Assembly (NCBI RefSeq): GCF_002205845.1
Contig: NZ_NISI01000006.1
Location: forward strand, 124,001 to 188,000
Length of the DNA stretch: 64,000 nucleotides
From: Roseateles puraquae
Lineage (GTDB): Bacteria; Pseudomonadota; Gammaproteobacteria; Burkholderiales; Burkholderiaceae_C
Reading direction: 5' to 3'
Part shown: piece after piece, positions 1 to 64,000 of the stretch
How positions within the stretch are numbered: position 1 is the stretch's first letter
Layout: every line of letters starts with the position of its first letter
Translations under genes and position numbers: made by a program
Notes under the pieces: model-generated
Database searches by the model: none
What the model saw: only the letters and a program-made list of their open reading frames with translations
What the model was told of the DNA's origin: nothing

Positions 1-1848
1 GCAGTGCCGCAGCAGCTGGCGCATGGTGGCTTGGTTTCGCTGGCCGCCCGGGGTGTAGGTGTCGAGCATCGGCGGTGTCCAGCGAGCCGAGTGAACCATC
101 AGACCTCGAACGGTTTCCGGCCAAAAACTGGGATAGGAGGCGGCGATGCGTGCGCACATGCCAGCGGCGAGTCCAGTGGATGCGCTAGTGGCCCAGCTGA
201 GAGCAAACAGCCGCTCATGCGGCTCATGGCCTGTAGTCAGCAAGGACAGGCTGTCCATAGAACTGGTGAAACCGGAGGCCTCGATGGCGGCATTGCCGCC
301 TTCCATGACGATGTCCGGCTTGTAGGGCCAGCCTTGCTGCCAGGTGGCCGACGTCGTCGTGTACGGGCTCAGCCCGCCGGCGCAGGCGATGGGCTGGTAT
401 GCGGGCGCGTCTGCCGAGATGGTTGTCATCTCGGAATACGCCCCGACGGTCAGCGCATTCCACGCTTGGCCAGGGTCATGGATGGAGCTGGTGCTCAAGC
501 TGTGCGGGTACGCAGCCCAAGCGGCACTGTCATTGGTGTTGCCTGCGGAAAGAACGAACAGCCGTCTTGTCGCGCCCTGTCCCTCGTAGTCGCAAGCCAG
601 CCGGTCGACCTCGGCTGACCAGGATGAAGGCCGACCACGGTCGCGGCCGTCGGTGGAAGACACCGCCATCGCGAATACGCGGCGGCGCTCGACATCGGTG
701 ATCTCCACACGAGCGACAGCCTCCGCCGTGATCGCGCCAAATGACTCACCCTCGTTGTCGCCCGGCCCGCGCAGCACCTTCACAGACTCAAGGCGATGCG
801 GAACCACCAGCGGCGCGTTCTCGGCCAGTGCGGCCGTGAGGTCGCCCAGCAGTGCCAGGCCGGCGAGCTCACTTCCATGGCCGTTCGCATCGTCTGGCCC
901 CCAGGCCGGCTCTATGGCGTGGCGGTCCTCGTCGGCCACGAACGGCGCAAGAAGTGGGTGGCCGTGATTCACGCCGGTGTCCAGCAGCGTCACGTACGCG
1001 TTGCCGGTCGGTTCGGGAACCAGTCGCTGCAGCAGATCGTCCTGCCAGTCCGCCTGCTCACCGAGCGGCAGATTTGCGAAGAACTCCGCAGTGGTCTTGG
1101 CGCGGCGCAGTTCCGCGATCATGTTCAACACCAGTGGCGACTGCAGGAACTGATGCTTGGTACCGTGGACCTGGGCGACCATACGCTCGGGAAAGTGCAG
1201 CACGCGATCGCTGACCCGCAGCCCTGCCATGCCGGTCACCTTGCGGAAGTCGGCCAGCGTGCGCTCGGCATGCCCGCCGAGCGGGAGCCATGCCTCCCAC
1301 CAAATGGCTTGATCCGCGGTGTCAGGCAAGGCCGCGACGTCATCCGTCCAGAGCGAGTCGAAGGTCGCCACGCGCAGCGCGCTGATGGCGTCCACGAGCG
1401 CTTGGTGATCAAGCGGAGTGCCGTTCTTGCTGGTCTTTCCGTCGACGTACTCAGTGATCAGGTTCTCGAAATGGCTCAACTTGCCTTGCGGCACGAACAC
1501 TGTGGCCAGGATCTGCGCGCCCTGGTGCCGGACGTTCATCAGCTCGATGCCGCGATGGTCACGAGCAAGGCTCGCGGCGGCCATGGCCACACCCTGCTCG
1601 CTCTCAAACTCAACCTGGATGCCGATCGCACTCTGCACGCCAGCTTCGGCTTGCTCGGCCACACGCTGCTGTTGGGCGGTGGCGACCTGCGCCAACTGGG
1701 CGCGTAGCGCCCCCGCATGCTGCTGCCGGTCTTTCGCCGGTACCGTCGGTTTGGCGCCCCCGCCGATCGGCTTGGCGGTATAGCCCTCAACGCTGCAGGT
1801 GCCTTGAGGAAACAGGTGCGGGCGGTGCTGCTGATCTCCGGTAGCCAT
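1..1848 (-). CDS. ietS: IetS-like subtilisin family (S8) serine protease, C-terminus cut by window edge
   Basis: Reading the minus strand from the ATG at 1848 gives 616 uninterrupted residues that run off the window. The subtilisin triad is visible in order: Asp290 in LLDTGVNHG, His324 in NGHGSELAG, oxyanion Asn437 in LSAGN and Ser555 in ATSAS. The Ser region is degenerate, with ATSAS where GTSMA is usual. About 280 residues precede the protease domain, with no signal peptide, so the protein is probably cytoplasmic. It lies 15 nt downstream of an AAA+ ATPase in the same direction. That pairing is the IetA/IetS module, first known from plasmid incompatibility exclusion in Agrobacterium and later shown to act as an anti-phage system. 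Family and pairing are read from motifs; the defence role here is inferred. Codons such as GAA, CTT and TCT are commoner than in neighbouring genes, which hints at transfer. Confidence 0.85.
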   Translation of the reverse strand, partial: MATGDQQHRPHLFPQGTCSVEGYTAKPIGGGAKPTVPAKDRQQHAGALRAQLAQVATAQQQRVAEQAEAGVQSAIGIQVEFESEQGVAMAAASLARDHRGIELMNVRHQGAQILATVFVPQGKLSHFENLITEYVDGKTSKNGTPLDHQALVDAISALRVATFDSLWTDDVAALPDTADQAIWWEAWLPLGGHAERTLADFRKVTGMAGLRVSDRVLHFPERMVAQVHGTKHQFLQSPLVLNMIAELRRAKTTAEFFANLPLGEQADWQDDLLQRLVPEPTGNAYVTLLDTGVNHGHPLLAPFVADEDRHAIEPAWGPDDANGHGSELAGLALLGDLTAALAENAPLVVPHRLESVKVLRGPGDNEGESFGAITAEAVARVEITDVERRRVFAMAVSSTDGRDRGRPSSWSAEVDRLACDYEGQGATRRLFVLSAGNTNDSAAWAAYPHSLSTSSIHDPGQAWNALTVGAYSEMTTISADAPAYQPIACAGGLSPYTTTSATWQQGWPYKPDIVMEGGNAAIEASGFTSSMDSLSLLTTGHEPHERLFALSWATSASTGLAAGMCARIAASYPSFWPETVRGLMVHSARWTPPMLDTYTPGGQRNQATMRQLLRHC

Positions 1849-1863
1849 TCAGCGAACGCGCAC

Positions 1864-2862
1864 TCAGACCTTGGCCACAGACGTGCGGCGACGCACGGCC
1901 TGGCGTTGTTGGAGAAGAACCTTCACGTCGTCAATCGGCACACTGACCTGGTCATGCATCACGGCTTCCTTGACCGCATCGCTTACGGCCCGCGTGATCT
2001 CTGCATGGCTTAGACCGACGGCTTCGGTCGTCAGCGCAGAGATGGCCTTGGTCGACTTCAGATAGCTACCCAAGCGCATGCGCAGCAGCGCACGAATCTC
2101 GTCTGCGGATGGCACGTGGTACTCAACCAGGTCATCGAAGCGTCGGAATAGAGCGTCGTCAAGGATGTCCACGTGATTCGTGGCGGCGACGATGACGCTG
2201 CTGGACTCATCCTGCTCGATCATCAGCAGGAAGCTGTTGAGGATGCGCCGGATCTCACCGACGTCGTTGGCCATGCCGCGCTGGCTGCCGATGGCGTCAA
2301 ATTCGTCGAAGAAATACACGCCTCGGGTGGAGGCCACAGCGTCGAACACCTGGCGCAGCTTGGCGGCCGACTCGCCCATGAACTTGGTGATGAGCGCGTC
2401 CAGGCGCACTACAAACAACGGGATGCCCAACTCACCCGCCAACGCAGCGGCTGTCATCGTCTTGCCAGTGCCAGAAGGGCCAACCAGAAGGAGCTTGCGG
2501 CGCGGATGCAGGCCGTGGCTGCGTAGCTTGCTCAGATGTCGCTGCTCCTTCAGCACGCGCTGCAACCCGGCGAGCACTGGCGGCGCCAGCACCATGTCCG
2601 AAAGCCGTCTGGACGGGTAGGACACGGTCAGCAGGGATGCCAGCTCACCCTTGGGGCGAGCAAGCGGAATGGCGCCCTCGGGGGAGCCCGAGGGTCGGCG
2701 CGACTTGGCAGCGTCAAGCAGATCGCGCAGTTCCTCGGCGAGCTTGCCGTGTCCCTGTTTGGCCTCGTGCGCGGCCATCTGCATAGCGACCGAGTAGAAA
2801 TGGCGCTCGTCTCCCTCCGCATAGGAGCGAAACAGGGCTTTGAGTTGATCGCCATTGGCCAT
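1864..2862 (-). CDS. ietA: IetA-like AAA+ ATPase
   Basis: A 332-residue AAA+ ATPase. Walker A GPSGTGKT lies at about 128-135, Walker B YFFDEFDA at about 183-190, sensor-1 Asn in AATNH near 229, and arginine-finger candidates in LFRRFDD near 240. The first 100 residues are helical and lack a recognised domain. The stop is 15 nt before the start of the subtilisin-like protease, so the two are one transcript. In IetAS systems the ATPase is thought to control or feed the protease when a phage or plasmid is sensed. A stand-alone FtsH/Spastin-like chaperone is the alternative, but the protease partner argues against it. No strong Shine-Dalgarno is visible before the ATG. Confidence 0.85.
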   Translation of the reverse strand: MANGDQLKALFRSYAEGDERHFYSVAMQMAAHEAKQGHGKLAEELRDLLDAAKSRRPSGSPEGAIPLARPKGELASLLTVSYPSRRLSDMVLAPPVLAGLQRVLKEQRHLSKLRSHGLHPRRKLLLVGPSGTGKTMTAAALAGELGIPLFVVRLDALITKFMGESAAKLRQVFDAVASTRGVYFFDEFDAIGSQRGMANDVGEIRRILNSFLLMIEQDESSSVIVAATNHVDILDDALFRRFDDLVEYHVPSADEIRALLRMRLGSYLKSTKAISALTTEAVGLSHAEITRAVSDAVKEAVMHDQVSVPIDDVKVLLQQRQAVRRRTSVAKV

Positions 2863-3439
2863 GAGGTCATTGTCGCGTATGGCGCCCTGCGGAAGTCCAG
2901 TCTAGGGTTTGCCTGGGCCGTCTGTCGGCTCGCGCCACAGTGCCCCAATCAGCTGTGCTGACGGGTCACGACCTTGACGCCAGCTGGCTCAGCGGTCGTG
3001 GCTCCAGTATCGCGTAGCTGTGGTACGCCAGAGCGGCCAGACGCCCGTAAGCCGGGCTCGACGACCCGACCCACTCGCTCGGTCGGCGCAGCCCGCCACA
3101 GGCCACGGGAAGGCCCTGTAGGGGGCCGTCAGGCCTGCCCAAAGACCAGCGCACCACGCCAGCCATCCGCGATCCACACCTTTTGCAGCGAAAGTTCGCC
3201 GCATACGGAGTTGAGCCAAGCAGCGCCTGGGGGCGATTTCATTGGCACGCAGCGCTGCAGCTCTGTCATGGACCCCGCAACTGGGGGCCGGAATCGGCCC
3301 TTCATCCTCCTTCAATCCCGGCCGAGGGCCTGCACCCAACGCGCCCTCCCCGCGTCTCCTCGACATGTTCCACAAGAGTCCAACTCCATCGCTTGAATGG
3401 TCACCTGTTACCAAATCCGAACAGGGGCCGCATCCGAAA

Positions 3440-3471
3440 AGTTCAGAACTGAGTGAACAAAGTTCAGAACT
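3440..3471. promoter_or_regulatory. Two tandem 11-bp palindromes, possible operator
   Basis: The palindrome AGTTCAGAACT occurs exactly at 3440-3450 and again at 3461-3471. The centres are 21 bp apart, two helical turns, as expected for paired dimer sites on one face of DNA. They lie about 110 bp upstream of the GntR start and far upstream of the ATPase start. The bound regulator is unknown. Confidence 0.5.
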
Positions 3472-3544
3472 GAATGGTTTTCGACACCTCGTCCAGGATC
3501 GGCAGTCGCCCTGCGCTCATCAGACACTTGCGCCAACTGTCCAC

Positions 3545-3566
3545 GTGTACTATCGTACTAGTACAC
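3545..3566. promoter_or_regulatory. Operator for the adjacent GntR/YtrA regulator
   Basis: A perfect inverted repeat, GTGTACTA at 3545-3552 and TAGTACAC at 3559-3566 with a 6-bp spacer, ends 13 bp before the ATG of the GntR gene. The position would cover the transcription start, so autorepression of the whole three-gene operon is likely. The symmetry is directly visible; the identity of the binding protein is inferred from the adjacent gene. Confidence 0.7.
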
Positions 3567-3579
3567 ATTGGCAGCTCGC

Positions 3580-3975
3580 ATGGACCCCACCCACTTCGTC
3601 CAGATCAACACCGGCTCGCCCGAGCCCATCTACCGGCAGCTCATCGAGCAGGTGAAGCGCCGCGTGGCGGCCGGGCAGTTGCAGGCGGGGGACGAGATTC
3701 CGTCCGTGCGGGAGCTGGCGCAGGCGCTGGCGGTGCACCCCATGACCATCTCCAAGGCGTATTCGATGCTGGAGATGGAAGGGGTGTTGGAGCGCCGGCG
3801 GGGGCTGTCGATGGTGGTGGCGGCCCAGCACCAGGGCGCCCAGCCCACGGCCGACCGGGTGGAGCTGCTGCGCCCCACGCTGGAGAAGGCCGCCGCCGAA
3901 GCCCGTGAGCTGGCCCTGCCGGCGGCGCAGGCACTGCACTTGTTCAAGACCATCCTCGAGGAGGCCTCCCGATGA
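3580..3975 (+). CDS. GntR family (YtrA subfamily) transcriptional regulator
   Basis: A 131-residue regulator with an N-terminal GntR winged helix (about 10-75; PIYRQLIEQVKRRV, PSVRELAQALAVHP). Only a short helical tail follows, the layout of the YtrA subfamily, which has no large effector domain. The ATG at 3580 is preferred over an in-frame TTG four codons upstream because it lies just after a perfect operator-like inverted repeat. No clear ribosome-binding site is seen. The gene overlaps the ABC ATPase start by 4 nt. YtrA regulators typically repress their own ABC-transporter operon and respond to cell-envelope or antibiotic stress; that response is inferred here. Confidence 0.88.
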   Translation: MDPTHFVQINTGSPEPIYRQLIEQVKRRVAAGQLQAGDEIPSVRELAQALAVHPMTISKAYSMLEMEGVLERRRGLSMVVAAQHQGAQPTADRVELLRPTLEKAAAEARELALPAAQALHLFKTILEEASR

Positions 3976-4856
3976 GCCCGCACTTCCCTCCGGCCAGCAC
4001 GCCGAGCGCCGACATCCGCGGCCTGAGCCTGCGCTACCCCCAGGGCCCCGCCGTGCTCGAAGGCCTGGACTGGCAGCTGCTACCCGGCCAGGTGGTAGGC
4101 CTGCTCGGGCGCAACGGCGCCGGCAAGACGACGCTGCTCGAAGCCCTGCTCGGCCTGCGCGAGCCCAGCAGCGGCGAGGTGCAGCTGTTCGGCCAGCCAG
4201 CCCAGGTGCTCGACGACGCCACCCGCGCCCGCATCGGCTATGTGCCGCAGCACAGCGACCTGTTCGAGAGCTTCAGCGCGGCGCAGCTGCTGGCCTACTT
4301 CCGCAGCTTCTACCCGCGCTGGAACGAGGCCAAGGTGGAGGGTCTGATGTCGCGCTGGGACATCGACCGCGACAAGCCCATCCGCAAGCTCTCGGGCGGG
4401 CAGAAGCAGCGCCTGTCCATCATCCGCGCGCTGGCCCATGAGCCCGACTTGCTGGTGCTGGACGAACCCGTCGCCAGCCTGGACCCGGCCGGCCGGCGCG
4501 ACTTCCTGCGGGAGCTGGTGGGCGAGGTGCTGGACCGCGGCGCCACCGTGGTGTTCTCGACCCACATCCTGTCGGACCTGGAGCGGGTGGCCTTCAACAT
4601 CGCCTTCCTGAGCCAAGGCCGCATCGCGCTGCAGGCGCCACTGGACGAGCTGCTGGAGCAGGTGCGCGCCTTCACCGGCAGCGTGACCGAGGTGGCGGCG
4701 CTGATGGCGCGGCTGGGCGCCCAGCCGCTCAAGCGCATACCGCTGGAAGCGGGCCGGGAGCGCGTGCTGGCCCGACTGCCCGCGCATGCCGAGTTGCCGG
4801 CCGGCGTGGCCGCCGACCGGCTCAACCTCGATGACCTGTTCACGGAGCTGACCTGA
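3972..4856 (+). CDS. ABC transporter ATP-binding protein
   Basis: A 294-residue ABC ATPase. Walker A GRNGAGKTT (46-54), Q-loop YVPQ (about 90-93), signature LSGGQ (140-144), Walker B LLVLDEP (160-166) and H-loop His198 are all present, so it should hydrolyse ATP. The C-terminal 80 residues form an accessory region as in ABC-2 type (drug or peptide export) ATPases. Start and stop overlap both neighbours by a few nucleotides, so translation is probably coupled with the GntR regulator and the membrane protein. The substrate is unknown. Confidence 0.92.
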   Translation: MSPHFPPASTPSADIRGLSLRYPQGPAVLEGLDWQLLPGQVVGLLGRNGAGKTTLLEALLGLREPSSGEVQLFGQPAQVLDDATRARIGYVPQHSDLFESFSAAQLLAYFRSFYPRWNEAKVEGLMSRWDIDRDKPIRKLSGGQKQRLSIIRALAHEPDLLVLDEPVASLDPAGRRDFLRELVGEVLDRGATVVFSTHILSDLERVAFNIAFLSQGRIALQAPLDELLEQVRAFTGSVTEVAALMARLGAQPLKRIPLEAGRERVLARLPAHAELPAGVAADRLNLDDLFTELT

Positions 4857-6307
4857 TGAACACCGCCCAGCTGTCGCAGGTGCTGCTGGCGGCATGGCGC
4901 CAGCGCGACCGCAGCTCACCCTGGGGGCGCTGGCTGATCGCCGCGCTGGTGGTGCTGCCGAGCGTGGCCAGCGCGCTGCTGCTCCACGGACCGGCCCGAT
5001 GGGGACTGCCGGCAGGCATTTCGCTGGTCATCATCCACATCGGCTGGCTGTTGATGGCGGCCAACCTGCAGATGCAGAACACCCCATCCGCCGCGCGTTT
5101 CGTGCCCGGCCATGTGCGCGCGCTGAGACAGGCCGGGTTGCTGTGCTGGGTGGCCTGTACCGCCGCGAGCTGCCTGCTGCTGGTCCTCGTCATGCCCACC
5201 CGCTTGCTGACCTGGCAGGCCGCGCTGCTTGGGAGTGCCGCCGCGGTGACCTTCACGATGTGGTCGACCCGGATCTGGTGGCTGTGGCTCCTGTTCTTCT
5301 TCTGGGGGCCGCTGCTGGGCGTGCTCAGCGAGCACCTGCCCCTTCCCCTGCAGGCCGCGCAGGCGCTGTGGCATGAACACCAGCACCTGACGCTGGCCGC
5401 CGGGCTGCTGGGGCTCGGGGCCCTGATGCCCGCAGCCTTCGGCCAGGGGGATGCGGCGCACCGCCGTGCCTATGGGCGATTGAGCCGCCTGCAGGAGATG
5501 CAGCGCATGTTCCAGGAAGGCCACCAGGCGACGCCGGCCCAGGCCTTCGTCGGGCTGGAGCGCTTCAGCCGGCCCTTCAACGCCGTCATCACGGCCTGGC
5601 GCGAGCATGTGCTGCGCAGGGCAGACAACACCTCGACCGCCAGCCTGCTGGCCCGCGCCGAGATCGTGCTGCATGCCAACCAGCACTGGGTCTATCAGCT
5701 CCTCACCGCAGCCTCCATCATGGCCAGCCTGGCGCTGATGTTGGGCGTCGTCGTGGGGTGGACGGGCGCGCCGTGGCAAGACCTGATCCACCACGGCGCC
5801 TTCGGCATCACCGTGGGCCTGGGCAGCATGGCCGTCATCCCGATGCTGGGGCGTGCCATGCTGTGGCAGACCCGTCGGGAGCAGGCCCTGCTGCGGCTGT
5901 TGCCGGGCCTGCCCCAAGGCCGCGCCGCGAACCGCGCCGTTGCGTGGCTGTCATTGCGCCATGCACTACTGGCCGCCGTGCTCGCGGCCGTGCTGATCCT
6001 GCCGCTGTGCCGCATCACCGACCAATGGGGGCTGCTGTGGCTGCCGCTCATGGCCGTGCCCTGGTCGCTCTGGACGGCCACGCGCTCGCCGGCCCACATG
6101 CGCCAGCCCACCGGCCTCCGGTCCATGCTGCCCGTCATGGCCTATTACCTGAGCGCCGCGGTGGCTTACGTCGGCACCGAACGACTGGGCCTGCCCATGG
6201 TGCCGTGGGCCGTCGGCCTGCTGGCCGTCAGCGCGGCCTGGGGTGCATGGCGCTGGCGCCGGCTCGACCACCAACCCGCGGCACTGCCGGCCGGGCGCCT
6301 GAGCTGA
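4856..6307 (+). CDS. Polytopic membrane protein, putative permease partner of the ABC ATPase
   Basis: A 483-residue protein with roughly ten to twelve hydrophobic segments, including ones near 22-40, 50-68, 85-105 and 125-160, and several in the last 120 residues. A hydrophilic middle of about 80 residues (about 195-280) separates two membrane halves. The stop of the ATPase overlaps this start by one base, so it is almost certainly the membrane component of the same transporter. I do not recognise a named permease family from motifs. Export of an envelope-active compound is the usual job of GntR(YtrA)-ABC operons; for this protein that is inference from context. Confidence 0.75.
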   Translation: MNTAQLSQVLLAAWRQRDRSSPWGRWLIAALVVLPSVASALLLHGPARWGLPAGISLVIIHIGWLLMAANLQMQNTPSAARFVPGHVRALRQAGLLCWVACTAASCLLLVLVMPTRLLTWQAALLGSAAAVTFTMWSTRIWWLWLLFFFWGPLLGVLSEHLPLPLQAAQALWHEHQHLTLAAGLLGLGALMPAAFGQGDAAHRRAYGRLSRLQEMQRMFQEGHQATPAQAFVGLERFSRPFNAVITAWREHVLRRADNTSTASLLARAEIVLHANQHWVYQLLTAASIMASLALMLGVVVGWTGAPWQDLIHHGAFGITVGLGSMAVIPMLGRAMLWQTRREQALLRLLPGLPQGRAANRAVAWLSLRHALLAAVLAAVLILPLCRITDQWGLLWLPLMAVPWSLWTATRSPAHMRQPTGLRSMLPVMAYYLSAAVAYVGTERLGLPMVPWAVGLLAVSAAWGAWRWRRLDHQPAALPAGRLS

Positions 6308-6319
6308 ACGGTAGCTCGC

Positions 6320-6796
6320 TCAGATCGGCAGCTCGGTGAAGTAGCGCCCGCCGTGGAAGATCAGCGGCTGCGCGCCCGGCCGCGAGGTGCAGCGCTCCAC
6401 CTCGCCGACGAAGATGACATGGTCGCCCTCTTCATAGCGGCTACGGTTGGCGCATTCGAAGGTGGCCACGGCGCCGTCCAGCACCGGCGCGCCGCCCGCG
6501 CCCTCGCGCCAGGCGACGCCGGCGAAGCGGTCGATGTCGCGGGTGGCGAAGCGCTGCGCCAGGTCTTTTTGATCGGCCGCCAGGATGTTGATCGCGTAGT
6601 GGGAGCCATGCGTGAACACCGGCATGGACCCGGCGCGTCGGGCCAGGCTCCACAGCACCAGCGGCGGGTCCAGCGACACGGAGTTGAAGGAATTGGCCGT
6701 CAGGCCCGCGAGGCTGCCGTCGGAACCGCGCACGGTGATGATGGTCACGCCCGTGGCGAACATCCCCAGGGCGGCGCGGAATTGCTGACTGTCCAT
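6320..6796 (-). CDS. Flavin reductase family protein
   Basis: A 158-residue protein matching the flavin-reductase-like split-barrel family over its full length. It opens with RAALGMFATGVTIIT, then GLTANSFNSVSLDPPLVLWSL and the typical C-terminal HGGRYF. Family members reduce FMN or FAD with NAD(P)H for two-component monooxygenases, or act as general FMN-binding oxidoreductases. No monooxygenase partner is adjacent, so the specific role is open. It converges with the preceding membrane-protein gene, with 12 nt between the stops. Confidence 0.88.
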   Translation of the reverse strand: MDSQQFRAALGMFATGVTIITVRGSDGSLAGLTANSFNSVSLDPPLVLWSLARRAGSMPVFTHGSHYAINILAADQKDLAQRFATRDIDRFAGVAWREGAGGAPVLDGAVATFECANRSRYEEGDHVIFVGEVERCTSRPGAQPLIFHGGRYFTELPI

Positions 6797-6859
6797 GGCC
6801 AGGATTGTCGCTGCCCTGTCCTACGACAGCCCGCCCAGGGGCATCGCACAATCACGCGC

Positions 6860-7831
6860 ATGAACGCCGCCGACTTCACCGTCCAAGACGACCTTCAGTT
6901 CAGCAACCAGCCGCGCCGCATGTTCGGCGACTGCGCCGACTGCGCCGCCGGCCGATGCACCCCGCCCGCCCAACGCAGCCGGCGGCTGTTCACCGGCCTG
7001 CTGGGCGCTGCCGCGCTGGCACCGGCCTGGGCGCGCGAAGGGGTGGATGTGGGCCCCAAGAGCAAGTTCGCGGGCCTGGTGTCGGCCGAGCAGCTGGAGG
7101 CCGCTGGCGGCCAGCAATACGCGCAGATGATGCGCGAGGCGGCACAGCAGCGGGCCCTGGCACCGATGGAACACCCGCAGGCCCAGCGGCTGCGCTACAT
7201 CGCCCAGCGCATCGTGCCCTTCAGCTACGAATGGAACGACCGCGCGCGCCAATGGAAGTGGGAGGTGAACCTGCTGGGCAGCCCGCAGCTCAACGCCTTC
7301 TGCATGCCGGGCGGCAAGATCGCGTTCTATTACGGCATCCTCGAAAAGCTCCAGCTGGAAGACGACGAGGTCGCGGCCATCATGGGCCATGAAGTGGCCC
7401 ACGCGCTGCGTGAGCATGCCCGCGAGCGCATGGGCAAGACGGCGGCGACCAACGGCGTCATCGAGCTCGGCTCGGCGCTGCTCGGTCTGGGCAACCTGGG
7501 CCGCGGCCTGGCGGGCCTCGGTGGCCAGCTGCTCACGCTGCGCTTCAGCCGAGAAGACGAGAGCGAGGCCGACCTGGTCGGCATCGAGCTCTCGGCCCGC
7601 GCCGGCTATGACCCCTCGGCCGCGGTGCGGCTGTGGGAAAAGATGATGTCGGCCAACAAAGGCGCGCCGCCGCAGTGGCTGTCCACCCACCCGGCCAGCG
7701 GCACGCGCATCCGCGACATCCAGGCCAACTTGTCGAAGGTGGCGGGACTCTACGCCCGCGCGCCACGCCCGGAGCGCCGCTTCCCGGTCGCCCCGCCGCT
7801 CAGGAGCGCGACCACCTCGCGCGACGGCTGA
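6860..7831 (+). CDS. M48 family metalloprotease, exported
   Basis: A 323-residue peptidase with the zinc motif HEVAH at 177-181 and a downstream glutamate in EDESEADLVG as likely third ligand, the Oma1/BepA-like M48 arrangement. The N-terminus carries SRRLFTGLLGAAALA, a twin-arginine-like signal ending near Ala-Trp-Ala, so a periplasmic location is likely. A Cys-rich stretch (CADCAAGRC) precedes the signal. The ATG at 6860 is chosen because upstream codons overlap the divergent flavin reductase gene. M48 proteases of this type take part in outer-membrane protein quality control; that role is inferred. Confidence 0.9.
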   Translation: MNAADFTVQDDLQFSNQPRRMFGDCADCAAGRCTPPAQRSRRLFTGLLGAAALAPAWAREGVDVGPKSKFAGLVSAEQLEAAGGQQYAQMMREAAQQRALAPMEHPQAQRLRYIAQRIVPFSYEWNDRARQWKWEVNLLGSPQLNAFCMPGGKIAFYYGILEKLQLEDDEVAAIMGHEVAHALREHARERMGKTAATNGVIELGSALLGLGNLGRGLAGLGGQLLTLRFSREDESEADLVGIELSARAGYDPSAAVRLWEKMMSANKGAPPQWLSTHPASGTRIRDIQANLSKVAGLYARAPRPERRFPVAPPLRSATTSRDG

Positions 7832-7840
7832 CGCCCGCGC

Positions 7841-8473
7841 CTACCAGCGCGCCGGCAGGTTCTTCAGCCGCTGGTACTCGCCCGCGGCCACGCGGCGCAG
7901 GTAGCCGCCCAGCTCCAGGTCCTTGACCAGCTTGGACACCATCTCGCGCGAGCAGCCCAGGCGCTGGGCCATGCCCTGGTGAGTCAGCGCCAGGTGGCGG
8001 CCGTCGCCGGTGGATTCGTCCACCAGGTTCTTGAGCCGGCCGTAGACGTCGTTCAACGCCAGTTGCTTGGTCGACAGCGTGGCGGCCCGCGCACGGCGGA
8101 TCACCTTGGTCAGCAGCTCGAAGGCGAACTCCGGGTGCTCGCTGATGTGGGTCAGCAGGCTGGCGCGTGTGACCATGACCAGGCGGCTGGCTTCTTCCGT
8201 GATGACGCTGGCCGAGCGCGGGCCACCGTCCAGGCTCATCTCGCCCACATACTCGCCGGGGCCGTAGACGCCGTAGGTGATCTCGCGGCCACGCACGTCG
8301 CTGCTGAACGCGCGCAGCGAACCGCTGAGGATGAGGTAGAGGTTGTCGCCGATCGAGCCTTCCTCGATCAGCACGATGCCCTTGCGGTAGCTGCGGGCAA
8401 TGCCGCGTGCCGCCAGCAGCCGCAGCGACGGCGGCAGGGACTGGAATTCGTTGTCGAGAGCGTCGTCAGCCAT
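7841..8473 (-). CDS. Crp/Fnr family transcriptional regulator
   Basis: A 210-residue regulator. It has an N-terminal cyclic-nucleotide-binding fold (about 15-125; GDNLYLILSGSLRAF and PGEYVGEMSLDGGPRSASV) and a C-terminal Crp-type helix-turn-helix (about 150-205; MAQRLGCSREMVSKLVKDLE). The Fnr-type N-terminal cysteine cluster is absent, so it is not an oxygen-sensing FNR; the ligand is unknown. It converges with the M48 protease gene. Confidence 0.9.
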   Translation of the reverse strand: MADDALDNEFQSLPPSLRLLAARGIARSYRKGIVLIEEGSIGDNLYLILSGSLRAFSSDVRGREITYGVYGPGEYVGEMSLDGGPRSASVITEEASRLVMVTRASLLTHISEHPEFAFELLTKVIRRARAATLSTKQLALNDVYGRLKNLVDESTGDGRHLALTHQGMAQRLGCSREMVSKLVKDLELGGYLRRVAAGEYQRLKNLPARW

Positions 8474-8549
8474 CCAAGCAACGCCGGGGCATGAGGCCCG
8501 TGGCGCGCCCGAATGTTAGTGCTTGCCGGCCTGCCGACGCCCGCTGCTG

Positions 8550-8566
8550 CACGCCCTTGCGGCGTG
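8550..8566 (-). terminator. Hairpin just after the LuxR-family gene
   Basis: CACGCC (8550-8555) and GGCGTG (8561-8566) form a perfect 6-bp stem with a 5-nt loop, starting 2 nt beyond the stop codon of the LuxR-type gene as read on the minus strand. There is no U-tract, so termination is only a guess. Confidence 0.3.
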
Positions 8567-8568
8567 AC

Positions 8569-9246
8569 TCAGTTCACGAGCTTGGCCGGCCGCAGCGACG
8601 ACACCAGCGGCGGCAGCAGCGCGAGCTGGCGCATCAGCTCGCCGATGCTGTCGGCACCGCTCTTGGCGCGGATGCTCTGGATCTGGCTGCGCACCGTAGA
8701 GATGGCCACGCCCTGGCGCTGCGCCACTTCGGTGGGCTTCACGCCATTGGACAGCGCCTTGAGCACCTCGGTCTCGGCCGGCGTGAGCTGGTAGCGCAAC
8801 GCGAACCACTGCGCAGCCAGGTCACCGCAGAGCTGGCGGCGCTCCAGGATCAGCAGCACCGCCGCCTGGCTGACGTCGCGGTTGAGCGGCACCACCACCA
8901 CGTTGGCCTTGCCGCATTCGGCGCGGTCATCACCCAGGCGCAGCAGGCAGCGGCGGCCGCTGGCTTCAGCGCCCTCCAGGGCTTCGGCCAGCGGGACGGC
9001 GTCGGTCAACAGCCGCGCACGCAGGTGCTGGCCGACGAGTTCCAGCGGATGGTTGTCTTCCAGGGAGGCGCGCGCCGCCAGGTTGGTATGCAGCACCCGG
9101 CCCGCGCCGTTGAGCAGCACCACGCCGTGGTCCAGCTCTTCGAGCACCAGGCTCATCCACTGGTTGGACAGCGAGGCCGCCGCGCGGCGCTCGCGAGGAC
9201 GAGAGCCGGACGCTTGGCCCGGCGGCACCATATCGGACATCCACAT
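8569..9246 (-). CDS. LuxR-type regulator with N-terminal PAS-like domain
   Basis: About 225 residues. The N-terminal half (LDHGVVLLNGAGRVLHTNLAAR) has the look of a PAS sensor. The C-terminal half is a LuxR/GerE helix-turn-helix (LTPAETEVLKALSNGVKPTEVAQRQGVAISTVRSQIQSI is spread over about 150-195). The ATG at 9246 has GGGAG upstream; an alternative in-frame start lies at 9276. The architecture is that of many uncharacterised betaproteobacterial regulators, and no partner kinase is adjacent. Confidence 0.85.
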   Translation of the reverse strand: MWMSDMVPPGQASGSRPRERRAAASLSNQWMSLVLEELDHGVVLLNGAGRVLHTNLAARASLEDNHPLELVGQHLRARLLTDAVPLAEALEGAEASGRRCLLRLGDDRAECGKANVVVVPLNRDVSQAAVLLILERRQLCGDLAAQWFALRYQLTPAETEVLKALSNGVKPTEVAQRQGVAISTVRSQIQSIRAKSGADSIGELMRQLALLPPLVSSLRPAKLVN

Positions 9247-9402
9247 CGCTCTGCACTCCCGGCCCGCACCCCGCAAGCCATCCTTAAAGCGTAGGAGAGC
9301 ATGTTTGGCGCGCGTCGTAAATGTTGCTGAATGTGTTTGTGAACGAATTACAGCGGAGCGTGGCGCTACAGCTTAGGGATTGCGCGCCGGTCCAGCCAAT
9401 GT

Positions 9403-10044
9403 TCAGCCGCGCTCGGCGACATAGGGGTTGGTGCGCCGCTCACGGCCCAGCGTGCCCTCGGGGCCATGGCCGGGAATGAAGACGGTGTCATCCCCCATCG
9501 GCCACAGCCGCGTGCGAATGGCGTCGAGCAGCTGCTGGTGGTTGCCTCCGGGGAAGTCCGTGCGGCCGATGCTGCCTGCAAACAGCACGTCGCCCACGAA
9601 CGCCCGTTGCGCCGCCGCCGAGTGAAAGACCACGTGGCCCGGCGTGTGCCCCGGGCAGTGGCGCACCGTGAGGGTCTCGTGGCCGATCTGCACCGTGTCG
9701 CCATCATCCAGCCAGCGATCAGGCGTGAAGGTTTCAGCCGGCGGGAAGCCGAACATGCGGCTTTGCTGTGCCAGCCCGTCGATCCAGAACTGATCGCCCG
9801 GATGCGGCCCGACGATGGGCAGCCCCTGCTCCCGCGCCAGCTGCCCGGTGCCTCCAGCGTGGTCGATGTGCGCATGCGTCAACCAGATGGCCTTGAGCGC
9901 AAGCCCCCGCTGCGCCACCGCCGCCAACAGCCGCGGCAACTCGCCGCCTGGGTCGATGACGGCAGCGTCCAGGGTCTGGTCGCACCAGACGATGGAGCAG
10001 TTCTGCTGGAAGGGAGTGACGGGGAGGGTGAGGTATTGCAGCAT
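9403..10044 (-). CDS. MBL-fold hydrolase, YcbL-type glyoxalase II
   Basis: A 213-residue metallo-beta-lactamase-fold enzyme with THAHIDHAGG, CPGHTPGH, a GDVLFAGSIGRTDFPGG segment and the terminal histidine motif FIPGHGPEGT. The sequence closely follows the YcbL group of glyoxalase II-like enzymes, which hydrolyse S-D-lactoylglutathione to lactate and glutathione using a binuclear metal site. The ATG at 10044 begins the canonical N-terminus MLQYLTLPVTPFQQN; the longer in-frame extension has no family similarity. Confidence 0.9.
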   Translation of the reverse strand: MLQYLTLPVTPFQQNCSIVWCDQTLDAAVIDPGGELPRLLAAVAQRGLALKAIWLTHAHIDHAGGTGQLAREQGLPIVGPHPGDQFWIDGLAQQSRMFGFPPAETFTPDRWLDDGDTVQIGHETLTVRHCPGHTPGHVVFHSAAAQRAFVGDVLFAGSIGRTDFPGGNHQQLLDAIRTRLWPMGDDTVFIPGHGPEGTLGRERRTNPYVAERG

Positions 10045-10156
10045 GGGTGAGTGACGGGGACCTGGTTCAACCTGCATGCAAAGCCTGCAAGGCGGCCACG
10101 CAGCCGCGGTGCGACCCAGTGCCCGCATCGCCGTGCAGCGACGCGACTGGCTGACC

Positions 10157-10762
10157 TCAACCTCTCGATTGTCTGTTCACCAACCCTCGCGGCCGACGCA
10201 ACGCCCAGGCAGCCGTCAAACCGAGCAGCCCCGCCAAGCCCACTTTGGCCCAGGTGTCCAACGCAGGTACCGAGATGATCCCACTCGGGGCATTGAAGTT
10301 GGTGATGGTGAACACCGCGTTCGTGCTGCCGTTCAGAGTCAGCGAGAAGGTCTGTCCGGCGACGACCGGGATCGAGACGGTGCCGCTTTGCGGGCCATCG
10401 TTCGAGCCCAGCGTTGTCGTGACCCCTGCCAAGGTGTAGCTGCCGGACGTGACAACACCGGCGTCGTTGAAGGACGTGCTGTCGTAGCTCCAGCTGAACG
10501 ACAGCGTCCCGTTTGCGGGAATGTTGCCGGTGAGCGTGTAGCTGGATGAAATGTTGGCGCAGCCCGTGAATGTCCTGAGAACCAAGGTGTTGGGCATGCC
10601 CGCCGTGTTGACCTGGGACGAGCCACAGCCGAATGTCTGCGTGAATGGTGTCCAGTTGGCAGGTGCATAGCTGCCTGAAAAATCCGCCCGAGCGGGCATG
10701 CAAACCAGCAGGGCTGCGGACAGCAGCATGGCGAAGCGGCGATCTTTGCGGGAATGCAGCAT
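10157..10762 (-). CDS. Secreted protein with IPTL-CTERM-like sorting signal
   Basis: A 201-residue exported protein with a signal peptide ending near PARA (about 26). The body is beta-rich and Ser/Thr/Gly-rich (about 27-165). The C-terminus is a tripartite tail: VPALDTW, a hydrophobic helix, then RRPRG. That tail matches the IPTL-CTERM pattern of proteobacterial surface proteins handled by a dedicated sorting system. No sorting enzyme gene lies in this window. The beta-rich body is not assigned to a known family. Confidence 0.75.
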   Translation of the reverse strand: MLHSRKDRRFAMLLSAALLVCMPARADFSGSYAPANWTPFTQTFGCGSSQVNTAGMPNTLVLRTFTGCANISSSYTLTGNIPANGTLSFSWSYDSTSFNDAGVVTSGSYTLAGVTTTLGSNDGPQSGTVSIPVVAGQTFSLTLNGSTNAVFTITNFNAPSGIISVPALDTWAKVGLAGLLGLTAAWALRRPRGLVNRQSRG

Positions 10763-10930
10763 GGCGAAGGCGTGAGTTTGATCTGCAAAACTGCCTGCAA
10801 AGCGTATCAGTTGCTCTAACCCGTCTGTTCAGGGATAGCACGGTTTGCAGCGATCCGGCCTGCGCTTCAACGTTGGCACAAGATGGCGGCGCCAGGGAAT
10901 CGACGCCCGCGCGGCCTGCGGCCGCCCAGT

Positions 10931-11353
10931 TCAGCGCAGGGCCGTATCAATCCAGACCCCGAGCTTCGATGAGGACATCGCGCCGCTCTGGCGCGCTACT
11001 TCCCGGCCACCCACGAAGAGCAGCGTGGTCGGGATGCTGCGGATCTGCAGCGCGGCGCTGGCGCGTGGTGCAGCATCGCTGTCGACCTTCACGAAGCGCA
11101 GCTCGGGCCGTGCGGCGGCGAGTTGCTCGAAATGTGGCGCGTAGGCGCGGCAGGGCCCGCACCAGGCGGCCCAGAAATCCACCACCACCGGCGCCTCCGT
11201 GCCCTGCAGATAGGCCGACAGGTCGGCATCGCCCAACACCACCGGCCGTGCCGGTGCCACCGGCTGGCCACAGCGGCCGCAGCTCGGGTCATCGGCGAGG
11301 CGTGCTTCGGGCACACGGTTGCGGGTGCCGCAGTGGGGGCAGACGAGCAGCAT
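10931..11353 (-). CDS. trxC: Thioredoxin 2 (TrxC-like)
   Basis: A 140-residue thioredoxin with the WCGPC active site near 64-68 and the conserved cis-proline region SIPTTLLF. An N-terminal zinc-binding cysteine pair set (CPHC and CGRC) distinguishes thioredoxin 2 from thioredoxin 1. It reduces protein disulfides in the cytoplasm, often induced by oxidative stress. AAGGAG lies upstream of the ATG. No neighbour is functionally linked. Confidence 0.92.
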   Translation of the reverse strand: MLLVCPHCGTRNRVPEARLADDPSCGRCGQPVAPARPVVLGDADLSAYLQGTEAPVVVDFWAAWCGPCRAYAPHFEQLAAARPELRFVKVDSDAAPRASAALQIRSIPTTLLFVGGREVARQSGAMSSSKLGVWIDTALR

Positions 11354-11507
11354 GACAAGGCTCCTTGAGGGTCTGCCGCATATCGGGTGCGCCGCGGCAA
11401 CTTAAAGAGGGCCGTCACGGTGCGGCTCGTTCATTGGCGGGCGGCTGCGCGGTGAGCCGGGGCAGTCCCAGGCGGTCTCCATGGACTCACCCTGTGGCGG
11501 CGCAGCC

Positions 11508-12893
11508 TCAAGCCGGCGAAGGTGCCTCGAAGACCAGGCAGAACCTGGCGCCACCACTGAGCGAACCCGTGAGGCCCACGGTGGCGCCATGCAGCTCGGC
11601 GATCTCCTTCACGATGGCCAGGCCCAGCCCGGTGCCGGGGCCCACGGCGCCGCTGCCGCGTGCAAACCGCTCGAAGATGCGTTCGCGCTCCTGCGCGGGC
11701 ACGCCCGGCCCGTCGTCCTCCACCACCAGCGTCGGGGGATGGTCGGTGATGCCCAGGCGCACGACCCCACCAGGTGGCGTGTGGCGCAAGGCGTTGTCGA
11801 CCAGATTGCCCAGCGCTTCGCTGATCAGCTCGGGCTGGCCTCGAATCATCACCGCGCGACCGCCGTCGGGCTCGCTGAGCTCCAGCCTCACGCCGCGGTC
11901 CGAGGCGGCGTCCTGGTAGGCGAGCCCGACGCCGTAGGCCAGCGGGGCAAGATCGACGCGCGAGAACTCGCGGCTCTTGTTCAGTTCGGGATCGAGCCGG
12001 CTCAGCGCAAGCAACTGTTGCAGCAGGCGGGCAGTGCGCTGCGTGGTCTCGCCCAGGTCCTGCAGCGCCGCCTTGACCGAGGCGAGGTCTGGGCCCTCCG
12101 CCGCCCGGGCCAGGCCGAGCTGCAGCGCGGTCAGCGGGGTGCGCAGTTGATGGGCCGCGGTGGAGGCGAAGCGCTGCTCCCGGGCCAGCACCTCCCGCAC
12201 GCGCTGGTGCATGTCGTTCAGCGCGGTGGCGAACGGCAGCAGCTCACGTGGCACCTCGTCGGTCGGGATGGGGTCCAGCGAGAGGTGGGACCGCTCGTTC
12301 CAGCGCGCCGCCATCGCCTCCAGTGGGCTCACCGTCCGGCGCACGCCGCGCGCCACGACAACGGCGGCCAAGAGCAGCACCAGGCTCAGCGGTGAGAAGA
12401 CGAGCAGCAGATCCGTCCGGGCATGGGCCCGCTTGATGAGCGTCTCCGCGACGCCCACGCGCACGCGCGGCGAGCCAGCGGGCGCGGCCTCCACCCAGAC
12501 CACGCGCACCGGCTGCCCCCGGTAGACCGCATCGATGGCGCGTCCCTCCGCGCCGTAGAGGCGCTCATGGCGACCGGCCTGCGGCAGGTGCGGGCTGCCT
12601 GCCAGCAGCTGATCGCCCTCCAGCACGGCGAAGTAGACCCGGTCGGCCACGTCGTAGACCAGCATGGTTTCGGCCTGCCGGTCCAGCGCCAGCCGTGCAT
12701 GCCCGTTCTCCGAGCGGACCTGCTGGGCCAGCGACCGTGCCGCATCCAGCAGCCAGCGATCGAAGGTCTTCTCGACCAGATAGTCGGCCCCCACCGCGCT
12801 GAAAAGACCGCCCAGCAGCACGATGGCCAGCACCGGCAGGCCCAGTCGCCATTGCAGCTCGCGCTGCAGCCAGCGACGGTGGCGGCGCGTCAT
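11508..12893 (-). CDS. Sensor histidine kinase of the RND efflux regulon
   Basis: A 461-residue kinase with two membrane helices (about 17-37 and 160-180), a periplasmic sensor between them, and a HAMP-like linker. The H-box is FASTAAHQLRTPLTAL, followed by an N-box (LVDNALRHTPPGG) and G boxes (EDDGPGVP, GTGLGLAIV). The form is that of TctE/QseC-type kinases. Its start overlaps the stop of the response regulator by ATGA, so the pair is co-translated. The divergent efflux operon suggests it senses the pump substrate, perhaps a metal; that is inference. Confidence 0.92.
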   Translation of the reverse strand: MTRRHRRWLQRELQWRLGLPVLAIVLLGGLFSAVGADYLVEKTFDRWLLDAARSLAQQVRSENGHARLALDRQAETMLVYDVADRVYFAVLEGDQLLAGSPHLPQAGRHERLYGAEGRAIDAVYRGQPVRVVWVEAAPAGSPRVRVGVAETLIKRAHARTDLLLVFSPLSLVLLLAAVVVARGVRRTVSPLEAMAARWNERSHLSLDPIPTDEVPRELLPFATALNDMHQRVREVLAREQRFASTAAHQLRTPLTALQLGLARAAEGPDLASVKAALQDLGETTQRTARLLQQLLALSRLDPELNKSREFSRVDLAPLAYGVGLAYQDAASDRGVRLELSEPDGGRAVMIRGQPELISEALGNLVDNALRHTPPGGVVRLGITDHPPTLVVEDDGPGVPAQERERIFERFARGSGAVGPGTGLGLAIVKEIAELHGATVGLTGSLSGGARFCLVFEAPSPA

Positions 12894-13573
12894 GGACCGG
12901 CGGGCGCGTCCGCGAGGACGAGCCGGTAGCCGAAGCCCCGCACGGTATCGATCTGCACCGGGCCCTGCCCGAGCTTGCGCCGAAGTCGGGACACGTACAC
13001 CTCCGCGGCGCTGTCGCCCACCTCGAGGTTCTTCTCGGCCAGGGCATCGATGATCACGCGCTTGGGGACCAGCCGCGGCGCGCGGCGCAACAGCAGCCCG
13101 AGCACCTCGAATTCGCGCGGATGCAGCTCCAGCGGCTCGCCGTCGAGCAGCAGCCGACCTTCGTCGCGCAGCCACAGCAGCGGGCCGAAGTGCAGGCGCG
13201 CATCACGGTCCCGCGAGTTGCGGCGCATCAGCGCCTCGATGCGGGCGTCCAGTTCGGTCGCGGCGAAGGGCTTGATCAGGTAATCGTCGGCGCCTGCCTG
13301 CAGCCCGCTGACGCGATCAGCCACCCGGTCGCGCGCCGTGAGGATGAGCACCGGCGTGCCGGGGTCACGGCTGCGCCAGCGCTGCAGCCAGTCCAGGCCG
13401 TCGCCGTCGGGCAGCTGCAGGTCCAGCACGATCAGGTCGTGGATGAGCTGGCGCGCTCGCTGATCCGCCTGCGACAGGGTTTCGCAAGGCATGACCTCCC
13501 AGCCCCTGGACTGCCATCGCAGCAGCAGTTCGCGGCGGATGTCGGGGTCATCCTCGATCAGGAGGATCTGCAT
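12890..13573 (-). CDS. OmpR-family response regulator
   Basis: A 227-residue regulator. The receiver has acidic pocket EDD (7-9), phospho-acceptor Asp in IVLDLQLPDGDG (about 51), Thr in LTARD and Lys in LIKPFAA. The C-terminal winged helix (about 130-220) has the typical ELHPREFEVLGLL and RGFGYRLV. The ATG at 13573 starts the canonical MQILLIEDD; longer frames run into the divergent promoter region. It should control its own operon and the divergent RND operon. The 136-bp gap holds CATGCC (13618-13623) and GGCATG (13633-13638) as a possible weak operator. Confidence 0.93.
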   Translation of the reverse strand: MQILLIEDDPDIRRELLLRWQSRGWEVMPCETLSQADQRARQLIHDLIVLDLQLPDGDGLDWLQRWRSRDPGTPVLILTARDRVADRVSGLQAGADDYLIKPFAATELDARIEALMRRNSRDRDARLHFGPLLWLRDEGRLLLDGEPLELHPREFEVLGLLLRRAPRLVPKRVIIDALAEKNLEVGDSAAEVYVSRLRRKLGQGPVQIDTVRGFGYRLVLADAPAGP

Positions 13574-13709
13574 GATGTGGCGCGTCCGAGGGCGACTGAT
13601 AGGAAGTTGCAAGACTGCATGCCTAGCGTGGCGGCATGTCCCTTCAAGCACCGCATTCTTGCCCGCGCCAGCCGTCGTGAAGCCGTCAACCTCGCCACGC
13701 CCTCGGGTC

Positions 13710-14873
13710 ATGCCCGGCTCGCTGCCGACGCTGGCGCGGCTGTCGCTGCTCGCCTTGCTGACAGCCTGCAGCAAGGCCCCCGCTCCGCCCAGCCCTGCCG
13801 CGCCGGCACCAGCAACCGCAGCCCGGCATGCCGATGCCGACCACCTCCGGTTTGCGCCGGGCTCGCCCCAGCTCGCGATGATCCACAGCAGCGTCGCCAC
13901 AGCCTTCCCGCTACCTGTGGCGCAGCCCCTGGAGGCCCGCCTGGCCTATGACGAGGATGTGACGTCCCGACTGTCGCTGCCGGTGTCCGGCCGCGTGACC
14001 GAGCTGCGCGCCCGGCCGGGTGACCGGGTGCGGCGGGGCCAGGCCCTGCTCGTCATCGACTCGCCGGACGTCGGCAGCGCCATGGCGGACCTTGCACGGG
14101 CCGAGGCCGACCTGGCCCTCAAGCAGAAGACCGTGGCCCGGCTGCAAGACCTGTCGGGCGGCGACGCCGTGGCCCGCCGGGAGCTTGAGCAGGCCCAGGC
14201 AGACCTCGCCCAGGCCCGGGCGGAACAGGCGCGAGCGGCGCTGCGGCTGCGCAACCTCCACCTGGGCGAGAGCAGCCGGGAGGGACAACGCCTGACCCTC
14301 AGCAGCCCGCTCGACGGGGTCGTTGTGGAGCGCAATGCCAACCCCGCCATGGAGGTGTCGCCCTCGCTGACGTCGCCCCTGTTCGTGGTGGCCGACCTGC
14401 GGCACCTGTGGGTGCTGGCCGACCTGCCCGAGAAGCTCGGGCCGCAGGTGCGCGTCGGTGACCGGCTGGTGATCGAATCCGACGCCCTGCCGCAGGAACA
14501 ACGCGAGGCACGCGTGGTGCAGGTGGGCCCGACAGTCGACCCGGCGACCCGGCGCGTGGTGCTGCGCGCCAAGCTCGACAACCCGGATGGCCGCCTGATG
14601 CCCGAGATGTTCGTGCGCGCCTGGCTACCCGCGCGGCGCGGCGAGCCGGCCGTGCGGGTGCCCAACACCGCCATCGTGACCCGCGGCGTGCATGCCTTCG
14701 TTTTCGTGGAGACGCAGGCCGGTGAGTTCCAGCGACGGCGCGTCGACCTCGCCGCCCGCGGAGGTGACGACAGTTTCGTCAGCCAGGGCCTCACGGCCGG
14801 CGAGCGTGTCGTGACGCAGGGCGCCCTGCTGCTGGACGCGGAGCTGAGCGCCCCGGCGGACGGGCAGCCATGA
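13710..14873 (+). CDS. RND efflux membrane-fusion (periplasmic adaptor) lipoprotein
   Basis: A 387-residue adaptor with a lipobox (LLTAC, Cys about 19). A barrel-sandwich motif follows (SGRVTELRARPGDRVRRGQALLVIDSPD), then a coiled-coil hairpin of about 90 residues rich in Ala/Gln/Arg. The second lipoyl half is SSPLDGVVVERNANPAMEV, followed by a beta-barrel. It links the inner-membrane pump to the outer-membrane channel. The 4-nt overlap with the pump gene indicates coupling. No His/Met-rich metal-binding tail is seen, so the metal is not predictable. The ATG at 13710 is chosen to give the lipoprotein signal. Confidence 0.9.
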   Translation: MPGSLPTLARLSLLALLTACSKAPAPPSPAAPAPATAARHADADHLRFAPGSPQLAMIHSSVATAFPLPVAQPLEARLAYDEDVTSRLSLPVSGRVTELRARPGDRVRRGQALLVIDSPDVGSAMADLARAEADLALKQKTVARLQDLSGGDAVARRELEQAQADLAQARAEQARAALRLRNLHLGESSREGQRLTLSSPLDGVVVERNANPAMEVSPSLTSPLFVVADLRHLWVLADLPEKLGPQVRVGDRLVIESDALPQEQREARVVQVGPTVDPATRRVVLRAKLDNPDGRLMPEMFVRAWLPARRGEPAVRVPNTAIVTRGVHAFVFVETQAGEFQRRRVDLAARGGDDSFVSQGLTAGERVVTQGALLLDAELSAPADGQP

Positions 14874-17800
14874 TCGACCGGCTCATCGTCTTCGCGCTGA
14901 CGCAGCGCGTGTTCGTGTTCGTGCTGGCCGCGGCGCTGATCGGCTTCGGCGCCTATTCCCTGAACAACCTGCCGATCGAGGCCTTCCCCGATGTGCAGGA
15001 CGTGCAGGTGCGCGTCATCGCCCAGCTGGCCGGGCAGGCACCGCAGGACATGGAACGTGCCGTCACCTTGCCCATCGAGCGCGAGGTGTCGGGCATTCCC
15101 GGTCTGATCAACGTGCGCTCCGTGACCATGACCGGCCTGTCCATCGTCACGCTGACGTTTGCCGACGGCACGGACGACTATTTCGCACGGCAGCAGGTGC
15201 TTGAGAGGCTCTCGACGGTGAACCTGCCCGCGGGCGTGCAGCCGCAGCTGGCGCCGCTGTCGACGGCCGTGGGGGAGGTGTACCGCTACACCATCGACGC
15301 CCCGGGCCTGTCTCCCACCGAGATCCGCACCCTGCAGGACTGGACCATCCGGCCCGCGCTGCGCATGACGCCAGGCGTGGCCGACATCGTCACCTTCGGC
15401 GGCGCGATCCGGGAGTACCAGGTCGACGCGGACCTGATGGCCCTGCGCAAGTACCAGATCACGCTGGACCAGCTCAGCCAAGCCCTGGCCAACGGCAATG
15501 CGAGCACCGGCGGCAATGTGGTGCGGCAGGGCGATGCCTCGCTGGTGGTGCGCACGCAGGGGTTGTTCGCCAGCCTGGAGGACATCCGTCGCGTCGTCGT
15601 GGCCGCACGCCAGGGCCGGTCCATCACGGTGGCGGAGGTGGCGAACGTGCACCTGGGTGAGCGGCCACCCTACGGTGTCGTGGGCGTCGACGAGCGGGAC
15701 CAGGCGGTCGAGGGCATCGTGTCCATGACCAAGGGCGGCAATCCGGCCAAGATCAACGCCGAACTGCGCGCACGCATCGAGCAGTTGCGCCCCCACCTGC
15801 CGGCCGGCGTGTCCATCGTGCCCATCTATGACCGGACGCAGCTGGTGCACCACACCGTCGCGACCGTGGCCGAGAACCTGCTGGTGGGCGCGGTGCTGGT
15901 CGTGGCCGTGCTGGTGGTGTTCCTGTCGAGCTGGCGTGCCGCGCTCGTCGTGGCCACCGTCATTCCGCTGGCGCTGCTGTTCGCCTTCATCCTGATGCAC
16001 GCCCGCGGCGTGTCGGCCAACCTGATCTCGCTCGGCGCGGTGGACTTCGGCATCATCATCGACAGCGCGGTGGTCATTGTCGAGGCGCTGATGGTGCGCC
16101 TCGCCCTGCCCGACCGCACACCGGAGCCCGGGCTGTCGGAGGCCGGCTATCGCGTGCATGCCCTGCACCAGACCATGGGCGGCATGGCGCATCCGGTGCT
16201 CTTCTCCAAGGCCATCATCATCCTGGCCTTCGTGCCCATCTTCACGTTCCAGCGGGTCGAAGGAAAGATCTTCACGCCGGTTGCGCTGACGTTGAGCTTC
16301 GCGCTCATCGGCGCGGTGCTGCTGACCTTCACCGTGCTGCCGGCGCTGCTGGCGGGCATCCTGCAGCGGCGCAGCCTGCGCGAGAAGCACAAGCCCTGGC
16401 TCGCGCGGCTGCAGGACCGTTACCGGCGCGGACTGGTCGGCGCCCTGGCGCGTGGGCGGCTGGCGCTGGCGCTGTCGGCCCTGCCCGTGGTGGCTGCACT
16501 GGCCCTGGCGCCGCGCTTGGGCAGCGAGTTCCTGCCCAAGCTGGACGAAGGCAACATCTGGCTGACCATCACCCTGCCCACTTCGGCGGCGCTGGAGACG
16601 ACGCAAGCCATCGAGAGCCGGGTGCGCGGCCTGCTGCGCGGCTACCCCGAAGTCGCCCACGTCATCTCACAGGTGGGGCGCCCGGACGACGGCTCCGACC
16701 CCAAGGGGGCCAACAACCTCGAGATCCTGGTGGACCTGCAGCCGCACGCGCAGTGGCGCTTCGCCAGCAAGGAGGCCCTGATCGCCGACATGACGGCACA
16801 ACTCGCCGTCATCCCGGGCCTCTCCACCAACTTCTCGCAGGTCATCCAGGACAACGTCGAGGAGTCGCTCTCGGGCTTTCGGGGCGAGATCGTGGCCAAG
16901 ATCACCGGCCCGAACCTGGACATCCTGGAGCAGAAGGCCGACCAGGTCGCCAACACCCTGCGCCGCCTCCCCGGCGCGACAGACGTGGACTACACCCGCG
17001 TGGGCGGGCAGGCGGAGATCGTCGTGACGCCGGACCGGCTTCGCCTGGCGCGCCTGGGCCTGGCCGTGGCCGACGTCAACAACCTGGTGAACGAGGCCAT
17101 GGCCGGCAATGCGGTGTCGAGCTTCTTCGACGACGAGCGGCGCTTTGACATCGTGCTGCGCGCCGCACCCTCGCAGCGCAACAGCGTGGATGCGATCGGC
17201 AACCTGCCCCTGCCGCTCCCCGACAGCAAGAGCGCCAACGGGCTGGCGGTCGTCGCGCTGTCGGACGTGGCGCGCATCGAGGTGCGCGAGGGCGCCTCCC
17301 GCATCGTGCGGGAGGCTGGCAGCCGGGCGGTCATCGTCAAGGTCAACCTGATCGGCCGAGACCAGGGCAGCTTCATCGCCGAGGCGCAGGACGCCGTCGC
17401 GGCGGCAGTGCCGCTGCCTGACGGCTACGAGCTGCGCTGGGGCGGCCAGTTCGAGAACTCGCAGCGGGCGCTTGCGCGGCTGAGCGTCATCATCCCGCTC
17501 ACGGCGCTGCTGATCTTCTCGCTGCTGTTCTGGACCTTCCGGTCGGTGCGACTGGCGCTGATGGTGCTGGCCATGGTGCCTTTCACGCTGGTCGGTGGCC
17601 TCGCGGCGCTCGGCCTCGCGGGCCTGCACCTGTCGGTGTCGGCCGCGGTGGGCTTCATCGCGGTGGCCGGCATCTCGGTGCAAAACGGCGTGATCCTGGC
17701 CGAAGAGGTGATGCAGCGTGTCCGCGCCGGCAGCGCGGTCGCGGCAGCCATCGTGGAAGGTGCGGTGGCACGCCTGCGCCCCATTCTGATGACGGCCCTG

Positions 17801-17989
17801 ATGGCAGGCCTCGGGCTGCTGCCCGCTGCGCTGTCGCACGGCATCGGCAGCGAGACCCAGCGGCCCTTTGCCTGCGTCATCGTCGGCGGCATCGTCACCG
17901 GCACCCTGTTCACCCTGATCGCATTGCCAGTCGCCCTGCGGCGCTTCGCGAACTTCTCCGAGATCGAACATGACCGCTCGCGCGCCTGA
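14870..17989 (+). CDS. HME-type RND efflux pump (CzcA/CusA family)
   Basis: A 1039-residue RND transporter of normal family length with about 12 membrane helices and two large periplasmic loops. In TM4 the segment DFGIIIDSAVVIVE carries Asp392, Asp398 and Glu405, the proton-relay signature of heavy-metal-efflux RND pumps. The N-terminal SLNNLPIEAFPDV is typical of CzcA/CusA. It exports cations, most often Zn/Co/Cd/Ni or Cu/Ag, using the proton gradient; which metal cannot be read from the sequence. The operon order is adaptor-pump-channel, rather than the channel-first order of czcCBA. Confidence 0.93.
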   Translation: MIDRLIVFALTQRVFVFVLAAALIGFGAYSLNNLPIEAFPDVQDVQVRVIAQLAGQAPQDMERAVTLPIEREVSGIPGLINVRSVTMTGLSIVTLTFADGTDDYFARQQVLERLSTVNLPAGVQPQLAPLSTAVGEVYRYTIDAPGLSPTEIRTLQDWTIRPALRMTPGVADIVTFGGAIREYQVDADLMALRKYQITLDQLSQALANGNASTGGNVVRQGDASLVVRTQGLFASLEDIRRVVVAARQGRSITVAEVANVHLGERPPYGVVGVDERDQAVEGIVSMTKGGNPAKINAELRARIEQLRPHLPAGVSIVPIYDRTQLVHHTVATVAENLLVGAVLVVAVLVVFLSSWRAALVVATVIPLALLFAFILMHARGVSANLISLGAVDFGIIIDSAVVIVEALMVRLALPDRTPEPGLSEAGYRVHALHQTMGGMAHPVLFSKAIIILAFVPIFTFQRVEGKIFTPVALTLSFALIGAVLLTFTVLPALLAGILQRRSLREKHKPWLARLQDRYRRGLVGALARGRLALALSALPVVAALALAPRLGSEFLPKLDEGNIWLTITLPTSAALETTQAIESRVRGLLRGYPEVAHVISQVGRPDDGSDPKGANNLEILVDLQPHAQWRFASKEALIADMTAQLAVIPGLSTNFSQVIQDNVEESLSGFRGEIVAKITGPNLDILEQKADQVANTLRRLPGATDVDYTRVGGQAEIVVTPDRLRLARLGLAVADVNNLVNEAMAGNAVSSFFDDERRFDIVLRAAPSQRNSVDAIGNLPLPLPDSKSANGLAVVALSDVARIEVREGASRIVREAGSRAVIVKVNLIGRDQGSFIAEAQDAVAAAVPLPDGYELRWGGQFENSQRALARLSVIIPLTALLIFSLLFWTFRSVRLALMVLAMVPFTLVGGLAALGLAGLHLSVSAAVGFIAVAGISVQNGVILAEEVMQRVRAGSAVAAAIVEGAVARLRPILMTALMAGLGLLPAALSHGIGSETQRPFACVIVGGIVTGTLFTLIALPVALRRFANFSEIEHDRSRA

Positions 17990-19511
17990 CCAGACCCGGC
18001 ACCGGGCACTTGGCCTGCTCGCGGCCGCGGCCGCGCTCGTGCTGGCCGGCTGCGCCGCCGGCCCGGACTACACCCGTCCCACCGTGCCCACCGGGCGCGC
18101 CTTCTCCGAGACGGCACCGGCCGATGCCGCGCCCGTGCATGACCTGCCGCGCGACTGGTGGACCTTGTTCCGCCACCCGGCGCTGGATGCGCTGATGGCC
18201 GAGGCCTTCAAGAACAGCCCGACCCTGGCTGCGGCACGGCATGCGGTGCGGGCGGCCGAGGAGGCCCGGCTGGCGCAGCAGGCCGCCTTGTGGCCGCAGG
18301 TGCAGGCAACCGAGAGCCCGACCCGCACCAAGATCGCCGGCAACCTGGGCGGCAATTCGCCCGGTGTGCAGGGCGATGGCAGCGTCATCAGCACGGTGTC
18401 CAACCCGCCCCGGTCAGCGGGCGGCACCGCCCCCTTCAACCAGCCGGTGATCTACAACTTCCACACGGCCCAGGTGTCCATCAGCTATGCACCGGACGTG
18501 TTCGGCGGCCTGGGGCGGCAGGTGGAGTCTTCGGCAGCGCTGGCCCAGGCGCAGACCTATGAATGGCAGGCCGCCCGCGTGACGCTCGCGGCCAACCTGG
18601 CCTCCGCGGCCATCCTGGACGCGCAGCTGCGCCAGCAGATCCGCTCGGCGCAGGCTGCCGCCCAGGCTGCGCAGGACGCGTTGCGCCTGGCTGAACGGTT
18701 GCGGCAGGGCGGCTATCTGGCCGGCAGCGATGAAGCCGCCCAGCGACTGGCGCTGCTGAGCCTGCAGCAGGCCGTCCCGCCGCTGCAGCAGCAGCTGGAG
18801 CAGAACCGCAACTGGATGCGCGCCCTGATCGGCGCGCCGCAGGACCGGCCCTTGCCGGCGTTCGAGCTGTCGGACTTCCACTGGCCACAGGCCCTGCCGT
18901 CCAGCCTGCCCTCCCAGCTGCTGGAACAGCGTCCCGACGTGCGTGCCGCCGAAGCGCAACTGCACGCGGCCGTGGCGCAGATCGGTGTGGCCCGGGCCGC
19001 GCGGTTGCCGCAGTTCGCGATCACGGCTGACGCCGGCGGTGCCGCGTCGCGGCTGTCGCAGGCCTTCCTGGCCAGCGGCCGCTTCTTCGACCTGACCGCC
19101 ACCTTGACCGCACCGTTGTTCGATGCCGGCGCCGCCAGGCACCGCGAGCTCGGCGCCGCGGCCACGGCGGCGCAGGCCGAGGCCCAGTACCGGGCCACGG
19201 TGCTGGGCGCGCTGCAGAACGTGGCCGACGTGCTGCAGGCCATGTCCGCCGATGACGCAGCCTGGACGCTGGCACAGCGCGGCACCGACACCACAGCCCA
19301 GGCACTGGCGCTGGCCCAGCGTCGCGTCGACGCGGGCTACCAGGACCGCAGTGCCCTGCTGGCCGCAGAGACCGCACACCATCAGGCCGAGCAGCAGGCC
19401 GCCGCAGCCCAGGCGGCGCGGCTGACCCACCTCGTGGCGCTGTACCAGGCGCTGGGCGGCGGCTGGTGGCATGACGACGACCCGCCCCGGGCGGCGGCCT
19501 CCCAACCCTGA
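17970..19511 (+). CDS. Outer-membrane efflux channel lipoprotein (NodT/TolC family)
   Basis: A 513-residue protein with a lipobox (LVLAGC) followed by AAGPDYTRP, the typical mature start of NodT-type OMF lipoproteins. Two repeats of long helices and strands follow, with conserved LLEQRPDVRAAEAQLHAA near 310. It overlaps the pump gene by 20 nt, an unusually long coupling overlap. It forms the trimeric outer-membrane exit duct of the RND system. Two stretches rich in Ser/Asn/Gly (about 110-160) are an insertion relative to short family members. Confidence 0.92.
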   Translation: MTARAPDQTRHRALGLLAAAAALVLAGCAAGPDYTRPTVPTGRAFSETAPADAAPVHDLPRDWWTLFRHPALDALMAEAFKNSPTLAAARHAVRAAEEARLAQQAALWPQVQATESPTRTKIAGNLGGNSPGVQGDGSVISTVSNPPRSAGGTAPFNQPVIYNFHTAQVSISYAPDVFGGLGRQVESSAALAQAQTYEWQAARVTLAANLASAAILDAQLRQQIRSAQAAAQAAQDALRLAERLRQGGYLAGSDEAAQRLALLSLQQAVPPLQQQLEQNRNWMRALIGAPQDRPLPAFELSDFHWPQALPSSLPSQLLEQRPDVRAAEAQLHAAVAQIGVARAARLPQFAITADAGGAASRLSQAFLASGRFFDLTATLTAPLFDAGAARHRELGAAATAAQAEAQYRATVLGALQNVADVLQAMSADDAAWTLAQRGTDTTAQALALAQRRVDAGYQDRSALLAAETAHHQAEQQAAAAQAARLTHLVALYQALGGGWWHDDDPPRAAASQP

Positions 19512-19524
19512 CGAAGGCACCTCC

Positions 19525-19887
19525 ATGCATCCGACCCTCAGGCTCCTTCCCGCATGTCTCGGTGCGCTGCTCAGCGGCGCGTTGCTGGCGGGCTGCGCCA
19601 CGGCCGAGCAGACCCAGCGGTTCAACGATGGCTGGAAGCCCGGCCACGTGAAGGCCGTCGGCACCGCGGCGGCGCTCGGCGAACAACATCCGCGCCTGGA
19701 CTGCCGGTCGACCACCGACGCCGACGCGCCCAACACCGTCTATGCCGTCGTGAGCTACCCGCAAGGGCACCGCCACCCGTCGGTCATCGCGTCGGTGCCC
19801 GAGCAGTTGCATCCGGGCCTGGGCGAGACCGTCTGGGTCAACAGCCAGCGCTGCGTGCCGCTGGAGCCGCGCGCGGCGGGCGACTGA
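19525..19887 (+). CDS. Small lipoprotein of the efflux operon
   Basis: A 120-residue protein with a lipobox (LLAGC, Cys about 24) and no recognised domain. It contains two further cysteines (LDCRS, QRCVP), potentially one disulfide. It starts 13 nt after the channel gene and ends 15 nt before the porin gene, so it belongs to the same transcript. A periplasmic accessory or metal-stress role is possible from context only. Confidence 0.75.
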   Translation: MHPTLRLLPACLGALLSGALLAGCATAEQTQRFNDGWKPGHVKAVGTAAALGEQHPRLDCRSTTDADAPNTVYAVVSYPQGHRHPSVIASVPEQLHPGLGETVWVNSQRCVPLEPRAAGD

Positions 19888-19902
19888 GGAGCACCGCCTC
19901 TC

Positions 19903-21201
19903 ATGCACAAGCCAACCATCCTTGGCGCGGCGCTGCTGGGCACGGCGCTGCTGGCCCACGCGCAAGCCGCCGAAGACTGGAACCTGCATGGCCAGCTGAC
20001 CTACATCGGCCAGCGCAAGCCGCGCTTGAACTCGCCCTATGCGGGCCCCAACAGCCTGCTGGCCGAGGCTGAGACCAGCTACTCCTTGACCGCCACGGCC
20101 GCTCTCGGCCTGCGGCTCGGCCCTCGCACGGAGGTCTACGTGAACCCGGAGGTGGCGCAGGGCCGCCCCATCTCGGGCCTGCTCGGCCTGGCCGGATTCA
20201 GCAACGGAGAACTCGCCAAGACCTCGGGCAGCCAACCCAAGCTCTACCGCGCCCGCCTGTTCGCCCGGCACACCATCGACCTCGGCGGCGATGCGGTGGA
20301 CCTGGCGTCGGCCGCCAACCAGCTGGCGGGCGCGACGACGACCCGCCGCGTGGTGCTGACGGCCGGCGCACTGTCGGTGCTGGACATCTTCGACAACAAC
20401 ACCCTGGCCCACGACCCTCGCATGCAGTTCATGAACTGGGCGTTCATGACGCATGCCGCCTACGACTACCCGGCAGACTCGCGCGGCTACACCTACGGCC
20501 TGGCCGCCGAATACATCGACGACGGCTGGGCCCTGCGGGCCGGGCGTTTCAGCGTGCCGCGTGAGCCGAACCAGCTGCAGCTGGACAACCGATGGCGTCG
20601 CCACTTCGGCGACCAGGTCGAGCTCAGCCGTGACTACCGCGTCGGTGGGCAGGACGGCACCGTCCGCCTGCTGGCCTGGCGCATGCACGCCGCGATGGCG
20701 GATTACGCCGACCTGCTGCCATCGGCAGGCAAGCCGCTGCCGCTGGATGACTCGGTTCGCGCGCTGCGCAGCAAGGCTGGCCTCGGGGTCAGCGTCGAGC
20801 AGGCCTTGTCCGACCAGCTGGGCCTCTTCTTGCGCGCCTTCGCGGCCGATGGCAAGACCGAGACCTACGCCTTCACCGAGGCCGACCGGTCCTTCTCGGT
20901 CGGCGGCCAGCTTCGCGGCGCGGGCTGGCAGCGCCCCGACGATGTGATCGGCCTGGGCCTGGCCTGCAGCGGGTTGTCGGCTCGCCACCAGGCCTACCTG
21001 GCGCGCGGCGGGCAGACCTTCTTCCTGGGCGACGGCGCGCTGCGCTACCGCGCGGAACAGGACGCAGAGCTGTACTACCGCACCGCCCTCGCGCCCGGCC
21101 TGTCCGCCACGGCCGACGTCCAGCAGATTCGCAACCCTGGCTACAACGCCGACCGCGGCCCGGCCTGGTTCTATGCCTTGCGGCTGCACTGGGAACAGTG
21201 A
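19903..21201 (+). CDS. OprB-like carbohydrate/anion porin
   Basis: A 432-residue exported beta-barrel protein. The signal peptide ends near AQAA (about 23), and alternating beta strands extend through the protein. The C-terminus QIRNPGYNADRGPAWFY resembles the end of OprB-type carbohydrate-selective porins, and the final residues LRLHWEQ are a plausible barrel-terminal strand. It sits in the efflux operon, where it would alter outer-membrane permeability alongside the pump. OprB-like is a family call; the substrate is unknown. Confidence 0.8.
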   Translation: MHKPTILGAALLGTALLAHAQAAEDWNLHGQLTYIGQRKPRLNSPYAGPNSLLAEAETSYSLTATAALGLRLGPRTEVYVNPEVAQGRPISGLLGLAGFSNGELAKTSGSQPKLYRARLFARHTIDLGGDAVDLASAANQLAGATTTRRVVLTAGALSVLDIFDNNTLAHDPRMQFMNWAFMTHAAYDYPADSRGYTYGLAAEYIDDGWALRAGRFSVPREPNQLQLDNRWRRHFGDQVELSRDYRVGGQDGTVRLLAWRMHAAMADYADLLPSAGKPLPLDDSVRALRSKAGLGVSVEQALSDQLGLFLRAFAADGKTETYAFTEADRSFSVGGQLRGAGWQRPDDVIGLGLACSGLSARHQAYLARGGQTFFLGDGALRYRAEQDAELYYRTALAPGLSATADVQQIRNPGYNADRGPAWFYALRLHWEQ

Positions 21202-21320
21202 GTGCCGCGCCGCCAAGCTGTCGCCCGACTGTCGGGCGTCAACGCCCCTCGTGCCCTGCCGTTCTTGTTCGCACGGGCCCGCCGTTTCAAGACTTCTCAC
21301 CCACCCTTCAGGAGCAACTC

Positions 21321-21821
21321 ATGAAAACCGCCCTCTCCCTCGCCCTCGGTACCTGCAGCCTGGCCCTGGCCAGCATGGCCTTCGCTCAGACCACGCCCAC
21401 GCCCGACCCGGTCACCCAGGTCCAGCAGGACAACGCGCAGATCCGCCAGGACAACCGCAACATCCACGTCCAGCGCAAGGAGATCGCGCAGGACAACGCC
21501 CGCGCCAACGCCGACAAGCGCCGCATCGGCCACGATGACCGCAAGCTCGCCCGCGAGCGCAGTGAACGCAATGCCGACCAGCGCGCCGAAGACCAGGCCA
21601 TCAAGCGCGGTGACGTGGCGGCAGCCCAGCGCGACGAAGCCGCCCGCGAACAGGAGAACCGCGACATCGGCCGCATCAAGCGCAACGAGGCCCATGCCAA
21701 GGCTGACCTCGCCGCCACTCGCGCTGACCGCCACGAGGAGTACAAGGAACTCGGCAGCGCCAAGGCCCAGAAGGCCGCCGACGTGCACAAGCGCAACGTC
21801 GACGCGAGCAAGATCCACTGA
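21321..21821 (+). CDS. Periplasmic coiled-coil protein of unknown function
   Basis: A 166-residue protein with a clean signal peptide (cleavage near AFAQ, about 23). The mature chain is almost entirely charged helix (repeated D/N/R/K/A/Q with QDNAQIRQDN and RDIGRIKRNEAH patterns), so a long coiled coil is expected. GGAG lies 6 nt before the ATG, which decides this start over the in-frame upstream codons. It follows the porin gene by about 120 nt and may be a separate unit. No family was recognised. Confidence 0.8.
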   Translation: MKTALSLALGTCSLALASMAFAQTTPTPDPVTQVQQDNAQIRQDNRNIHVQRKEIAQDNARANADKRRIGHDDRKLARERSERNADQRAEDQAIKRGDVAAAQRDEAAREQENRDIGRIKRNEAHAKADLAATRADRHEEYKELGSAKAQKAADVHKRNVDASKIH

Positions 21822-21892
21822 GGCCCGCGGCCTGCGCGGGGCGCTGCAGACCGGCGCCCCGCCACGGCCGCGGCGGCGCGCCAGCCCCACTC

Positions 21893-24800
21893 TCACAAGG
21901 AGTTCAGGAAGGCCAGCAGTGCGTCCCGGTCAGCCTTGGACAGTGCCTCGAAGCGCTGGCGCGATTTCTCCGCCTCGCCACCGTGCCACAGGATGGCCTC
22001 GGTCAGGTTGCGGGCGCGGCCGTCATGCAAATAGCCCACCTTGGCGCTGCTGCCCATGACCTTCTCGGTGTAGCCGATGCCCCACAGCGGTGACGTGCGC
22101 CAGAAGCTGCCCTGGGCCTGGCCTTCGCTGAAGCTGTCAGCCAGGGCCGGGCCCATGTCGTGCAGCAACAGGTCGGTGTAGGGCTTGATGGTCTGGTTGC
22201 GCAGCTCGGCGAACAAATGGCCCGAACCGGTCTTCAGCGTCGTGGTGTGGCAGGCGGTGCAGCGCGCATCCGAGAAGATGCGCGCGCCGGCTGCGACCTG
22301 CAGCGGGTCTACGCGGTGCTCATCCAGCGGCGCCACGCCCTTGGGGAAGCCGCTGGCCAGGCTGCGCTGGGCCGGCACGGCCAGCAGCGCGAGGTAGCGC
22401 GACACCTGCTGCAGGTCGGCCTCCGAGATGCCCGGCTCGGCCTTGCCCGCGGCGCAGGCCGCCGGGCCGCTGTTGCAGGCACGGCTCGGGTAGACGGGCG
22501 AGGTCACCGCCATGTCCTGCAGCAGGGCCGCGGCCGTCTGGTGGCGCAGCGAGGCCTTCGCGGCCTTCCAGCCGAAGCGGCCCAGGCGCACCGCGCCGGT
22601 CTCAGGGTCGAAGACGAAGTTGGGCACGCCCTTCACGCCGTCGGCATCGGGCGTGGCGCGTGCCAGCGCGAGGATGTCGGCTTCGGGCACGGCCTCCAGC
22701 AGGCCCACGCCGATCATCGGCTGCGCAGACCGCAGCGAGAACACCGGCGGCACGGGCCCGTCGAAGGCGAGCGTGGGCTTGCGCAGCTCCACCACCGTGC
22801 CATCGGCCAGCTTCACGCTGCGCGTCTCGAAGCCCGACACCCGCACGCCCTGGCCCCAGTCCTGCGGCGTGCCGCTGGCGGACTGCGCATTCATCTGGAT
22901 GGCCGTGCCATAGCGCGAGTGCGGCACCTGCTGGCCGGTGGCGTCCAGCATGGCGGCGCGCACGGTCATGGTGTCAAGGCGCTGGTTCACCGCGGTGGGC
23001 GCGGGGCTGCGGCCGTTGTTCACGTGGCAGCCGATGCAGGCGCTCTGGTTGAAGCGCGTGCCCTGCAGACCCACGGCGGGTTGGTAGCGGTCGTTGCCGG
23101 GCTCGTTGTGGTCGCCGGTCGTGAAGTTGGTATGCACCAGCCGGCGGCCTTCCACGAAGCGCTGCATGTTCTGCATGCCCGCATGGTTATGCGGCTGCTG
23201 GAACATGAAGAGGCCGTTGTCCGAATAGTTGTACGACACCGAGCCGTCACCGCCGGTCAGTGTCGCCACCGGCAGCGGCGCGTTCATCAGCCGCGGCTGC
23301 ACGCCGTAGGACGGGCGCAGGCCCACGCCGACCACATAGGTCCATTCGCCGGCGTAGTAGCGGATGCCCCCGTTGTCGCCGATGGCCTGCATGGCCTGGG
23401 TGGTCGAGAAGAACGAGGGCGAGACCTCGATCACATCACCCACCACCAGCGGCCGGGCCGGCACGCTCTTGCCGTTGGGCAGGCCGTCGGCGCCGAGGTC
23501 GGCATGGCCCGGGTAGTTTTTCACCGTGAGGCTGCAGCCGTTGTTCAGCAGGTTGGCGCTGAGCAGCTTGCCGTTGGGCGGGTAGGCGACCGGCGGGCAG
23601 ATCGCGAGCTTGTTGTCGACCAGCTCGCCCGGCGCCATCCAGCCGTAGCCGGTGACGCCCGGGCGGTCGAAGGCGCGGAACCACGCCACGCCGCCGGGCA
23701 GCTGCGGCTGCGTGAAGTACTGGTTGACCTTCAGCGCGGGCTGGGTGACGCCGGCCACGCGACTGTTGTCGATGATCTCGAAGCCCCAGGTGCGGTTCTT
23801 GAAGTACTGCGGCACGAAGGTCAGGAAGTTGCCTGGGCCCTTGTCGACCGGGTTGCCGAGTGCATCGACCGTTTCGTTGGGGCCGTAGCCAGGCTCATTC
23901 CAGTCCTCACCGCGCTCCCGGCCGTGGCGGGCCAGGCCGCGCACGCCGAAGCGCGTGACGAGGGTGCCGTCAGGCAGCGTGAACTGCAGCGACTCCAGCG
24001 GCTCGGCGCTCGTGGGCAGCGGTACCAGGCCGGTGCCGCTGGCGGGGAAGCGAAGCGCCGAGGTGGCGATGTCGGGCAGGGTGTTGTCGCTGCCTGGCGT
24101 CTTGAACTCGACCTCGAACAGCGAGTAGCCGTACTGCGTGGCCCGCGCGATACCCTGCAGACGCAGGTAGCGGGCGTTCATGCCGAGGTTGAAAAACTCC
24201 TCGGTGCCGCCGCGGCCGTTGGCGACGTTGCGGATCTCGGTCCAGGTCTTGCCGTCGTCCGACGTGCGCAGCGAATAGGCCTTGCCGTAGGCGTTCTCCC
24301 AGACGAGCTTGAGATAACCCACCGCCGTCTTGCTGCCGAAGTCGAACTGGATCCAGGCGCCGTCCTCGAAGGCGCTGGCCCAGCGCGTGCCGGGTTTGCC
24401 GTCGATGGCCATCGCGGCGGAAGCACCGGCGTTCTCTGTCGCCGAAGAGGTGGCTGCGACCGGCTTGACCGCCTGGCCCGCCTCGGTCGGGCTTGGCGCC
24501 GGTGAAGGTGCCGGTGCGGGCGCAGGCGCGGGGGCCGGTGCCGGGCTGGGCGCCACGCCCGAGAAGGCCTGGATCTCGAAGATGGAGTACCCGTAGGCCG
24601 AGGAGCGCTGGATGCCCTTCATGCGCAGATAGCGCCCCTGGCCCGACAGGCCCGTCCAGTCCTCGGTGCCGCCCTGGCTGCCGGAGACGGCCTTCAGGGT
24701 GGTCCAGGTGGCGCCGTCCGCCGACACCTGCAATTCGTATTGCGTTGCGTGCGCCCGCTCCCAGTCGATGCGCACCCGGTTGATGGACACGGTGCGGCCG

Positions 24801-25099
24801 TAGTCCAGCGTCAGGAACTGGTCGTCCGTGAAACCGCTGCTCCAGCGGGTGTTGCTGTCGTGGTCGATGGCGGCGGCGGCCGACAGGTCGCCGCGCTCGG
24901 AGGCGCTGGCGGTGGCATTGACCGGGGTCAGTGCAGCTTCGGTGTCAGCCGCGGCGGCAGCCAGGGCCTTGGCCAGGGGCGGCGCTTCGCTGCGCTGTAC
25001 ACCCGGTTCGGGATTGCCGCCACCACAGGCGGCCAGGGCAAGGCTGAGGGCCAAGGGCAGGCCTCGTGTGGAAAGTTGGCGCATCGGCGGTCGTTTCAT
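21893..25099 (-). CDS. Di-heme oxidoreductase (DHOR) lipoprotein with two discoidin domains
   Basis: A 1068-residue lipoprotein (lipobox LALAAC, Cys about 25). Two F5/8-type-C (discoidin) domains lie at about 70-180 and 210-335, joined by a Pro/Ala linker (about 182-205). The remaining 700 residues match the di-heme oxidoreductase family. Haem-binding CIGCH is at 688-692 and CTACH at 947-951, and the family's C-terminal SPLWGIG, YLHDGRARNLTEA and ILWHGGEA are present. Usual DHOR proteins are about 480-500 residues and lack discoidin modules. AGGAG 6 nt before the ATG at 25099 fixes the start. The protein is probably surface- or periplasm-anchored, with the discoidin domains binding carbohydrate or another ligand. 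It is divergent from a MocR regulator. Confidence 0.88.
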   Translation of the reverse strand: MKRPPMRQLSTRGLPLALSLALAACGGGNPEPGVQRSEAPPLAKALAAAAADTEAALTPVNATASASERGDLSAAAAIDHDSNTRWSSGFTDDQFLTLDYGRTVSINRVRIDWERAHATQYELQVSADGATWTTLKAVSGSQGGTEDWTGLSGQGRYLRMKGIQRSSAYGYSIFEIQAFSGVAPSPAPAPAPAPAPAPSPAPSPTEAGQAVKPVAATSSATENAGASAAMAIDGKPGTRWASAFEDGAWIQFDFGSKTAVGYLKLVWENAYGKAYSLRTSDDGKTWTEIRNVANGRGGTEEFFNLGMNARYLRLQGIARATQYGYSLFEVEFKTPGSDNTLPDIATSALRFPASGTGLVPLPTSAEPLESLQFTLPDGTLVTRFGVRGLARHGRERGEDWNEPGYGPNETVDALGNPVDKGPGNFLTFVPQYFKNRTWGFEIIDNSRVAGVTQPALKVNQYFTQPQLPGGVAWFRAFDRPGVTGYGWMAPGELVDNKLAICPPVAYPPNGKLLSANLLNNGCSLTVKNYPGHADLGADGLPNGKSVPARPLVVGDVIEVSPSFFSTTQAMQAIGDNGGIRYYAGEWTYVVGVGLRPSYGVQPRLMNAPLPVATLTGGDGSVSYNYSDNGLFMFQQPHNHAGMQNMQRFVEGRRLVHTNFTTGDHNEPGNDRYQPAVGLQGTRFNQSACIGCHVNNGRSPAPTAVNQRLDTMTVRAAMLDATGQQVPHSRYGTAIQMNAQSASGTPQDWGQGVRVSGFETRSVKLADGTVVELRKPTLAFDGPVPPVFSLRSAQPMIGVGLLEAVPEADILALARATPDADGVKGVPNFVFDPETGAVRLGRFGWKAAKASLRHQTAAALLQDMAVTSPVYPSRACNSGPAACAAGKAEPGISEADLQQVSRYLALLAVPAQRSLASGFPKGVAPLDEHRVDPLQVAAGARIFSDARCTACHTTTLKTGSGHLFAELRNQTIKPYTDLLLHDMGPALADSFSEGQAQGSFWRTSPLWGIGYTEKVMGSSAKVGYLHDGRARNLTEAILWHGGEAEKSRQRFEALSKADRDALLAFLNSL

Positions 25100-25240
25100 G
25101 GGGTTCTCCTGATTCGGTCCCTGCCATCCCTGCGCCTTCGGCACCTAAGATGACATCGTCGTCATTCACGGCTCATGGCCAGCTTCTGGCCGGCTCAAGA
25201 CGGCGCGCATGCTGCCCCGAGGGCATGCCACCGGTCGCAG

Positions 25241-25274
25241 ACCAATTCAGGCCCGCCCGACCAAACCAATTCAG
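25241..25274. promoter_or_regulatory. Direct repeats, probable MocR binding sites
   Basis: The decamer ACCAATTCAG occurs exactly at 25241-25250 and 25265-25274, spaced 24 bp start to start, directly before the MocR start codon. MocR/GabR-type regulators commonly bind paired direct repeats in the intergenic region they share with their target, so autoregulation and control of the divergent di-heme gene is a fair inference. Confidence 0.55.
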
Positions 25275-25281
25275 CTCCACC

Positions 25282-26742
25282 ATGCGCCGCCCGACCGAGC
25301 ATTCGCTGACCCTGAGCCCGCGCGCCCCCGGCGTCACGCTGCAGCAATGGCTGTACGCGGCCCTTTGTGAAGCAATGCGCGACGGGACCCTGCAACCCGG
25401 CAGCCGGCTGCCGACCACCCGCAGCCTGGCGCGCGACCACGGCGTCTCGCGCTCCACGGTCACCGCAGTCTTTGAGCAACTTCTTGCCGACGGTTACATC
25501 TCGGCGCGGGTCGGTCGCGGCAGTTTTGTCGCGCCGGGTCTGGCGCGCCAGGCCGCCGAGCCGGCGCCGCGCCGCCCGGCGCCCGAGGCATTCCTGTCCC
25601 GCCGCGGCCGGCAGTTGGTGGACGAGGGTGCCGGGGTGCTGTCACGCCACGGCCCCTTGCCTCGCACCTTCGAGGCCGACCGCATCGACACCAGCCTCTT
25701 CCCGGCTGCCGTGTGGGCGCGGCTGGCTGCACGACGTGCGCGCTGGTACGAAGGCCAGGTGATGGCCGAGCCGCAGTGGCAGGGCCTGTCGGCGCTGCGT
25801 CAGACCCTGGCCGACCAGCTCGCGCTGTCGCGCGGCCTGCGTTGTGACGCGGGGCAGATCGTCATCGTGTCGGGCACGCGCCAGGCGACCGACCTGCTGG
25901 CGCGCTTGCTCGTCAACCCCGGCGAGCCGGTGTGGCTCGAAGACCCCGGCTCACACGCGCTGCAGGCGGTGTTGGCCGCCGCCGGAGCCCAGGTGGTGCC
26001 GGTGCCGGCGGATGACGAAGGCCTCGCCGTCGACGCGGGCCTGCGCGTGGCGCCCCGCGCCCGCCTGGCCTGCGTGACGGCCGGTGCGCAGATGCCGCTG
26101 GGCCAGCCCATGTCGACCGCACGGCGACAGGCCCTGCTGGCGTGGGCGCAGGCCAGTGGCGCCTACGTGCTGGACAAGGATCTCGCCGGTGACCTGCATT
26201 TCGACGGCAGCGGCGGCGACGCCCTGAAAGCCGCGGACACCGGCGACTGCGTCATCCACCTGGGCAGCCTCGCCTTCAGCATGGCGCCCTGCAAACGCCT
26301 GGCCTATGTGGTGCTGCCCCACCGCCTTGTGGACCCGTTCTGCAAGGCCCTGACGCTGACCCAGGGCCAGCCGTCGTTGCTGGAGCAGGCCGTGCTGAAT
26401 GACTTCATGGCCGACGGGCATTGGGCGCGGCATGTGCGCCAGCTGCGCGCGGTCTACGGTTTTCGTGCCGACGTGCTGCGCCATCACCTGGACCGCCACT
26501 TCGGACGCTGGCTGGAGATGCCGCCGGTGCAACGCGGCCTGAACATGACCGTGCGCCTGCCCGCGGCCACGCGCGACGCCGACATTGCCGCCCGCGCGGC
26601 CGCGGCTGGCGTCTCAGTCACGCCCCTGTCGGCCTATGCGCTGCAGCATGCAGCGCCGCCGGGGTTGCGGCTGGGCTTTGCGGCCTTCTCCGAAGTGAGC
26701 ATCCGCGACGGCGTGATGCAACTCGCTCGCGCAGTGGGCTGA
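25282..26742 (+). CDS. MocR-family PLP-dependent transcriptional regulator
   Basis: A 486-residue protein. An N-terminal GntR winged helix (about 15-85; LYAALCEAMRDGTLQPGSRLPTTRSLARDHGVSRSTV in outline) is fused to a type-I aminotransferase fold (about 130-480). In the aminotransferase part, the region YVLDKDLAGDLHF aligns with the usual DDYDSEF, and the PLP-lysine region HLGSLAFSMAPCKRLAY retains the downstream Lys/Arg. The Lys of the usual GTFSK motif is not obvious at its normal place, so PLP binding is uncertain. It is divergent from the di-heme gene. Confidence 0.87.
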   Translation: MRRPTEHSLTLSPRAPGVTLQQWLYAALCEAMRDGTLQPGSRLPTTRSLARDHGVSRSTVTAVFEQLLADGYISARVGRGSFVAPGLARQAAEPAPRRPAPEAFLSRRGRQLVDEGAGVLSRHGPLPRTFEADRIDTSLFPAAVWARLAARRARWYEGQVMAEPQWQGLSALRQTLADQLALSRGLRCDAGQIVIVSGTRQATDLLARLLVNPGEPVWLEDPGSHALQAVLAAAGAQVVPVPADDEGLAVDAGLRVAPRARLACVTAGAQMPLGQPMSTARRQALLAWAQASGAYVLDKDLAGDLHFDGSGGDALKAADTGDCVIHLGSLAFSMAPCKRLAYVVLPHRLVDPFCKALTLTQGQPSLLEQAVLNDFMADGHWARHVRQLRAVYGFRADVLRHHLDRHFGRWLEMPPVQRGLNMTVRLPAATRDADIAARAAAAGVSVTPLSAYALQHAAPPGLRLGFAAFSEVSIRDGVMQLARAVG

Positions 26743-26764
26743 GCCCAGCGCGAGCGAGCCCCGA

Positions 26765-27919
26765 TCAGACGGCGGCTTCGAGGACCGCGCGGCTGGTGTC
26801 CAGCGTCACGTCGCCGTGCTCGCCGAGCTTCGTCATGCCGTGGGCCTCCAGCTTGGCGAGGATGGCGTCCAGACGCGGCTCGCGGATGCCGTGGCCCGAC
26901 AGCTGCGTCGGCACCCCCATGCGTTCGAAGAAGGCGCGGGTGGCGGCAATGGCGCCGTCGATGCGGGCCTCCTCGCTGCCCTCACGCAGACCCCAGACGC
27001 GCTCGGCGTACTGCAGCAGCTTGGCGCGCTTGGGCTCGCGGCGGGCGGCCAGCATGGCGGGCAGCACGATGGCCAGGGTCTGCGCATGGTCCAGGCCATG
27101 CACGGCGGTGATCTCGTGGCCGAGCATGTGGGTGCTCCAGTCCTGCGGCACGCCGGCGCCGAGGTAGCCGTTCAAGGCCATGGTGGCGGCCCACATCACG
27201 TTGGCCCGGGCGTCGTAGTCGCTCGGGTTCTCCAGCAGCTTGGGGCCCTCCTCGATGAGGGTCAGCAGCAGGCCTTCGGCCATGCGGTCCTGCACCTTGG
27301 CATTGACCGGGTAGGTCAGGTATTGCTCGATGGTGTGCACGAAGGCGTCGACCACGCCATTGGCGGTTTGCCGCACCGGCAGGCTGAACAGGGTGCTCGG
27401 GTCCAGCACCGCGAAGCGCGGGAAGACCTTCTCGGAGCCGAAAAAGAGCTTGTCGCCCGTCTCGCGGCGGCTGATGACGGCCCCGGAGTTCATCTCCGAG
27501 CCGGTGGCCGCCAGCGTCAGCACCACGCCCAGCGGCACCGCGGTCTTGACCTTGCCCTTGCCGGTCAACAGGTCCCACGGGTCGCCCTCGTAGGGAATGC
27601 CGGCCACGATGAACTTGCTGCCGTCGGCGACCGAGCCGCCGCCCACCGCCAGCACGAAGTCGATGCCCTGCTCGCGGCCCAGCGTGACGGCGCGCATCAG
27701 CGTGGCGTAGTCGGGATTGGGCTCGATGCCGCCGAACTCGGCCACGATGCGCTCACCCAGGGCGGCACGCACCTGGTCCATGACGCCGTTGGCCAGCACA
27801 CTGCCGCCGCCGTAGGTGACGAGCACACGGGCGCCGGCCGGCACCTGCTTGGCCACGCCGGCAATCTGCCCCTGGCCGAAGAGCACGCGGGTGGGGACGT
27901 AGAGGTTGAAGTTGTTCAT
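26765..27919 (-). CDS. yqhD: NADPH-dependent iron-containing alcohol/aldehyde reductase YqhD
   Basis: A 384-residue iron-containing alcohol dehydrogenase. The NADP-binding GGGS motif is present (VLAVGGGSVADGSKFI) with the preceding N-terminus MNNFNLYVPTRVLFGQG. The metal ligands lie in DAFVHTIEQY and MLGHEITAVHGLDHAQTLA. E. coli YqhD is 387 residues and reduces short-chain and toxic aldehydes (glyoxal, malondialdehyde, furfural) with NADPH. The gene lies 97 nt downstream of nemA in the same direction, fitting a reactive-electrophile detoxification unit. The ATG at 27919 begins the canonical N-terminus; longer frames have no similarity. Confidence 0.93.
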   Translation of the reverse strand: MNNFNLYVPTRVLFGQGQIAGVAKQVPAGARVLVTYGGGSVLANGVMDQVRAALGERIVAEFGGIEPNPDYATLMRAVTLGREQGIDFVLAVGGGSVADGSKFIVAGIPYEGDPWDLLTGKGKVKTAVPLGVVLTLAATGSEMNSGAVISRRETGDKLFFGSEKVFPRFAVLDPSTLFSLPVRQTANGVVDAFVHTIEQYLTYPVNAKVQDRMAEGLLLTLIEEGPKLLENPSDYDARANVMWAATMALNGYLGAGVPQDWSTHMLGHEITAVHGLDHAQTLAIVLPAMLAARREPKRAKLLQYAERVWGLREGSEEARIDGAIAATRAFFERMGVPTQLSGHGIREPRLDAILAKLEAHGMTKLGEHGDVTLDTSRAVLEAAV

Positions 27920-28015
27920 GATCGGTTCTCGCGGGGGTGGAGGAACGGGAAAGCTTGACATCTTGGCAGGACATGCGCATCTGCGGCCGGCCGAGGGGAA
28001 ATGCAAGGCGCGCGA

Positions 28016-29110
28016 TCAGGCGGCCTGCGGCTGGGTGAACTCGGTGTAGCCCTCGGCACCGCCGCCGAAGTAGCTCGACGCGGGAGCGTCGAACAGTGGC
28101 CGGTTGTCGCGCAGGCGCTCGGCCAGGTCGGGGTTGCCGATGAAGGCGCGCCCGAAGGCGACGGCGTCGGCCCGGCCCTGGGCGGTGGCGTCCAGCGCGG
28201 CCTGGCGGTCGTAGCCGTTGTTGGCCATGTAGGCACCGGCAAAGGCCGCCCGAAGCGCACGGATGTCGAAGGCGTCGGCGCCGTTGCCAGCGTGCATCTG
28301 GCCTTCCACCACGTGCAGGTAGGCGATGCCCATCGCGCTGAGCTTGGCCACGAGGTAGCCGTGGGTCGGCATGGGCGTGCTGTCCAGCGGCGTGTCGCCG
28401 ATGGCGGTGGACAGCGGCGACAGCCGCACGCCGACACGGTCGGCGCCCCAGACGCCGGCCACCGCCGCCACCACCTCCAGCGTGAGGCGGGCCCGGTTCT
28501 CGATGGAGCCGCCGTAGGCATCGGTGCGGTGGTTGGTGCTGTCGCGCAGGAACTGCTCCAGCAGGTAGCCGTTGGCGGCATGCACTTCCACGCCGTCGAA
28601 GCCGGCCGCCTTGGCACGCAGCGCGGCCTGGCGATAGTCCTCGATCAGCCCCGGGATCTCGTCGGTGCGCAGGGCGCGCGGCATGGACGGCGGCTCGAAG
28701 CCGTTCTCGGTGAAGACGCTGCCACCGGCCTGCAGGGCCGACGGCGCGACCGGCGCGGCGCCGCCTTCCTGCAGGCTGGTGTGCGACATGCGGCCCACAT
28801 GCCACAGCTGCAGCACGATCTTGCCGCCGGCGGCGTGCACGGCGTCGGTCACGTGGCGCCACGCGGCCACGTGGTCGTCGGTGTAGATGCCCGGCGTGAA
28901 GGCGTAGCCGCGGCCCTGGCGGGAGATGTTGGTGGCCTCGGCGACGAGCAGGCCGGCGGAGGCGCGCTGGGCGTAGTAGGTGGCGGCCAGCGGTGTCTGC
29001 ACGCCGTCCATGCCCGCACGGGAGCGGGTCAGCGGGGCCATGACGATGCGGTTCTTCACATCGATGGCGCCCAGGCGGGTGGGGGTGAACAGGGTCGGGG
29101 TGGTGGTCAT
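28016..29110 (-). CDS. nemA: NemA-type alkene reductase (old yellow enzyme family)
   Basis: A 364-residue FMN-dependent TIM-barrel enzyme matching NemA along its length. APLTRSRAG, LQLWHVGRMSH, GYLLEQFLRDSTNHRTD (active-site His/Asn region), GGSIENRARL and the C-terminal SYFGGGAEGYTEF are all visible. NemA reduces N-ethylmaleimide, nitro-compounds, quinones and other activated alkenes with NADPH. GGAG lies before the ATG. It is probably co-transcribed with yqhD and divergent from a LysR regulator. Confidence 0.93.
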   Translation of the reverse strand: MTTTPTLFTPTRLGAIDVKNRIVMAPLTRSRAGMDGVQTPLAATYYAQRASAGLLVAEATNISRQGRGYAFTPGIYTDDHVAAWRHVTDAVHAAGGKIVLQLWHVGRMSHTSLQEGGAAPVAPSALQAGGSVFTENGFEPPSMPRALRTDEIPGLIEDYRQAALRAKAAGFDGVEVHAANGYLLEQFLRDSTNHRTDAYGGSIENRARLTLEVVAAVAGVWGADRVGVRLSPLSTAIGDTPLDSTPMPTHGYLVAKLSAMGIAYLHVVEGQMHAGNGADAFDIRALRAAFAGAYMANNGYDRQAALDATAQGRADAVAFGRAFIGNPDLAERLRDNRPLFDAPASSYFGGGAEGYTEFTQPQAA

Positions 29111-29193
29111 GGCGGTCTCCAGATCAGGGGTTGCTGAGGGATGACCGAAGAATGGATGCAGTGCAGCAATTCATCCAATTTATCTATTGAATT

Positions 29194-29221
29194 CCAGATA
29201 TTCACTGGTCAACATATCTGG
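29194..29221. promoter_or_regulatory. LysR-type operator between nemA and the LysR gene
   Basis: CCAGATA (29194-29200) and TATCTGG (29215-29221) form a 7-bp inverted repeat with 14-bp spacing in an AT-rich island. It abuts the LysR start codon at 29222 and lies about 85-110 bp upstream of nemA. The position fits the autoregulatory and activation site of a divergent LysR-regulated promoter. Confidence 0.55.
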
Positions 29222-30145
29222 ATGCGCTACGACCTCAATCTGCTGCCCGTCTTCATGGCCTTGATGGAAGAGCGCAGCGTGACCCGCGCCGCCGCGCGGC
29301 TCAACATCACGCAGCCGGCGCTGTCCAACGCGCTCACGCGGCTGCGCGCGCTGCTGCTGGACCCGCTCTTCATCCGCGAGCGCTACGGCATGCAGCCCAC
29401 GCCCAAGGCGCAGGAGCTGGCACCGGCCATCGCGGCGGCGCTGGCGGCGCTGGATGGCGTGATCCTCGGCCAGCAAGCCTTCGACCCGGCCCGGGCCGAG
29501 CTGCTGCTGACCATCGCGCCCAACAGCTATGTGGAGTTCGTGCTCGTGCCGGCCATCGTGGCGCGGCTGCGCGAGCGCGCGCCCGGCATCCGGCTGCGCC
29601 TGACGCCCTACGGCAGCGACCTCGCCGACACCGGCGTGATCTCCGGCACCACCGCCCTGGTGCTCGGCCGCATCGTCGACCCGCCAGACAACCTCGTGGT
29701 GCAGCACCTCATCGACGACGGCCTGGACTGCATCGTGCGCGCCGATCACCCGACCGTCGGCGCACGGCTGACCAAGGCGCAATACGAACGCCTCAAGCAC
29801 GTCAACATGCTGCCGCCAGGGCGGCTGCGCGTGGGCCTGTTCCAGGCGCTGGAGCGCCAGGGCCTCAAGCGCGAAGTGGCGGTGTCGGTCACGCACTTCC
29901 TGGCCATCCCGGAGATGGTCGCCGTGACCGACTACTGCGCGACGCTGCCCCGCCTGATCTGCCGGCACCTCGCGCAGGACAAGCGGGTGAAGGTGCTGCC
30001 CGCGCCGGTGGACCTGGGCACGTTCCCGGTCCACATGGCCTGGCATGTGCGCTACCGGGACGACCCGGCGCACCGCTGGCTGCGGGCCCTGGTGGACGAG
30101 GTCGCCAAGGACGTGGCGGCCGGCCGTGCGGCGAGGGCTTCATAA
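29222..30145 (+). CDS. LysR-family transcriptional regulator
   Basis: A 307-residue regulator. The N-terminal winged helix (MRYDLNLLPVFMALMEERSVTRAAARLNITQPALSNALTRLR, in outline over 1-45) is followed by a substrate-binding domain (about 95-290). The LysR layout with a divergent nemA target suggests it activates nemA and yqhD in response to an electrophile. An upstream in-frame ATG (29141) would place the operator inside the coding region, so the ATG at 29222 is preferred. Confidence 0.88.
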   Translation: MRYDLNLLPVFMALMEERSVTRAAARLNITQPALSNALTRLRALLLDPLFIRERYGMQPTPKAQELAPAIAAALAALDGVILGQQAFDPARAELLLTIAPNSYVEFVLVPAIVARLRERAPGIRLRLTPYGSDLADTGVISGTTALVLGRIVDPPDNLVVQHLIDDGLDCIVRADHPTVGARLTKAQYERLKHVNMLPPGRLRVGLFQALERQGLKREVAVSVTHFLAIPEMVAVTDYCATLPRLICRHLAQDKRVKVLPAPVDLGTFPVHMAWHVRYRDDPAHRWLRALVDEVAKDVAAGRAARAS

Positions 30146-30153
30146 AATCCGGC

Positions 30154-32139
30154 ATGGCCACCGCACCGCTGACCCGACTCGAACTCCTCGCCCCTGCCCG
30201 CGACGCCGACATCGGCATCGAGGCCGTCAACCACGGGGCTGACGCCGTCTACATCGGCGGGCCGGGCTTTGGCGCGCGCGACAAGGCGGGCAACCCGATC
30301 GAGGACATCGCGCGGCTGGTGACGCACGCGCACCGCTACAACGCGCGCATCTTCGTGACGCTCAACACCATCCTGCGCGACGACGAGCTGGAGGGCGCCC
30401 GCCAGCTCGCCTGGCAGCTGTATGAGGCCGGCGTCGACGCCCTCATCGTGCAGGACATGGGCCTGCTGGAGCTGGACCTGCCGCCCATCCAGTTGCACGC
30501 CAGCACCCAGACCGACATCCGCACGCCTGAAAAGGCGCGCTTCCTGCAGGACGTGGGTTTCTCGCAGATGGTGCTGGCGCGCGAGCTGGACCTGCAGCAG
30601 ATCCGCGCCATCAAGGCCGAGGTGCAGCAGGCCCACCTGGAGTTCTTCGTGCATGGCGCGCTGTGTGTCGCCTACAGCGGCCAGTGCTTCATCAGCCATG
30701 CGCACACCGGGCGCAGCGCCAACCGCGGCAGCTGCAGCCAGGAGTGCCGCCTGCCCTACACCGTGACCGACGCGGCCGGCCGCGTCATTGCGCACGACAA
30801 GCATGTGCTCAGCCTGAAGGACAACGACCAGAGCGCCAACCTGGAGGCCCTCATCGACGCCGGCATCCGCAGCTTCAAGATCGAGGGCCGCTACAAGGAC
30901 ATGGCCACCGTCAAGAACGTGACGGCCCACTACCGCACGCTGCTGGACGCCATCCTCGACCGCCGCCCCGAGCTGGCGCGCACCAGCCACGGCCGCTGCC
31001 GCTTCACCTTCACGCCCGAGCCCGAGCAGGCGTTCAACCGCGGCGGCACCGACTACTTCGTCAATGGCCGCAAGATCGACATCGGCGCCTTCGACACGCC
31101 CAAGCATGCTGGCATGCCGTTGGGTGAGGTCAAGCGCGTGGGCGCGGCGGAGTTCGACCTCGACACCGGCGACGCCACCCGCGTCGTCAACAACGGTGAC
31201 GCGCTGACCTGGTGGGACCGGCAGGGCGAGCTGCAGGGCGTGCCAGTGAACGTGGCCACGCCGCTGGGCGGCACGCTGTGGCGCATCGAGCCCAACCTGT
31301 CCAAGGGCCAGGCGTTCAGCGACTTGAAAGACCTCTTCCCCGGCACCGCCGTGAGCCGCAACCGCGACATGGCCTGGGAGCGGCTGCTGGCCAAGCCGAG
31401 CAGCGAGCGCCGCATCGCGCTGGACGTGACCCTGGCCCAGGTGCAAGGCGGTTTCGAACTGAGCCTGAAAGACGAAACCGGCACCAAAGCCGCCGTGCGC
31501 CTGCCGCATGCCCATGAGCCGGCGCGCGATGCGAAGCAGGCCGAGGCGCAGCTCAAGGAGCACCTGGCCAAGCTCGGCGACACGATCTTCGAAGCCCGCC
31601 GCGTGCGCCTGGCGATGCGCGAGCCGCTGTTCCTGCCGGTCAGCAAGCTCAACGCGCTGCGCCGCGAGGCCGTGGCCGCCCTGGAGGCGGCCCGCACGGC
31701 GGCCTTCGAGCGCCTGCCGCGCGACCGCGCGGTGGAGCCGCCGGTGCCCTACCCCGACGACACCCTCACCTACCTCGCCAACGTCTACAACACGCAGGCC
31801 GCCGCGTTCTATGCGCGCCATGGCGTGAAGGTCATCGGCGCGGCCTACGAGAGCCACGAGGAACTCGGCGAGGTGCCGCTGATGATCACCAAGCACTGCG
31901 TGCGCTGGAGCCTGAGCCTGTGCCCCAAGCAGGCCAAGGGCGTGACCGGCGTGCAGGGCACGGTGCGCGCCGAGCCCCTGACGCTCAAGCATGGCGACGA
32001 CACCCTCACGCTGCGCTTCGACTGCAAGCCCTGCGAGATGCATGTCGTGGGCGCCCTGCGCAAGAACGTGCTCAAGCAGCTGAACAGCCAGATGAAGGCC
32101 GAGCCGCTGACCTTCTACCGCACCCGGCCGACGGCGTAA
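30154..32139 (+). CDS. rlhA: U32 family protein RlhA (23S rRNA C2501 hydroxylation)
   Basis: A 661-residue U32 peptidase-type protein, matching RlhA (E. coli about 653 residues) in length and domains. The N-terminal U32 barrel has RLELLAPARD, ALIVQDMGLLE, GALCVAYSGQCFISH and the NRGSCSQECRLPY cysteine signature. DUF3656 and a C-terminal cysteine set (TKHCVRWSLSLCP, FDCKPCEM) follow and probably hold an iron-sulfur cluster. RlhA hydroxylates C2501 of 23S rRNA with prephenate-derived chemistry, tuning translation under iron and oxidative stress. It begins 8 nt after the LysR stop, so it may share that transcript. Confidence 0.9.
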   Translation: MATAPLTRLELLAPARDADIGIEAVNHGADAVYIGGPGFGARDKAGNPIEDIARLVTHAHRYNARIFVTLNTILRDDELEGARQLAWQLYEAGVDALIVQDMGLLELDLPPIQLHASTQTDIRTPEKARFLQDVGFSQMVLARELDLQQIRAIKAEVQQAHLEFFVHGALCVAYSGQCFISHAHTGRSANRGSCSQECRLPYTVTDAAGRVIAHDKHVLSLKDNDQSANLEALIDAGIRSFKIEGRYKDMATVKNVTAHYRTLLDAILDRRPELARTSHGRCRFTFTPEPEQAFNRGGTDYFVNGRKIDIGAFDTPKHAGMPLGEVKRVGAAEFDLDTGDATRVVNNGDALTWWDRQGELQGVPVNVATPLGGTLWRIEPNLSKGQAFSDLKDLFPGTAVSRNRDMAWERLLAKPSSERRIALDVTLAQVQGGFELSLKDETGTKAAVRLPHAHEPARDAKQAEAQLKEHLAKLGDTIFEARRVRLAMREPLFLPVSKLNALRREAVAALEAARTAAFERLPRDRAVEPPVPYPDDTLTYLANVYNTQAAAFYARHGVKVIGAAYESHEELGEVPLMITKHCVRWSLSLCPKQAKGVTGVQGTVRAEPLTLKHGDDTLTLRFDCKPCEMHVVGALRKNVLKQLNSQMKAEPLTFYRTRPTA

Positions 32140-32235
32140 CCCGGCAGAACTCCGGGGCCGTATCAGCCCTGATCGGCCCACTGCCGCCGCGTCTGCGGTG
32201 ACACACTCCGCCCCATCATTCGCAGGGGAGGTCGC

Positions 32236-35049
32236 GTGCCGGACAACGACAACACCGAGGTGCCGTTCACGCTGAGCCGGCGCCGCATCATCGGCACCGG
32301 CGCAGCCGCCGTGACGCTGCTGGTGCATGAACTGGCGCTGGCGCGCAAGCCGGGTGCGCCGCGCCTGCCCGGTGCCTTGCCACAGCCCGCCGGCACGCCC
32401 ACCCAGCCCACCACGCCAGCGGGAGCCCCGGACTGGTCGGGCGGCCCAGGCCAGGCCCGCTTTCGCATCGACGGGCTGGCCAAGGTCACGGGGCAGAAGA
32501 TCTATGCACGCGACTTCCGCGCCGCCGACATGCCCGGCTGGCCTCGCGCCGAACGCGCGGCCCTCATCCTGCGGGCGACCGACCCGCACCGCGCCTTCGC
32601 CGGGCTGGACCTGGCCCGGCTGGACGCCGCAGGCATCACCCCGCTGCTGACCATCACGCAGGCCCCGCTGCCGGACTACCCCTGGCCCCAGCGTGACCTC
32701 GCCTCGCTGAACCTGACGCTGCCGTTCTCCACGGCAGGTGCCGACGGCATCCGGCAGCTGCTCGTGCCCTGCGGCACGGCACCGCAGTTCTACGGCCAGC
32801 CGGTGGCCATCCTGGTGTTTGCCGATGCGACCACCCTGCGCCGCGCCCGGCGCGCGCTGCAGTTCGAGCCTGGCGTCGTGAAGCGCGGCGATGCCATCCC
32901 GCCGGGGGTCGCGTCGCCCTATCCGCCGGCCACCTACCTGACGCGTTATGAAGCGCCGGGCATCGCCCCGTTCTCGCAGGTGCAGGTGGGGGCCGAGTCC
33001 GACCCCTACGCCCCGGACTCCACCAGCGCGCCCTACAACAGCACCGCGCGCTCGCTGCGCGCGCGCATCGATGCGCGGCTGAAGGACCCGGCCCTGCTGC
33101 GCCTGTCGGGCCGCTACACGACCCAGGTGCTGGACCCGATGTTCATGGAGCCCGAGGCGGGCCTGGCGTGGCTGGACCGCCGCGGCGGCGGCACGCTCCA
33201 CCTGGTGCTCGGCACCCAGGCCACCAACGGCGACGCGGGCGACAGCCTGGCCATGTTCGGTGCGCCCTGCGCCATCCAGGTGGGCACGGTGGTGCTGAAC
33301 TCCTGCTATCCCGGCGGCGGCTTCGGTGGGCGCGACGTGTCGACCTTCCCACCCCTGCTCGCCGTCACGGCCGCGCTGGTGGACGCGCCCGTGCGCATCG
33401 CCCAGGACCGCTACGAGCAGTTCCAGGGCGGCCTGAAGCAGCTGGCCAGCCGCATCACGCAGGAGATCGCGGTGGACCCGGCCTCGGGTCGCTTCGTGGC
33501 CTTCGGCAGCCGCCAGGTGCTGCCTTCCGGCGGGCAGAACAACTACAGCCAGTTCGTGGCCATGCTGGCCGGCTACTGCGGCCTGTCGGGCTACGACATC
33601 CGCCAGGCCTATGTGGACGCCGCGGCCCAGCCCAGCACCGGCGTGGTGGCCGGTTCGATGCGCGGCTTCGGCGGCCCGCAGGCCAGCTTCGCCGTGGAGA
33701 CACTCGTGGACGAGGTGGCCGTGGCGCTCAAGCGCGACCCGATCGAGCTGCGAGAGATCAACGCCCTGCGCGAAGGCGACCGCACCATCACCGGCGCGCC
33801 GCTGACGCAGGCCATGACGCTGCGCGAGATCTGCCGCCGCGCGCGCGCCCACCGGCTGTGGCGCCAGCGCGAGGCCGTCAAGGCCGCCAAGGCGCGCGAG
33901 GGCGTGCGCTACGGCGTGGGCTTCGCGCTGGCCAACCAGGCCTACGGCACGGGCAAGGACGGCGTCATGGCCGAGGTGGCGCTGGCGCCCGACGGGCGGC
34001 TTTCCGTGCGCACCAACTGCGTGGACATGGGCAACGGCTCGGCCACCACGCTGGCCATCTCCACCGCCGCCTGGTTGGGCCACAACGCGCACGACATCGT
34101 CATGGGCGATGTCGGCAGCTTCAATGCGCTGGGCGTGAGCAGCTACGCCGGCGGCAGCTGGAGCAAGCCCGACTGGACGGCCAGCTTCGCCATGTCCAGC
34201 AGCGCCTGCCTGACGGCCTTCCACCAGGTGCACGTGACCGAGCAGGCCAGCCGCGTGCTGTTCGAGGCGGGCCTGCTGCCGGCTGCCGCGGCCATCTGGG
34301 GGGTGCCACTCGCCCAGGTGCAGGGCCGCACGCGCTGGACCGCAGGTCATCTCGTGGCGCCGGGCCTGGCGCGGCTGTCACTGGTGGATCTCGCGGCCAA
34401 GGTGCATGCGGCGGGCCTGACCGCTGCGGCCATGGTGCACGGCCTGTATGAAGCCACCTGGGTGTCGGCCACCTACGCACTGCCGGCGGGCGCGCCGCTG
34501 CTGCTGCCCATCGACGCCTTGTCGCTGCGCCCCGCCGGGCAGACGAGCTGGCAGGTGGTACCGCGGCAGGACGTGATCCCGCCCAACCCCGAGGCAGGCC
34601 TGTATGGCCGCAGCCTCTACGCGCCCTCGGGCGCGCTGGTGGCGGTGGAGATCGCGCCACGCACCTTCGAGCCGCGCGTGGTGGCGGTGGAGCTGATCGT
34701 GGACGCCGGCCGCGTGCTGCAACCTGACCTGCTCGCGGGCCAGGCCCAGGGCGGCGTGGCCATGGGCATCGGCTACGCGCTGCTGGAGAACCTGCCCCTG
34801 GAAGCCGGCGGCGCCGGGGATGGCCGCTGGAACCTGGACCGCTATCACGTGGCCCTCAGCGCCGACGTGCCGCTGGCGCGGCTGAACCTCACGACGCTGC
34901 CGTCCGACGAACCCACGGCCAAGGGCATCGCCGAGGCCGTGCTCTGCCCGATCGCGCCGGCCGTCGGCAACGCGATTGCGCACGCCACCGCGCGACGCTT
35001 CCGTGCCCTGCCCATCACTGCTGCCGACATCGCAAAGGCCCTGTCATGA
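32236..35049 (+). CDS. Molybdopterin-binding subunit, xanthine dehydrogenase family, Tat-exported
   Basis: A 937-residue large subunit of the molybdenum hydroxylase family. A twin-arginine signal (SRRRIIG, 14-20) shows export to the periplasm. Domain features include PGGGFGGRD, a GSMRGFGGPQA motif near the Moco site, and the C-terminal KGIAEAVLCPIAPAVGNAI, where the usual active-site GE lies (GIGEP is replaced by KGIAEA). It follows GGGGAGG upstream of a GTG start and overlaps the 2Fe-2S gene. Periplasmic enzymes of this type (IorAB, aldehyde and nicotinate dehydrogenases) oxidise an aldehyde or N-heterocycle. The substrate is unknown. Confidence 0.9.
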   Translation: MPDNDNTEVPFTLSRRRIIGTGAAAVTLLVHELALARKPGAPRLPGALPQPAGTPTQPTTPAGAPDWSGGPGQARFRIDGLAKVTGQKIYARDFRAADMPGWPRAERAALILRATDPHRAFAGLDLARLDAAGITPLLTITQAPLPDYPWPQRDLASLNLTLPFSTAGADGIRQLLVPCGTAPQFYGQPVAILVFADATTLRRARRALQFEPGVVKRGDAIPPGVASPYPPATYLTRYEAPGIAPFSQVQVGAESDPYAPDSTSAPYNSTARSLRARIDARLKDPALLRLSGRYTTQVLDPMFMEPEAGLAWLDRRGGGTLHLVLGTQATNGDAGDSLAMFGAPCAIQVGTVVLNSCYPGGGFGGRDVSTFPPLLAVTAALVDAPVRIAQDRYEQFQGGLKQLASRITQEIAVDPASGRFVAFGSRQVLPSGGQNNYSQFVAMLAGYCGLSGYDIRQAYVDAAAQPSTGVVAGSMRGFGGPQASFAVETLVDEVAVALKRDPIELREINALREGDRTITGAPLTQAMTLREICRRARAHRLWRQREAVKAAKAREGVRYGVGFALANQAYGTGKDGVMAEVALAPDGRLSVRTNCVDMGNGSATTLAISTAAWLGHNAHDIVMGDVGSFNALGVSSYAGGSWSKPDWTASFAMSSSACLTAFHQVHVTEQASRVLFEAGLLPAAAAIWGVPLAQVQGRTRWTAGHLVAPGLARLSLVDLAAKVHAAGLTAAAMVHGLYEATWVSATYALPAGAPLLLPIDALSLRPAGQTSWQVVPRQDVIPPNPEAGLYGRSLYAPSGALVAVEIAPRTFEPRVVAVELIVDAGRVLQPDLLAGQAQGGVAMGIGYALLENLPLEAGGAGDGRWNLDRYHVALSADVPLARLNLTTLPSDEPTAKGIAEAVLCPIAPAVGNAIAHATARRFRALPITAADIAKALS

Positions 35050-35573
35050 GCGACGCCCTCGTCCCTGTGAAGTTCCACGTCAACGGCCGCGCGGTCGACA
35101 CGCGCGTGCCCGACGACCTGCCCCTCATCGACTTCCTGCAGGAGGCGCTGGGCCTGTCGGGCACCCGGCTGTGCTGCGGCATCGGTGTCTGCAAGGCCTG
35201 CACGGTGGCGGCACGCCGCTCACCCGGGAGCCAGGCCCAGCCCATGCTGGCCTGCTCCACGCCCGTGGCCTTGCTGCAGGGCCAGTCCATCACCACGGTG
35301 GAGGGCACTGGCAGCATGGAGCGCCCCAGTGCCGTGCAGCGAGCCTTCCTGGAGCACTTCGCCTTCCAGTGCGGCTACTGCACGCCGGGTTTCGTCATGG
35401 CCACCGAGATGCTGCTGGCGCGGCTGCGCGTCCAGCCGGTGAAGCGGGCGCAGCTCGACGCCGCCATCGAGGACGCGGTGGGGCAGCACATCTGCCGCTG
35501 CACCGGCTATGCCCGCTACCACCAGGCCATTCGTGCGGTGGTGCTGGCGGAGAAAGGGCTGGTGACGGCATGA
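35046..35573 (+). CDS. 2Fe-2S subunit of the molybdenum hydroxylase
   Basis: A 175-residue two-cluster ferredoxin subunit. First cluster cysteines are 44, 49, 52 and 70 (CCGIGVCKAC then ACST). Second cluster cysteines are 109, 112, 150 and 152 (FQCGYCTPG and ICRCTGY). It has no signal peptide, so it must travel with the Tat-exported large subunit. It passes electrons from the molybdenum centre to the di-heme cytochrome encoded next; all genes overlap by 4 nt. Confidence 0.92.
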   Translation: MSDALVPVKFHVNGRAVDTRVPDDLPLIDFLQEALGLSGTRLCCGIGVCKACTVAARRSPGSQAQPMLACSTPVALLQGQSITTVEGTGSMERPSAVQRAFLEHFAFQCGYCTPGFVMATEMLLARLRVQPVKRAQLDAAIEDAVGQHICRCTGYARYHQAIRAVVLAEKGLVTA

Positions 35574-36580
35574 GGTACGTGTTGCTGCTGCTCCTCGCGG
35601 GCACCGTTCAAACTGGCGTGCAGGCCGAGACGCTGGCTGCCTACGGCCGCCAGTGCGCCGAGCAGATCGCCGCCATCCCGGCCTTCAGCTGCATGGCCGG
35701 CCAGGAGATCCCGATCACCCAGGACGGCAAGCCCGTGCCGCCACAGCCGGCGCCTGCCACCTGCGACCGACCCTCGCTGCTGCCGCAGGTCGACGCGCAA
35801 AGCCAGTGCGTGCCCGGCAGCCGCGCCCTGGTGCTGCGCGATGACAAGACGGCCCAGATCAGCGCGATCTGCCGCAAGCAGGTCGCCCGGCCCGCGGGCA
35901 GCCCGCTGTTCGACGAGATCAACGTCATCTCCCACAGCCTGAAGGACGGCAAGACCTGCTGGTTCACCGCCAAGGCCGCCGCACCGCTGCGCGAGGACCG
36001 CGGCATCGACGGCCGCTGGGTGCCCTCGCCCAGCCTGCTGCCGCGCCAGCCTCAGCCGGCCAGCCCCGAGGGCCAGCGGCCGCTGCCGGCCGAGAAGGTC
36101 TGGCTGTCGCCGCGCGAGGTGGCCTGGAGCCAGCCCGCCTGCATCAGCTGCCACGACAGCGGACCCTTCATGTACAGCCCCTACATCGCCCAGACCACGC
36201 AGCTGCCCGGCGACCCCTTCGGCTTTTACCAGCCCAAGGCCATCGGCGAGGATTTCAAGAAGGCCTGGGCCAGGCTCAACGCCTTCGGCATCACGACGCG
36301 CGGCAACACCTGCACGGCCTGCCACCGCATGGGCAACATGAACTCCTGCCAGGTGGCCCTGCAGCAGTCCACCGGCAACGCGCCCCAGGCGGGCGGCAAC
36401 GCCTGGTCCCGCCGCTTCCCGCAATCGCACTGGATGAGCCCCGGCAACCTGCACAGCCAGGCCCAATGGAACGAACAGTTCGCCAGCAGCCTGCAACAGC
36501 TCGCCGCCTGCTGCGCCGACCCGAAGGGGCCGGGCTGCCAGGTGGTGGACTACGGCGGGGGCAGCAGGAGCCGGCCGTGA
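35570..36580 (+). CDS. Periplasmic di-heme cytochrome c, electron acceptor of the molybdoenzyme
   Basis: A 336-residue exported protein with a short signal (cleavage near VQAE, about 20) and two haem motifs, CISCH (191-195) and CTACH (248-252). At least seven additional cysteines lie in the N-terminal half. The ATGA overlaps bind it to the preceding molybdoenzyme genes. Three-part enzymes of this kind use a cytochrome c to feed the respiratory chain from the periplasm. The N-terminal 180 residues are not assigned to a known domain. Confidence 0.85.
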   Translation: MRYVLLLLLAGTVQTGVQAETLAAYGRQCAEQIAAIPAFSCMAGQEIPITQDGKPVPPQPAPATCDRPSLLPQVDAQSQCVPGSRALVLRDDKTAQISAICRKQVARPAGSPLFDEINVISHSLKDGKTCWFTAKAAAPLREDRGIDGRWVPSPSLLPRQPQPASPEGQRPLPAEKVWLSPREVAWSQPACISCHDSGPFMYSPYIAQTTQLPGDPFGFYQPKAIGEDFKKAWARLNAFGITTRGNTCTACHRMGNMNSCQVALQQSTGNAPQAGGNAWSRRFPQSHWMSPGNLHSQAQWNEQFASSLQQLAACCADPKGPGCQVVDYGGGSRSRP

Positions 36581-37170
36581 GGTGGGACGGCATCCTGCAA
36601 CGCTGGGACGACGCTCGCGGCTTTGGCTTCATCGCGCCCACGCGCGGCGGCGCGGAGGTCTTCGTGCACATCAGCGCCTTCGGCGAAAGGGCGGCGAAGC
36701 CGGTAGCAGGCGAGACCGTCAGCTTCGAGCTCGGTCGCGGCAAGGACGGCCGGCCCCAGGCGGTCAACGTGGTAAGACTGGCTCTCGGCGAACTGCCTGC
36801 AGTGTCGCCGCCAGCCCGTCACCAGCCGGCGCGCCCCAGGCGTGGCGCCTCGTCGTCAGCGCTGGGCGGGCTGTTGAGCCTGGCCGTGGCAGCCAGCGTG
36901 TTGGGCGCGGGTGCCTACTGGGGCTATGGCCACTTCCGCCAGTCCGCCCAACGCCGCAGCCTGGAGCAGATGCCCGCCGTCGCCGCACCCGCCCTGGAAA
37001 CACCCAGCCCCCCCGGCTTCCGTTGCGACGGCCGCACCCACTGCTCACAGATGACCTCCTGCGCCGAGGCCACCTGGTTCATCAACCATTGCCCCGGCAC
37101 CCAGATGGACGGCAACCACGACGGCGTCCCGTGCGAGCAGCAATGGTGCACAAGGCCGGGTGCGCGCTAG
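36577..37170 (+). CDS. Cold-shock domain, membrane helix and Excalibur domain fusion protein
   Basis: A 197-residue fusion. A cold-shock domain occupies 1-68 with RNA-binding motifs GFGFI (15-19) and VFVHIS (28-33). A membrane helix lies at about 96-118, and a calcium-binding Excalibur motif at about 155-190 (DGNHDGVPCE, 178-187). The topology would put the nucleic-acid-binding domain in the cytoplasm and the Excalibur domain in the periplasm. The GTG start at 36577 overlaps the cytochrome stop, with AGGAG 6 nt upstream. Its link to a molybdoenzyme operon is unexplained. Confidence 0.82.
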   Translation: MRWDGILQRWDDARGFGFIAPTRGGAEVFVHISAFGERAAKPVAGETVSFELGRGKDGRPQAVNVVRLALGELPAVSPPARHQPARPRRGASSSALGGLLSLAVAASVLGAGAYWGYGHFRQSAQRRSLEQMPAVAAPALETPSPPGFRCDGRTHCSQMTSCAEATWFINHCPGTQMDGNHDGVPCEQQWCTRPGAR

Positions 37171-37203
37171 GCTGCGAGATCCAAGCCGACGCCGCCCAGC
37201 CCC

Positions 37204-37719
37204 ATGCGCTTCACCCACCGCCATGCCGTCGAGACCGACCTGCCGCGCATCGTCGAGATCTACAACGCGGCCGTGGTCACACGCACCTGCAGCTGCGATC
37301 TCGATCCGATCACGGTCGAGGCCCGCCGGCCGTCCTTCCTGAAGCACACGCCCGATCACCGGCCCTTCTGGGTCGCCGAGGATGCGGACGCGCCATCGCT
37401 TGGCGTGGTGGGTTATCTGGCGTTCCTGCACTTCATGAACGAGCGGCCCGGCTACTTCATCACCGCGGACCTCGCCATCTATCTGCATCCCGCCCGTCAG
37501 CGCTGCGGCCTGGGCAGCTACCTGCTCGACGAGGCCGCACGGGCCGCGCCCGGGCTGGGCATCGAGGTGCTCACCGCCACCATCTTCGCGACCAACACCG
37601 GCAGCCTGCGGCTCTTCGAGAAGCACGGCTTCGAGCGCTGGGGCTGCATGCCCCGCGTGGCACGGCTGGAAGGGAGCGAGCGGGACCTGGTGCTGGTGGG
37701 ACGGCGGTTGTGGGGCTGA
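37204..37719 (+). CDS. GNAT N-acetyltransferase, phosphinothricin acetyltransferase-like
   Basis: A 171-residue GNAT with N-terminal AVETDLPRIVEIYN and the acetyl-CoA loop region RQRCGLGSYLLDEA, near 98-115. Helix 4 ends in TNTGSLRLFEKHGF. These match the phosphinothricin/methionine sulfoximine acetyltransferase branch. It acetylates an amine of unknown identity. It lies 33 nt after the Excalibur gene and may share its transcript. Confidence 0.85.
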   Translation: MRFTHRHAVETDLPRIVEIYNAAVVTRTCSCDLDPITVEARRPSFLKHTPDHRPFWVAEDADAPSLGVVGYLAFLHFMNERPGYFITADLAIYLHPARQRCGLGSYLLDEAARAAPGLGIEVLTATIFATNTGSLRLFEKHGFERWGCMPRVARLEGSERDLVLVGRRLWG

Positions 37720-37728
37720 GGGGGCGCC

Positions 37729-38403
37729 TCAGGACGCCGTGCGAGCAAAACGCATCAACCGCCCGCGGTAGCCTGCCCCCTCCAGCGCCGTCTCGTCGAG
37801 CGTGAAGCCCAGCGCCGCGAGCGCCCGTGTGAAGGCGGGGCGGTTGCCACGGTTGGGGTCGACGATCCAGACCTCGCAGGCCGGCAGCGCATGCCGCTCG
37901 ATGAACGCGGCCAGCGCGCCGCCGTCGTCACGCTCGTACAGCACGTCGCTGCCGATGATGAGGTCGAAACGCCCCTGCACGCGCGGTGCGCCGCGCTCGG
38001 GTGGCGTGGCCTGCGCGCCCCAGTCGCCATGGCAGTAGCGCATGGGCGCCAGCTCATTCAGGCGCAGGTTCTCCAGCAGGAAGGCGCCGGCCAGCGGGTG
38101 GATGTCACTGGCGGTGACCTCGGCGCCGCGGCGGTGGCACACCAGGCTGGCCAGGGCCAGGCCGCAACCGATCTCCAGGATGCGCTCGCCGTCCGCCAGC
38201 GGCCGCACCGCCATCGCCGCCGCCAGCTGCAGGCCCGAAGGCCAGACCTGGCCGAACAGCGGCCACTGCGCCGAGGAGATGCCCAGTGCCTCGGCCGCGC
38301 CGGTGGGGTCGGCAAACTGGTCGTGGTCGAGCAGGGAGCGGATCTGCAGGTCCGCCGCACCGTTGATGGCGAGGGTCTGGACCTTGACGTCGTAGCCGGG
38401 CAT
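37729..38403 (-). CDS. Class I SAM-dependent methyltransferase (Nnt1/METTL21-like)
   Basis: A 224-residue methyltransferase. The SAM motif is ILEIGCGLALASLV with a following acidic site TASDIHP. FDLIIGSDVLYERD corresponds to the NNT1/METTL21 lysine or arginine methyltransferase family motif. The ATG at 38403 is used because it starts the recognisable N-terminus; upstream in-frame codons belong to the divergent gene's promoter. The target is unknown. Confidence 0.82.
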   Translation of the reverse strand: MPGYDVKVQTLAINGAADLQIRSLLDHDQFADPTGAAEALGISSAQWPLFGQVWPSGLQLAAAMAVRPLADGERILEIGCGLALASLVCHRRGAEVTASDIHPLAGAFLLENLRLNELAPMRYCHGDWGAQATPPERGAPRVQGRFDLIIGSDVLYERDDGGALAAFIERHALPACEVWIVDPNRGNRPAFTRALAALGFTLDETALEGAGYRGRLMRFARTAS

Positions 38404-38575
38404 GGCGCCTCCGGTGAACTGCAAAGGGAACGCGATGCAGCACGGGGAGGTCAGCACCACTGCGGGGCAGCGGCCGGGCGACAGGCCAGCGGGGCACAAC
38501 GGCAAGCCGGCAGTGTAGGTGGCCGTGCAGAAAGGGACTAAGCTGCGCCAGCCCCATCGGGAGGAAAGGTGCACC

Positions 38576-39136
38576 ATGTCGATACGCCCCGGATCGAAGA
38601 CAGCCCTCGTGGTCGTGGATGTCCAGGCGGGGGTGGTCGCCGACGCATGGGCTCGTGACGCCGTCGTGCAGAACATCGCCCATGTGCTGACCCGCGCCCG
38701 CGCCAGCCGCGTGCCGGTCATCTGGGTGCAGCATGGCGACGACGAGCTGCCGCCTGGCTCGCCCGGCTGGCAGTGGGTGGCCGAGCTTCAGCCCGACCCG
38801 CAGGAGCTGCGCATCGACAAGCGGCACAACTCGTCGTTCGAAGACACGCCGCTGCTGGCCGAGCTGGACCGTCTCGGTGTCAACCATGTCGTGCTGGCCG
38901 GTGCGGCCACCAACTGGTGCATCCGGGCCACGGCCTACGGCGCGCTGGAGCGGGGCTTCGACCTGACCCTGGTGGCCGACGGCCACACCACGGCCGACCT
39001 GGACCTCGGCGCCGGCCGGCGGATTCCGGCCGAGTCCATCGTCGAGGACCTGAACGCCGCGATGCAGTGGCTGTCCTACCCCGGCCGGCGCAACGCGGTG
39101 GTGGCGGCGGCGGACCTGCGCTTCACGGCGCCCTGA
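38576..39136 (+). CDS. Isochorismatase-like cysteine hydrolase
   Basis: A 186-residue isochorismatase-fold enzyme. The catalytic triad can be assigned to Asp in VVVDVQAG, Lys in RIDKRHNSSF and Cys in AATNWCIRAT. Members hydrolyse amides, isochorismate or nicotinamide; the substrate here is unknown. GGGAGGAAAGG precedes the ATG at 38576 and decides this start over a longer frame. Confidence 0.88.
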   Translation: MSIRPGSKTALVVVDVQAGVVADAWARDAVVQNIAHVLTRARASRVPVIWVQHGDDELPPGSPGWQWVAELQPDPQELRIDKRHNSSFEDTPLLAELDRLGVNHVVLAGAATNWCIRATAYGALERGFDLTLVADGHTTADLDLGAGRRIPAESIVEDLNAAMQWLSYPGRRNAVVAAADLRFTAP

Positions 39137-39158
39137 GCCACCGCACGCCGCCCCGCGC

Positions 39159-39827
39159 TCAGCTCATCAAGCTGTAGGGGCCGCCGCGTTCCAGCGCCTT
39201 CTGGTAGGCCGGGCGGGCGTGGATGCGGGCCAGGAAGGCCTTGATCTTCGGATAGGCGTCGAGGGCGCCGCCTCGGGCCGCAGCGGCTTCCAACGGGAAG
39301 CTCATCTGCACGTCGGCCGCCGACATCTGCGCGCCGGCAAACCAGGGCCGTGCGGCGAGCTCGCTCTCCAGGAACTTGAGCTGCGCATCGATGTTGGGTT
39401 GCACGAAGCTGCCCAGCACCTTGTCGGCAATGCCACGGGCAATGGGCTTCACGAAGAAGGGCATCGGCGCGCGCTTGATCTTGTTGAAGATCAGCTTCAT
39501 CAGCAGCGGCGGCATTGCCGAGCCTTCGGCGAAGTGCAGGTAATAGCGGTAGTGCAGCAGGTCTTGCTCGCTGGTGGGCTTCAGGCGCCCCTGGCCGTAT
39601 TTGTCGACCAAATACTCCAGGATGGCGCCGCTCTCGGCGACGGTGAGCCCGCCGTCGGTGATGACCGGACTCTTGCCCAGCGGGTGCACTTGCCTGAGCT
39701 CCGGCGGCGCGAGCGAGGTCTTGGCATCGCGCTGATAGTGCTTGATCTCGTAGGGCAGGCCCAGCTCTTCGAGCAGCCACAGCACGCGCTGCGAGCGGGA
39801 GTTGTTGAGGTGGTGGACGGTGATCAT
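39159..39827 (-). CDS. Glutathione S-transferase
   Basis: A 222-residue GST with an N-terminal thioredoxin-like fold (LNNSRSQRVLWLLEELGLPYE, HPLGKSPVITDGG, ESGAILEYLV) and a C-terminal helical domain. Glutathione-binding residues (Ser in NSRSQR and Glu-Ser in VAESGAI) are conserved. It probably conjugates electrophiles in the cytoplasm. It is convergent with the isochorismatase gene. Confidence 0.92.
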   Translation of the reverse strand: MITVHHLNNSRSQRVLWLLEELGLPYEIKHYQRDAKTSLAPPELRQVHPLGKSPVITDGGLTVAESGAILEYLVDKYGQGRLKPTSEQDLLHYRYYLHFAEGSAMPPLLMKLIFNKIKRAPMPFFVKPIARGIADKVLGSFVQPNIDAQLKFLESELAARPWFAGAQMSAADVQMSFPLEAAAARGGALDAYPKIKAFLARIHARPAYQKALERGGPYSLMS

Positions 39828-39854
39828 GGCGCGAGTGTAGGCAGCCGCCTGCGG

Positions 39855-41264
<1,410 letters not shown>

Positions 41265-41391
41265 GATCGGTACAGCGAGTGAAAGCCACGGCAAGGGCGT
41301 GACTGTCCCCCGCCGCCCCAGGCCTGGCAATGCGCAATCGCCCCGGTGCCGTCGGTCATGCTTCTTCACGCGGGCGAACACAATGCTTCAC

Positions 41392-42423
41392 ATGACCTCA
41401 CCTCGCATCCTCGTCACCGGCGGCACCGGCTACATCGCTGGCGTGCTGATCCGCCAGCTGCTGGCCGAAGGCTGGCAGGTGCACACCACCGTGCGCGACC
41501 TCGCGCGCGAAGCCGCCTTGCGCAAAACCCTGGGCGCCTCGCGTGGCGTCAAGAAGGATCAGCTGCACTGCTTCGCCGCCGACCTGATGGCCGATGCCGG
41601 TTGGGCCGAGGCCGCCCGCGGCTGCACGCATGTCGCGCATGTGGCCTCGCCGCTGCCCACGGGCGTGCCGCGGGATGCCAACGAGCTCATCGTGCCCGCC
41701 CGCGACGGTGCATTGCGCGCGCTGAAGGCGGCGCGCGATGCCGGCGCGCAGCGCGTGGTGATGACCTCCTCCGTCGCCGCCATCGCCTACGGCCACGGGC
41801 CGGGTGACCACCACTTCACCGAGGGCGACTGGACGAATCTGGACGCACCCGACGTGCCGCCCTACGTGCAATCCAAGACCGTGGCCGAGCGCGCCGCGCG
41901 CGACTGGGTGGCGCGCGAAGGCGGCGGCATCGAGTTCTGCACCGTGAACCCCTCCGTCGTGCTGGGGCCGGTGGCGAGTGCCGACTATTCGGCCAGTGTC
42001 GTCATCGTGCAGAGCCTGCTGCAGGGCCGCATCCCGGCGCTGCCGCGCATCGGCTTCGGCATCGTCGACGTGCGCGACGTGGCCGAGCTGCATTGGCGGG
42101 CGCTGACCGCCCCGGGCATGGCCGGCGAGCGCTTCATCGCCTGCGCGGGCTTCACCTGGCTGCGCGACATCGCCACCGTGCTGCGCGAGGAACTCGGTGA
42201 CGATGCCCGCCGCGTGCCGACGCTGCAGCTGCCTGACTGGAGCGTGCGGCTGCTAGCGCGCATCAGCCCCACCGTACGCGCCGCCGCGAGCGAACTCGGG
42301 ACCGCGCGCCACCAAGACTCAACGCATGCCCGCGAGGTCCTCGGCTGGGCGCCACGGCCGCCCCGCGAGGCCATCCTGAAGTCGGCGCGGGACTTGATGG
42401 CGCTGGGGGTGGTTCGAGCCTAA
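41392..42423 (+). CDS. NAD-dependent epimerase/dehydratase (extended SDR)
   Basis: A 343-residue extended short-chain dehydrogenase. It has the NAD-binding GGTGYIAG at the N-terminus, and the active-site tyrosine region YVQSKTVAERAARDW fits the YxxxK motif (Y and K present). Substrate use resembles dihydroflavonol-4-reductase-like or epimerase enzymes of unknown target. A second in-frame ATG at 41383 is possible. It is divergent from the POT transporter. Confidence 0.83.
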   Translation: MTSPRILVTGGTGYIAGVLIRQLLAEGWQVHTTVRDLAREAALRKTLGASRGVKKDQLHCFAADLMADAGWAEAARGCTHVAHVASPLPTGVPRDANELIVPARDGALRALKAARDAGAQRVVMTSSVAAIAYGHGPGDHHFTEGDWTNLDAPDVPPYVQSKTVAERAARDWVAREGGGIEFCTVNPSVVLGPVASADYSASVVIVQSLLQGRIPALPRIGFGIVDVRDVAELHWRALTAPGMAGERFIACAGFTWLRDIATVLREELGDDARRVPTLQLPDWSVRLLARISPTVRAAASELGTARHQDSTHAREVLGWAPRPPREAILKSARDLMALGVVRA

Positions 42424-42465
42424 GGCTGCGGTGCCGCCGGTCGGCGCGGGCCGGGATGGCCTGCC

Positions 42466-43083
42466 CTACTTCCGGCGATAGTCCTTCAGCCCGAGTTCAT
42501 GATCGAAGGCCTCACCCACGTCGCAATGGGGCTGGGCCGAGGTCTGCTCATGGTCGAACTCGAAGTACAGCCCCGGCCGCCCGACCTCGCCCGCGTCGTT
42601 GCGCTGCAGGCGATAGAAGCGGAAGGTCACCGGCGCCGGACTCGCGTAGCTGTCGCCGAGGGCCCGCTCCGCAATGATCAGCGTTGCGCCGGAACGCCCC
42701 ACGGGCTGCAGCAAGCGGAAATCGCGCAGCAGGCAATCGGCACCGCCCGATGCCGCCAGCGTGAGGTGCTCGCCCTGAGCGTCGAACGCCGGCACGATTT
42801 GCCAGCTGGCTGGCTCGCCGCGAGCCGAGGGCATCGGCTGATAGATCGTCAGCACGTCGAAGCCATGCGCATTGAAGTTTTCACGGTGCGCCAGCACCGC
42901 CATCCCGGCGGGTGCGCCCGCCAGCAGCGCCACCCGGTTCACACCGTTCTGCAGGGGCTGCGCAGGCGGCGGGCGCGCCCCCGCCATGGCGGCTTGTGCA
43001 CACAGCCAGAGCCCGAAGGCCGCGGCGAAGGGCACCCGCAGGCGCCGGGCCTCACGCGCCGGGTGACGGACAGCTGGGGTCAT
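42466..43083 (-). CDS. Secreted protein, possibly CarG-like
   Basis: A 205-residue exported protein with a signal peptide (about 1-35, ending near AQAAMAGA). The beta-rich body includes ADCLLRDFRLLQ, PVTFRFYRLQRND and FEFDHEQTS, and ends in CDVGEAFDHELG. These spaced segments resemble the CarG carbapenem self-resistance family. That family is known from Erwinia/Serratia, but CarG-like genes without a carbapenem cluster are common. The match is recalled, not computed, and the function is inferred with low certainty. Confidence 0.5.
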   Translation of the reverse strand: MTPAVRHPAREARRLRVPFAAAFGLWLCAQAAMAGARPPPAQPLQNGVNRVALLAGAPAGMAVLAHRENFNAHGFDVLTIYQPMPSARGEPASWQIVPAFDAQGEHLTLAASGGADCLLRDFRLLQPVGRSGATLIIAERALGDSYASPAPVTFRFYRLQRNDAGEVGRPGLYFEFDHEQTSAQPHCDVGEAFDHELGLKDYRRK

Positions 43084-43306
43084 GGCGGCACCTCACGAAG
43101 GGATAGGCCGCCGATTCTGTTGATTCAGCCCGGAGCACAACAGCGTGACGGCGGAGGCTTTCTTCCGCGGATGCAAGACCATGCATGCAAACGAAAAGAC
43201 GTAAACCTCGACAGGCTTGTGCTCGGCAAGTCACTGCCACGGCGCCATCGGTTGCATCACCGTGGATGCTGGGGCTAGCCAGCGCGACCGGCACCGGCCC
43301 AGGCCC

Positions 43307-43624
43307 TCAAGCGGACTTGCGGGCCACCAGCTTGACCTGAAGGTCGCAACCGACCGCAGCAGCGTACCTTTTCAAAGTGGCTAGGGAAGGTGCGTGGCGA
43401 CCCGCGGCTTCCAGTCGAGAGACCGCACTCTTGGTCGTGCCCATGCGCTCCGCGACCGCGTCCTGGGTAAGTCCCGCCTTGGTTCGCGCCTTGAGCATCT
43501 GGCTGGCCAGCGTGTATTCGAGCTCCAAGGCCTCATAGGCCTCATCGAAGCCGGCCCGCTGTTTGGCCTTGTCCAGGAACGCGTTGTGGTCGTGCGCCAC
43601 AGGTTTGTATTTCAGCTCAGCCAC
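43307..43624 (-). CDS. higA: HigA-type antitoxin, XRE helix-turn-helix
   Basis: A 105-residue protein with an XRE helix-turn-helix (about 45-100; SQMLKARTKAGLTQDAVAERMGTTKSAVSRLE in outline). It lies directly after and overlaps the toxin gene by 8 nt, the reversed toxin-first order of HigBA modules. It should neutralise the toxin and repress the promoter. Confidence 0.85.
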   Translation of the reverse strand: MAELKYKPVAHDHNAFLDKAKQRAGFDEAYEALELEYTLASQMLKARTKAGLTQDAVAERMGTTKSAVSRLEAAGRHAPSLATLKRYAAAVGCDLQVKLVARKSA

Positions 43625-43943
43625 GCTGCAACTCCTTCAGGCGCTTGCGCGCCAGCTTCAGTTCACTGTCCGGCGTTTGCTGCGACTTCTTGATGAATGC
43701 GTGCAGCACCACGATGCGCTTGCCCACGAGAAGGCAGTAGAAAGCGCGCCCGATACCCTCCCGCCCTCTGGGCCGCAACTCGAACAGGCCGTCCCCGAAC
43801 GCACGTGAGTGCGGCAAGCGAAGGCTCGGACCGTGCAGGATCAACAACTCAACCAAACGGGCATAGTCGGCCAGCACATCCACGGGCCAGGACTCGATCT
43901 CTTCGAGCACCCGAGCGTGAAAGTAACTGATCTCGAACGCCAT
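43617..43943 (-). CDS. higB: HigB-type toxin (RelE superfamily)
   Basis: A 108-residue toxin of the phage-derived Gp49-like/HigB group, recognised by LRLPHSRAFGDGLFELRPRG and VVLHAFIKKSQQTPDSELKLARKRL. Such proteins cleave ribosome-bound mRNA. The gene starts 33 nt after the helicase gene in the same direction, so it could be expressed from that operon as well as its own promoter. Confidence 0.85.
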   Translation of the reverse strand: MAFEISYFHARVLEEIESWPVDVLADYARLVELLILHGPSLRLPHSRAFGDGLFELRPRGREGIGRAFYCLLVGKRIVVLHAFIKKSQQTPDSELKLARKRLKELQRG

Positions 43944-43975
43944 GCGCGCATGTTAGCGGATTTGCTAACTTTTGC

Positions 43976-46216
43976 TCACCGCCCGCGGCGCTGCCACAGC
44001 GCCTTCTTGCCCTTCAACTGCCGCTCGATGCCGTCGTTCAGCCGCGCTCGCAGGTCGATGACCTCTTCCACGTAGCCGAACACGCCCGGGAAGCGCAGGT
44101 CCAGCCACAGCCACAGCGTGCAGATGCGCAGCGCCTGCTCCATGCGGTCCAGGCGCCCGTGCTGGTCGTATTCGTCCAGGAAGTGCGGCTCGCCGGCCTT
44201 GCCGGTGCGGGCGTGGTTCTGCGCCCAGCCGTGGAACTGGTCCACCAGCATCGGCAGGCGCGAGTCCACCGGCGCCTGGGCGTAGCGAAAGCGCTCCTGC
44301 AGCGGGAGCGCGATGGCGTTGCGGTCCAGCACTTCCGCCAGTTCGAGCATCTGCTCCAGCTCGGCCACGGCGAAGTGGGCGTCGTCCAGGCGCAGCTGCT
44401 GCATGAAGATGTTGAGCACCGCGTAGAGCTTGTTCACGCCCAGGCGGCGCGAGATGGTCTCCACATGCCGCCAGTTGGGGGCCACCGGCGCCTTGAAGTC
44501 GCGCGGGGCGCGGGGCTCCTTGGGCAGCAGCTGGCGCAGCGTCTTCATCGCGTCCGCCTCGGCCTCCTTGAGCACGCTGACGAAGCCCTCATCGTGCATG
44601 CCGTACCGGCCCGCGCGGCCCGCGATCTGGTGCACCTCGCTGACGCTGAGTTCGCGGTCACCCACGCCGTCGAACTTGGTCAGCGTGGAGAACAGCACGC
44701 GGCGGATGGGCAGGTTCAGGCCCATGCCGATGGCATCGGTCGCCACCAGGATGTCGCTCGCGCCCACCGCGAAGCGCTCGGCCTCGCGGCGGCGCACCTC
44801 GGGCGGCAGCGCGCCGTAGATGACGCTCACCGCATGGCCGTTCTGGGCGATCTGGTCGCGCAGCATCAGCACGTCGCGGCGGCTGAAGGCCACGACCGCG
44901 TCGCCCGCCTGCAGCTGTGTCATCGGCACGGGCGCCGGCATCAGCTGCACATGCTGCTTGCGCTCGAACAGGCGCCGCTCGGGCTTCTCGCCGCACAGCT
45001 GCAGCAGCCGCTCGATCGCGGGCGCGGCGTAGGCCGAGCCGATGATGATGAGCTCGCGCGCCGGCACGCCGACGATGGCCTGGGTCCAGGCCCAGCCGCG
45101 CGAGTCGTCGAAGATCATCTGCGCCTCGTCGATGACGGCCACGTCCACCACGTCGCGGGTGTTGACCATCTCGATGGTGCTGGAGACGACCCGGGCGTTG
45201 TCGGCCGGCACGCTCTCCTCGCCGGTCAACAGCGAGCAGGGCACGCCCCGGCCGACCAGCCGGTCCCGGCCCTCCAGCGCCAGCAGGCGCAGCGGCGCCA
45301 GGTACGCCCCGTCCAGCGCCTGCGCCAGCCGCTCGAAGGCCGCATGCGTCTTGCCGCTGTTGGGCGGCCCCAGGTAGAGCGTGACCTTGCGGCCGAGCTT
45401 GCGCGCGGCGTCGAAGCTGTCGGGGTAGCCCTGGAAGGCCAGCTCGCGGCCGAGGCTGGCCAGCGTGCTCTGCTCCTCCACCTGCTGTTCCCAGCGGTCC
45501 TGCGCCCGGGTGAGCGCCGCCTTCAGGTCGTCGAAGGGCATGGGCACGCCGCACTCGGCCTGCAGGCGCGGCAGCAGTGAGGCGAGCTGGGCGCTGTCGG
45601 CCAGGGCCTCGCTGCGGGCCACGAGGTGGTTCAGGTGCAGGGCCAGCTCGGCCTGATAGGAATACGCCGGTGCCTGGCCAAGCGCATGACGCAGCGCGGC
45701 CTGGTCGCCATCGCGGAAGAAGGCCCAGACCGGCGCCTCGGGCACGGGCACCCGGTGCGAGAGGTCGATGCGCCAGGCCTCATGCGCCAGCGTGATCGGG
45801 TGGATGCACAACCGCGTGAACACCAGGCCTTCGCGACGCAGCCCCAGGCTTTCGAGCTGGTGCAGGCGCTGCTGCATCAGGGCGCGCAGGGTGTTGGCCA
45901 GCGGTGTCGCATCGAGCTGCGCCAGCGCGACCGGGATGTGCTGCGGCAGGATCCAGCGGCTGGGCCGCCCGCCGCCGGCCGCCTTGGCGATCTGGATGGC
46001 GCCCAGGCGGTCCAGTGCGTCGTCGCTGCCGTCATCCAGGTCGGCCGGCACCAGCACCTGCGGCAGCGCATAAGCCGCCTGGCGGATGCGGGCCCAGTCC
46101 TCCGGCGCGAGGCCGGCAGGCAGTCGGGAGGCGTGACGAGGCTGGGGGAGGGGGAAGGCCGGCGCAGGCGGGCGGGCCGGCTTGGGGCTGGAGAGCGGAG
46201 AGACTTCTGAATTCAC
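43976..46216 (-). CDS. SUV3-like superfamily-2 helicase
   Basis: A 746-residue helicase. Walker A is GPPNSGKTHAAF near 280-290, the DEAD-like box is VIDEAQMI near 355, and motif VI is QIAGRAGR near 525. These and a SUV3-like C-terminal domain assign it to the Suv3 group of RNA helicases, found in betaproteobacteria as well as mitochondria. It starts at a GTG overlapping the stop of a trypsin-like protease gene by 4 nt, so both are coupled. Function in bacteria is little known; RNA turnover is inferred. Confidence 0.87.
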   Translation of the reverse strand: MNSEVSPLSSPKPARPPAPAFPLPQPRHASRLPAGLAPEDWARIRQAAYALPQVLVPADLDDGSDDALDRLGAIQIAKAAGGGRPSRWILPQHIPVALAQLDATPLANTLRALMQQRLHQLESLGLRREGLVFTRLCIHPITLAHEAWRIDLSHRVPVPEAPVWAFFRDGDQAALRHALGQAPAYSYQAELALHLNHLVARSEALADSAQLASLLPRLQAECGVPMPFDDLKAALTRAQDRWEQQVEEQSTLASLGRELAFQGYPDSFDAARKLGRKVTLYLGPPNSGKTHAAFERLAQALDGAYLAPLRLLALEGRDRLVGRGVPCSLLTGEESVPADNARVVSSTIEMVNTRDVVDVAVIDEAQMIFDDSRGWAWTQAIVGVPARELIIIGSAYAAPAIERLLQLCGEKPERRLFERKQHVQLMPAPVPMTQLQAGDAVVAFSRRDVLMLRDQIAQNGHAVSVIYGALPPEVRRREAERFAVGASDILVATDAIGMGLNLPIRRVLFSTLTKFDGVGDRELSVSEVHQIAGRAGRYGMHDEGFVSVLKEAEADAMKTLRQLLPKEPRAPRDFKAPVAPNWRHVETISRRLGVNKLYAVLNIFMQQLRLDDAHFAVAELEQMLELAEVLDRNAIALPLQERFRYAQAPVDSRLPMLVDQFHGWAQNHARTGKAGEPHFLDEYDQHGRLDRMEQALRICTLWLWLDLRFPGVFGYVEEVIDLRARLNDGIERQLKGKKALWQRRGR

Positions 46217-47013
46217 GCCGGAAGTGGAACACAGGCCGCGTCAGGCGCCGCCTCGCCCGGCGGCACCGCGGGCGCGGTGGGCTCGGTCAGCGTCATCAGG
46301 ATGTCGGGGTACCAGGCGGCGTTCAAGCCGAGCGACTCGTCGACGCCCTGGTCCCGGTTCCCCATGTCCAGGCGCGAGGAATGGATGCCTGCCAGCAGCC
46401 AGGGCAGAGCGCCGCGCCCGGGCGCCCGCATCACCACGGGCGCACCACTGATACCGCGGTGCGTGCGCGCGTCCGTCAGGAAGCAGCCCCGGCCCTGGAA
46501 CCGCCAACCATAGGGCGAGGCCACGCTGCCTTGCCGCACCACGGGCACGTGATGCAGCCCGTCGTGAAACCCCAGCGGGAAGCCGGGGATGAGCAGCGGC
46601 TCGCCCAAGCCAATATCGTCCCCGGGGCCGGGCAAGTGCTCGGGCGTGAAGGCCGCCATCGCCACATCAGCCGGCAGGGCGGCGGGGTCGATCTCCAACA
46701 CGCCGACGTCGATCTCGCTGCCCTCGTCGCGGCCCTGGCGCCAGTTGGCCAGGCCCTCCCGGTAGAGCAACACCGACAGGCCGATGGAATCGGCCAGGTT
46801 GTCGGCGTCGGGGTGGATCTCGATCTCCAGGCGGTCGGGGTGGTGGCCGCTGGGTTCGTCGATGAAGACGTGCCGGCTGCTGACCAGGTAGAGCCGCCCG
46901 CCGCGCCGGAAAAAGAATCCCGTCGCATTCGTCAGGCCGATCTTGCCGACAAAGGTGCCGATGCGCGCCGTGGCCAGCAGCAGAGGGTCGATGGGTGCGG
47001 CAGCGGCAGTCAA
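46213..47013 (-). CDS. Trypsin-like serine protease
   Basis: A 266-residue trypsin-like peptidase without a signal peptide. Catalytic candidates are His in SSRHVFID, Asp in EIDVGVLEI and Ser in THRGISGAPVV, the GxSGxP motif. The lack of a signal suggests cytoplasmic action, unlike typical Deg proteases. It overlaps the helicase gene and follows the small upstream gene by 10 nt. Confidence 0.85.
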   Translation of the reverse strand: MTAAAAPIDPLLLATARIGTFVGKIGLTNATGFFFRRGGRLYLVSSRHVFIDEPSGHHPDRLEIEIHPDADNLADSIGLSVLLYREGLANWRQGRDEGSEIDVGVLEIDPAALPADVAMAAFTPEHLPGPGDDIGLGEPLLIPGFPLGFHDGLHHVPVVRQGSVASPYGWRFQGRGCFLTDARTHRGISGAPVVMRAPGRGALPWLLAGIHSSRLDMGNRDQGVDESLGLNAAWYPDILMTLTEPTAPAVPPGEAAPDAACVPLPA

Positions 47014-47023
47014 GGCGCCGTGC

Positions 47024-47308
47024 TCAGTGCGACGGCTGGGGCGAGGCGCGCCCCAGCATCGAAGCGAGATGCTTGCAGACGTTCTCGCCGGTGGTCGTCA
47101 GGCGCAGCGAACCGCCATGCCACTCCATCCAGTGCAGGGCGACATAGTCCTCGATAAAACCCTCGTCGATCTCGGCCGCGCGGCGACGCTTGAGAAGGTC
47201 GACCGTGGCGAGCAGCCTGTCGCGCAGGGTGTCGCGGCGAGAGACCGGCGACGGGGTGGCAGGCAGCGACAGCTTGCGGACAGTACGGGGCTTGGTGGAA
47301 GCGTTCAT
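47024..47308 (-). CDS. Small protein upstream of the trypsin-like protease gene
   Basis: A 94-residue protein without a recognised family. It is basic at the start and then has a helical middle rich in Leu/Arg/Glu (RDTLRDRLLATVDLLKRRRAA in outline), with no signal peptide or membrane helix. It sits 10 nt upstream of the protease gene in the same direction, so it is probably part of that operon. Confidence 0.65.
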   Translation of the reverse strand: MNASTKPRTVRKLSLPATPSPVSRRDTLRDRLLATVDLLKRRRAAEIDEGFIEDYVALHWMEWHGGSLRLTTTGENVCKHLASMLGRASPQPSH

Positions 47309-47656
47309 CGGGAACTCCGGACGTGCGTGAGGACAAGCACCTGCCTTGCAGGAAGCGTGCCCGGTGGGCGGTGGCGGTGCCTGTGCGGGGCCTGCTTCGG
47401 GCGCTGCGCATGCAGCACGCCTGTCGGGCGGGCGAGCCGGGGCACCAGGGAGGGTGGCCGCCTCGACAGACGTTGAGAGGGGCCGGAGGGCGCTCGCCGC
47501 TTGAGGGTGGTTGACGACCGTGCCGGCCGGCGGGAGCCGGCCTGGCGTGAGGCGCGATGCGAGGGCGCCGGTGTCCAGCCACCGAGGTCGCGCCGTTGAG
47601 CAGAACGCGACGGGAGCCCCGAGTGTAGGCGCCGGCGCGCAGTCCTCAGGCCTGTC
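47309..47656. other. Gene-free stretch between the small gene and the fusion lipoprotein
   Basis: About 350 bases with no supported gene. It holds one strong hairpin (annotated at 47525-47542), the promoter region for the small-protein/protease/helicase transcript near 47309-47380, and the downstream region of the lipoprotein gene. Short frames on either strand have no family features. Confidence 0.4.
47525..47542 (-). terminator. GC-rich hairpin downstream of the fusion lipoprotein gene
   Basis: GGCCGGC (47525-47531) and GCCGGCC (47536-47542) form a perfect 7-bp stem with a 4-nt loop, reached about 115 nt beyond the stop codon of the minus-strand lipoprotein gene. No U-tract follows, so rho-independent termination is weakly supported; mRNA 3' end stabilisation is an alternative. 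Confidence 0.3.
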
Positions 47657-50404
47657 CTACAGGGCCCTGGGCCGGGTGCCGTCTGAAGGCGCGGCGATCC
47701 AGGCCTGCAGCTCCGCCGCCCGCGCATGCTTGGGCGCCAGCGCCAGGAAGGTCTTGTACGCGGCCATGGCCTTGGCGTCGTCGCCGGCCTGCAGGCGGGC
47801 GTCGCCCAGGTTGAGCCAGGCAAGCGACCGGCTGGCATCCATCTCCACGGCCTTCTCGAACCAGCCTGCGGCCTCGGCGAACTTGGACCGACGGTAGAGC
47901 ACGAAGCCCAGGTTGTTGGCGGCCAGCGCGAACTTCGGCTGCAGTTGCAGCGCTTCCTTGAAGGCGGCTTCGGCCTCGTCGTAGCGGCGCTCGCGGTAGA
48001 GCTGCAGGCCGCGGTCGTTGGCGCGCTGGGCGGCCACGCGGGCGCCGGGGTCCACACGGGCGGTGGTGGCGGCCAGGGCCTGGTCTTTGCCGTCCAGGCC
48101 CTTGATGGTCACCTGCACGCCGCTGGCGCCGCCGGCGGCAGGAGCGGCCTGGCGGCTGGCGGTGCTGGCCTCGTCAATCTTGGCCGCCAGCTGGCTGGCC
48201 TTGTCGTCGAGCTGGGCGACGGCACCGCTCAGGCCGGGCTCCTGCGCGGTGGGCAATTCGAAAACGAACTCACCGCCCTCGCTGCCCGGCAGGCTGCCGA
48301 AGGCGGGCGTCTGGTGCGCAATCGCCGACACCGCGGGCGCCACGTAGGCGGCCAGCTCGGTCGCGGTGATCAGGCCGTCGCCGTTGAGGTCAGCCTTGCC
48401 GTTCAGGGCCTGCAGCAGTGTCCAGGTGAAGACGGAGTGGCCGCCCGGACCGTCGTCGGCCACCTGCTGGTCGGCGCCGCCGGCAGTCATCATCTGGCGG
48501 CCCACGCGGCGGGCATTGGTGCGGGCGAAGTTGCTGTCGGCCGCCACGCTGCCGGCGCGGGTCAGGCCCAGGCCCGAGTAGCAGGCGTCGATGACGAACA
48601 GGGCGTGCTTGGCCGTGATGGCCTCGGCCACCTCCTGCAGCTGCGGCATGGCGATGGCGTCGGCCTGTAGGTCGTTCAGGCCCGCGTCCACCGGCACGAT
48701 GTAGCCCACCTCGCGGCCGCTGGGCAACTTGCGGGTGCTGCCATGGCCGGCGAAGAAGACGAACACGCGGTCGTCGCGCTTCACGCGTTTGGCGTCGCCG
48801 AAGCGCTCGTTCATGGCCTTCAGGATGTTGGCGCGCGTGGCCTCGGCGTCGGTCAGCAGGGTGACGTTGTCGGGCTTGAAGCCGAATCGCGTGACCAGCG
48901 CCTCGCGCACGGCCTGCGCATCGCGCACCGCATGCGCGAGCTTGGGCCAGGCGCTGTAGCCATTGATGCCGATGACCAGCGCATGGCTCTCGCGGTAGAG
49001 CTCGCCGGCCGCGAGCTGGGGCGGCGCGGGGCGGTCGCCGCTGATGACGAACTGCCCGTCCTTGAAGCTCGCGAAGCGCCAGCCGTCGGCGGCGAGCTGG
49101 TCGAGCACCAGCGGCAGCGCCTGCACGGTGCGGGCATGGATGTCGTGGAAGAGCACGATGCCGCGCTGCTGCTTCTCCAGCTCGGCCAGCACGCGCGCGG
49201 CGATGCTCTTGGGGATGGGGTCACTCCAGTCGAGGGAGTCGACGTTCCACATCATCGAGCGCAGCTTCAGCGCCTCGATGGTGCTCAAGGCGCCGTCGTT
49301 GCGGGCGCCGTACGGAAAACGAAACAGGGCGTCACCGCTGCGACCCGCCGCGTCCAGCAGCGCCTCCGTGTTCGCGGCCTCTTCCTTCACCTTGACCAGC
49401 TCGAACTTGCTCATCAGCCCATGGGTGAAGCTGTGGTTGGCCAGCTGATGCCCTGCGGCCAGCACACGCTTGGCCACCGCACTGCCGTTGCCCGGCAGCG
49501 GCTTGCCATCGGCGCCGACCTTGCCGAGGTTCTGCCCCAGCTGGAAGAACACGGCGGGTGCCTGGTAGCGCTTGAGGATGTCCAGGATCTCGTCGGTGTA
49601 GCGCGGGTGCGGGCCGTCGTCGAAGGTCAGCAGCACGGTCTTGGGCGGGAGCTTGTCGCCGAAGACCTCGCGGTCCTTGGCGGCCACGCCGCGCATCGCG
49701 CCTGATGCTGCCGAAGCCGGCACCTCCGGTGCGAGGTCCGCCGCCGCGGGCAGCTGGGCGCCGTGCTGCTTCATGACGGCCTCGCGGGTGTGCAGGGCGC
49801 GCAGCTTGGCGGTGTAGTCGGTCCAGCGTTCGCGCTTGAGCTCGATGCCGCGCTTGGCGAAGCCGCCGAAGACCTCCTTGAGCTCCTGCTCGTAGGCCTT
49901 CTGTACCTCGGCCAGGGTGTCGATGTCCTCCTGCGCCCGCCGGGCCAGCTTGATGCCGTCCAGCGTCTGCGAGGCCTTCAGGCCCGTGGCCAGTTGCTCC
50001 AGCACCTCCTTGAACGCCAGGCGGTCGGCGTCGAACCAGCCCGGCTCGCTCTCGATGCGGGTCAGCAGCGCGGTGGTGGCCTCCAGCGCGGCGGGCTGGA
50101 GCGCCGCCTCGGCCAGCGCCTGCTGGCGCTGCAGCAGCTCATGGAAGAGCTGCTGGCCCAGGGCCTGCACCTCACGGCGCTGCGCGGCGGGCAGTGCGGC
50201 CTCGCCGTCCATCAGCACGATGATCTGCCGGTGCAGGGCCAGCAGCCCGTCGGCCTGCTGGCTCAGGCGCGCGGTGGCGCCGGTGTCCTGTGGCGCCGAA
50301 GCGGCCGGCAGGGCGGCCGGCACGTTCTCGTTGCGCTGGCAGCCGGCCAGGCTCAGGGCCACGGCCAAGGGCAGGGACAGAGGAAGGAAGACTCGCAGGG
50401 ACAT
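47657..50404 (-). CDS. Lipoprotein fusing NodB polysaccharide deacetylase, caspase-like protease, EF-hand and TPRs
   Basis: A 915-residue exported lipoprotein. The lipobox is LSLAGC (Cys22), and a helical stretch of about 200 residues follows. The NodB-type deacetylase domain (about 255-455) has DD in TFDDGPHP (262-263), metal His in NHSFTH (324, 328), FRFPYG (361-366) and LFHD (418-421). The caspase/metacaspase domain (about 473-715) has His554 in FFAGHG and Cys608 in DACYSG, so both catalytic residues are present. An EF-hand loop with canonical Asp672, Asn674, Asp676 and Glu683 lies inside it. TPR repeats (about 790-890) close the protein. The ATG at 50404 is preferred because it opens the lipoprotein signal. 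A cell-envelope carbohydrate and protease role is implied, and the substrate is unknown. Confidence 0.9.
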   Translation of the reverse strand: MSLRVFLPLSLPLAVALSLAGCQRNENVPAALPAASAPQDTGATARLSQQADGLLALHRQIIVLMDGEAALPAAQRREVQALGQQLFHELLQRQQALAEAALQPAALEATTALLTRIESEPGWFDADRLAFKEVLEQLATGLKASQTLDGIKLARRAQEDIDTLAEVQKAYEQELKEVFGGFAKRGIELKRERWTDYTAKLRALHTREAVMKQHGAQLPAAADLAPEVPASAASGAMRGVAAKDREVFGDKLPPKTVLLTFDDGPHPRYTDEILDILKRYQAPAVFFQLGQNLGKVGADGKPLPGNGSAVAKRVLAAGHQLANHSFTHGLMSKFELVKVKEEAANTEALLDAAGRSGDALFRFPYGARNDGALSTIEALKLRSMMWNVDSLDWSDPIPKSIAARVLAELEKQQRGIVLFHDIHARTVQALPLVLDQLAADGWRFASFKDGQFVISGDRPAPPQLAAGELYRESHALVIGINGYSAWPKLAHAVRDAQAVREALVTRFGFKPDNVTLLTDAEATRANILKAMNERFGDAKRVKRDDRVFVFFAGHGSTRKLPSGREVGYIVPVDAGLNDLQADAIAMPQLQEVAEAITAKHALFVIDACYSGLGLTRAGSVAADSNFARTNARRVGRQMMTAGGADQQVADDGPGGHSVFTWTLLQALNGKADLNGDGLITATELAAYVAPAVSAIAHQTPAFGSLPGSEGGEFVFELPTAQEPGLSGAVAQLDDKASQLAAKIDEASTASRQAAPAAGGASGVQVTIKGLDGKDQALAATTARVDPGARVAAQRANDRGLQLYRERRYDEAEAAFKEALQLQPKFALAANNLGFVLYRRSKFAEAAGWFEKAVEMDASRSLAWLNLGDARLQAGDDAKAMAAYKTFLALAPKHARAAELQAWIAAPSDGTRPRAL

Positions 50405-50505
50405 CGACACGAGAACCAGGGCGCCCGGGCGCCAGCAGCTGAACTGGCCGGAAGTGGACCACAGCCGCCTGCAAGAATCGCGGTGAGCTTTCACGCCTGC
50501 GTCCC

Positions 50506-51438
50506 ATGAATCTGCCTGCCTTCTCCCGCCGGCTGCTGGCCATCCTCGGCCTGAGCCTGACCGTCACGGCCTTCGCCCAGTCGCCTGCCGACGCGCCCCT
50601 GCCCGGCGTGCAGCACGGCCGCATCGAACGCTGGGCCAACCTGCCGTCCAAGTTCGTGGATGCGCGCCATGTGGACATCTGGCTGCCCGACGGCTACACG
50701 CCCACCCAGCGCTATGCGGTGCTCTACATGCACGATGGCCAGATGCTCTTCGATGCGCGCACCACCTGGAACAAGCAGGCCTGGCACGTGCAGGACGCGC
50801 TGACGCGCCTGCGCGCCGCCGGCCGCATCCGGGACGTCATCGTGGTGGGTGTGTGGAACAACGGCAAGTGGCGCCACAGCGAGTACATGCCGCAAGCCTT
50901 CCTGCCGGGGCTGCCGCCGGACTTCCGCGAGGCCCTGGTGCGCGACGGCCTGCAGGGCAAGCCCCAGAGCGACGCCTACCTGCGCTTCCTCGTCGAGGAA
51001 CTCAAGCCCGCCATCGACGCGCGCTACGCCACCCGGCCCGACCGCGACAACACCTTCATCATGGGCTCCAGCATGGGCGGCCTGATCTCGGTCTATGCGA
51101 TGAACCGCTACCCCGAGGTCTTCGGCGGCGCGGCCGGCCTGTCCACCCACTGGGTGGGCATCTTCAAGCCCAACGCCGCACTGCCGCTGGCGGCCTTCAA
51201 CTTCCTGCGCGAGCACCTGGCCGACCCGGCCACCCACCGCCTCTACCAGGACCACGGCACGATCGAGCTCGACGCGCTCTACGCGCCCTACCAGTCCATC
51301 GTCAACAGCCTGGCCCGCGAGCGCGGCTACACGGATGGCCGCAACTTCCTGGCACTGACCTTCGAAGGCACCGGCCACAACGAGACCGCCTGGGCGCAGC
51401 GGCTGGAAGTGCCGCTGGCCTTCCTGCTGCAGCCCTGA
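50506..51438 (+). CDS. Exported alpha/beta-hydrolase esterase
   Basis: A 310-residue exported enzyme with a signal peptide ending near AFAQ (about 25). The nucleophile motif GSSMGG (about 187-192) and a likely catalytic His in EGTGHNETAW fit the putative-esterase (esterase D/Fes-like) family. The protein resembles enterochelin-esterase-like or feruloyl esterases; the substrate is unknown. It is divergent from the fusion lipoprotein gene, with about 100 bp between. Confidence 0.85.
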   Translation: MNLPAFSRRLLAILGLSLTVTAFAQSPADAPLPGVQHGRIERWANLPSKFVDARHVDIWLPDGYTPTQRYAVLYMHDGQMLFDARTTWNKQAWHVQDALTRLRAAGRIRDVIVVGVWNNGKWRHSEYMPQAFLPGLPPDFREALVRDGLQGKPQSDAYLRFLVEELKPAIDARYATRPDRDNTFIMGSSMGGLISVYAMNRYPEVFGGAAGLSTHWVGIFKPNAALPLAAFNFLREHLADPATHRLYQDHGTIELDALYAPYQSIVNSLARERGYTDGRNFLALTFEGTGHNETAWAQRLEVPLAFLLQP

Positions 51439-51541
51439 GGCCCAGGGGAGGGGCCTCGCGCGGGAGGGCTGCGGCCGTCAGCCCGCCGCTGGCAACATGG
51501 GCCGAGCCGGCACGCCGGCCGCCCACACTCCGGAGGACCCC

Positions 51542-53491
51542 ATGAAGACCTGGCTGGCCGCGCTCGCGGCGCTGACCCTGGCGGGCTGCAACCGCCCTGC
51601 TGAACTGCCCGCCGCCACCGGCGACGTCACGCCCACCACGCTGCAGGCGCAGGCGGCCGTGGCACAGGCCCTGCCGCTGGCCGAGCAGCAGGCCTTCGAC
51701 GATGCCGCCCGCGGCCTGATCGCCCGGCCCGATGGGCAGATCCTGGCCGAGGACGGCCGCGTGCTGATGGACTTCGACGCCTACCGCTTCGTGCAGGGCG
51801 AGGCGCCGCCCACGGTCAACCCGAGCCTGTGGCGGCAGGCCAAGCTCAATGCCCAGATCGGGCTGTTCAAGGTGGTCGAGGGCGTGTGGCAGCTGCGCGG
51901 CTTCGACATCGGCAACATGACGCTCGTGCAGGGCCGCAGCGGCTGGATCGTCATCGACGCCCTCACCTGCCGCGAAACTGCGGCTGCGGCCATCGCCTTC
52001 GCGCGCAAGCACCTGGGCAACCAGCCCGTCACTGCGCTGCTCTACACCCACAGCCATGTGGACCATTTCGGCGGCGCGCTCGGCCTGCTGACGCCCGAGC
52101 AGGCCCGCCAGGTGCCGGTGATCGCCTCCGCCGGCTTCATGGAGGAGGCCACGAGTGAGAACCTGATGGTTGGCACGGCGATGGCGCGCCGCTCGATCTA
52201 CCAGTTCGGCAAGAACCTGCCTGCCACCGTCCAGGGGCGCGTGGACACCGGCCTGGGCAAGGGCGTGGGCTACGGCCGCGTCGGGCTGCTGGCGCCCAAC
52301 GACCTCATCACCCAGCCCACGGAGGAACGCACGCTCGATGGCGTGCGCTTCATCTTCCACAACGTGCCGGGCGCGGAGGCCCCGGCGGAGATGACCTTCT
52401 CCATCCCGGCGCTCAAGGTCTACGGCGGCGCCGAGAACCTCGCCCAGACCCTGCACAACCTGCTGCCGGTGCGCGGTGCCAAGGTACGCGACGCGCTGCG
52501 CTGGGCCGGCTACCTGCAGGACGCCCTCGACCAGCTCGGCGATGCCGAGGTCTACGTGGGCCAGCACAACTGGCCGGTCTGGGGGCGCGAGCGCATCGTC
52601 GACTTCATCACCCGCCAGCGCGATGCCTACAAATACCTGCACGACCAGACGGTGCGCCTGATCAACGCCGGCCTGACGCCCGCCGAGATCGCCGAGCAGG
52701 TCAAGCTGCCGGCCTCGCTGCAGACCTTCTTCCCGACGCGCGGCTATTACGGTGACGTGCGCCACAACGTCAAGGCCATCTACCAGTTCTACCTCGGCGC
52801 CTACGACGGCAACCCGGCCCACCTCAACCCGCTGCCACCGGAGGTGATGGGCCGGCGCTACGTGACCCTGGCCGGTGGCGCCGACAAGCTGATGGCCGCT
52901 GCACAGCAGGCCTTCGACGAGGGCGACTACCGCTGGGCGGCGGAGCTGCTGAACCGCCTGGTGATGGCCGACAGCCGCCACACCGGTGCGCGCCAGCTGC
53001 TGGCCCGCACCTACGACCAACTCGGCTACGCCGCCGAGGCCGCCACCTGGCGCAACAGCTACCTCAGCGCGGCGGCGGAGCTGCGCCAGGGGCCGCCGCA
53101 GCAGGGCATCGACCGGTCAGTGGCGCTGGACATGCTGCAGCAAACGCCCACCGAGCGCTTCCTGGAGGCGATGGCCGCCGGCCTGAACGGCCCGGCCGCC
53201 GAGGGCAAGGACTACCGCATCAACCTCGTCTTCACCGACCGCCCCGAAAGCCATGTGCTGTGGATCGAGAACGCGGTGCTGCACCACCGACGCGCCTCGC
53301 CCGCGGCGGACGCCCACGCGACGATGAAGCTCACCCATGCCTTCTTCATCCGGATGATGGCCGGCAAGGTGGGCGCCAAGGACCTGCTGATGTCTGACGA
53401 GATCCAGATCAGCGGCAGCCGCATCGACCTGGCCCGCTTCCTCGGCCTGATCGACAAGGCCCCGGGCACGTTCCCGATCGTCACGCGCTGA
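51542..53491 (+). CDS. Alkyl/aryl-sulfatase (SdsA1/YjcS family), lipoprotein
   Basis: A 649-residue enzyme with a lipobox (LTLAGC, Cys about 16). The MBL domain has metal-binding THSHVDHFGG (169-178), followed by a dimerisation domain and a C-terminal SCP2-like domain. Full length and motifs match the type III alkylsulfatases that hydrolyse SDS and other primary alkyl sulfates. Known members are often secreted; this one is predicted to be lipid-anchored. GGAG precedes the ATG at 51542. The esterase upstream is separated by about 100 bp. Confidence 0.9.
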   Translation: MKTWLAALAALTLAGCNRPAELPAATGDVTPTTLQAQAAVAQALPLAEQQAFDDAARGLIARPDGQILAEDGRVLMDFDAYRFVQGEAPPTVNPSLWRQAKLNAQIGLFKVVEGVWQLRGFDIGNMTLVQGRSGWIVIDALTCRETAAAAIAFARKHLGNQPVTALLYTHSHVDHFGGALGLLTPEQARQVPVIASAGFMEEATSENLMVGTAMARRSIYQFGKNLPATVQGRVDTGLGKGVGYGRVGLLAPNDLITQPTEERTLDGVRFIFHNVPGAEAPAEMTFSIPALKVYGGAENLAQTLHNLLPVRGAKVRDALRWAGYLQDALDQLGDAEVYVGQHNWPVWGRERIVDFITRQRDAYKYLHDQTVRLINAGLTPAEIAEQVKLPASLQTFFPTRGYYGDVRHNVKAIYQFYLGAYDGNPAHLNPLPPEVMGRRYVTLAGGADKLMAAAQQAFDEGDYRWAAELLNRLVMADSRHTGARQLLARTYDQLGYAAEAATWRNSYLSAAAELRQGPPQQGIDRSVALDMLQQTPTERFLEAMAAGLNGPAAEGKDYRINLVFTDRPESHVLWIENAVLHHRRASPAADAHATMKLTHAFFIRMMAGKVGAKDLLMSDEIQISGSRIDLARFLGLIDKAPGTFPIVTR

Positions 53492-53502
53492 ACCCGCAGC
53501 GC

Positions 53503-54606
53503 TCAGCCCGGCGCCGGCGCGTGGCCGACGCGCCCGCGTCGGCGCGCGCGGTCGGTCTCGCGCCACCAGGGCTGCACCGGCTCGCCGTGCGCCGGCTCCA
53601 CGGCCTGGCCCAGGCGCGGCATCAGCAGCTGCGCGCCGGCCACCGGGCCTTGCGCCAGCAGCACCTCGGCCGGCTCGTCCCAGTCGTGCAGCGCCAGGCT
53701 GAAGGTGCCCCAGTGCACGGGCAGCAAGGTGCCGCCGCCCAGCAGCTGCAGCGCCTTCAGCGCATTCTCAGGACCGAGGTGGATGTCGCCCCAGGACGGG
53801 TGATGAGCGCCCACCTCCAGCAGCACCAGGTCGAAGCCGCCGAAGTGCTCGCGGATGCGCGCGTACTCCGGCGTCAGCCCGGTGTCACCGCTGAAGAACA
53901 CCCGGTGCCGCGGCGTCTCGATGACGAGGGATGACCACAGCGTGGCGTTGCGATCCCGCAGCGAGCGGCCCGAGAAATGCTGGGACGGCGCTGCATGGAT
54001 GCGCAGCTCGGCCGCAGGGGCCTGCCAGTGCTCCCACCAGTCCAGCTCCACGATGCGCTCCGGCGGCACGCCCCAGGCCTGCAGGTGGGCGCCCACGCCC
54101 AACGAGGTGATGAAGGGCACCTGCTGCAGCGCCACCAGCTCGCGGATGGTGCCGTGGTCGAGATGGTCATAGTGGTCATGCGAGATGACGACGGCATCCA
54201 GCGGCGGCAGCGCCTGCAGCCCCAGCGGCACGGGCTGGAAGCGCTGCGGGCCGAGCCACTGCAGCGGCGACGCGCGCTGAGCCCAGACCGGGTCGGTCAG
54301 CACCCGCAGGCCGTCGATCTCGATCAGCACCGTCGAATGCCCGAGCCAGGTCGCGCGCAGCCCACTGCCGGGGCGCCGGGCCCAGGTCTCCAGCGGGTTG
54401 ACGGCCGGCAGCGGCGCCGAGGGCAGGCGCCGGCCCGCGGGCCGCAGCAGCTCGGTCACCGAGGGGCGCACCGTGCGGTCGCGCAGGCCGGGGTCGATGG
54501 GGTGGACGTTGTGGAAGCCCTCGCCCGTGTCGGTGACGCGATAGCGGGGCGACGCCCGCATGCGCGCCAGCCGCTCGCCGGCCGCGCGTTTGCCAAGAGA
54601 TTTCAT
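53503..54606 (-). CDS. NAPE-PLD-like MBL-fold hydrolase
   Basis: A 367-residue MBL-fold enzyme with VVISHDHYDHLDH, LGHSTVLIEID, FSGDTGLTPEY and HHPSWGDIHLGPENAL, the layout of the NAPE-hydrolysing phospholipase D-like (RomA/UlaG-like) family. A phospholipid or phosphodiester substrate is likely but unknown. Its start overlaps the stop of the YkgJ gene by 4 nt. Confidence 0.87.
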   Translation of the reverse strand: MKSLGKRAAGERLARMRASPRYRVTDTGEGFHNVHPIDPGLRDRTVRPSVTELLRPAGRRLPSAPLPAVNPLETWARRPGSGLRATWLGHSTVLIEIDGLRVLTDPVWAQRASPLQWLGPQRFQPVPLGLQALPPLDAVVISHDHYDHLDHGTIRELVALQQVPFITSLGVGAHLQAWGVPPERIVELDWWEHWQAPAAELRIHAAPSQHFSGRSLRDRNATLWSSLVIETPRHRVFFSGDTGLTPEYARIREHFGGFDLVLLEVGAHHPSWGDIHLGPENALKALQLLGGGTLLPVHWGTFSLALHDWDEPAEVLLAQGPVAGAQLLMPRLGQAVEPAHGEPVQPWWRETDRARRRGRVGHAPAPG

Positions 54607-54974
54607 CGGATTGCCGACACCGCCGGCTGTGCACCAGGACGCAGGTAGATGACCTCTCCCGACGGCGTTTCAAGGCCATGGGCGGCACGCGCCCGCCGGC
54701 ATTTGTCGTCACCGGGTTGCAGCTCCTGGCAGCTGCTCGAACGCCGGTCATAGATGGCACAGCGCACGCGGCGCCCCTCGTCGCCGTCGAGCGCGACACA
54801 GCGAGCGGGCTGGCGCTCGGTGCCAGCCATGCAACGCATCTGGGCGTTGACCTGCCGGGTCAAGCCGGCAGGCACCGTGCCGCCGGGGGCATCGTCTGCC
54901 TCGGCCCAATAGAAAGACACACGAAAAAAGGCGCAGCAGGCGCCACAGCGCTGACAGTCCAGTTCGGGGGCCAC
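54603..54974 (-). CDS. YkgJ family cysteine-cluster protein
   Basis: A 123-residue protein with a conserved cysteine set (DCQRCGACC, CMAG, CVAL, CAIYDRR, CQEL, CRRA), typical of the YkgJ/YcgN zinc- or iron-sulfur-binding family. The function of the family is not established. It sits between the cupin gene and the MBL hydrolase gene in one short operon. Confidence 0.87.
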   Translation of the reverse strand: MAPELDCQRCGACCAFFRVSFYWAEADDAPGGTVPAGLTRQVNAQMRCMAGTERQPARCVALDGDEGRRVRCAIYDRRSSSCQELQPGDDKCRRARAAHGLETPSGEVIYLRPGAQPAVSAIR

Positions 54975-54994
54975 GGCCCGATCCTCCTCATTCG

Positions 54995-55381
54995 TCAGAC
55001 GGGGCGGTGCTGTGTGCCCGCCCCCAGGGTGATGAAAAGCATGCGGCTGGGCCGGAACACCCGGGCGGTGTGCCAGGCCCCGCGCGGTACGACGACGGCA
55101 CCCCGGCCCGTCAGGCGCTGCGCGCTGCGGCGTCCCTCGGCTTCCAGCAGGAACTCGATGTCGCCCTCCAGCAGGTAGACGAACTCGTCACCTTCGGGGT
55201 GCATCTCCCAGCTGGCCCAGTCCGCCTCGCAGCTGAACTCCGACACCAGCCAATCCCGGCCCAGGCCGTCCAGCACCTCGGGCGGCTGGCCCCAGAAGGC
55301 CTCGCCGCCGGGCAGCGTGCGGATGCCGCCACTGGCGGCGAGCAGGGCATAGGTCTGGTCGGGCAGCAAGGACATAGCCAT
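54995..55381 (-). CDS. Cupin-domain protein
   Basis: A 128-residue single-domain cupin with the metal-binding motif WEMHPEGDEFVYLLEGDIEF near 64-83 and the second motif RGAVVVPRGAWHTARVF. It may act as a small dioxygenase or sugar-binding isomerase; the specific role is unknown. A GTG at 55384 and an ATG at 55375 are alternative starts. Confidence 0.83.
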   Translation of the reverse strand: MAMSLLPDQTYALLAASGGIRTLPGGEAFWGQPPEVLDGLGRDWLVSEFSCEADWASWEMHPEGDEFVYLLEGDIEFLLEAEGRRSAQRLTGRGAVVVPRGAWHTARVFRPSRMLFITLGAGTQHRPV

Positions 55382-55501
55382 CACCTGGAAGAAACCAGTC
55401 GCGCATTGTGCGGACCGTGACGCCCGTCACAAGCCCCTCACTTGAAAACCCCCAAGCCGGTCCAATCTCTGCTGCCAGGAACCGCTCTTTCGGGTGTCTG
55501 C

Positions 55502-55816
55502 ATGTCGTCCGTCATCAAGCTTGCCCTTCCCGTTGAACTGCTGTCGCTCGTCCGGCTCGCCCACCTGCTGCAAGGCGTGGAGCACCAGACGGTGGACCCG
55601 CACCAATATCGCCTGCTGGTCGAGAAGCTGAGCGCCGAGCTGCGCGAGCACCAGGCCCACCCGGCACTGGCCACGGTGCTCGACCACTTCCCGGCTGCCG
55701 CGGAGCTGTACGAGAACCTGCAGTACGCGCATGCCGGTCTGTGCCGGGCACCGCTGGAGGCCTCGCTGCAGTCGGAGCTGGCCGCGCGCGAGCTGCTGGC
55801 GCGCGTCAGTCGCTGA
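55502..55816 (+). CDS. Small helical protein of unknown function
   Basis: A 104-residue protein, mostly helical (LPVELLSLVRLAHLLQGVEHQ in outline), without a signal or membrane segment and without a recognised family. The ATG at 55502 begins the sensible N-terminus; a longer frame starts at 55442. It is convergent with the sensor kinase gene, leaving 24 nt between stops. Confidence 0.65.
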   Translation: MSSVIKLALPVELLSLVRLAHLLQGVEHQTVDPHQYRLLVEKLSAELREHQAHPALATVLDHFPAAAELYENLQYAHAGLCRAPLEASLQSELAARELLARVSR

Positions 55817-55840
55817 GCAGGGCCTGACCCGCGGCGCGCC

Positions 55841-57913
55841 TCAGCCGCCGCGCCTCAGCGCGATCTCGAACACCACGCCGTCCGCCGCGTTGCGGGCGCT
55901 GATGCTGCCGCCCATCTTGGCCAGATAGGTCTTGGCCACGAACAGGCCCTGGCCGCGGCGCTGGCCGTCTTCGGCGTCGGCCGTGCTGACGCCGTAGTCA
56001 AAGATGCGGGTGAGCTGCGCCTCGTCGATCTGCGGCCCCTGGTTGTGCACCTCCACCACGGCCAGCTCGCCCTGCAGACGCAAGGTCAGCTGGATGGCAG
56101 TGCCGGGCACGCGATGGCGGTCGGCGTTGGTCAGCACGTGGGTCAGCGCGTCTTCAAGCGGGTATTCGTCCGCCTGCACCCAGGCCGGCTCGGGGGCCGC
56201 CGTGTAGGCAACGCTGGCGATGCCGGCGTAGGCCGCATTCGCCGCCACCTGGCGCAGGAAGGCGTCCAGGTCCAGCCGCCCCACCGCCAGCGTGGCTGCC
56301 GCCAGTGCCTCGCTCGGCGAGGCCTGGCCGTACAGCACCTTGACGGCCTGCTGCATGCGCTGCACGTAGCGACGGCTTGGGTCTTCGTCGGCGCCGTGCA
56401 GCAGCATCAGCGACTGCAGCGGCGACATGATCTCGTGGCCCACCGCATGCCACTGGTCGTGCTCGCGCTCGGCCCGCAGCTGCTCGCGGCGCAGGCTGTC
56501 GCGGGCCTGCTGCAGCAGGTCGGACAGCACGCCGGCGAGGATGCCCAGCTCGTCGCGCCCGCGCAGGTCGGCCACGTCCAGGGTGCCGAGCTCGGCCTGC
56601 CCGGCCTGCTGCATCTGGTGTGACAGCGCGGCCGCCCGCTTCGTGAGGACCGCCACGCGGCGGATCAGCCCCACCTCGATGATCAGCCAGGCCAGCGCCA
56701 GGGCCGCCAGCATCGCGCCGACCGGCCAGGCCAGGCGGGCCGCGCTGGCACTGAGCGTGCGGTCCAGGCCCTGCAGGTCGCCAGTCAGCGCCACGTCGAA
56801 CCGCCCGCCCGGGGTGGTGACGCTGTCGCGCGCAGCCAAGGTGCGCGGCGTGGCCGGCGCGGGCAGGTGCTGGATCAAGGTCATCAGCCAGGGAGAGCCC
56901 GGCGCATCGGTTTCCTCGGCACCTTGCAGCAGCGCCACGACATGCGCCCCGCGGGTGATCTTCAAGGTCTCGCCCGGCGAAAGCGCCGCGGCCAGCCGGC
57001 TGAGGCTCAGCGGCGCTTGGGCACCGGCCGTGGCGCTGTCGAACAGCGGCACGCCGTCCGGGCCCAACAAGGACAGCCGCACGCCGGTGCGGGCGAGGTC
57101 AGCCGGCGGCCACTGCGGCCCGCCGGGCCGGAACAGAGCCTCGCGAAAGGCCTCCACCGGCAGCCGGATCGACACGGTCGTGCGCCGCGCGCAGGGCTCG
57201 GCGGCCGTGAGGCACGGTCCCTCGCGCCATACCCAGCCGCGAAAGTCCCGCTCGGGTCGCCGCCGGGGGCGCAGCGACGTGGTGTTGCCAGGCCCGTCCA
57301 CCAGGAAACCCGGCAGCTGACCGCGCTGGGCGTCCAGCATCTCGACTGGCGCCAGCCAGTCCTGTTCGGGGCCACCCCCGGGCTGCAGCCGGATGTGCAC
57401 CCGGTGCACGTCAGCCACCTCCAGCGCGCCCCGCTCGCGGCTGACCAGCGGCGGCGCGTCCAGGCTGGCCACGAGGTAGACAAAGCCCCCCGCGTAGGCA
57501 TTGCTGCCCACCGCCGCACACAGGCTCGCGCCGCCTGGGTATTGCAGCGCGCAGCCCGCCATCTCGACCGCCCGGCGCGCCTTGTTGGCGTCGTCGAAAT
57601 CGATGGCCCCGAACGGCAGCACCAGCGGGGCCAGCCAGCCCTCGCCCAACTGCGCCGGCTCGGGGTTCAGCAGCGCGAGCTGGCCCGACGGATGGCGCAG
57701 CTGCGCGACGATCTCGGCCAGCGACTTGGCGAAGGTCTGCTCATAGCGCTGCGCATTGCGCTGGCGCTCCTCGTTCAGCAGCGCCACCGCCAGCGCCAGC
57801 GTGGCCACCGCCAACGCGATGAACACCAGGTGGAAGACGATGCGGTTGCGAAACGCCGCGAGCCCCAGGCGGGGCACGTCGGGCAGCGTGAGATCGACGC
57901 GACCGAGCTTCAC
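55841..57913 (-). CDS. Sensor histidine kinase with large periplasmic domain
   Basis: About 690 residues. One membrane helix lies near 25-45, a periplasmic sensor of about 350 residues follows, and a second helix lies near 400-420. The H-box is WHAVGHEIMSPLQSL, followed by an ATPase domain with LTNADRHRV and RRGQGLFVAKTYL. No recognised ligand domain is seen in the periplasmic part. The GTG at 57913 is preferred over 57952, which lies inside the hairpin annotated at 57941-58007. The response regulator gene upstream shares its direction, so the two form a two-component pair. Confidence 0.85.
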   Translation of the reverse strand: MKLGRVDLTLPDVPRLGLAAFRNRIVFHLVFIALAVATLALAVALLNEERQRNAQRYEQTFAKSLAEIVAQLRHPSGQLALLNPEPAQLGEGWLAPLVLPFGAIDFDDANKARRAVEMAGCALQYPGGASLCAAVGSNAYAGGFVYLVASLDAPPLVSRERGALEVADVHRVHIRLQPGGGPEQDWLAPVEMLDAQRGQLPGFLVDGPGNTTSLRPRRRPERDFRGWVWREGPCLTAAEPCARRTTVSIRLPVEAFREALFRPGGPQWPPADLARTGVRLSLLGPDGVPLFDSATAGAQAPLSLSRLAAALSPGETLKITRGAHVVALLQGAEETDAPGSPWLMTLIQHLPAPATPRTLAARDSVTTPGGRFDVALTGDLQGLDRTLSASAARLAWPVGAMLAALALAWLIIEVGLIRRVAVLTKRAAALSHQMQQAGQAELGTLDVADLRGRDELGILAGVLSDLLQQARDSLRREQLRAEREHDQWHAVGHEIMSPLQSLMLLHGADEDPSRRYVQRMQQAVKVLYGQASPSEALAAATLAVGRLDLDAFLRQVAANAAYAGIASVAYTAAPEPAWVQADEYPLEDALTHVLTNADRHRVPGTAIQLTLRLQGELAVVEVHNQGPQIDEAQLTRIFDYGVSTADAEDGQRRGQGLFVAKTYLAKMGGSISARNAADGVVFEIALRRGG

Positions 57914-57940
57914 GCGCGGGCCCAACCCGTCAGAACACAG

Positions 57941-58007
57941 CCACAGAGGCACAGAGACACAGAGGCGGCTTCAGCACCTCCATCTCTGTGTCTCTGTGCC
58001 TCCGTGG
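57941..58007 (-). repeat. 24-bp-arm hairpin between response regulator and kinase genes
   Basis: The arm at 57941-57964 (starting CCACAGAGGCACAGAG) is matched by 57984-58007 as an inverted repeat with one mismatch, around a 19-nt loop. It lies in the intergenic gap of one co-directional operon, where the transcript would fold into a stem of about 24 bp. No U-tract follows. The CACAGAG-rich sequence resembles dispersed intergenic repeats of many GC-rich genomes. An attenuator or RNA-processing site is possible. Confidence 0.75.
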
Positions 58008-58040
58008 CCTGTCTCGATGGGGGCAGCGCCATGGCGGTGC

Positions 58041-58745
58041 TCAGGTGGCGGTCCAGCGAAAGCCGCGCATCGGGATGTTCTCGATGCCGTCGAACGACGG
58101 GTCGACATCGCGGAAGGCATCGCGGATGGTCGCCACGTGCTTGCGCACGTTGTCGCGGTTGCGGCCACTCTTGACGACGTCGAACAGCTCTTCGTAGCTC
58201 ACCACCTCGCCAGCCCGCTCGTGCAGTGTGGCGAGGATGCGCTGGGCCGTGAGCGGCAGGTTGACCCGCTGGCCGCGCCACATCGCCGAGCGCTGCTTGA
58301 GCGGGTCGAGCTGCAGGCTGTCATCGGCCGCCCGGGCGCCGCCCTTGGGCTCGCGCAGCCGCGCGGTGCGCAGGATGTCGAGGAAGGTCTCGATGAACTC
58401 GGCTTCGTCGAAGGTCGTCTTCTGCAGGTAATCCCAGGCGTCCAGCGCCTTCATGATGCTGCGGTAGATGGCTGCCGGCATGGCCGACACCACCAGCACC
58501 GGCGTGCCCAGGCCCTGCTTGTTGATCTCGTTGATCAGCGCCACGCCGGCATTGCGCTCGCGGCCGAGCTCAATGTCGAGCACGACCAGGTCGTAGCGTT
58601 CGCGGCGCAGCGCGGCCTCGGCGGCGTCCCGGTCAAACCATTGGTCGACGCTGAGTTCAGGGCGGGCGGCGCGAATCCACCCGGCGAGCTGCGCGCTGGT
58701 GGTGGGGTCGTCCTCGATGACGGCGATGCGGGGCGTGGCTGCGGA
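58041..58745 (-). CDS. Response regulator with no usable start codon in frame
   Basis: The frame encodes a receiver domain (acidic pocket in RIAVIEDDPTT, phospho-Asp in LVVLDIEL) and a C-terminal OmpR-type winged helix (YEELFDVV and PMRGFRWT). A TAA stop at 58746-58748 bounds the open frame. There is no ATG, GTG or TTG before the receiver; the first in-frame start, GTG at 58583, would cut off the first third of the receiver. A GTG at 58771 starts a second frame (MSPRGPAHNPQP) that would join the receiver frame if a C were added to the CCCC run near 58730-58733. A sequencing indel, a real frameshift, a lost start or a rare start codon are all possible. The kinase is encoded downstream. Confidence 0.75.
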   Translation of the reverse strand, partial: SAATPRIAVIEDDPTTSAQLAGWIRAARPELSVDQWFDRDAAEAALRRERYDLVVLDIELGRERNAGVALINEINKQGLGTPVLVVSAMPAAIYRSIMKALDAWDYLQKTTFDEAEFIETFLDILRTARLREPKGGARAADDSLQLDPLKQRSAMWRGQRVNLPLTAQRILATLHERAGEVVSYEELFDVVKSGRNRDNVRKHVATIRDAFRDVDPSFDGIENIPMRGFRWTAT

Positions 58746-58816
58746 TTATGGGCAGGGCCTCTGGGACTCACGTGGAAGAAATCTTCCGGGTGCCTTTGCC
58801 TAGAGCCTTTGCCGTT

Positions 58817-59358
58817 CGGTGCACCGTGCCGGGAATTCGCCCCGGCGGGCGAGTAACTTTTCTCTGTCGCGCCAGAGAAAAGTCACCAAAAGAGAGGCGC
58901 TGAACCGCAAGTCATCAGGCTGGTGCCAAGGCTCGCGCGCGAAAACTCAAGCTCGGCTTGTGCGCCGAAGCGACCCGCTGCGCTCTCGCTGCTGTCCCTG
59001 TCACGAGCGCCATCCATCGCACCTTCACGCCCGTTAACGCCGGCTGCACGCCGGGCTCACCAGTGAATGCGCCACATGCCTGGACGCGCCGTCGACGGCG
59101 CTTGGTTTTCAACTCGTGAGTTCGGCGTGCAGCCGACGTTGACCGCACAAGCGGTGGATGACGCGGGGTCTGGATAGGGTCAGCAGCGAGAGCGCAGCGG
59201 CTCGCCTCGGCTGAGGCTCTGAGCGTTTGTTTTCGCGCGATGCCCGTCGCAGGCCAGAGGCGACTTGCGGTTCAGCGCCTCTTCTTTGGTGACTTTCTTC
59301 TGGCGCAGCAGAAGAAAGTTACCCGCCCGCCGGGGCGGACTCCCGGCACGGTGCACCG
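58817..59358. repeat. Large imperfect palindrome with covarying hairpins
   Basis: The outer 18 bp (58817-58834, CGGTGCACCGTGCCGGGA) is repeated exactly inverted at 59341-59358. Diverged arms of about 180 bp continue inward. A 13-bp pair (59041-59053 and 59123-59135) lies near the middle, and a perfect 16-bp palindrome, GCGCCGTCGACGGCGC (59086-59101), is at the centre. Each arm contains its own hairpin: 58856-58866 with 58873-58883, and 59292-59302 with 59309-59319, both perfect 11-bp stems. The two stems differ at two positions that are compensated on both sides. No gene with supported coding lies inside. Confidence 0.85.
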
Positions 59359-59555
59359 AGTCCAAAGGCTCTCAGCAAAAGCGCCCGAAGCTCCGCGCAA
59401 AGGCCATCCGGCCCACCAACGGAGCAAACCTTCCGCCGCCGCGGAAGACACCCACCCGCCCCCGCCCTCGTCCCTTCCCCCGGTCCTGGACACCATGGCC
59501 ACCGTGCATCGCGCCCTTCACTTCCGCGACGCCGACAGCCCCCAAGGACCGCACC

Positions 59556-60809
59556 ATGCTGCACCGCCTCCAGTCCCTCGCCGCCTCGCTGCGCCAGGCT
59601 TTCCGTCGACGCGAGCAAGCCGCCGCCCCCCACCCTGCCCGCAGCCTGCCGCTGCGCCGCGCCCTGCCGCCGCTGCTGGCCCTGACCGCCGTGACGGCGG
59701 CCGGCTATGGCCTCGTGACCCACCCGCCGCTGCTGGCCGTGCCCCACGGCCAGGCCGCACTGCGTACCAACCAGTTCAGTGGCGGCACGAGCGAGTTCCG
59801 CAGCGGCAGCTTCCTGCGCCTGCCGGGCTTGCACGAGGTGCGCTTCTTCCCGCTGCGCGACCAGAGCTATCACCCAGTCGCGCTGGCCAAGGCCGGCGGG
59901 CCGGCGCCGCTGCAGTCGGTCGAAGGCCTGTCCCTCGGCCTGGACCTGAACGTGCGCTGGAGCGTGGACGCCACGCGTCTGCCCGAGCTGTCGCGCAAGC
60001 TGCCGGACGACATTGAAGCCGAGGTGATCGCGCCGGCCGTGCAGGCCGTCGTCTACAAGCAGGTGGCCAAGCGCACGGTGCGGGAGATCTTCTCCAGCCA
60101 GCGCGCGGAGATCGCCGCCGCGCTGGAAAGCGAGCTGCGCGCCCGCCTGGCCAGTGACGGCATCCTGCTCAAGAGCGTGCAGATCGGCTCGGTGGACCTG
60201 CCGGCCGACTACCGCCGCGGCATGGACAGCCTGCTGGCCGACAGCCTGGCCAGCGAGCGCATGCGCTACACGCTGGAGATCGCCGACAAGCGGGTCAAGG
60301 AGACCGAGCTGCAGGCCGCGGCCGACAAGGTGCGCCGCGAGACCGCCGCCGAAGCCGCCGGCCGCGAGCAGATCATTGCCGCCCGGGCGCAGGAGGAGGC
60401 CATGAAGCATGTGCTGCCCTTCAAGCAAAAGCTGATCGAGCAGCGCGCCCTTGAGGCGCAGGCCGAGAGCGCTGCCCGCATCAAGCAGGCCGAGGGCCAG
60501 GCCCAGGCTCGCCGCATCGAGATCGATGCCGAGGCGGCGGCGCGCCAGAAGCTGGCCGATGCCGAGGCCTACCGCGTGTCCCAGGTCGGCCGCGCCAACG
60601 CCGGCCAGATGGCGACGGAAGGCGCGTTGCTCACCAAGCATCCGCTGCTGGTGCAGAAGGCCATGGCCGACAAGCTGTCTGACAAGGTGCAGGTCATCAT
60701 CGCGCCGCCCGGTTCGGGCGGCTTCATCGGCAATGCGCTGCTGGCGGGCGTGCAGGCCGCGCCCAAGGCCGAGCCGGTCGCGGCGGAAGCGGCCGCGGAG
60801 AAGGAGTAA
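59556..60809 (+). CDS. SPFH/Band 7 (prohibitin-like) membrane protein
   Basis: A 417-residue protein with one membrane helix (about 36-53), a Band-7 domain (about 65-270; VQIGSVDLPADYRRGMDSLL), and a long charged coiled coil (about 230-370). The C-terminus is rich in Ala/Glu. SPFH proteins organise membrane microdomains and regulate proteases. The ATG at 59556 begins the recognisable N-terminus; a long upstream extension would overlap the palindrome. It is followed after 3 nt by a second exported-protein gene. Confidence 0.88.
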   Translation: MLHRLQSLAASLRQAFRRREQAAAPHPARSLPLRRALPPLLALTAVTAAGYGLVTHPPLLAVPHGQAALRTNQFSGGTSEFRSGSFLRLPGLHEVRFFPLRDQSYHPVALAKAGGPAPLQSVEGLSLGLDLNVRWSVDATRLPELSRKLPDDIEAEVIAPAVQAVVYKQVAKRTVREIFSSQRAEIAAALESELRARLASDGILLKSVQIGSVDLPADYRRGMDSLLADSLASERMRYTLEIADKRVKETELQAAADKVRRETAAEAAGREQIIAARAQEEAMKHVLPFKQKLIEQRALEAQAESAARIKQAEGQAQARRIEIDAEAAARQKLADAEAYRVSQVGRANAGQMATEGALLTKHPLLVQKAMADKLSDKVQVIIAPPGSGGFIGNALLAGVQAAPKAEPVAAEAAAEKE

Positions 60810-60812
60810 GCC

Positions 60813-62279
60813 ATGCGTCGCTTTGCGTTGATGGCACTGGCCGCCACGATGGCCGCGGCCTTCATCACCACCGCCCAGGCTGCGCCCGACTTCCCGCGGG
60901 CCGGCCTGGTGTCGCAGGACTCGCCGCTGCGCGGCGCCCCACGTGACACCGCCTCACTGCAGGCCCAGATGGGCCGGGGCGAGGCGTTGGAGATCCGCGG
61001 GGAGCGGGGTGACCACTGGCAGGTGTGGGACTACCGGCGCGAACGCGGCGGCTGGCTGCGCAAGAGCCAGGTGCTGCTGCTGCCCCGCGGTGACGGCGCC
61101 AGCGCCGAGCTGCTGGCGCAGTTGCGCCTGGCGCGCCAGCAATGGGGCACTGAAGGCCTGGGCCTGGGTCTGGCCGCCGCCTATGTGCAGGCGGCCACGC
61201 CAGCCGAGCTGGCCAGCCCCGGCGGGGCCGAGGCACTGGAGGCCATGGGCCTGTTTGCCGAGCGCATCGCTGACCGCGCCTCGCTGCCCGCGGCCCGGCC
61301 CGGCGAAGGCCAGCTCGCCGCGCAACTGGACGTGGCGGCGCGCTATGGCCTGAAGTTCGAGCAGTTCGAGCTCGACGAAGGCCGCGTGCAGGTCTGCTAT
61401 GAGGGCGAAGCCTTCCGCCGCGTGCTGGCCGTGGGCGGCACGCCCGAGCAGCGCGCCCGCGCCGCCCTGGCCCTGACCCGGCCCGAGTGCCTGAGCCCGC
61501 GCGCCACACCCCGCGAGGCTGAAGCGCGCGACCAGTGGCGCCAGCAGGTGCTCGCGCAGGTGGACGCCGCCGGGCTGCCCGTGCACTGGAAGAACCGCCT
61601 GCTGATGCGCCGCGCCGCGGTGAGCGCGAGCCTGGCCTTTGCGCACGCGCGGCGCGGCCTGGCGCCCGAGCCGGTGCCGGGCTTGGCAGAGTTTGCAGGC
61701 ATCGTGCCGACCGAGCTGACCGAGGACGACCAGCCGGCCTACGCCGAAGCCGCGATGCGCGTGAACGCAGCCCGCTGGCTCGGCAGCCCCGCGGGTGCGC
61801 GGGACTTCGGTCCGGTGCAGCTCACCCTGGTGGCGGGCGCCGACGGTGAGCGCTGTGTGGAGCTCAAGGACGCCGGGCGGCTGGTGGCACGCCGCTGCAG
61901 TTATGGTCAGGTCGCCATCGCCTCGGCGACGATGAACCGCGAGGGGCGTGCCTTGACGCTGGCGGCGCAGCCGCTGGACGGCTGGCGTGAGCTGTGGGTG
62001 TTCCGCAAGACCCGGGAGGGCTGGCGAGTGGAGGTGCTGCCCCCGGCGGCAGCCCAGCCCGGGCTCGGCGTCGCCGAGTTCGCCGGCTGGGTGCCGGGCG
62101 GCACGCAGATGCTGCTGGCACGTGAGGTGCGCGCGGAGGGCAAATACCGGCGCAGCTTCGAGCTGGTGTCGATCGACACCCTGGCCACGGAGCGCCAGGC
62201 GGCCGAGCCCGCGCAGATGGGCGCCTTCCAGCGCTGGGCTGACCCCGCCTGGCGTGGCGCCTCACCGATCCGGCGCTGA
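60813..62279 (+). CDS. Exported protein with SH3-like domain
   Basis: A 488-residue protein with a signal peptide (cleavage near AQAA, about 23). An N-terminal SH3-like segment (about 30-90; GLVSQDSPLRGAPRD, DHWQVWDYRRERGGWLRKSQV) is typical of peptidoglycan- or ligand-binding SH3b domains. The remaining 390 residues are unassigned. It starts 3 nt after the SPFH gene and is co-transcribed with it. A link between membrane-domain organisation and the cell envelope is possible from context. Confidence 0.75.
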   Translation: MRRFALMALAATMAAAFITTAQAAPDFPRAGLVSQDSPLRGAPRDTASLQAQMGRGEALEIRGERGDHWQVWDYRRERGGWLRKSQVLLLPRGDGASAELLAQLRLARQQWGTEGLGLGLAAAYVQAATPAELASPGGAEALEAMGLFAERIADRASLPAARPGEGQLAAQLDVAARYGLKFEQFELDEGRVQVCYEGEAFRRVLAVGGTPEQRARAALALTRPECLSPRATPREAEARDQWRQQVLAQVDAAGLPVHWKNRLLMRRAAVSASLAFAHARRGLAPEPVPGLAEFAGIVPTELTEDDQPAYAEAAMRVNAARWLGSPAGARDFGPVQLTLVAGADGERCVELKDAGRLVARRCSYGQVAIASATMNREGRALTLAAQPLDGWRELWVFRKTREGWRVEVLPPAAAQPGLGVAEFAGWVPGGTQMLLAREVRAEGKYRRSFELVSIDTLATERQAAEPAQMGAFQRWADPAWRGASPIRR

Positions 62280-62294
62280 CGCGATGGCGGCCGA

Positions 62295-63980
62295 TCAGGC
62301 CGCCATCTTCACGGCCTCGGCGGTGGGCAGCTCCACCCGCGCGACGGTGCCCTTGCCCGGCTGGCTCTCCAGCCGGATGGCCCCATGCAGCAGGTTCTCC
62401 ACCAGGCTGTGCACGACGAACAGGCCGAGGCCGCTGCCGCCCTGGCCGAAGCGCGTGGTGAAGAAGGGCTCGAAGGCGCGCTCCAGGTCCGCGCGCGGCA
62501 TGCCGCCACCGTTGTCGCGCACCTCCAGCATCAGGTGGTGGGCCGGCGCCGGGGCGGTGCCGATGCGCACCTGGCCGGCGCTGCCGCCAAAGGCATGCAG
62601 GCAGGCGTTCTCGAACAGCTGCTCCAGCACCTGGCGCAGCACGTCGCGGTAGCCGTCCATCGCGAGCGACTCGGGCAGGTCGCAGATGAACTGCACGTGT
62701 CGCACACCCAGGCGGTGCTGCACGCTGGCCCAGGCCTGCTCAGCCACCTCGCGCAGCAGGAAGCGCGCATGCGTGGCGCGACCGCCGTCCTCGGTCAGCT
62801 GGCGAAAGCGGCTGATGAGCTGGAGCGCACGGCGCACGTTGTGCTCCACCAGCTGGGCGGCGTGGGCGGTCTGGGTGGTCCAGTCAGTCATCTCCTGGCG
62901 GCGCAGCGGCAGGTGGTTGGCCAGCTTGTCGGCCACCACACGGCTGTGCTCCCGCATCACGTCGGCCGACAGCAGCGCATTGCTCAGCGGCGTGTTGAGC
63001 TCGTGGGCAATGCCGGCCAGCAACTGGCCCAGCGCCGCGAGCTTGCGGCTGCTGACCAGCTCCTGCTGCGCCTGCAGCAGCTCGGCGGTGCGGGCCTGCA
63101 CCTGCTCTTCCAGCCACTCGGCGGCGCGGCGGCGCTCGTCCTCCCGGCGCGCCTGATCGATGGCGATGCCGGCAAGGTTGCTGGCCACGCGCAAGGCGGT
63201 CAGCTCGTCAGGCCCGGGACGGCGCTGCTCGCGGTAATACATCGCAAAGCTGCCGATGACGCCCTGGTGGGCCGCATGGATGGGCTCCGACCAGCAGGCC
63301 TTGAAACCATGCGGCGCCACCAGCGCCTTGTAAGGCGCCCACAGCGGGTCGGTTTCGATGTCCTCGACGATGACCGTGCGGTCTTCGGCCATGGCCGTGC
63401 CGCAGGAGCCCACGCCCGGGCCGATGGACAGTCCGTCGAGCAGTTGCAGATAGCTCTGCGGCATCCGCGGGCCTGCGCCCGGGTGCATTTGCCGACCGTC
63501 CGAGTCCAGCAACATGACGCTGCAGAACATGCCGTCGAACTGGGCCTCGATGAGGGCCGTCAGGCGATTCAGCACGGCCTTGAGCGGCTGGCCGGTGGCG
63601 ACCATCTGCAGCAGTTCGTTTTCGCCGTCAGACAGGGCCTGGGCGAAGGCGATGGCGCCCAGGTCGACCAGGCAGACGGTCATGAGCTCCCCCGGCGCGG
63701 CGCCGGTCAGCAGCAGCTCATGCGGACGCGTGCTGCCGTCGCGGCGCATCAGCGGCCACAGCAGCCGGCTGCTTTCGCCCGGCCCCAAGGCCTCGATCTG
63801 CTGCCGCAGCGCGTTGCACTGCCCAGGCAACTCGGGCGCGCACAGCCGCGACAACGGTTGGCCGACCAGCGTCGCCGCGGTATGGCCGAGCACGTCGGCG
63901 CGCCCGGAGGTCGCCTGCTCGATGAGCAACTCCGGCACCCGCCGGACTGACAGCATCGCCATGTGGGCCAGGTTGTCCAT
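62295..63980 (-). CDS. Sensor histidine kinase with PAS-like and GAF domains
   Basis: A 561-residue soluble kinase with no membrane helix. A PAS-like N-terminus is followed by a GAF domain (about 145-285; GPGVGSCGTAMAEDRTVIVEDIETD in outline) and a coiled coil (about 285-325). The H-box is GIAHELNTPLSNAL, and the C-terminal ATPase has LFENACLHA, DNGGGMP and GGSGLGLFVV. GAF domains of this kind sense small molecules or redox state. No response regulator is adjacent. It is convergent with the SH3-like gene. Confidence 0.88.
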   Translation of the reverse strand: MDNLAHMAMLSVRRVPELLIEQATSGRADVLGHTAATLVGQPLSRLCAPELPGQCNALRQQIEALGPGESSRLLWPLMRRDGSTRPHELLLTGAAPGELMTVCLVDLGAIAFAQALSDGENELLQMVATGQPLKAVLNRLTALIEAQFDGMFCSVMLLDSDGRQMHPGAGPRMPQSYLQLLDGLSIGPGVGSCGTAMAEDRTVIVEDIETDPLWAPYKALVAPHGFKACWSEPIHAAHQGVIGSFAMYYREQRRPGPDELTALRVASNLAGIAIDQARREDERRRAAEWLEEQVQARTAELLQAQQELVSSRKLAALGQLLAGIAHELNTPLSNALLSADVMREHSRVVADKLANHLPLRRQEMTDWTTQTAHAAQLVEHNVRRALQLISRFRQLTEDGGRATHARFLLREVAEQAWASVQHRLGVRHVQFICDLPESLAMDGYRDVLRQVLEQLFENACLHAFGGSAGQVRIGTAPAPAHHLMLEVRDNGGGMPRADLERAFEPFFTTRFGQGGSGLGLFVVHSLVENLLHGAIRLESQPGKGTVARVELPTAEAVKMAA

Positions 63981-64000
63981 GATGGTCTCCGCAGTTTTCG

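What the first reader, a model, noticed from the sequence alone, without database searches (positions are those of the whole stretch)
47657..50404. A lipoprotein joining polysaccharide deacetylase, caspase-like protease, EF-hand and TPR
Four normally separate modules lie in one 915-residue chain. The catalytic residues of both enzymes appear intact: NodB Asp262/Asp263 and His324/His328, and caspase His554 and Cys608. A canonical EF-hand loop (Asp672-Asn674-Asp676-Glu683) sits inside the caspase domain, and TPRs follow. With a lipobox, the protease would act in the periplasm or at the outer membrane. Bacterial caspase homologues are linked to regulated cell death and defence, whereas here the neighbouring activity is on cell-wall or matrix carbohydrate. 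A calcium- or wall-damage-triggered surface protease is a testable idea.
Basis: partly seen in the sequence, partly recalled or inferred. Interest (0 to 1): 0.8.

Follow-up and report, generated by a model that had tools for sequence, protein, structure and literature searches.

The report
Exported sugar-deacetylase–caspase fusion, already described
The gene really does encode one exported protein that joins a carbohydrate deacetylase to an intact caspase-like protease with a calcium-loop motif and TPR repeats, but this combination was described in 2012 as the Xanthomonas-type metacaspase; what is left to test is that it appears to sit outside the cytoplasm and to be built to cut after arginine or lysine, which fits badly with its suggested role as a caspase-3-like death enzyme.

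Summary
Window 47657-50404, minus strand, is one intact 915-aa ORF (97.9 kDa) with a lipobox, a CE4 deacetylase, a caspase-fold (C14) protease, a canonical EF-hand loop inside the caspase domain, and TPRs. The named residues are invariant in 67 of 67 full-architecture relatives.

The architecture is not new: Asplund-Samuelsson et al. 2012 (PMC3501461) named it the 'Xanthomonas-type metacaspase'. Here 28 of 299 sampled genomes of the window's family carry it, and 16 of 149 in a second family, where an mnmE/trmE match lies just downstream in 16 of 16, as published. One tree holds both groups. The EF loop is not special to this fusion: 8 of 34 other C14 proteins have it at the same place.

What I add: relatives carry a lipobox (54 of 67) or, by eye, another export-like segment; S1-type Asp residues predict Arg/Lys cleavage, not the Asp (DEVD) cleavage measured in Xanthomonas cell death; an invariant Arg after the catalytic Cys marks a possible self-cleavage loop (self-processing was already suggested in 2012). 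I read it as an envelope-anchored Arg/Lys protease tied to a peptidoglycan-type deacetylase. New member of a known kind.

The parts
47657..50404 (-). whole gene, 915-aa lipoprotein (deacetylase + caspase-fold + TPR)
   Evidence: ORF and translation; full-length relatives at 47-99% identity
50339..50404 (-). signal peptide and lipobox LAGC22 (residues 1-22)
   Evidence: sequence; lipobox in 54 of 67 relatives (regex gave 54; one search showed L024 a false hit and L040 with PGC a true one, so again 54)
49760..50284 (-).
   Evidence: no Pfam match in this stretch at E up to 1 except CSTF_C at 69-86 (0.018, under its cut-off); model of residues 40-240 pLDDT 88.6; no solved structure at Foldseek E<=0.001
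49043..49672 (-). CE4 / NodB polysaccharide deacetylase domain, residues 245-454
   Evidence: Pfam PF01522; Z 22.0 to 4l1g, 21.1 to SpPgdA 2c1g
49616..49621 (-). CE4 motif Asp pair, D262 D263
   Evidence: 67 of 67 identical
49421..49435 (-). CE4 metal-binding H324-S-F-T-H328
   Evidence: 67 of 67 identical at H324 and H328
48251..49000 (-). caspase-fold (C14) domain, residues 469-718
   Evidence: Pfam PF00656; MALT1 4i1r Z 21.8
48743..48745 (-). catalytic His554 (GHG)
   Evidence: 67 of 67; 49 of 49 in a wider C14 alignment
48581..48589 (-). D606-A-C608: catalytic Cys with the preceding Asp expected in a basic-selective S1 pocket
   Evidence: D606 and C608 67 of 67, and 49 of 49 in the wider C14 alignment
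48557..48559 (-). Arg616, candidate self-cleavage site in the disordered loop after the catalytic Cys (inferred)
   Evidence: 67 of 67 in the family, 3 of 27 in other C14 rows; loop 610-635 pLDDT under 50
48356..48391 (-). EF-hand loop DLNGDGLITATE, residues 672-683, between two helices of the caspase fold
   Evidence: 67 of 67 at loop positions 1, 3, 5, 12; helix-loop-strand-helix in the model, loop at low pLDDT 56-60
47726..48019 (-). TPR repeats, residues 796-893
   Evidence: three TPR_2 stretches; helices, blocks 801-900 at pLDDT 87-96

Best explanation
A member of the published Xanthomonas-type metacaspase family, in a Roseateles-like bacterium. Shown: an intact chain with invariant catalytic residues of both enzymes, the predicted fold of both enzyme domains, and an N-terminal signal with lipobox. 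Inferred: it works in the periplasm, anchored to a membrane (probably the outer one, as residue +2 after the lipobox Cys is Gln, not Asp; sorting rule recalled from E. coli). The deacetylase acts on GlcNAc of peptidoglycan or another periplasmic polysaccharide. The caspase-fold domain is an orthocaspase-type protease that cuts after Arg or Lys. It may cut itself in the loop after the catalytic Cys (Arg616) and so release or switch the other parts; self-processing of this protein type was already suggested in PMC3501461. The EF loop binds one calcium ion that braces the turn between two helices of the caspase fold, so the protease might fold fully only after export, where calcium is high. The likely job is envelope maintenance or remodelling rather than killing the cell from inside. 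My estimates: family identity 0.97, exported 0.9, active Arg/Lys protease 0.7, calcium bound 0.7, self-processing that controls the deacetylase 0.3.
For: Identity: same architecture and mass as printed; relatives in a second family at 50-53% identity, 49% in one truncated member, with an mnmE match in the 1.5-kb downstream flank, same strand, in 16 of 16 (MnmE and ribosomal L34 confirmed by Pfam in locus L132), the neighbour the 2012 paper reports; 10 of those 16 rows, left after thinning at 95% identity, form one branch (100/100) in the 54-row family tree. Export: lipobox in 54 of 67; the 13 others by eye mostly have a membrane-anchor-like segment. Residue +2 is not Asp in 52 of 54 (L017 and L064 have Asp). 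Activity: H554/C608 67 of 67; superposition on MALT1 and metacaspases. Specificity: D495 and D606 67 of 67, aligned with Asp residues of solved metacaspases; C14 proteases other than caspases have an acidic pocket and a strict Arg/Lys preference (PMC5756287, passage). Deacetylase type: NCBIfam best match PgdA (1.2e-34, far under its cut-off), best CE4 match in the PDB SpPgdA. Self-processing: the one characterised orthocaspase, MaOC1, autoprocesses (PMC5756287); R616 is invariant in the family and in 3 of 27 others, one of which (L105) is a near relative.
Against: No activity, calcium binding or self-cleavage is shown. Orthocaspases and paracaspases are described as calcium-independent (PMC5756287). 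A single cut after R616 would give about 65 and 31 kDa, not the 55-kDa caspase band cited for Xanthomonas (PMC3501461). The export-licence idea failed its only test: EF-loop and EF-less C14 proteins with a near-N-terminal domain have signal-like segments about equally often (8 of 9 against 13 of 15, p = 1; with a stricter hydrophobicity cut, 6 of 9 against 11 of 15). The full-length model is only moderately confident (pLDDT 71.8, pTM 0.36; EF loop 56-60) and no coordinates were available. Gene neighbours give no functional hint outside close relatives. 13 of 67 relatives lack a lipobox, so lipidation itself is not essential to the family. The published Xanthomonas sequences were not fetched.
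Confidence: 0.6

Rival explanations
1. It is a programmed-cell-death executioner, as suggested for the Xanthomonas relatives: stress activates the caspase part, which kills the cell.
For: The 2012 survey ties this protein type to caspase activity and post-exponential death in X. campestris pv. glycines and cites cross-reaction of the gene's product with caspase and PARP antibodies (PMC3501461); caspase-3-like activity accompanies death in X. campestris pv. campestris (PMC4006831, passages).
Against: The activity was measured with the Asp-P1 substrate Ac-DEVD-AMC and FITC-DEVD-FMK, but the pocket here and in the relatives has the Asp residues of Arg/Lys-cutting enzymes, and Asp-P1 substrates are judged inappropriate for orthocaspases (PMC5756287). 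The 16 mnmE-linked relatives all start with a lipobox signal (read by eye), which points outside the cytoplasm. None of the passages read describes a knockout of this gene.
Confidence: 0.12
2. The deacetylase is the working enzyme and the C14-EF-TPR part is a scaffold or binding module with little or no proteolysis.
For: Relatives with only the N-terminal helical domain and the deacetylase exist (L034/L138, L160-L162), so the deacetylase can do without the protease; the N-terminal domain was found only with a deacetylase (20 of 20 genomes with a hit).
Against: The C14 domain is the most conserved part (mean identity to the window protein 0.79, against 0.73 for the deacetylase and 0.74 for the TPRs, 50 rows) and H554, C608, D495, D606 never vary in 67 rows, unlike the pseudo-orthocaspases described in PMC6426788.
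Confidence: 0.2
3. A calcium- or wall-damage-triggered switch: change in free calcium turns the surface protease on.
For: Canonical EF loop, invariant, inside the catalytic domain and joining two helices of the fold; plant and algal metacaspases depend on calcium, though through other sites (PMC5756287).
Against: A single unpaired loop in a calcium-rich compartment would probably be saturated (inference); the orthocaspase studied is calcium-independent; nothing in the sequence points to a damage sensor.
Confidence: 0.15
4. Anti-phage defence effector.
For: PADLOC 'caspase' model matches 473-631 (1.1e-20).
Against: That match is the protease fold alone. Pfam names of the six flanking ORFs scanned are a Suv3-type helicase, a trypsin-like protease, an esterase, an alkyl sulfatase, an MBL-fold protein and one without a match; PADLOC was not run on them. 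Signal peptide points outside the cytoplasm. In the plasmid collection 1 record matched, over the C14 part only.
Confidence: 0.03

Closest known systems
Xanthomonas-type metacaspase (Asplund-Samuelsson, Bergman and Larsson 2012, PMC3501461; seen: outline with abstract, sections 10 and 13, and passages)
   Same: Polysaccharide deacetylase, then C14 domain with His-Cys dyad, then 1-3 TPRs; 97-100 kDa; in 16 of 16 relatives of one family the published neighbour trmE/mnmE lies just downstream.
   Different: The window copy is in a Roseateles-like bacterium and not next to mnmE; the paper's main text holds 0 occurrences of EF-hand or calcium, and the parts I saw do not mention the N-terminal helical domain or a lipobox.
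Orthocaspases, e.g. MaOC1 of Microcystis (via PMC5756287, passages)
   Same: Prokaryotic C14 protease with His-Cys dyad and basic-P1 type pocket residues.
   Different: Extra deacetylase, TPR and N-terminal domains, signal peptide, EF loop in the fold.
MALT1 paracaspase and metacaspases (PDB 4i1r, 6w8r, 4f6o)
   Same: Caspase fold over 469-718 (Z 21.8 to 4i1r, 19.4 to 6w8r); active-site residues aligned.
   Different: Eukaryotic, no deacetylase; in a weak second stretch (4.6 bits) the 4f6o (Metacaspase-1) sequence has a gap where the EF loop lies.
CE4 peptidoglycan GlcNAc deacetylases (SpPgdA 2c1g, Bc1960 4l1g, Bdellovibrio Bd3279 5jp6)
   Same: Fold and the five CE4 motifs.
   Different: Fused to a protease; substrate untested.
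LapG-type periplasmic calcium-dependent cysteine proteases (recalled, no call)
   Same: Would work alike: a calcium-using cysteine protease outside the cytoplasm that alters the cell surface.
   Different: Another protease family; comparison is by analogy only and was not tested.

Membership tests
Xanthomonas-type metacaspase | Polysaccharide deacetylase N-terminal to a C14 domain in one chain | tested here: met
   order stated in PMC3501461
Xanthomonas-type metacaspase | Conserved Cys-His dyad (17 of 17 in the paper) | tested here: met
   H554 and C608, 67 of 67 relatives
Xanthomonas-type metacaspase | One to three C-terminal TPRs, 97-100 kDa | tested here: met
   three TPR_2 stretches; 97.9 kDa
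Xanthomonas-type metacaspase | Common descent with the mnmE-linked copies | tested here: met
   49-53% identity, 15 of 16 over nearly the whole length and one (G1027) truncated; one tree.
Xanthomonas-type metacaspase | Adjacent trmE/mnmE (reported for Xanthomonas, Xylella, Stenotrophomonas; not part of the architecture) | tested here: not met
   six flanking ORFs scanned: Suv3-type helicase, trypsin-like protease, a 94-aa ORF without a match, esterase, alkyl sulfatase, MBL-fold protein
Xanthomonas-type metacaspase | Role in programmed cell death | not testable with these tools
   no experiment available
CE4 deacetylase | Motifs TFDDGP, HS/TxxH, RxPYG, DxxDW, LxH (motif list recalled) | tested here: met
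   D262, D263, H324, H328, R362, D392, H420 67 of 67; motif strings
Orthocaspase (C14 without p10) | C14 domain lacking a p10 domain | tested here: inconclusive
   no separate p10 model was run; the fold match covers 469-718
EF-hand | Canonical 12-residue loop D-x-N-x-D-G-x-I-x-x-x-E between two helices | tested here: met
   (loop at low confidence)
EF-hand | Score above the Pfam cut-off | tested here: not met
   EF-hand_5 14.9 bits against 25.9; EF-hand_1 11.9 against 25.4
EF-hand | Calcium binding | not testable with these tools
   needs protein
Bacterial lipoprotein | Signal peptide ending in a lipobox Cys | tested here: met
   LAGC22 by sequence; no trained signal-peptide predictor was available

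The most novel reading that the evidence does not exclude
The whole family, the Xanthomonas copies included, is not an intracellular death caspase but an envelope-anchored, calcium-braced, Arg/Lys-specific self-cutting protease that controls a peptidoglycan deacetylase on the same chain: proteolytic control of cell-wall deacetylation, with calcium acting as the sign that the enzyme has left the cytoplasm.
Probability: 0.25. Interest if true: 0.65.

Novelty: new member of a known kind. Interest (0 to 1): 0.35.

Why it matters
The fusion itself is known. In nine paper searches (listings seen, four papers opened in part) the only laboratory evidence on this protein type that I came across is the antibody cross-reaction and the correlated caspase activity in Xanthomonas cited in PMC3501461. 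If the lipobox, the basic-P1 pocket and the calcium loop hold at the bench, that 'bacterial caspase' story would need to be retold: the protein would be in the wrong place and have the wrong specificity for the DEVD-cutting activity linked to death. It would also give an example of proteolytic control built into a cell-wall enzyme.

Tried and rejected
Defence system: one PADLOC match to the protease fold; Pfam names of six flanking ORFs suggest no defence gene, PADLOC not run on them. Mobile origin: plasmid collection, 1 record with a match and none covering 80%. Operon logic: window neighbours recur only in close relatives (of 31 loci, some cut short: helicase 10, small ORF 8, trypsin-like 6, MBL-fold 4, esterase 3, alkyl sulfatase 3), so neighbours are not used for function; a length-greedy gene caller was poor in this GC-rich DNA, and of its genes only mnmE and L34 of L132, confirmed by Pfam, are relied on. 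EF loop as a novelty of this fusion: rejected, same site in 8 of 34 other C14 rows that reach it (51 rows from 58 loci; loci were best hits per genome, so not a random sample; L105, one of the 8, is itself a near relative with a deacetylase ORF next to it) and in L163. EF loop as a marker of export: no association (8 of 9 against 13 of 15). The hydrophobicity cut had been 2.0 in the failed and I lowered it to 1.7 after seeing its printed values; at 2.0 the counts are 6 of 9 against 11 of 15, the same conclusion. One search also used a slightly looser EF pattern; 29 rows with the C14 domain far from the ORF start were left out. Fold of the N-terminal domain: 435 Foldseek matches at E up to 10, none at 0.001, best 0.42, best VIA Z 7.2, in the range that helical bundles give by chance; a new fold is not claimed. 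EF-to-active-site distance: no coordinates returned, not measured. The 55-kDa caspase band reported for Xanthomonas is not explained by one cut after R616 (64.7 and 31.1 kDa).
Full report
WHAT IS THERE. The coordinates hold one intact ORF on the minus strand, ATG at 50404 and stop ending at 47657, 915 residues, 97.9 kDa. An in-frame GTG upstream (50494) would give 945 residues, but the ATG form opens directly into a signal peptide with lipobox LAGC22. Pfam finds a polysaccharide deacetylase (251-382, 1.3e-25), a C14 caspase domain (474-693, 9.1e-22) and TPRs from 796 on; EF-hand models fall under their cut-offs. A pattern for a canonical EF loop occurs once, at 672, and in 52 of 20,000 shuffles of the protein.

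CONSERVATION. Full-architecture relatives were collected (28 of 299 genomes of the window's family carry deacetylase and C14 together, the window's own genome included; in one of them, G282, the gene is broken by two TAG codons, and G218 came as two matches; 31 loci of named records; 22 of them titled Roseateles, Pelomonas, Mitsuaria, Inhella or Rhizobacter; 2 full-length beyond the own genome in 369 genomes of the class; 16 of 149 in the family of G462, one of them truncated; 3 full-length others and one fragment at a contig edge among 200 genomes of the order). After removal of duplicates and the window's own gene, of the broken L019/L065, the fragment L159 and the false row L164, 67 rows remain. 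In all 67, D262, D263, H324, H328, R362, D392, H420, H554, C608 and EF positions D672, N674, D676, E683 are unchanged. In an earlier 51-row set, which held one copy of the window's own gene, the lipobox Cys column was Cys in 41. In the 67 rows the lipobox is present in 54: a regex gave 54, of which L024 is a false hit, while L040 (PGC) was missed. Of the 13 rows without it, 12 show a hydrophobic anchor-like stretch after a basic start and L158 a plain signal-peptide-like start (and 82 listings, read by eye). Residue +2 after the Cys is not Asp in 52 of the 54. So an export-type N-terminus is the rule; lipidation is usual, not universal.

STRUCTURE. The model of the whole chain is moderate (pLDDT 71.8, pTM 0.36), but its enzyme domains match solved folds strongly: 469-718 with MALT1 4i1r (Z 21.8), 472-720 with metacaspase 4 (19.4), 467-718 with caspase-9 (19.2); 239-453 with the CE4 deacetylase 4l1g (Z 22.0). 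A profile of 49 C14 domains aligns GHG and D-x-C with solved metacaspases. The EF loop joins helix 658-670 to helix 681-695 with a short strand between, the EF-hand order, but blocks 671-690 have pLDDT of only 56-60. In a weak second stretch of the profile alignment to Metacaspase-1 4f6o (4.6 bits) the loop falls in a gap, so I take it as an elaboration of a helix-helix turn. It turned up in 20 genomes over two samples (4 of 200 and 17 of 150, the own genome in both): 18 in fused chains, one (G144) in a deacetylase without C14, one (G721) in a deacetylase ORF next to a C14-TPR ORF; never without a deacetylase in these 20. Three more deacetylases with this domain and without C14 came (L160-L162; alignment coverage).

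IT IS A KNOWN KIND. Asplund-Samuelsson et al. 2012 (PMC3501461; I saw the outline with abstract, sections 10 and 13, and passages) describe the 'Xanthomonas-type metacaspase': deacetylase, C14 domain, one to three TPRs, 97-100 kDa, 17 sequences in Xanthomonas, Xylella, Stenotrophomonas and two Acidobacteria, with trmE as operon neighbour. In the unnamed family of G462 all 16 carriers have an mnmE match on the same strand in the 1.5-kb flank downstream of the fusion gene; Pfam confirms MnmE and ribosomal protein L34 in locus L132. The 10 of these 16 that remain after thinning at 95% identity form a single branch (100/100) in the 54-row tree with the window protein.

THE EF LOOP IN CONTEXT. Of 51 other C14 rows (from 58 loci), 34 reach the EF site and 8 hold the loop, plus L163. 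It is thus a trait of part of the C14 family, not of this fusion. EF-hand motifs on archaeal orthocaspases are mentioned in PMC6426788 (7 proteins; passage). I tested whether the loop goes with export: no (8 of 9 EF rows and 13 of 15 EF-less rows have a signal-like segment, p = 1; 6 of 9 and 11 of 15 with the stricter cut first used; 29 rows with the C14 domain far from the start were left out). The one EF row without a segment, L105, is the split G721 gene.

HOW IT LIKELY WORKS. D495 and D606 are invariant in the family (67 of 67) and D606 in all 49 C14 rows. That Asp at these places makes the S1 pocket basic-selective is recalled from work on MALT1 and metacaspases; that non-caspase C14 enzymes have an acidic pocket and prefer Arg/Lys is stated in PMC5756287 (passage). 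Arg616, eight residues after the catalytic Cys and inside a loop of very low confidence (610-635), is invariant in the family but present in only 3 of 27 other C14 rows, L105, L106 and L069. I take it as a candidate self-cleavage site; this is inference. Self-processing of this protein type was already proposed in PMC3501461, to explain a 55-kDa band against a 100-kDa gene product (passage); a single cut after R616 would give about 65 and 31 kDa, so it would not by itself explain that band. The deacetylase is nearest to peptidoglycan GlcNAc deacetylases (NCBIfam PgdA 1.2e-34 but under its cut-off; SpPgdA in the PDB). My reading: an envelope-anchored Arg/Lys protease and deacetylase in one chain, calcium probably structural, with the protease perhaps trimming the chain itself.

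CONFLICT WITH THE CELL-DEATH STORY. The Xanthomonas work measured caspase-3-like activity on Ac-DEVD-AMC and with FITC-DEVD-FMK (PMC4006831, passages). An Arg/Lys-type pocket and a lipobox in 16 of 16 mnmE-linked relatives (read by eye) make this gene an unlikely source. PMC5756287 already warns that Asp substrates are inappropriate for orthocaspases. The location argument I did not find in print in the searches, of which I saw only the listings and opened four papers in part; subscription journals are largely missing from that library.

VERDICT. Observation confirmed; architecture already known; a new member in a lineage that the parts of the 2012 paper I saw do not name for this type. Interest 0.35, mostly for the testable mismatch of place and specificity.

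Noticed in passing
L036 (JAIPCJ010000038.1), whole locus: A contig titled Methylotenera sp. MAG carries the same seven genes as the window with 96-100% protein identity, so the contig or MAG label looks wrong.
   Followed up: no
L019 1492-4296 and L065 5800-8604 (Rhizobacter sp. OV335): The fusion gene is interrupted by two in-frame TAG codons, giving three contiguous ORFs in one frame: a decayed copy or sequencing errors.
   Followed up: no
L139 54-2547: In G721, of the same phylum but another class, the deacetylase (441 aa) and the C14-TPR part (364 aa) are separate neighbouring ORFs with a damaged junction; either a broken fusion or a two-gene form.
   Followed up: partly
window 49760-50284, minus strand: N-terminal helical domain, found only together with polysaccharide deacetylases in the samples searched (20 of 20 genomes with a hit), without a Pfam family.
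   Followed up: partly
window 51497-53491, plus strand: Alkyl sulfatase (MBL fold) with a lipobox-like start (by eye), next to a putative esterase (50506-51438) divergent from the fusion gene.
   Followed up: no
window 43976-47308, minus strand: Downstream genes on the same strand: Suv3-type helicase, trypsin-like protease and a 94-aa ORF without a Pfam match, kept together in several close relatives.
   Followed up: no
control C14 loci, and L004: Of 24 C14 rows with the domain near the ORF start, 21 begin with a signal-peptide-like segment by a simple hydrophobicity test, so exported bacterial caspase homologues may be common in this phylum; the sample is not random.
   Followed up: partly
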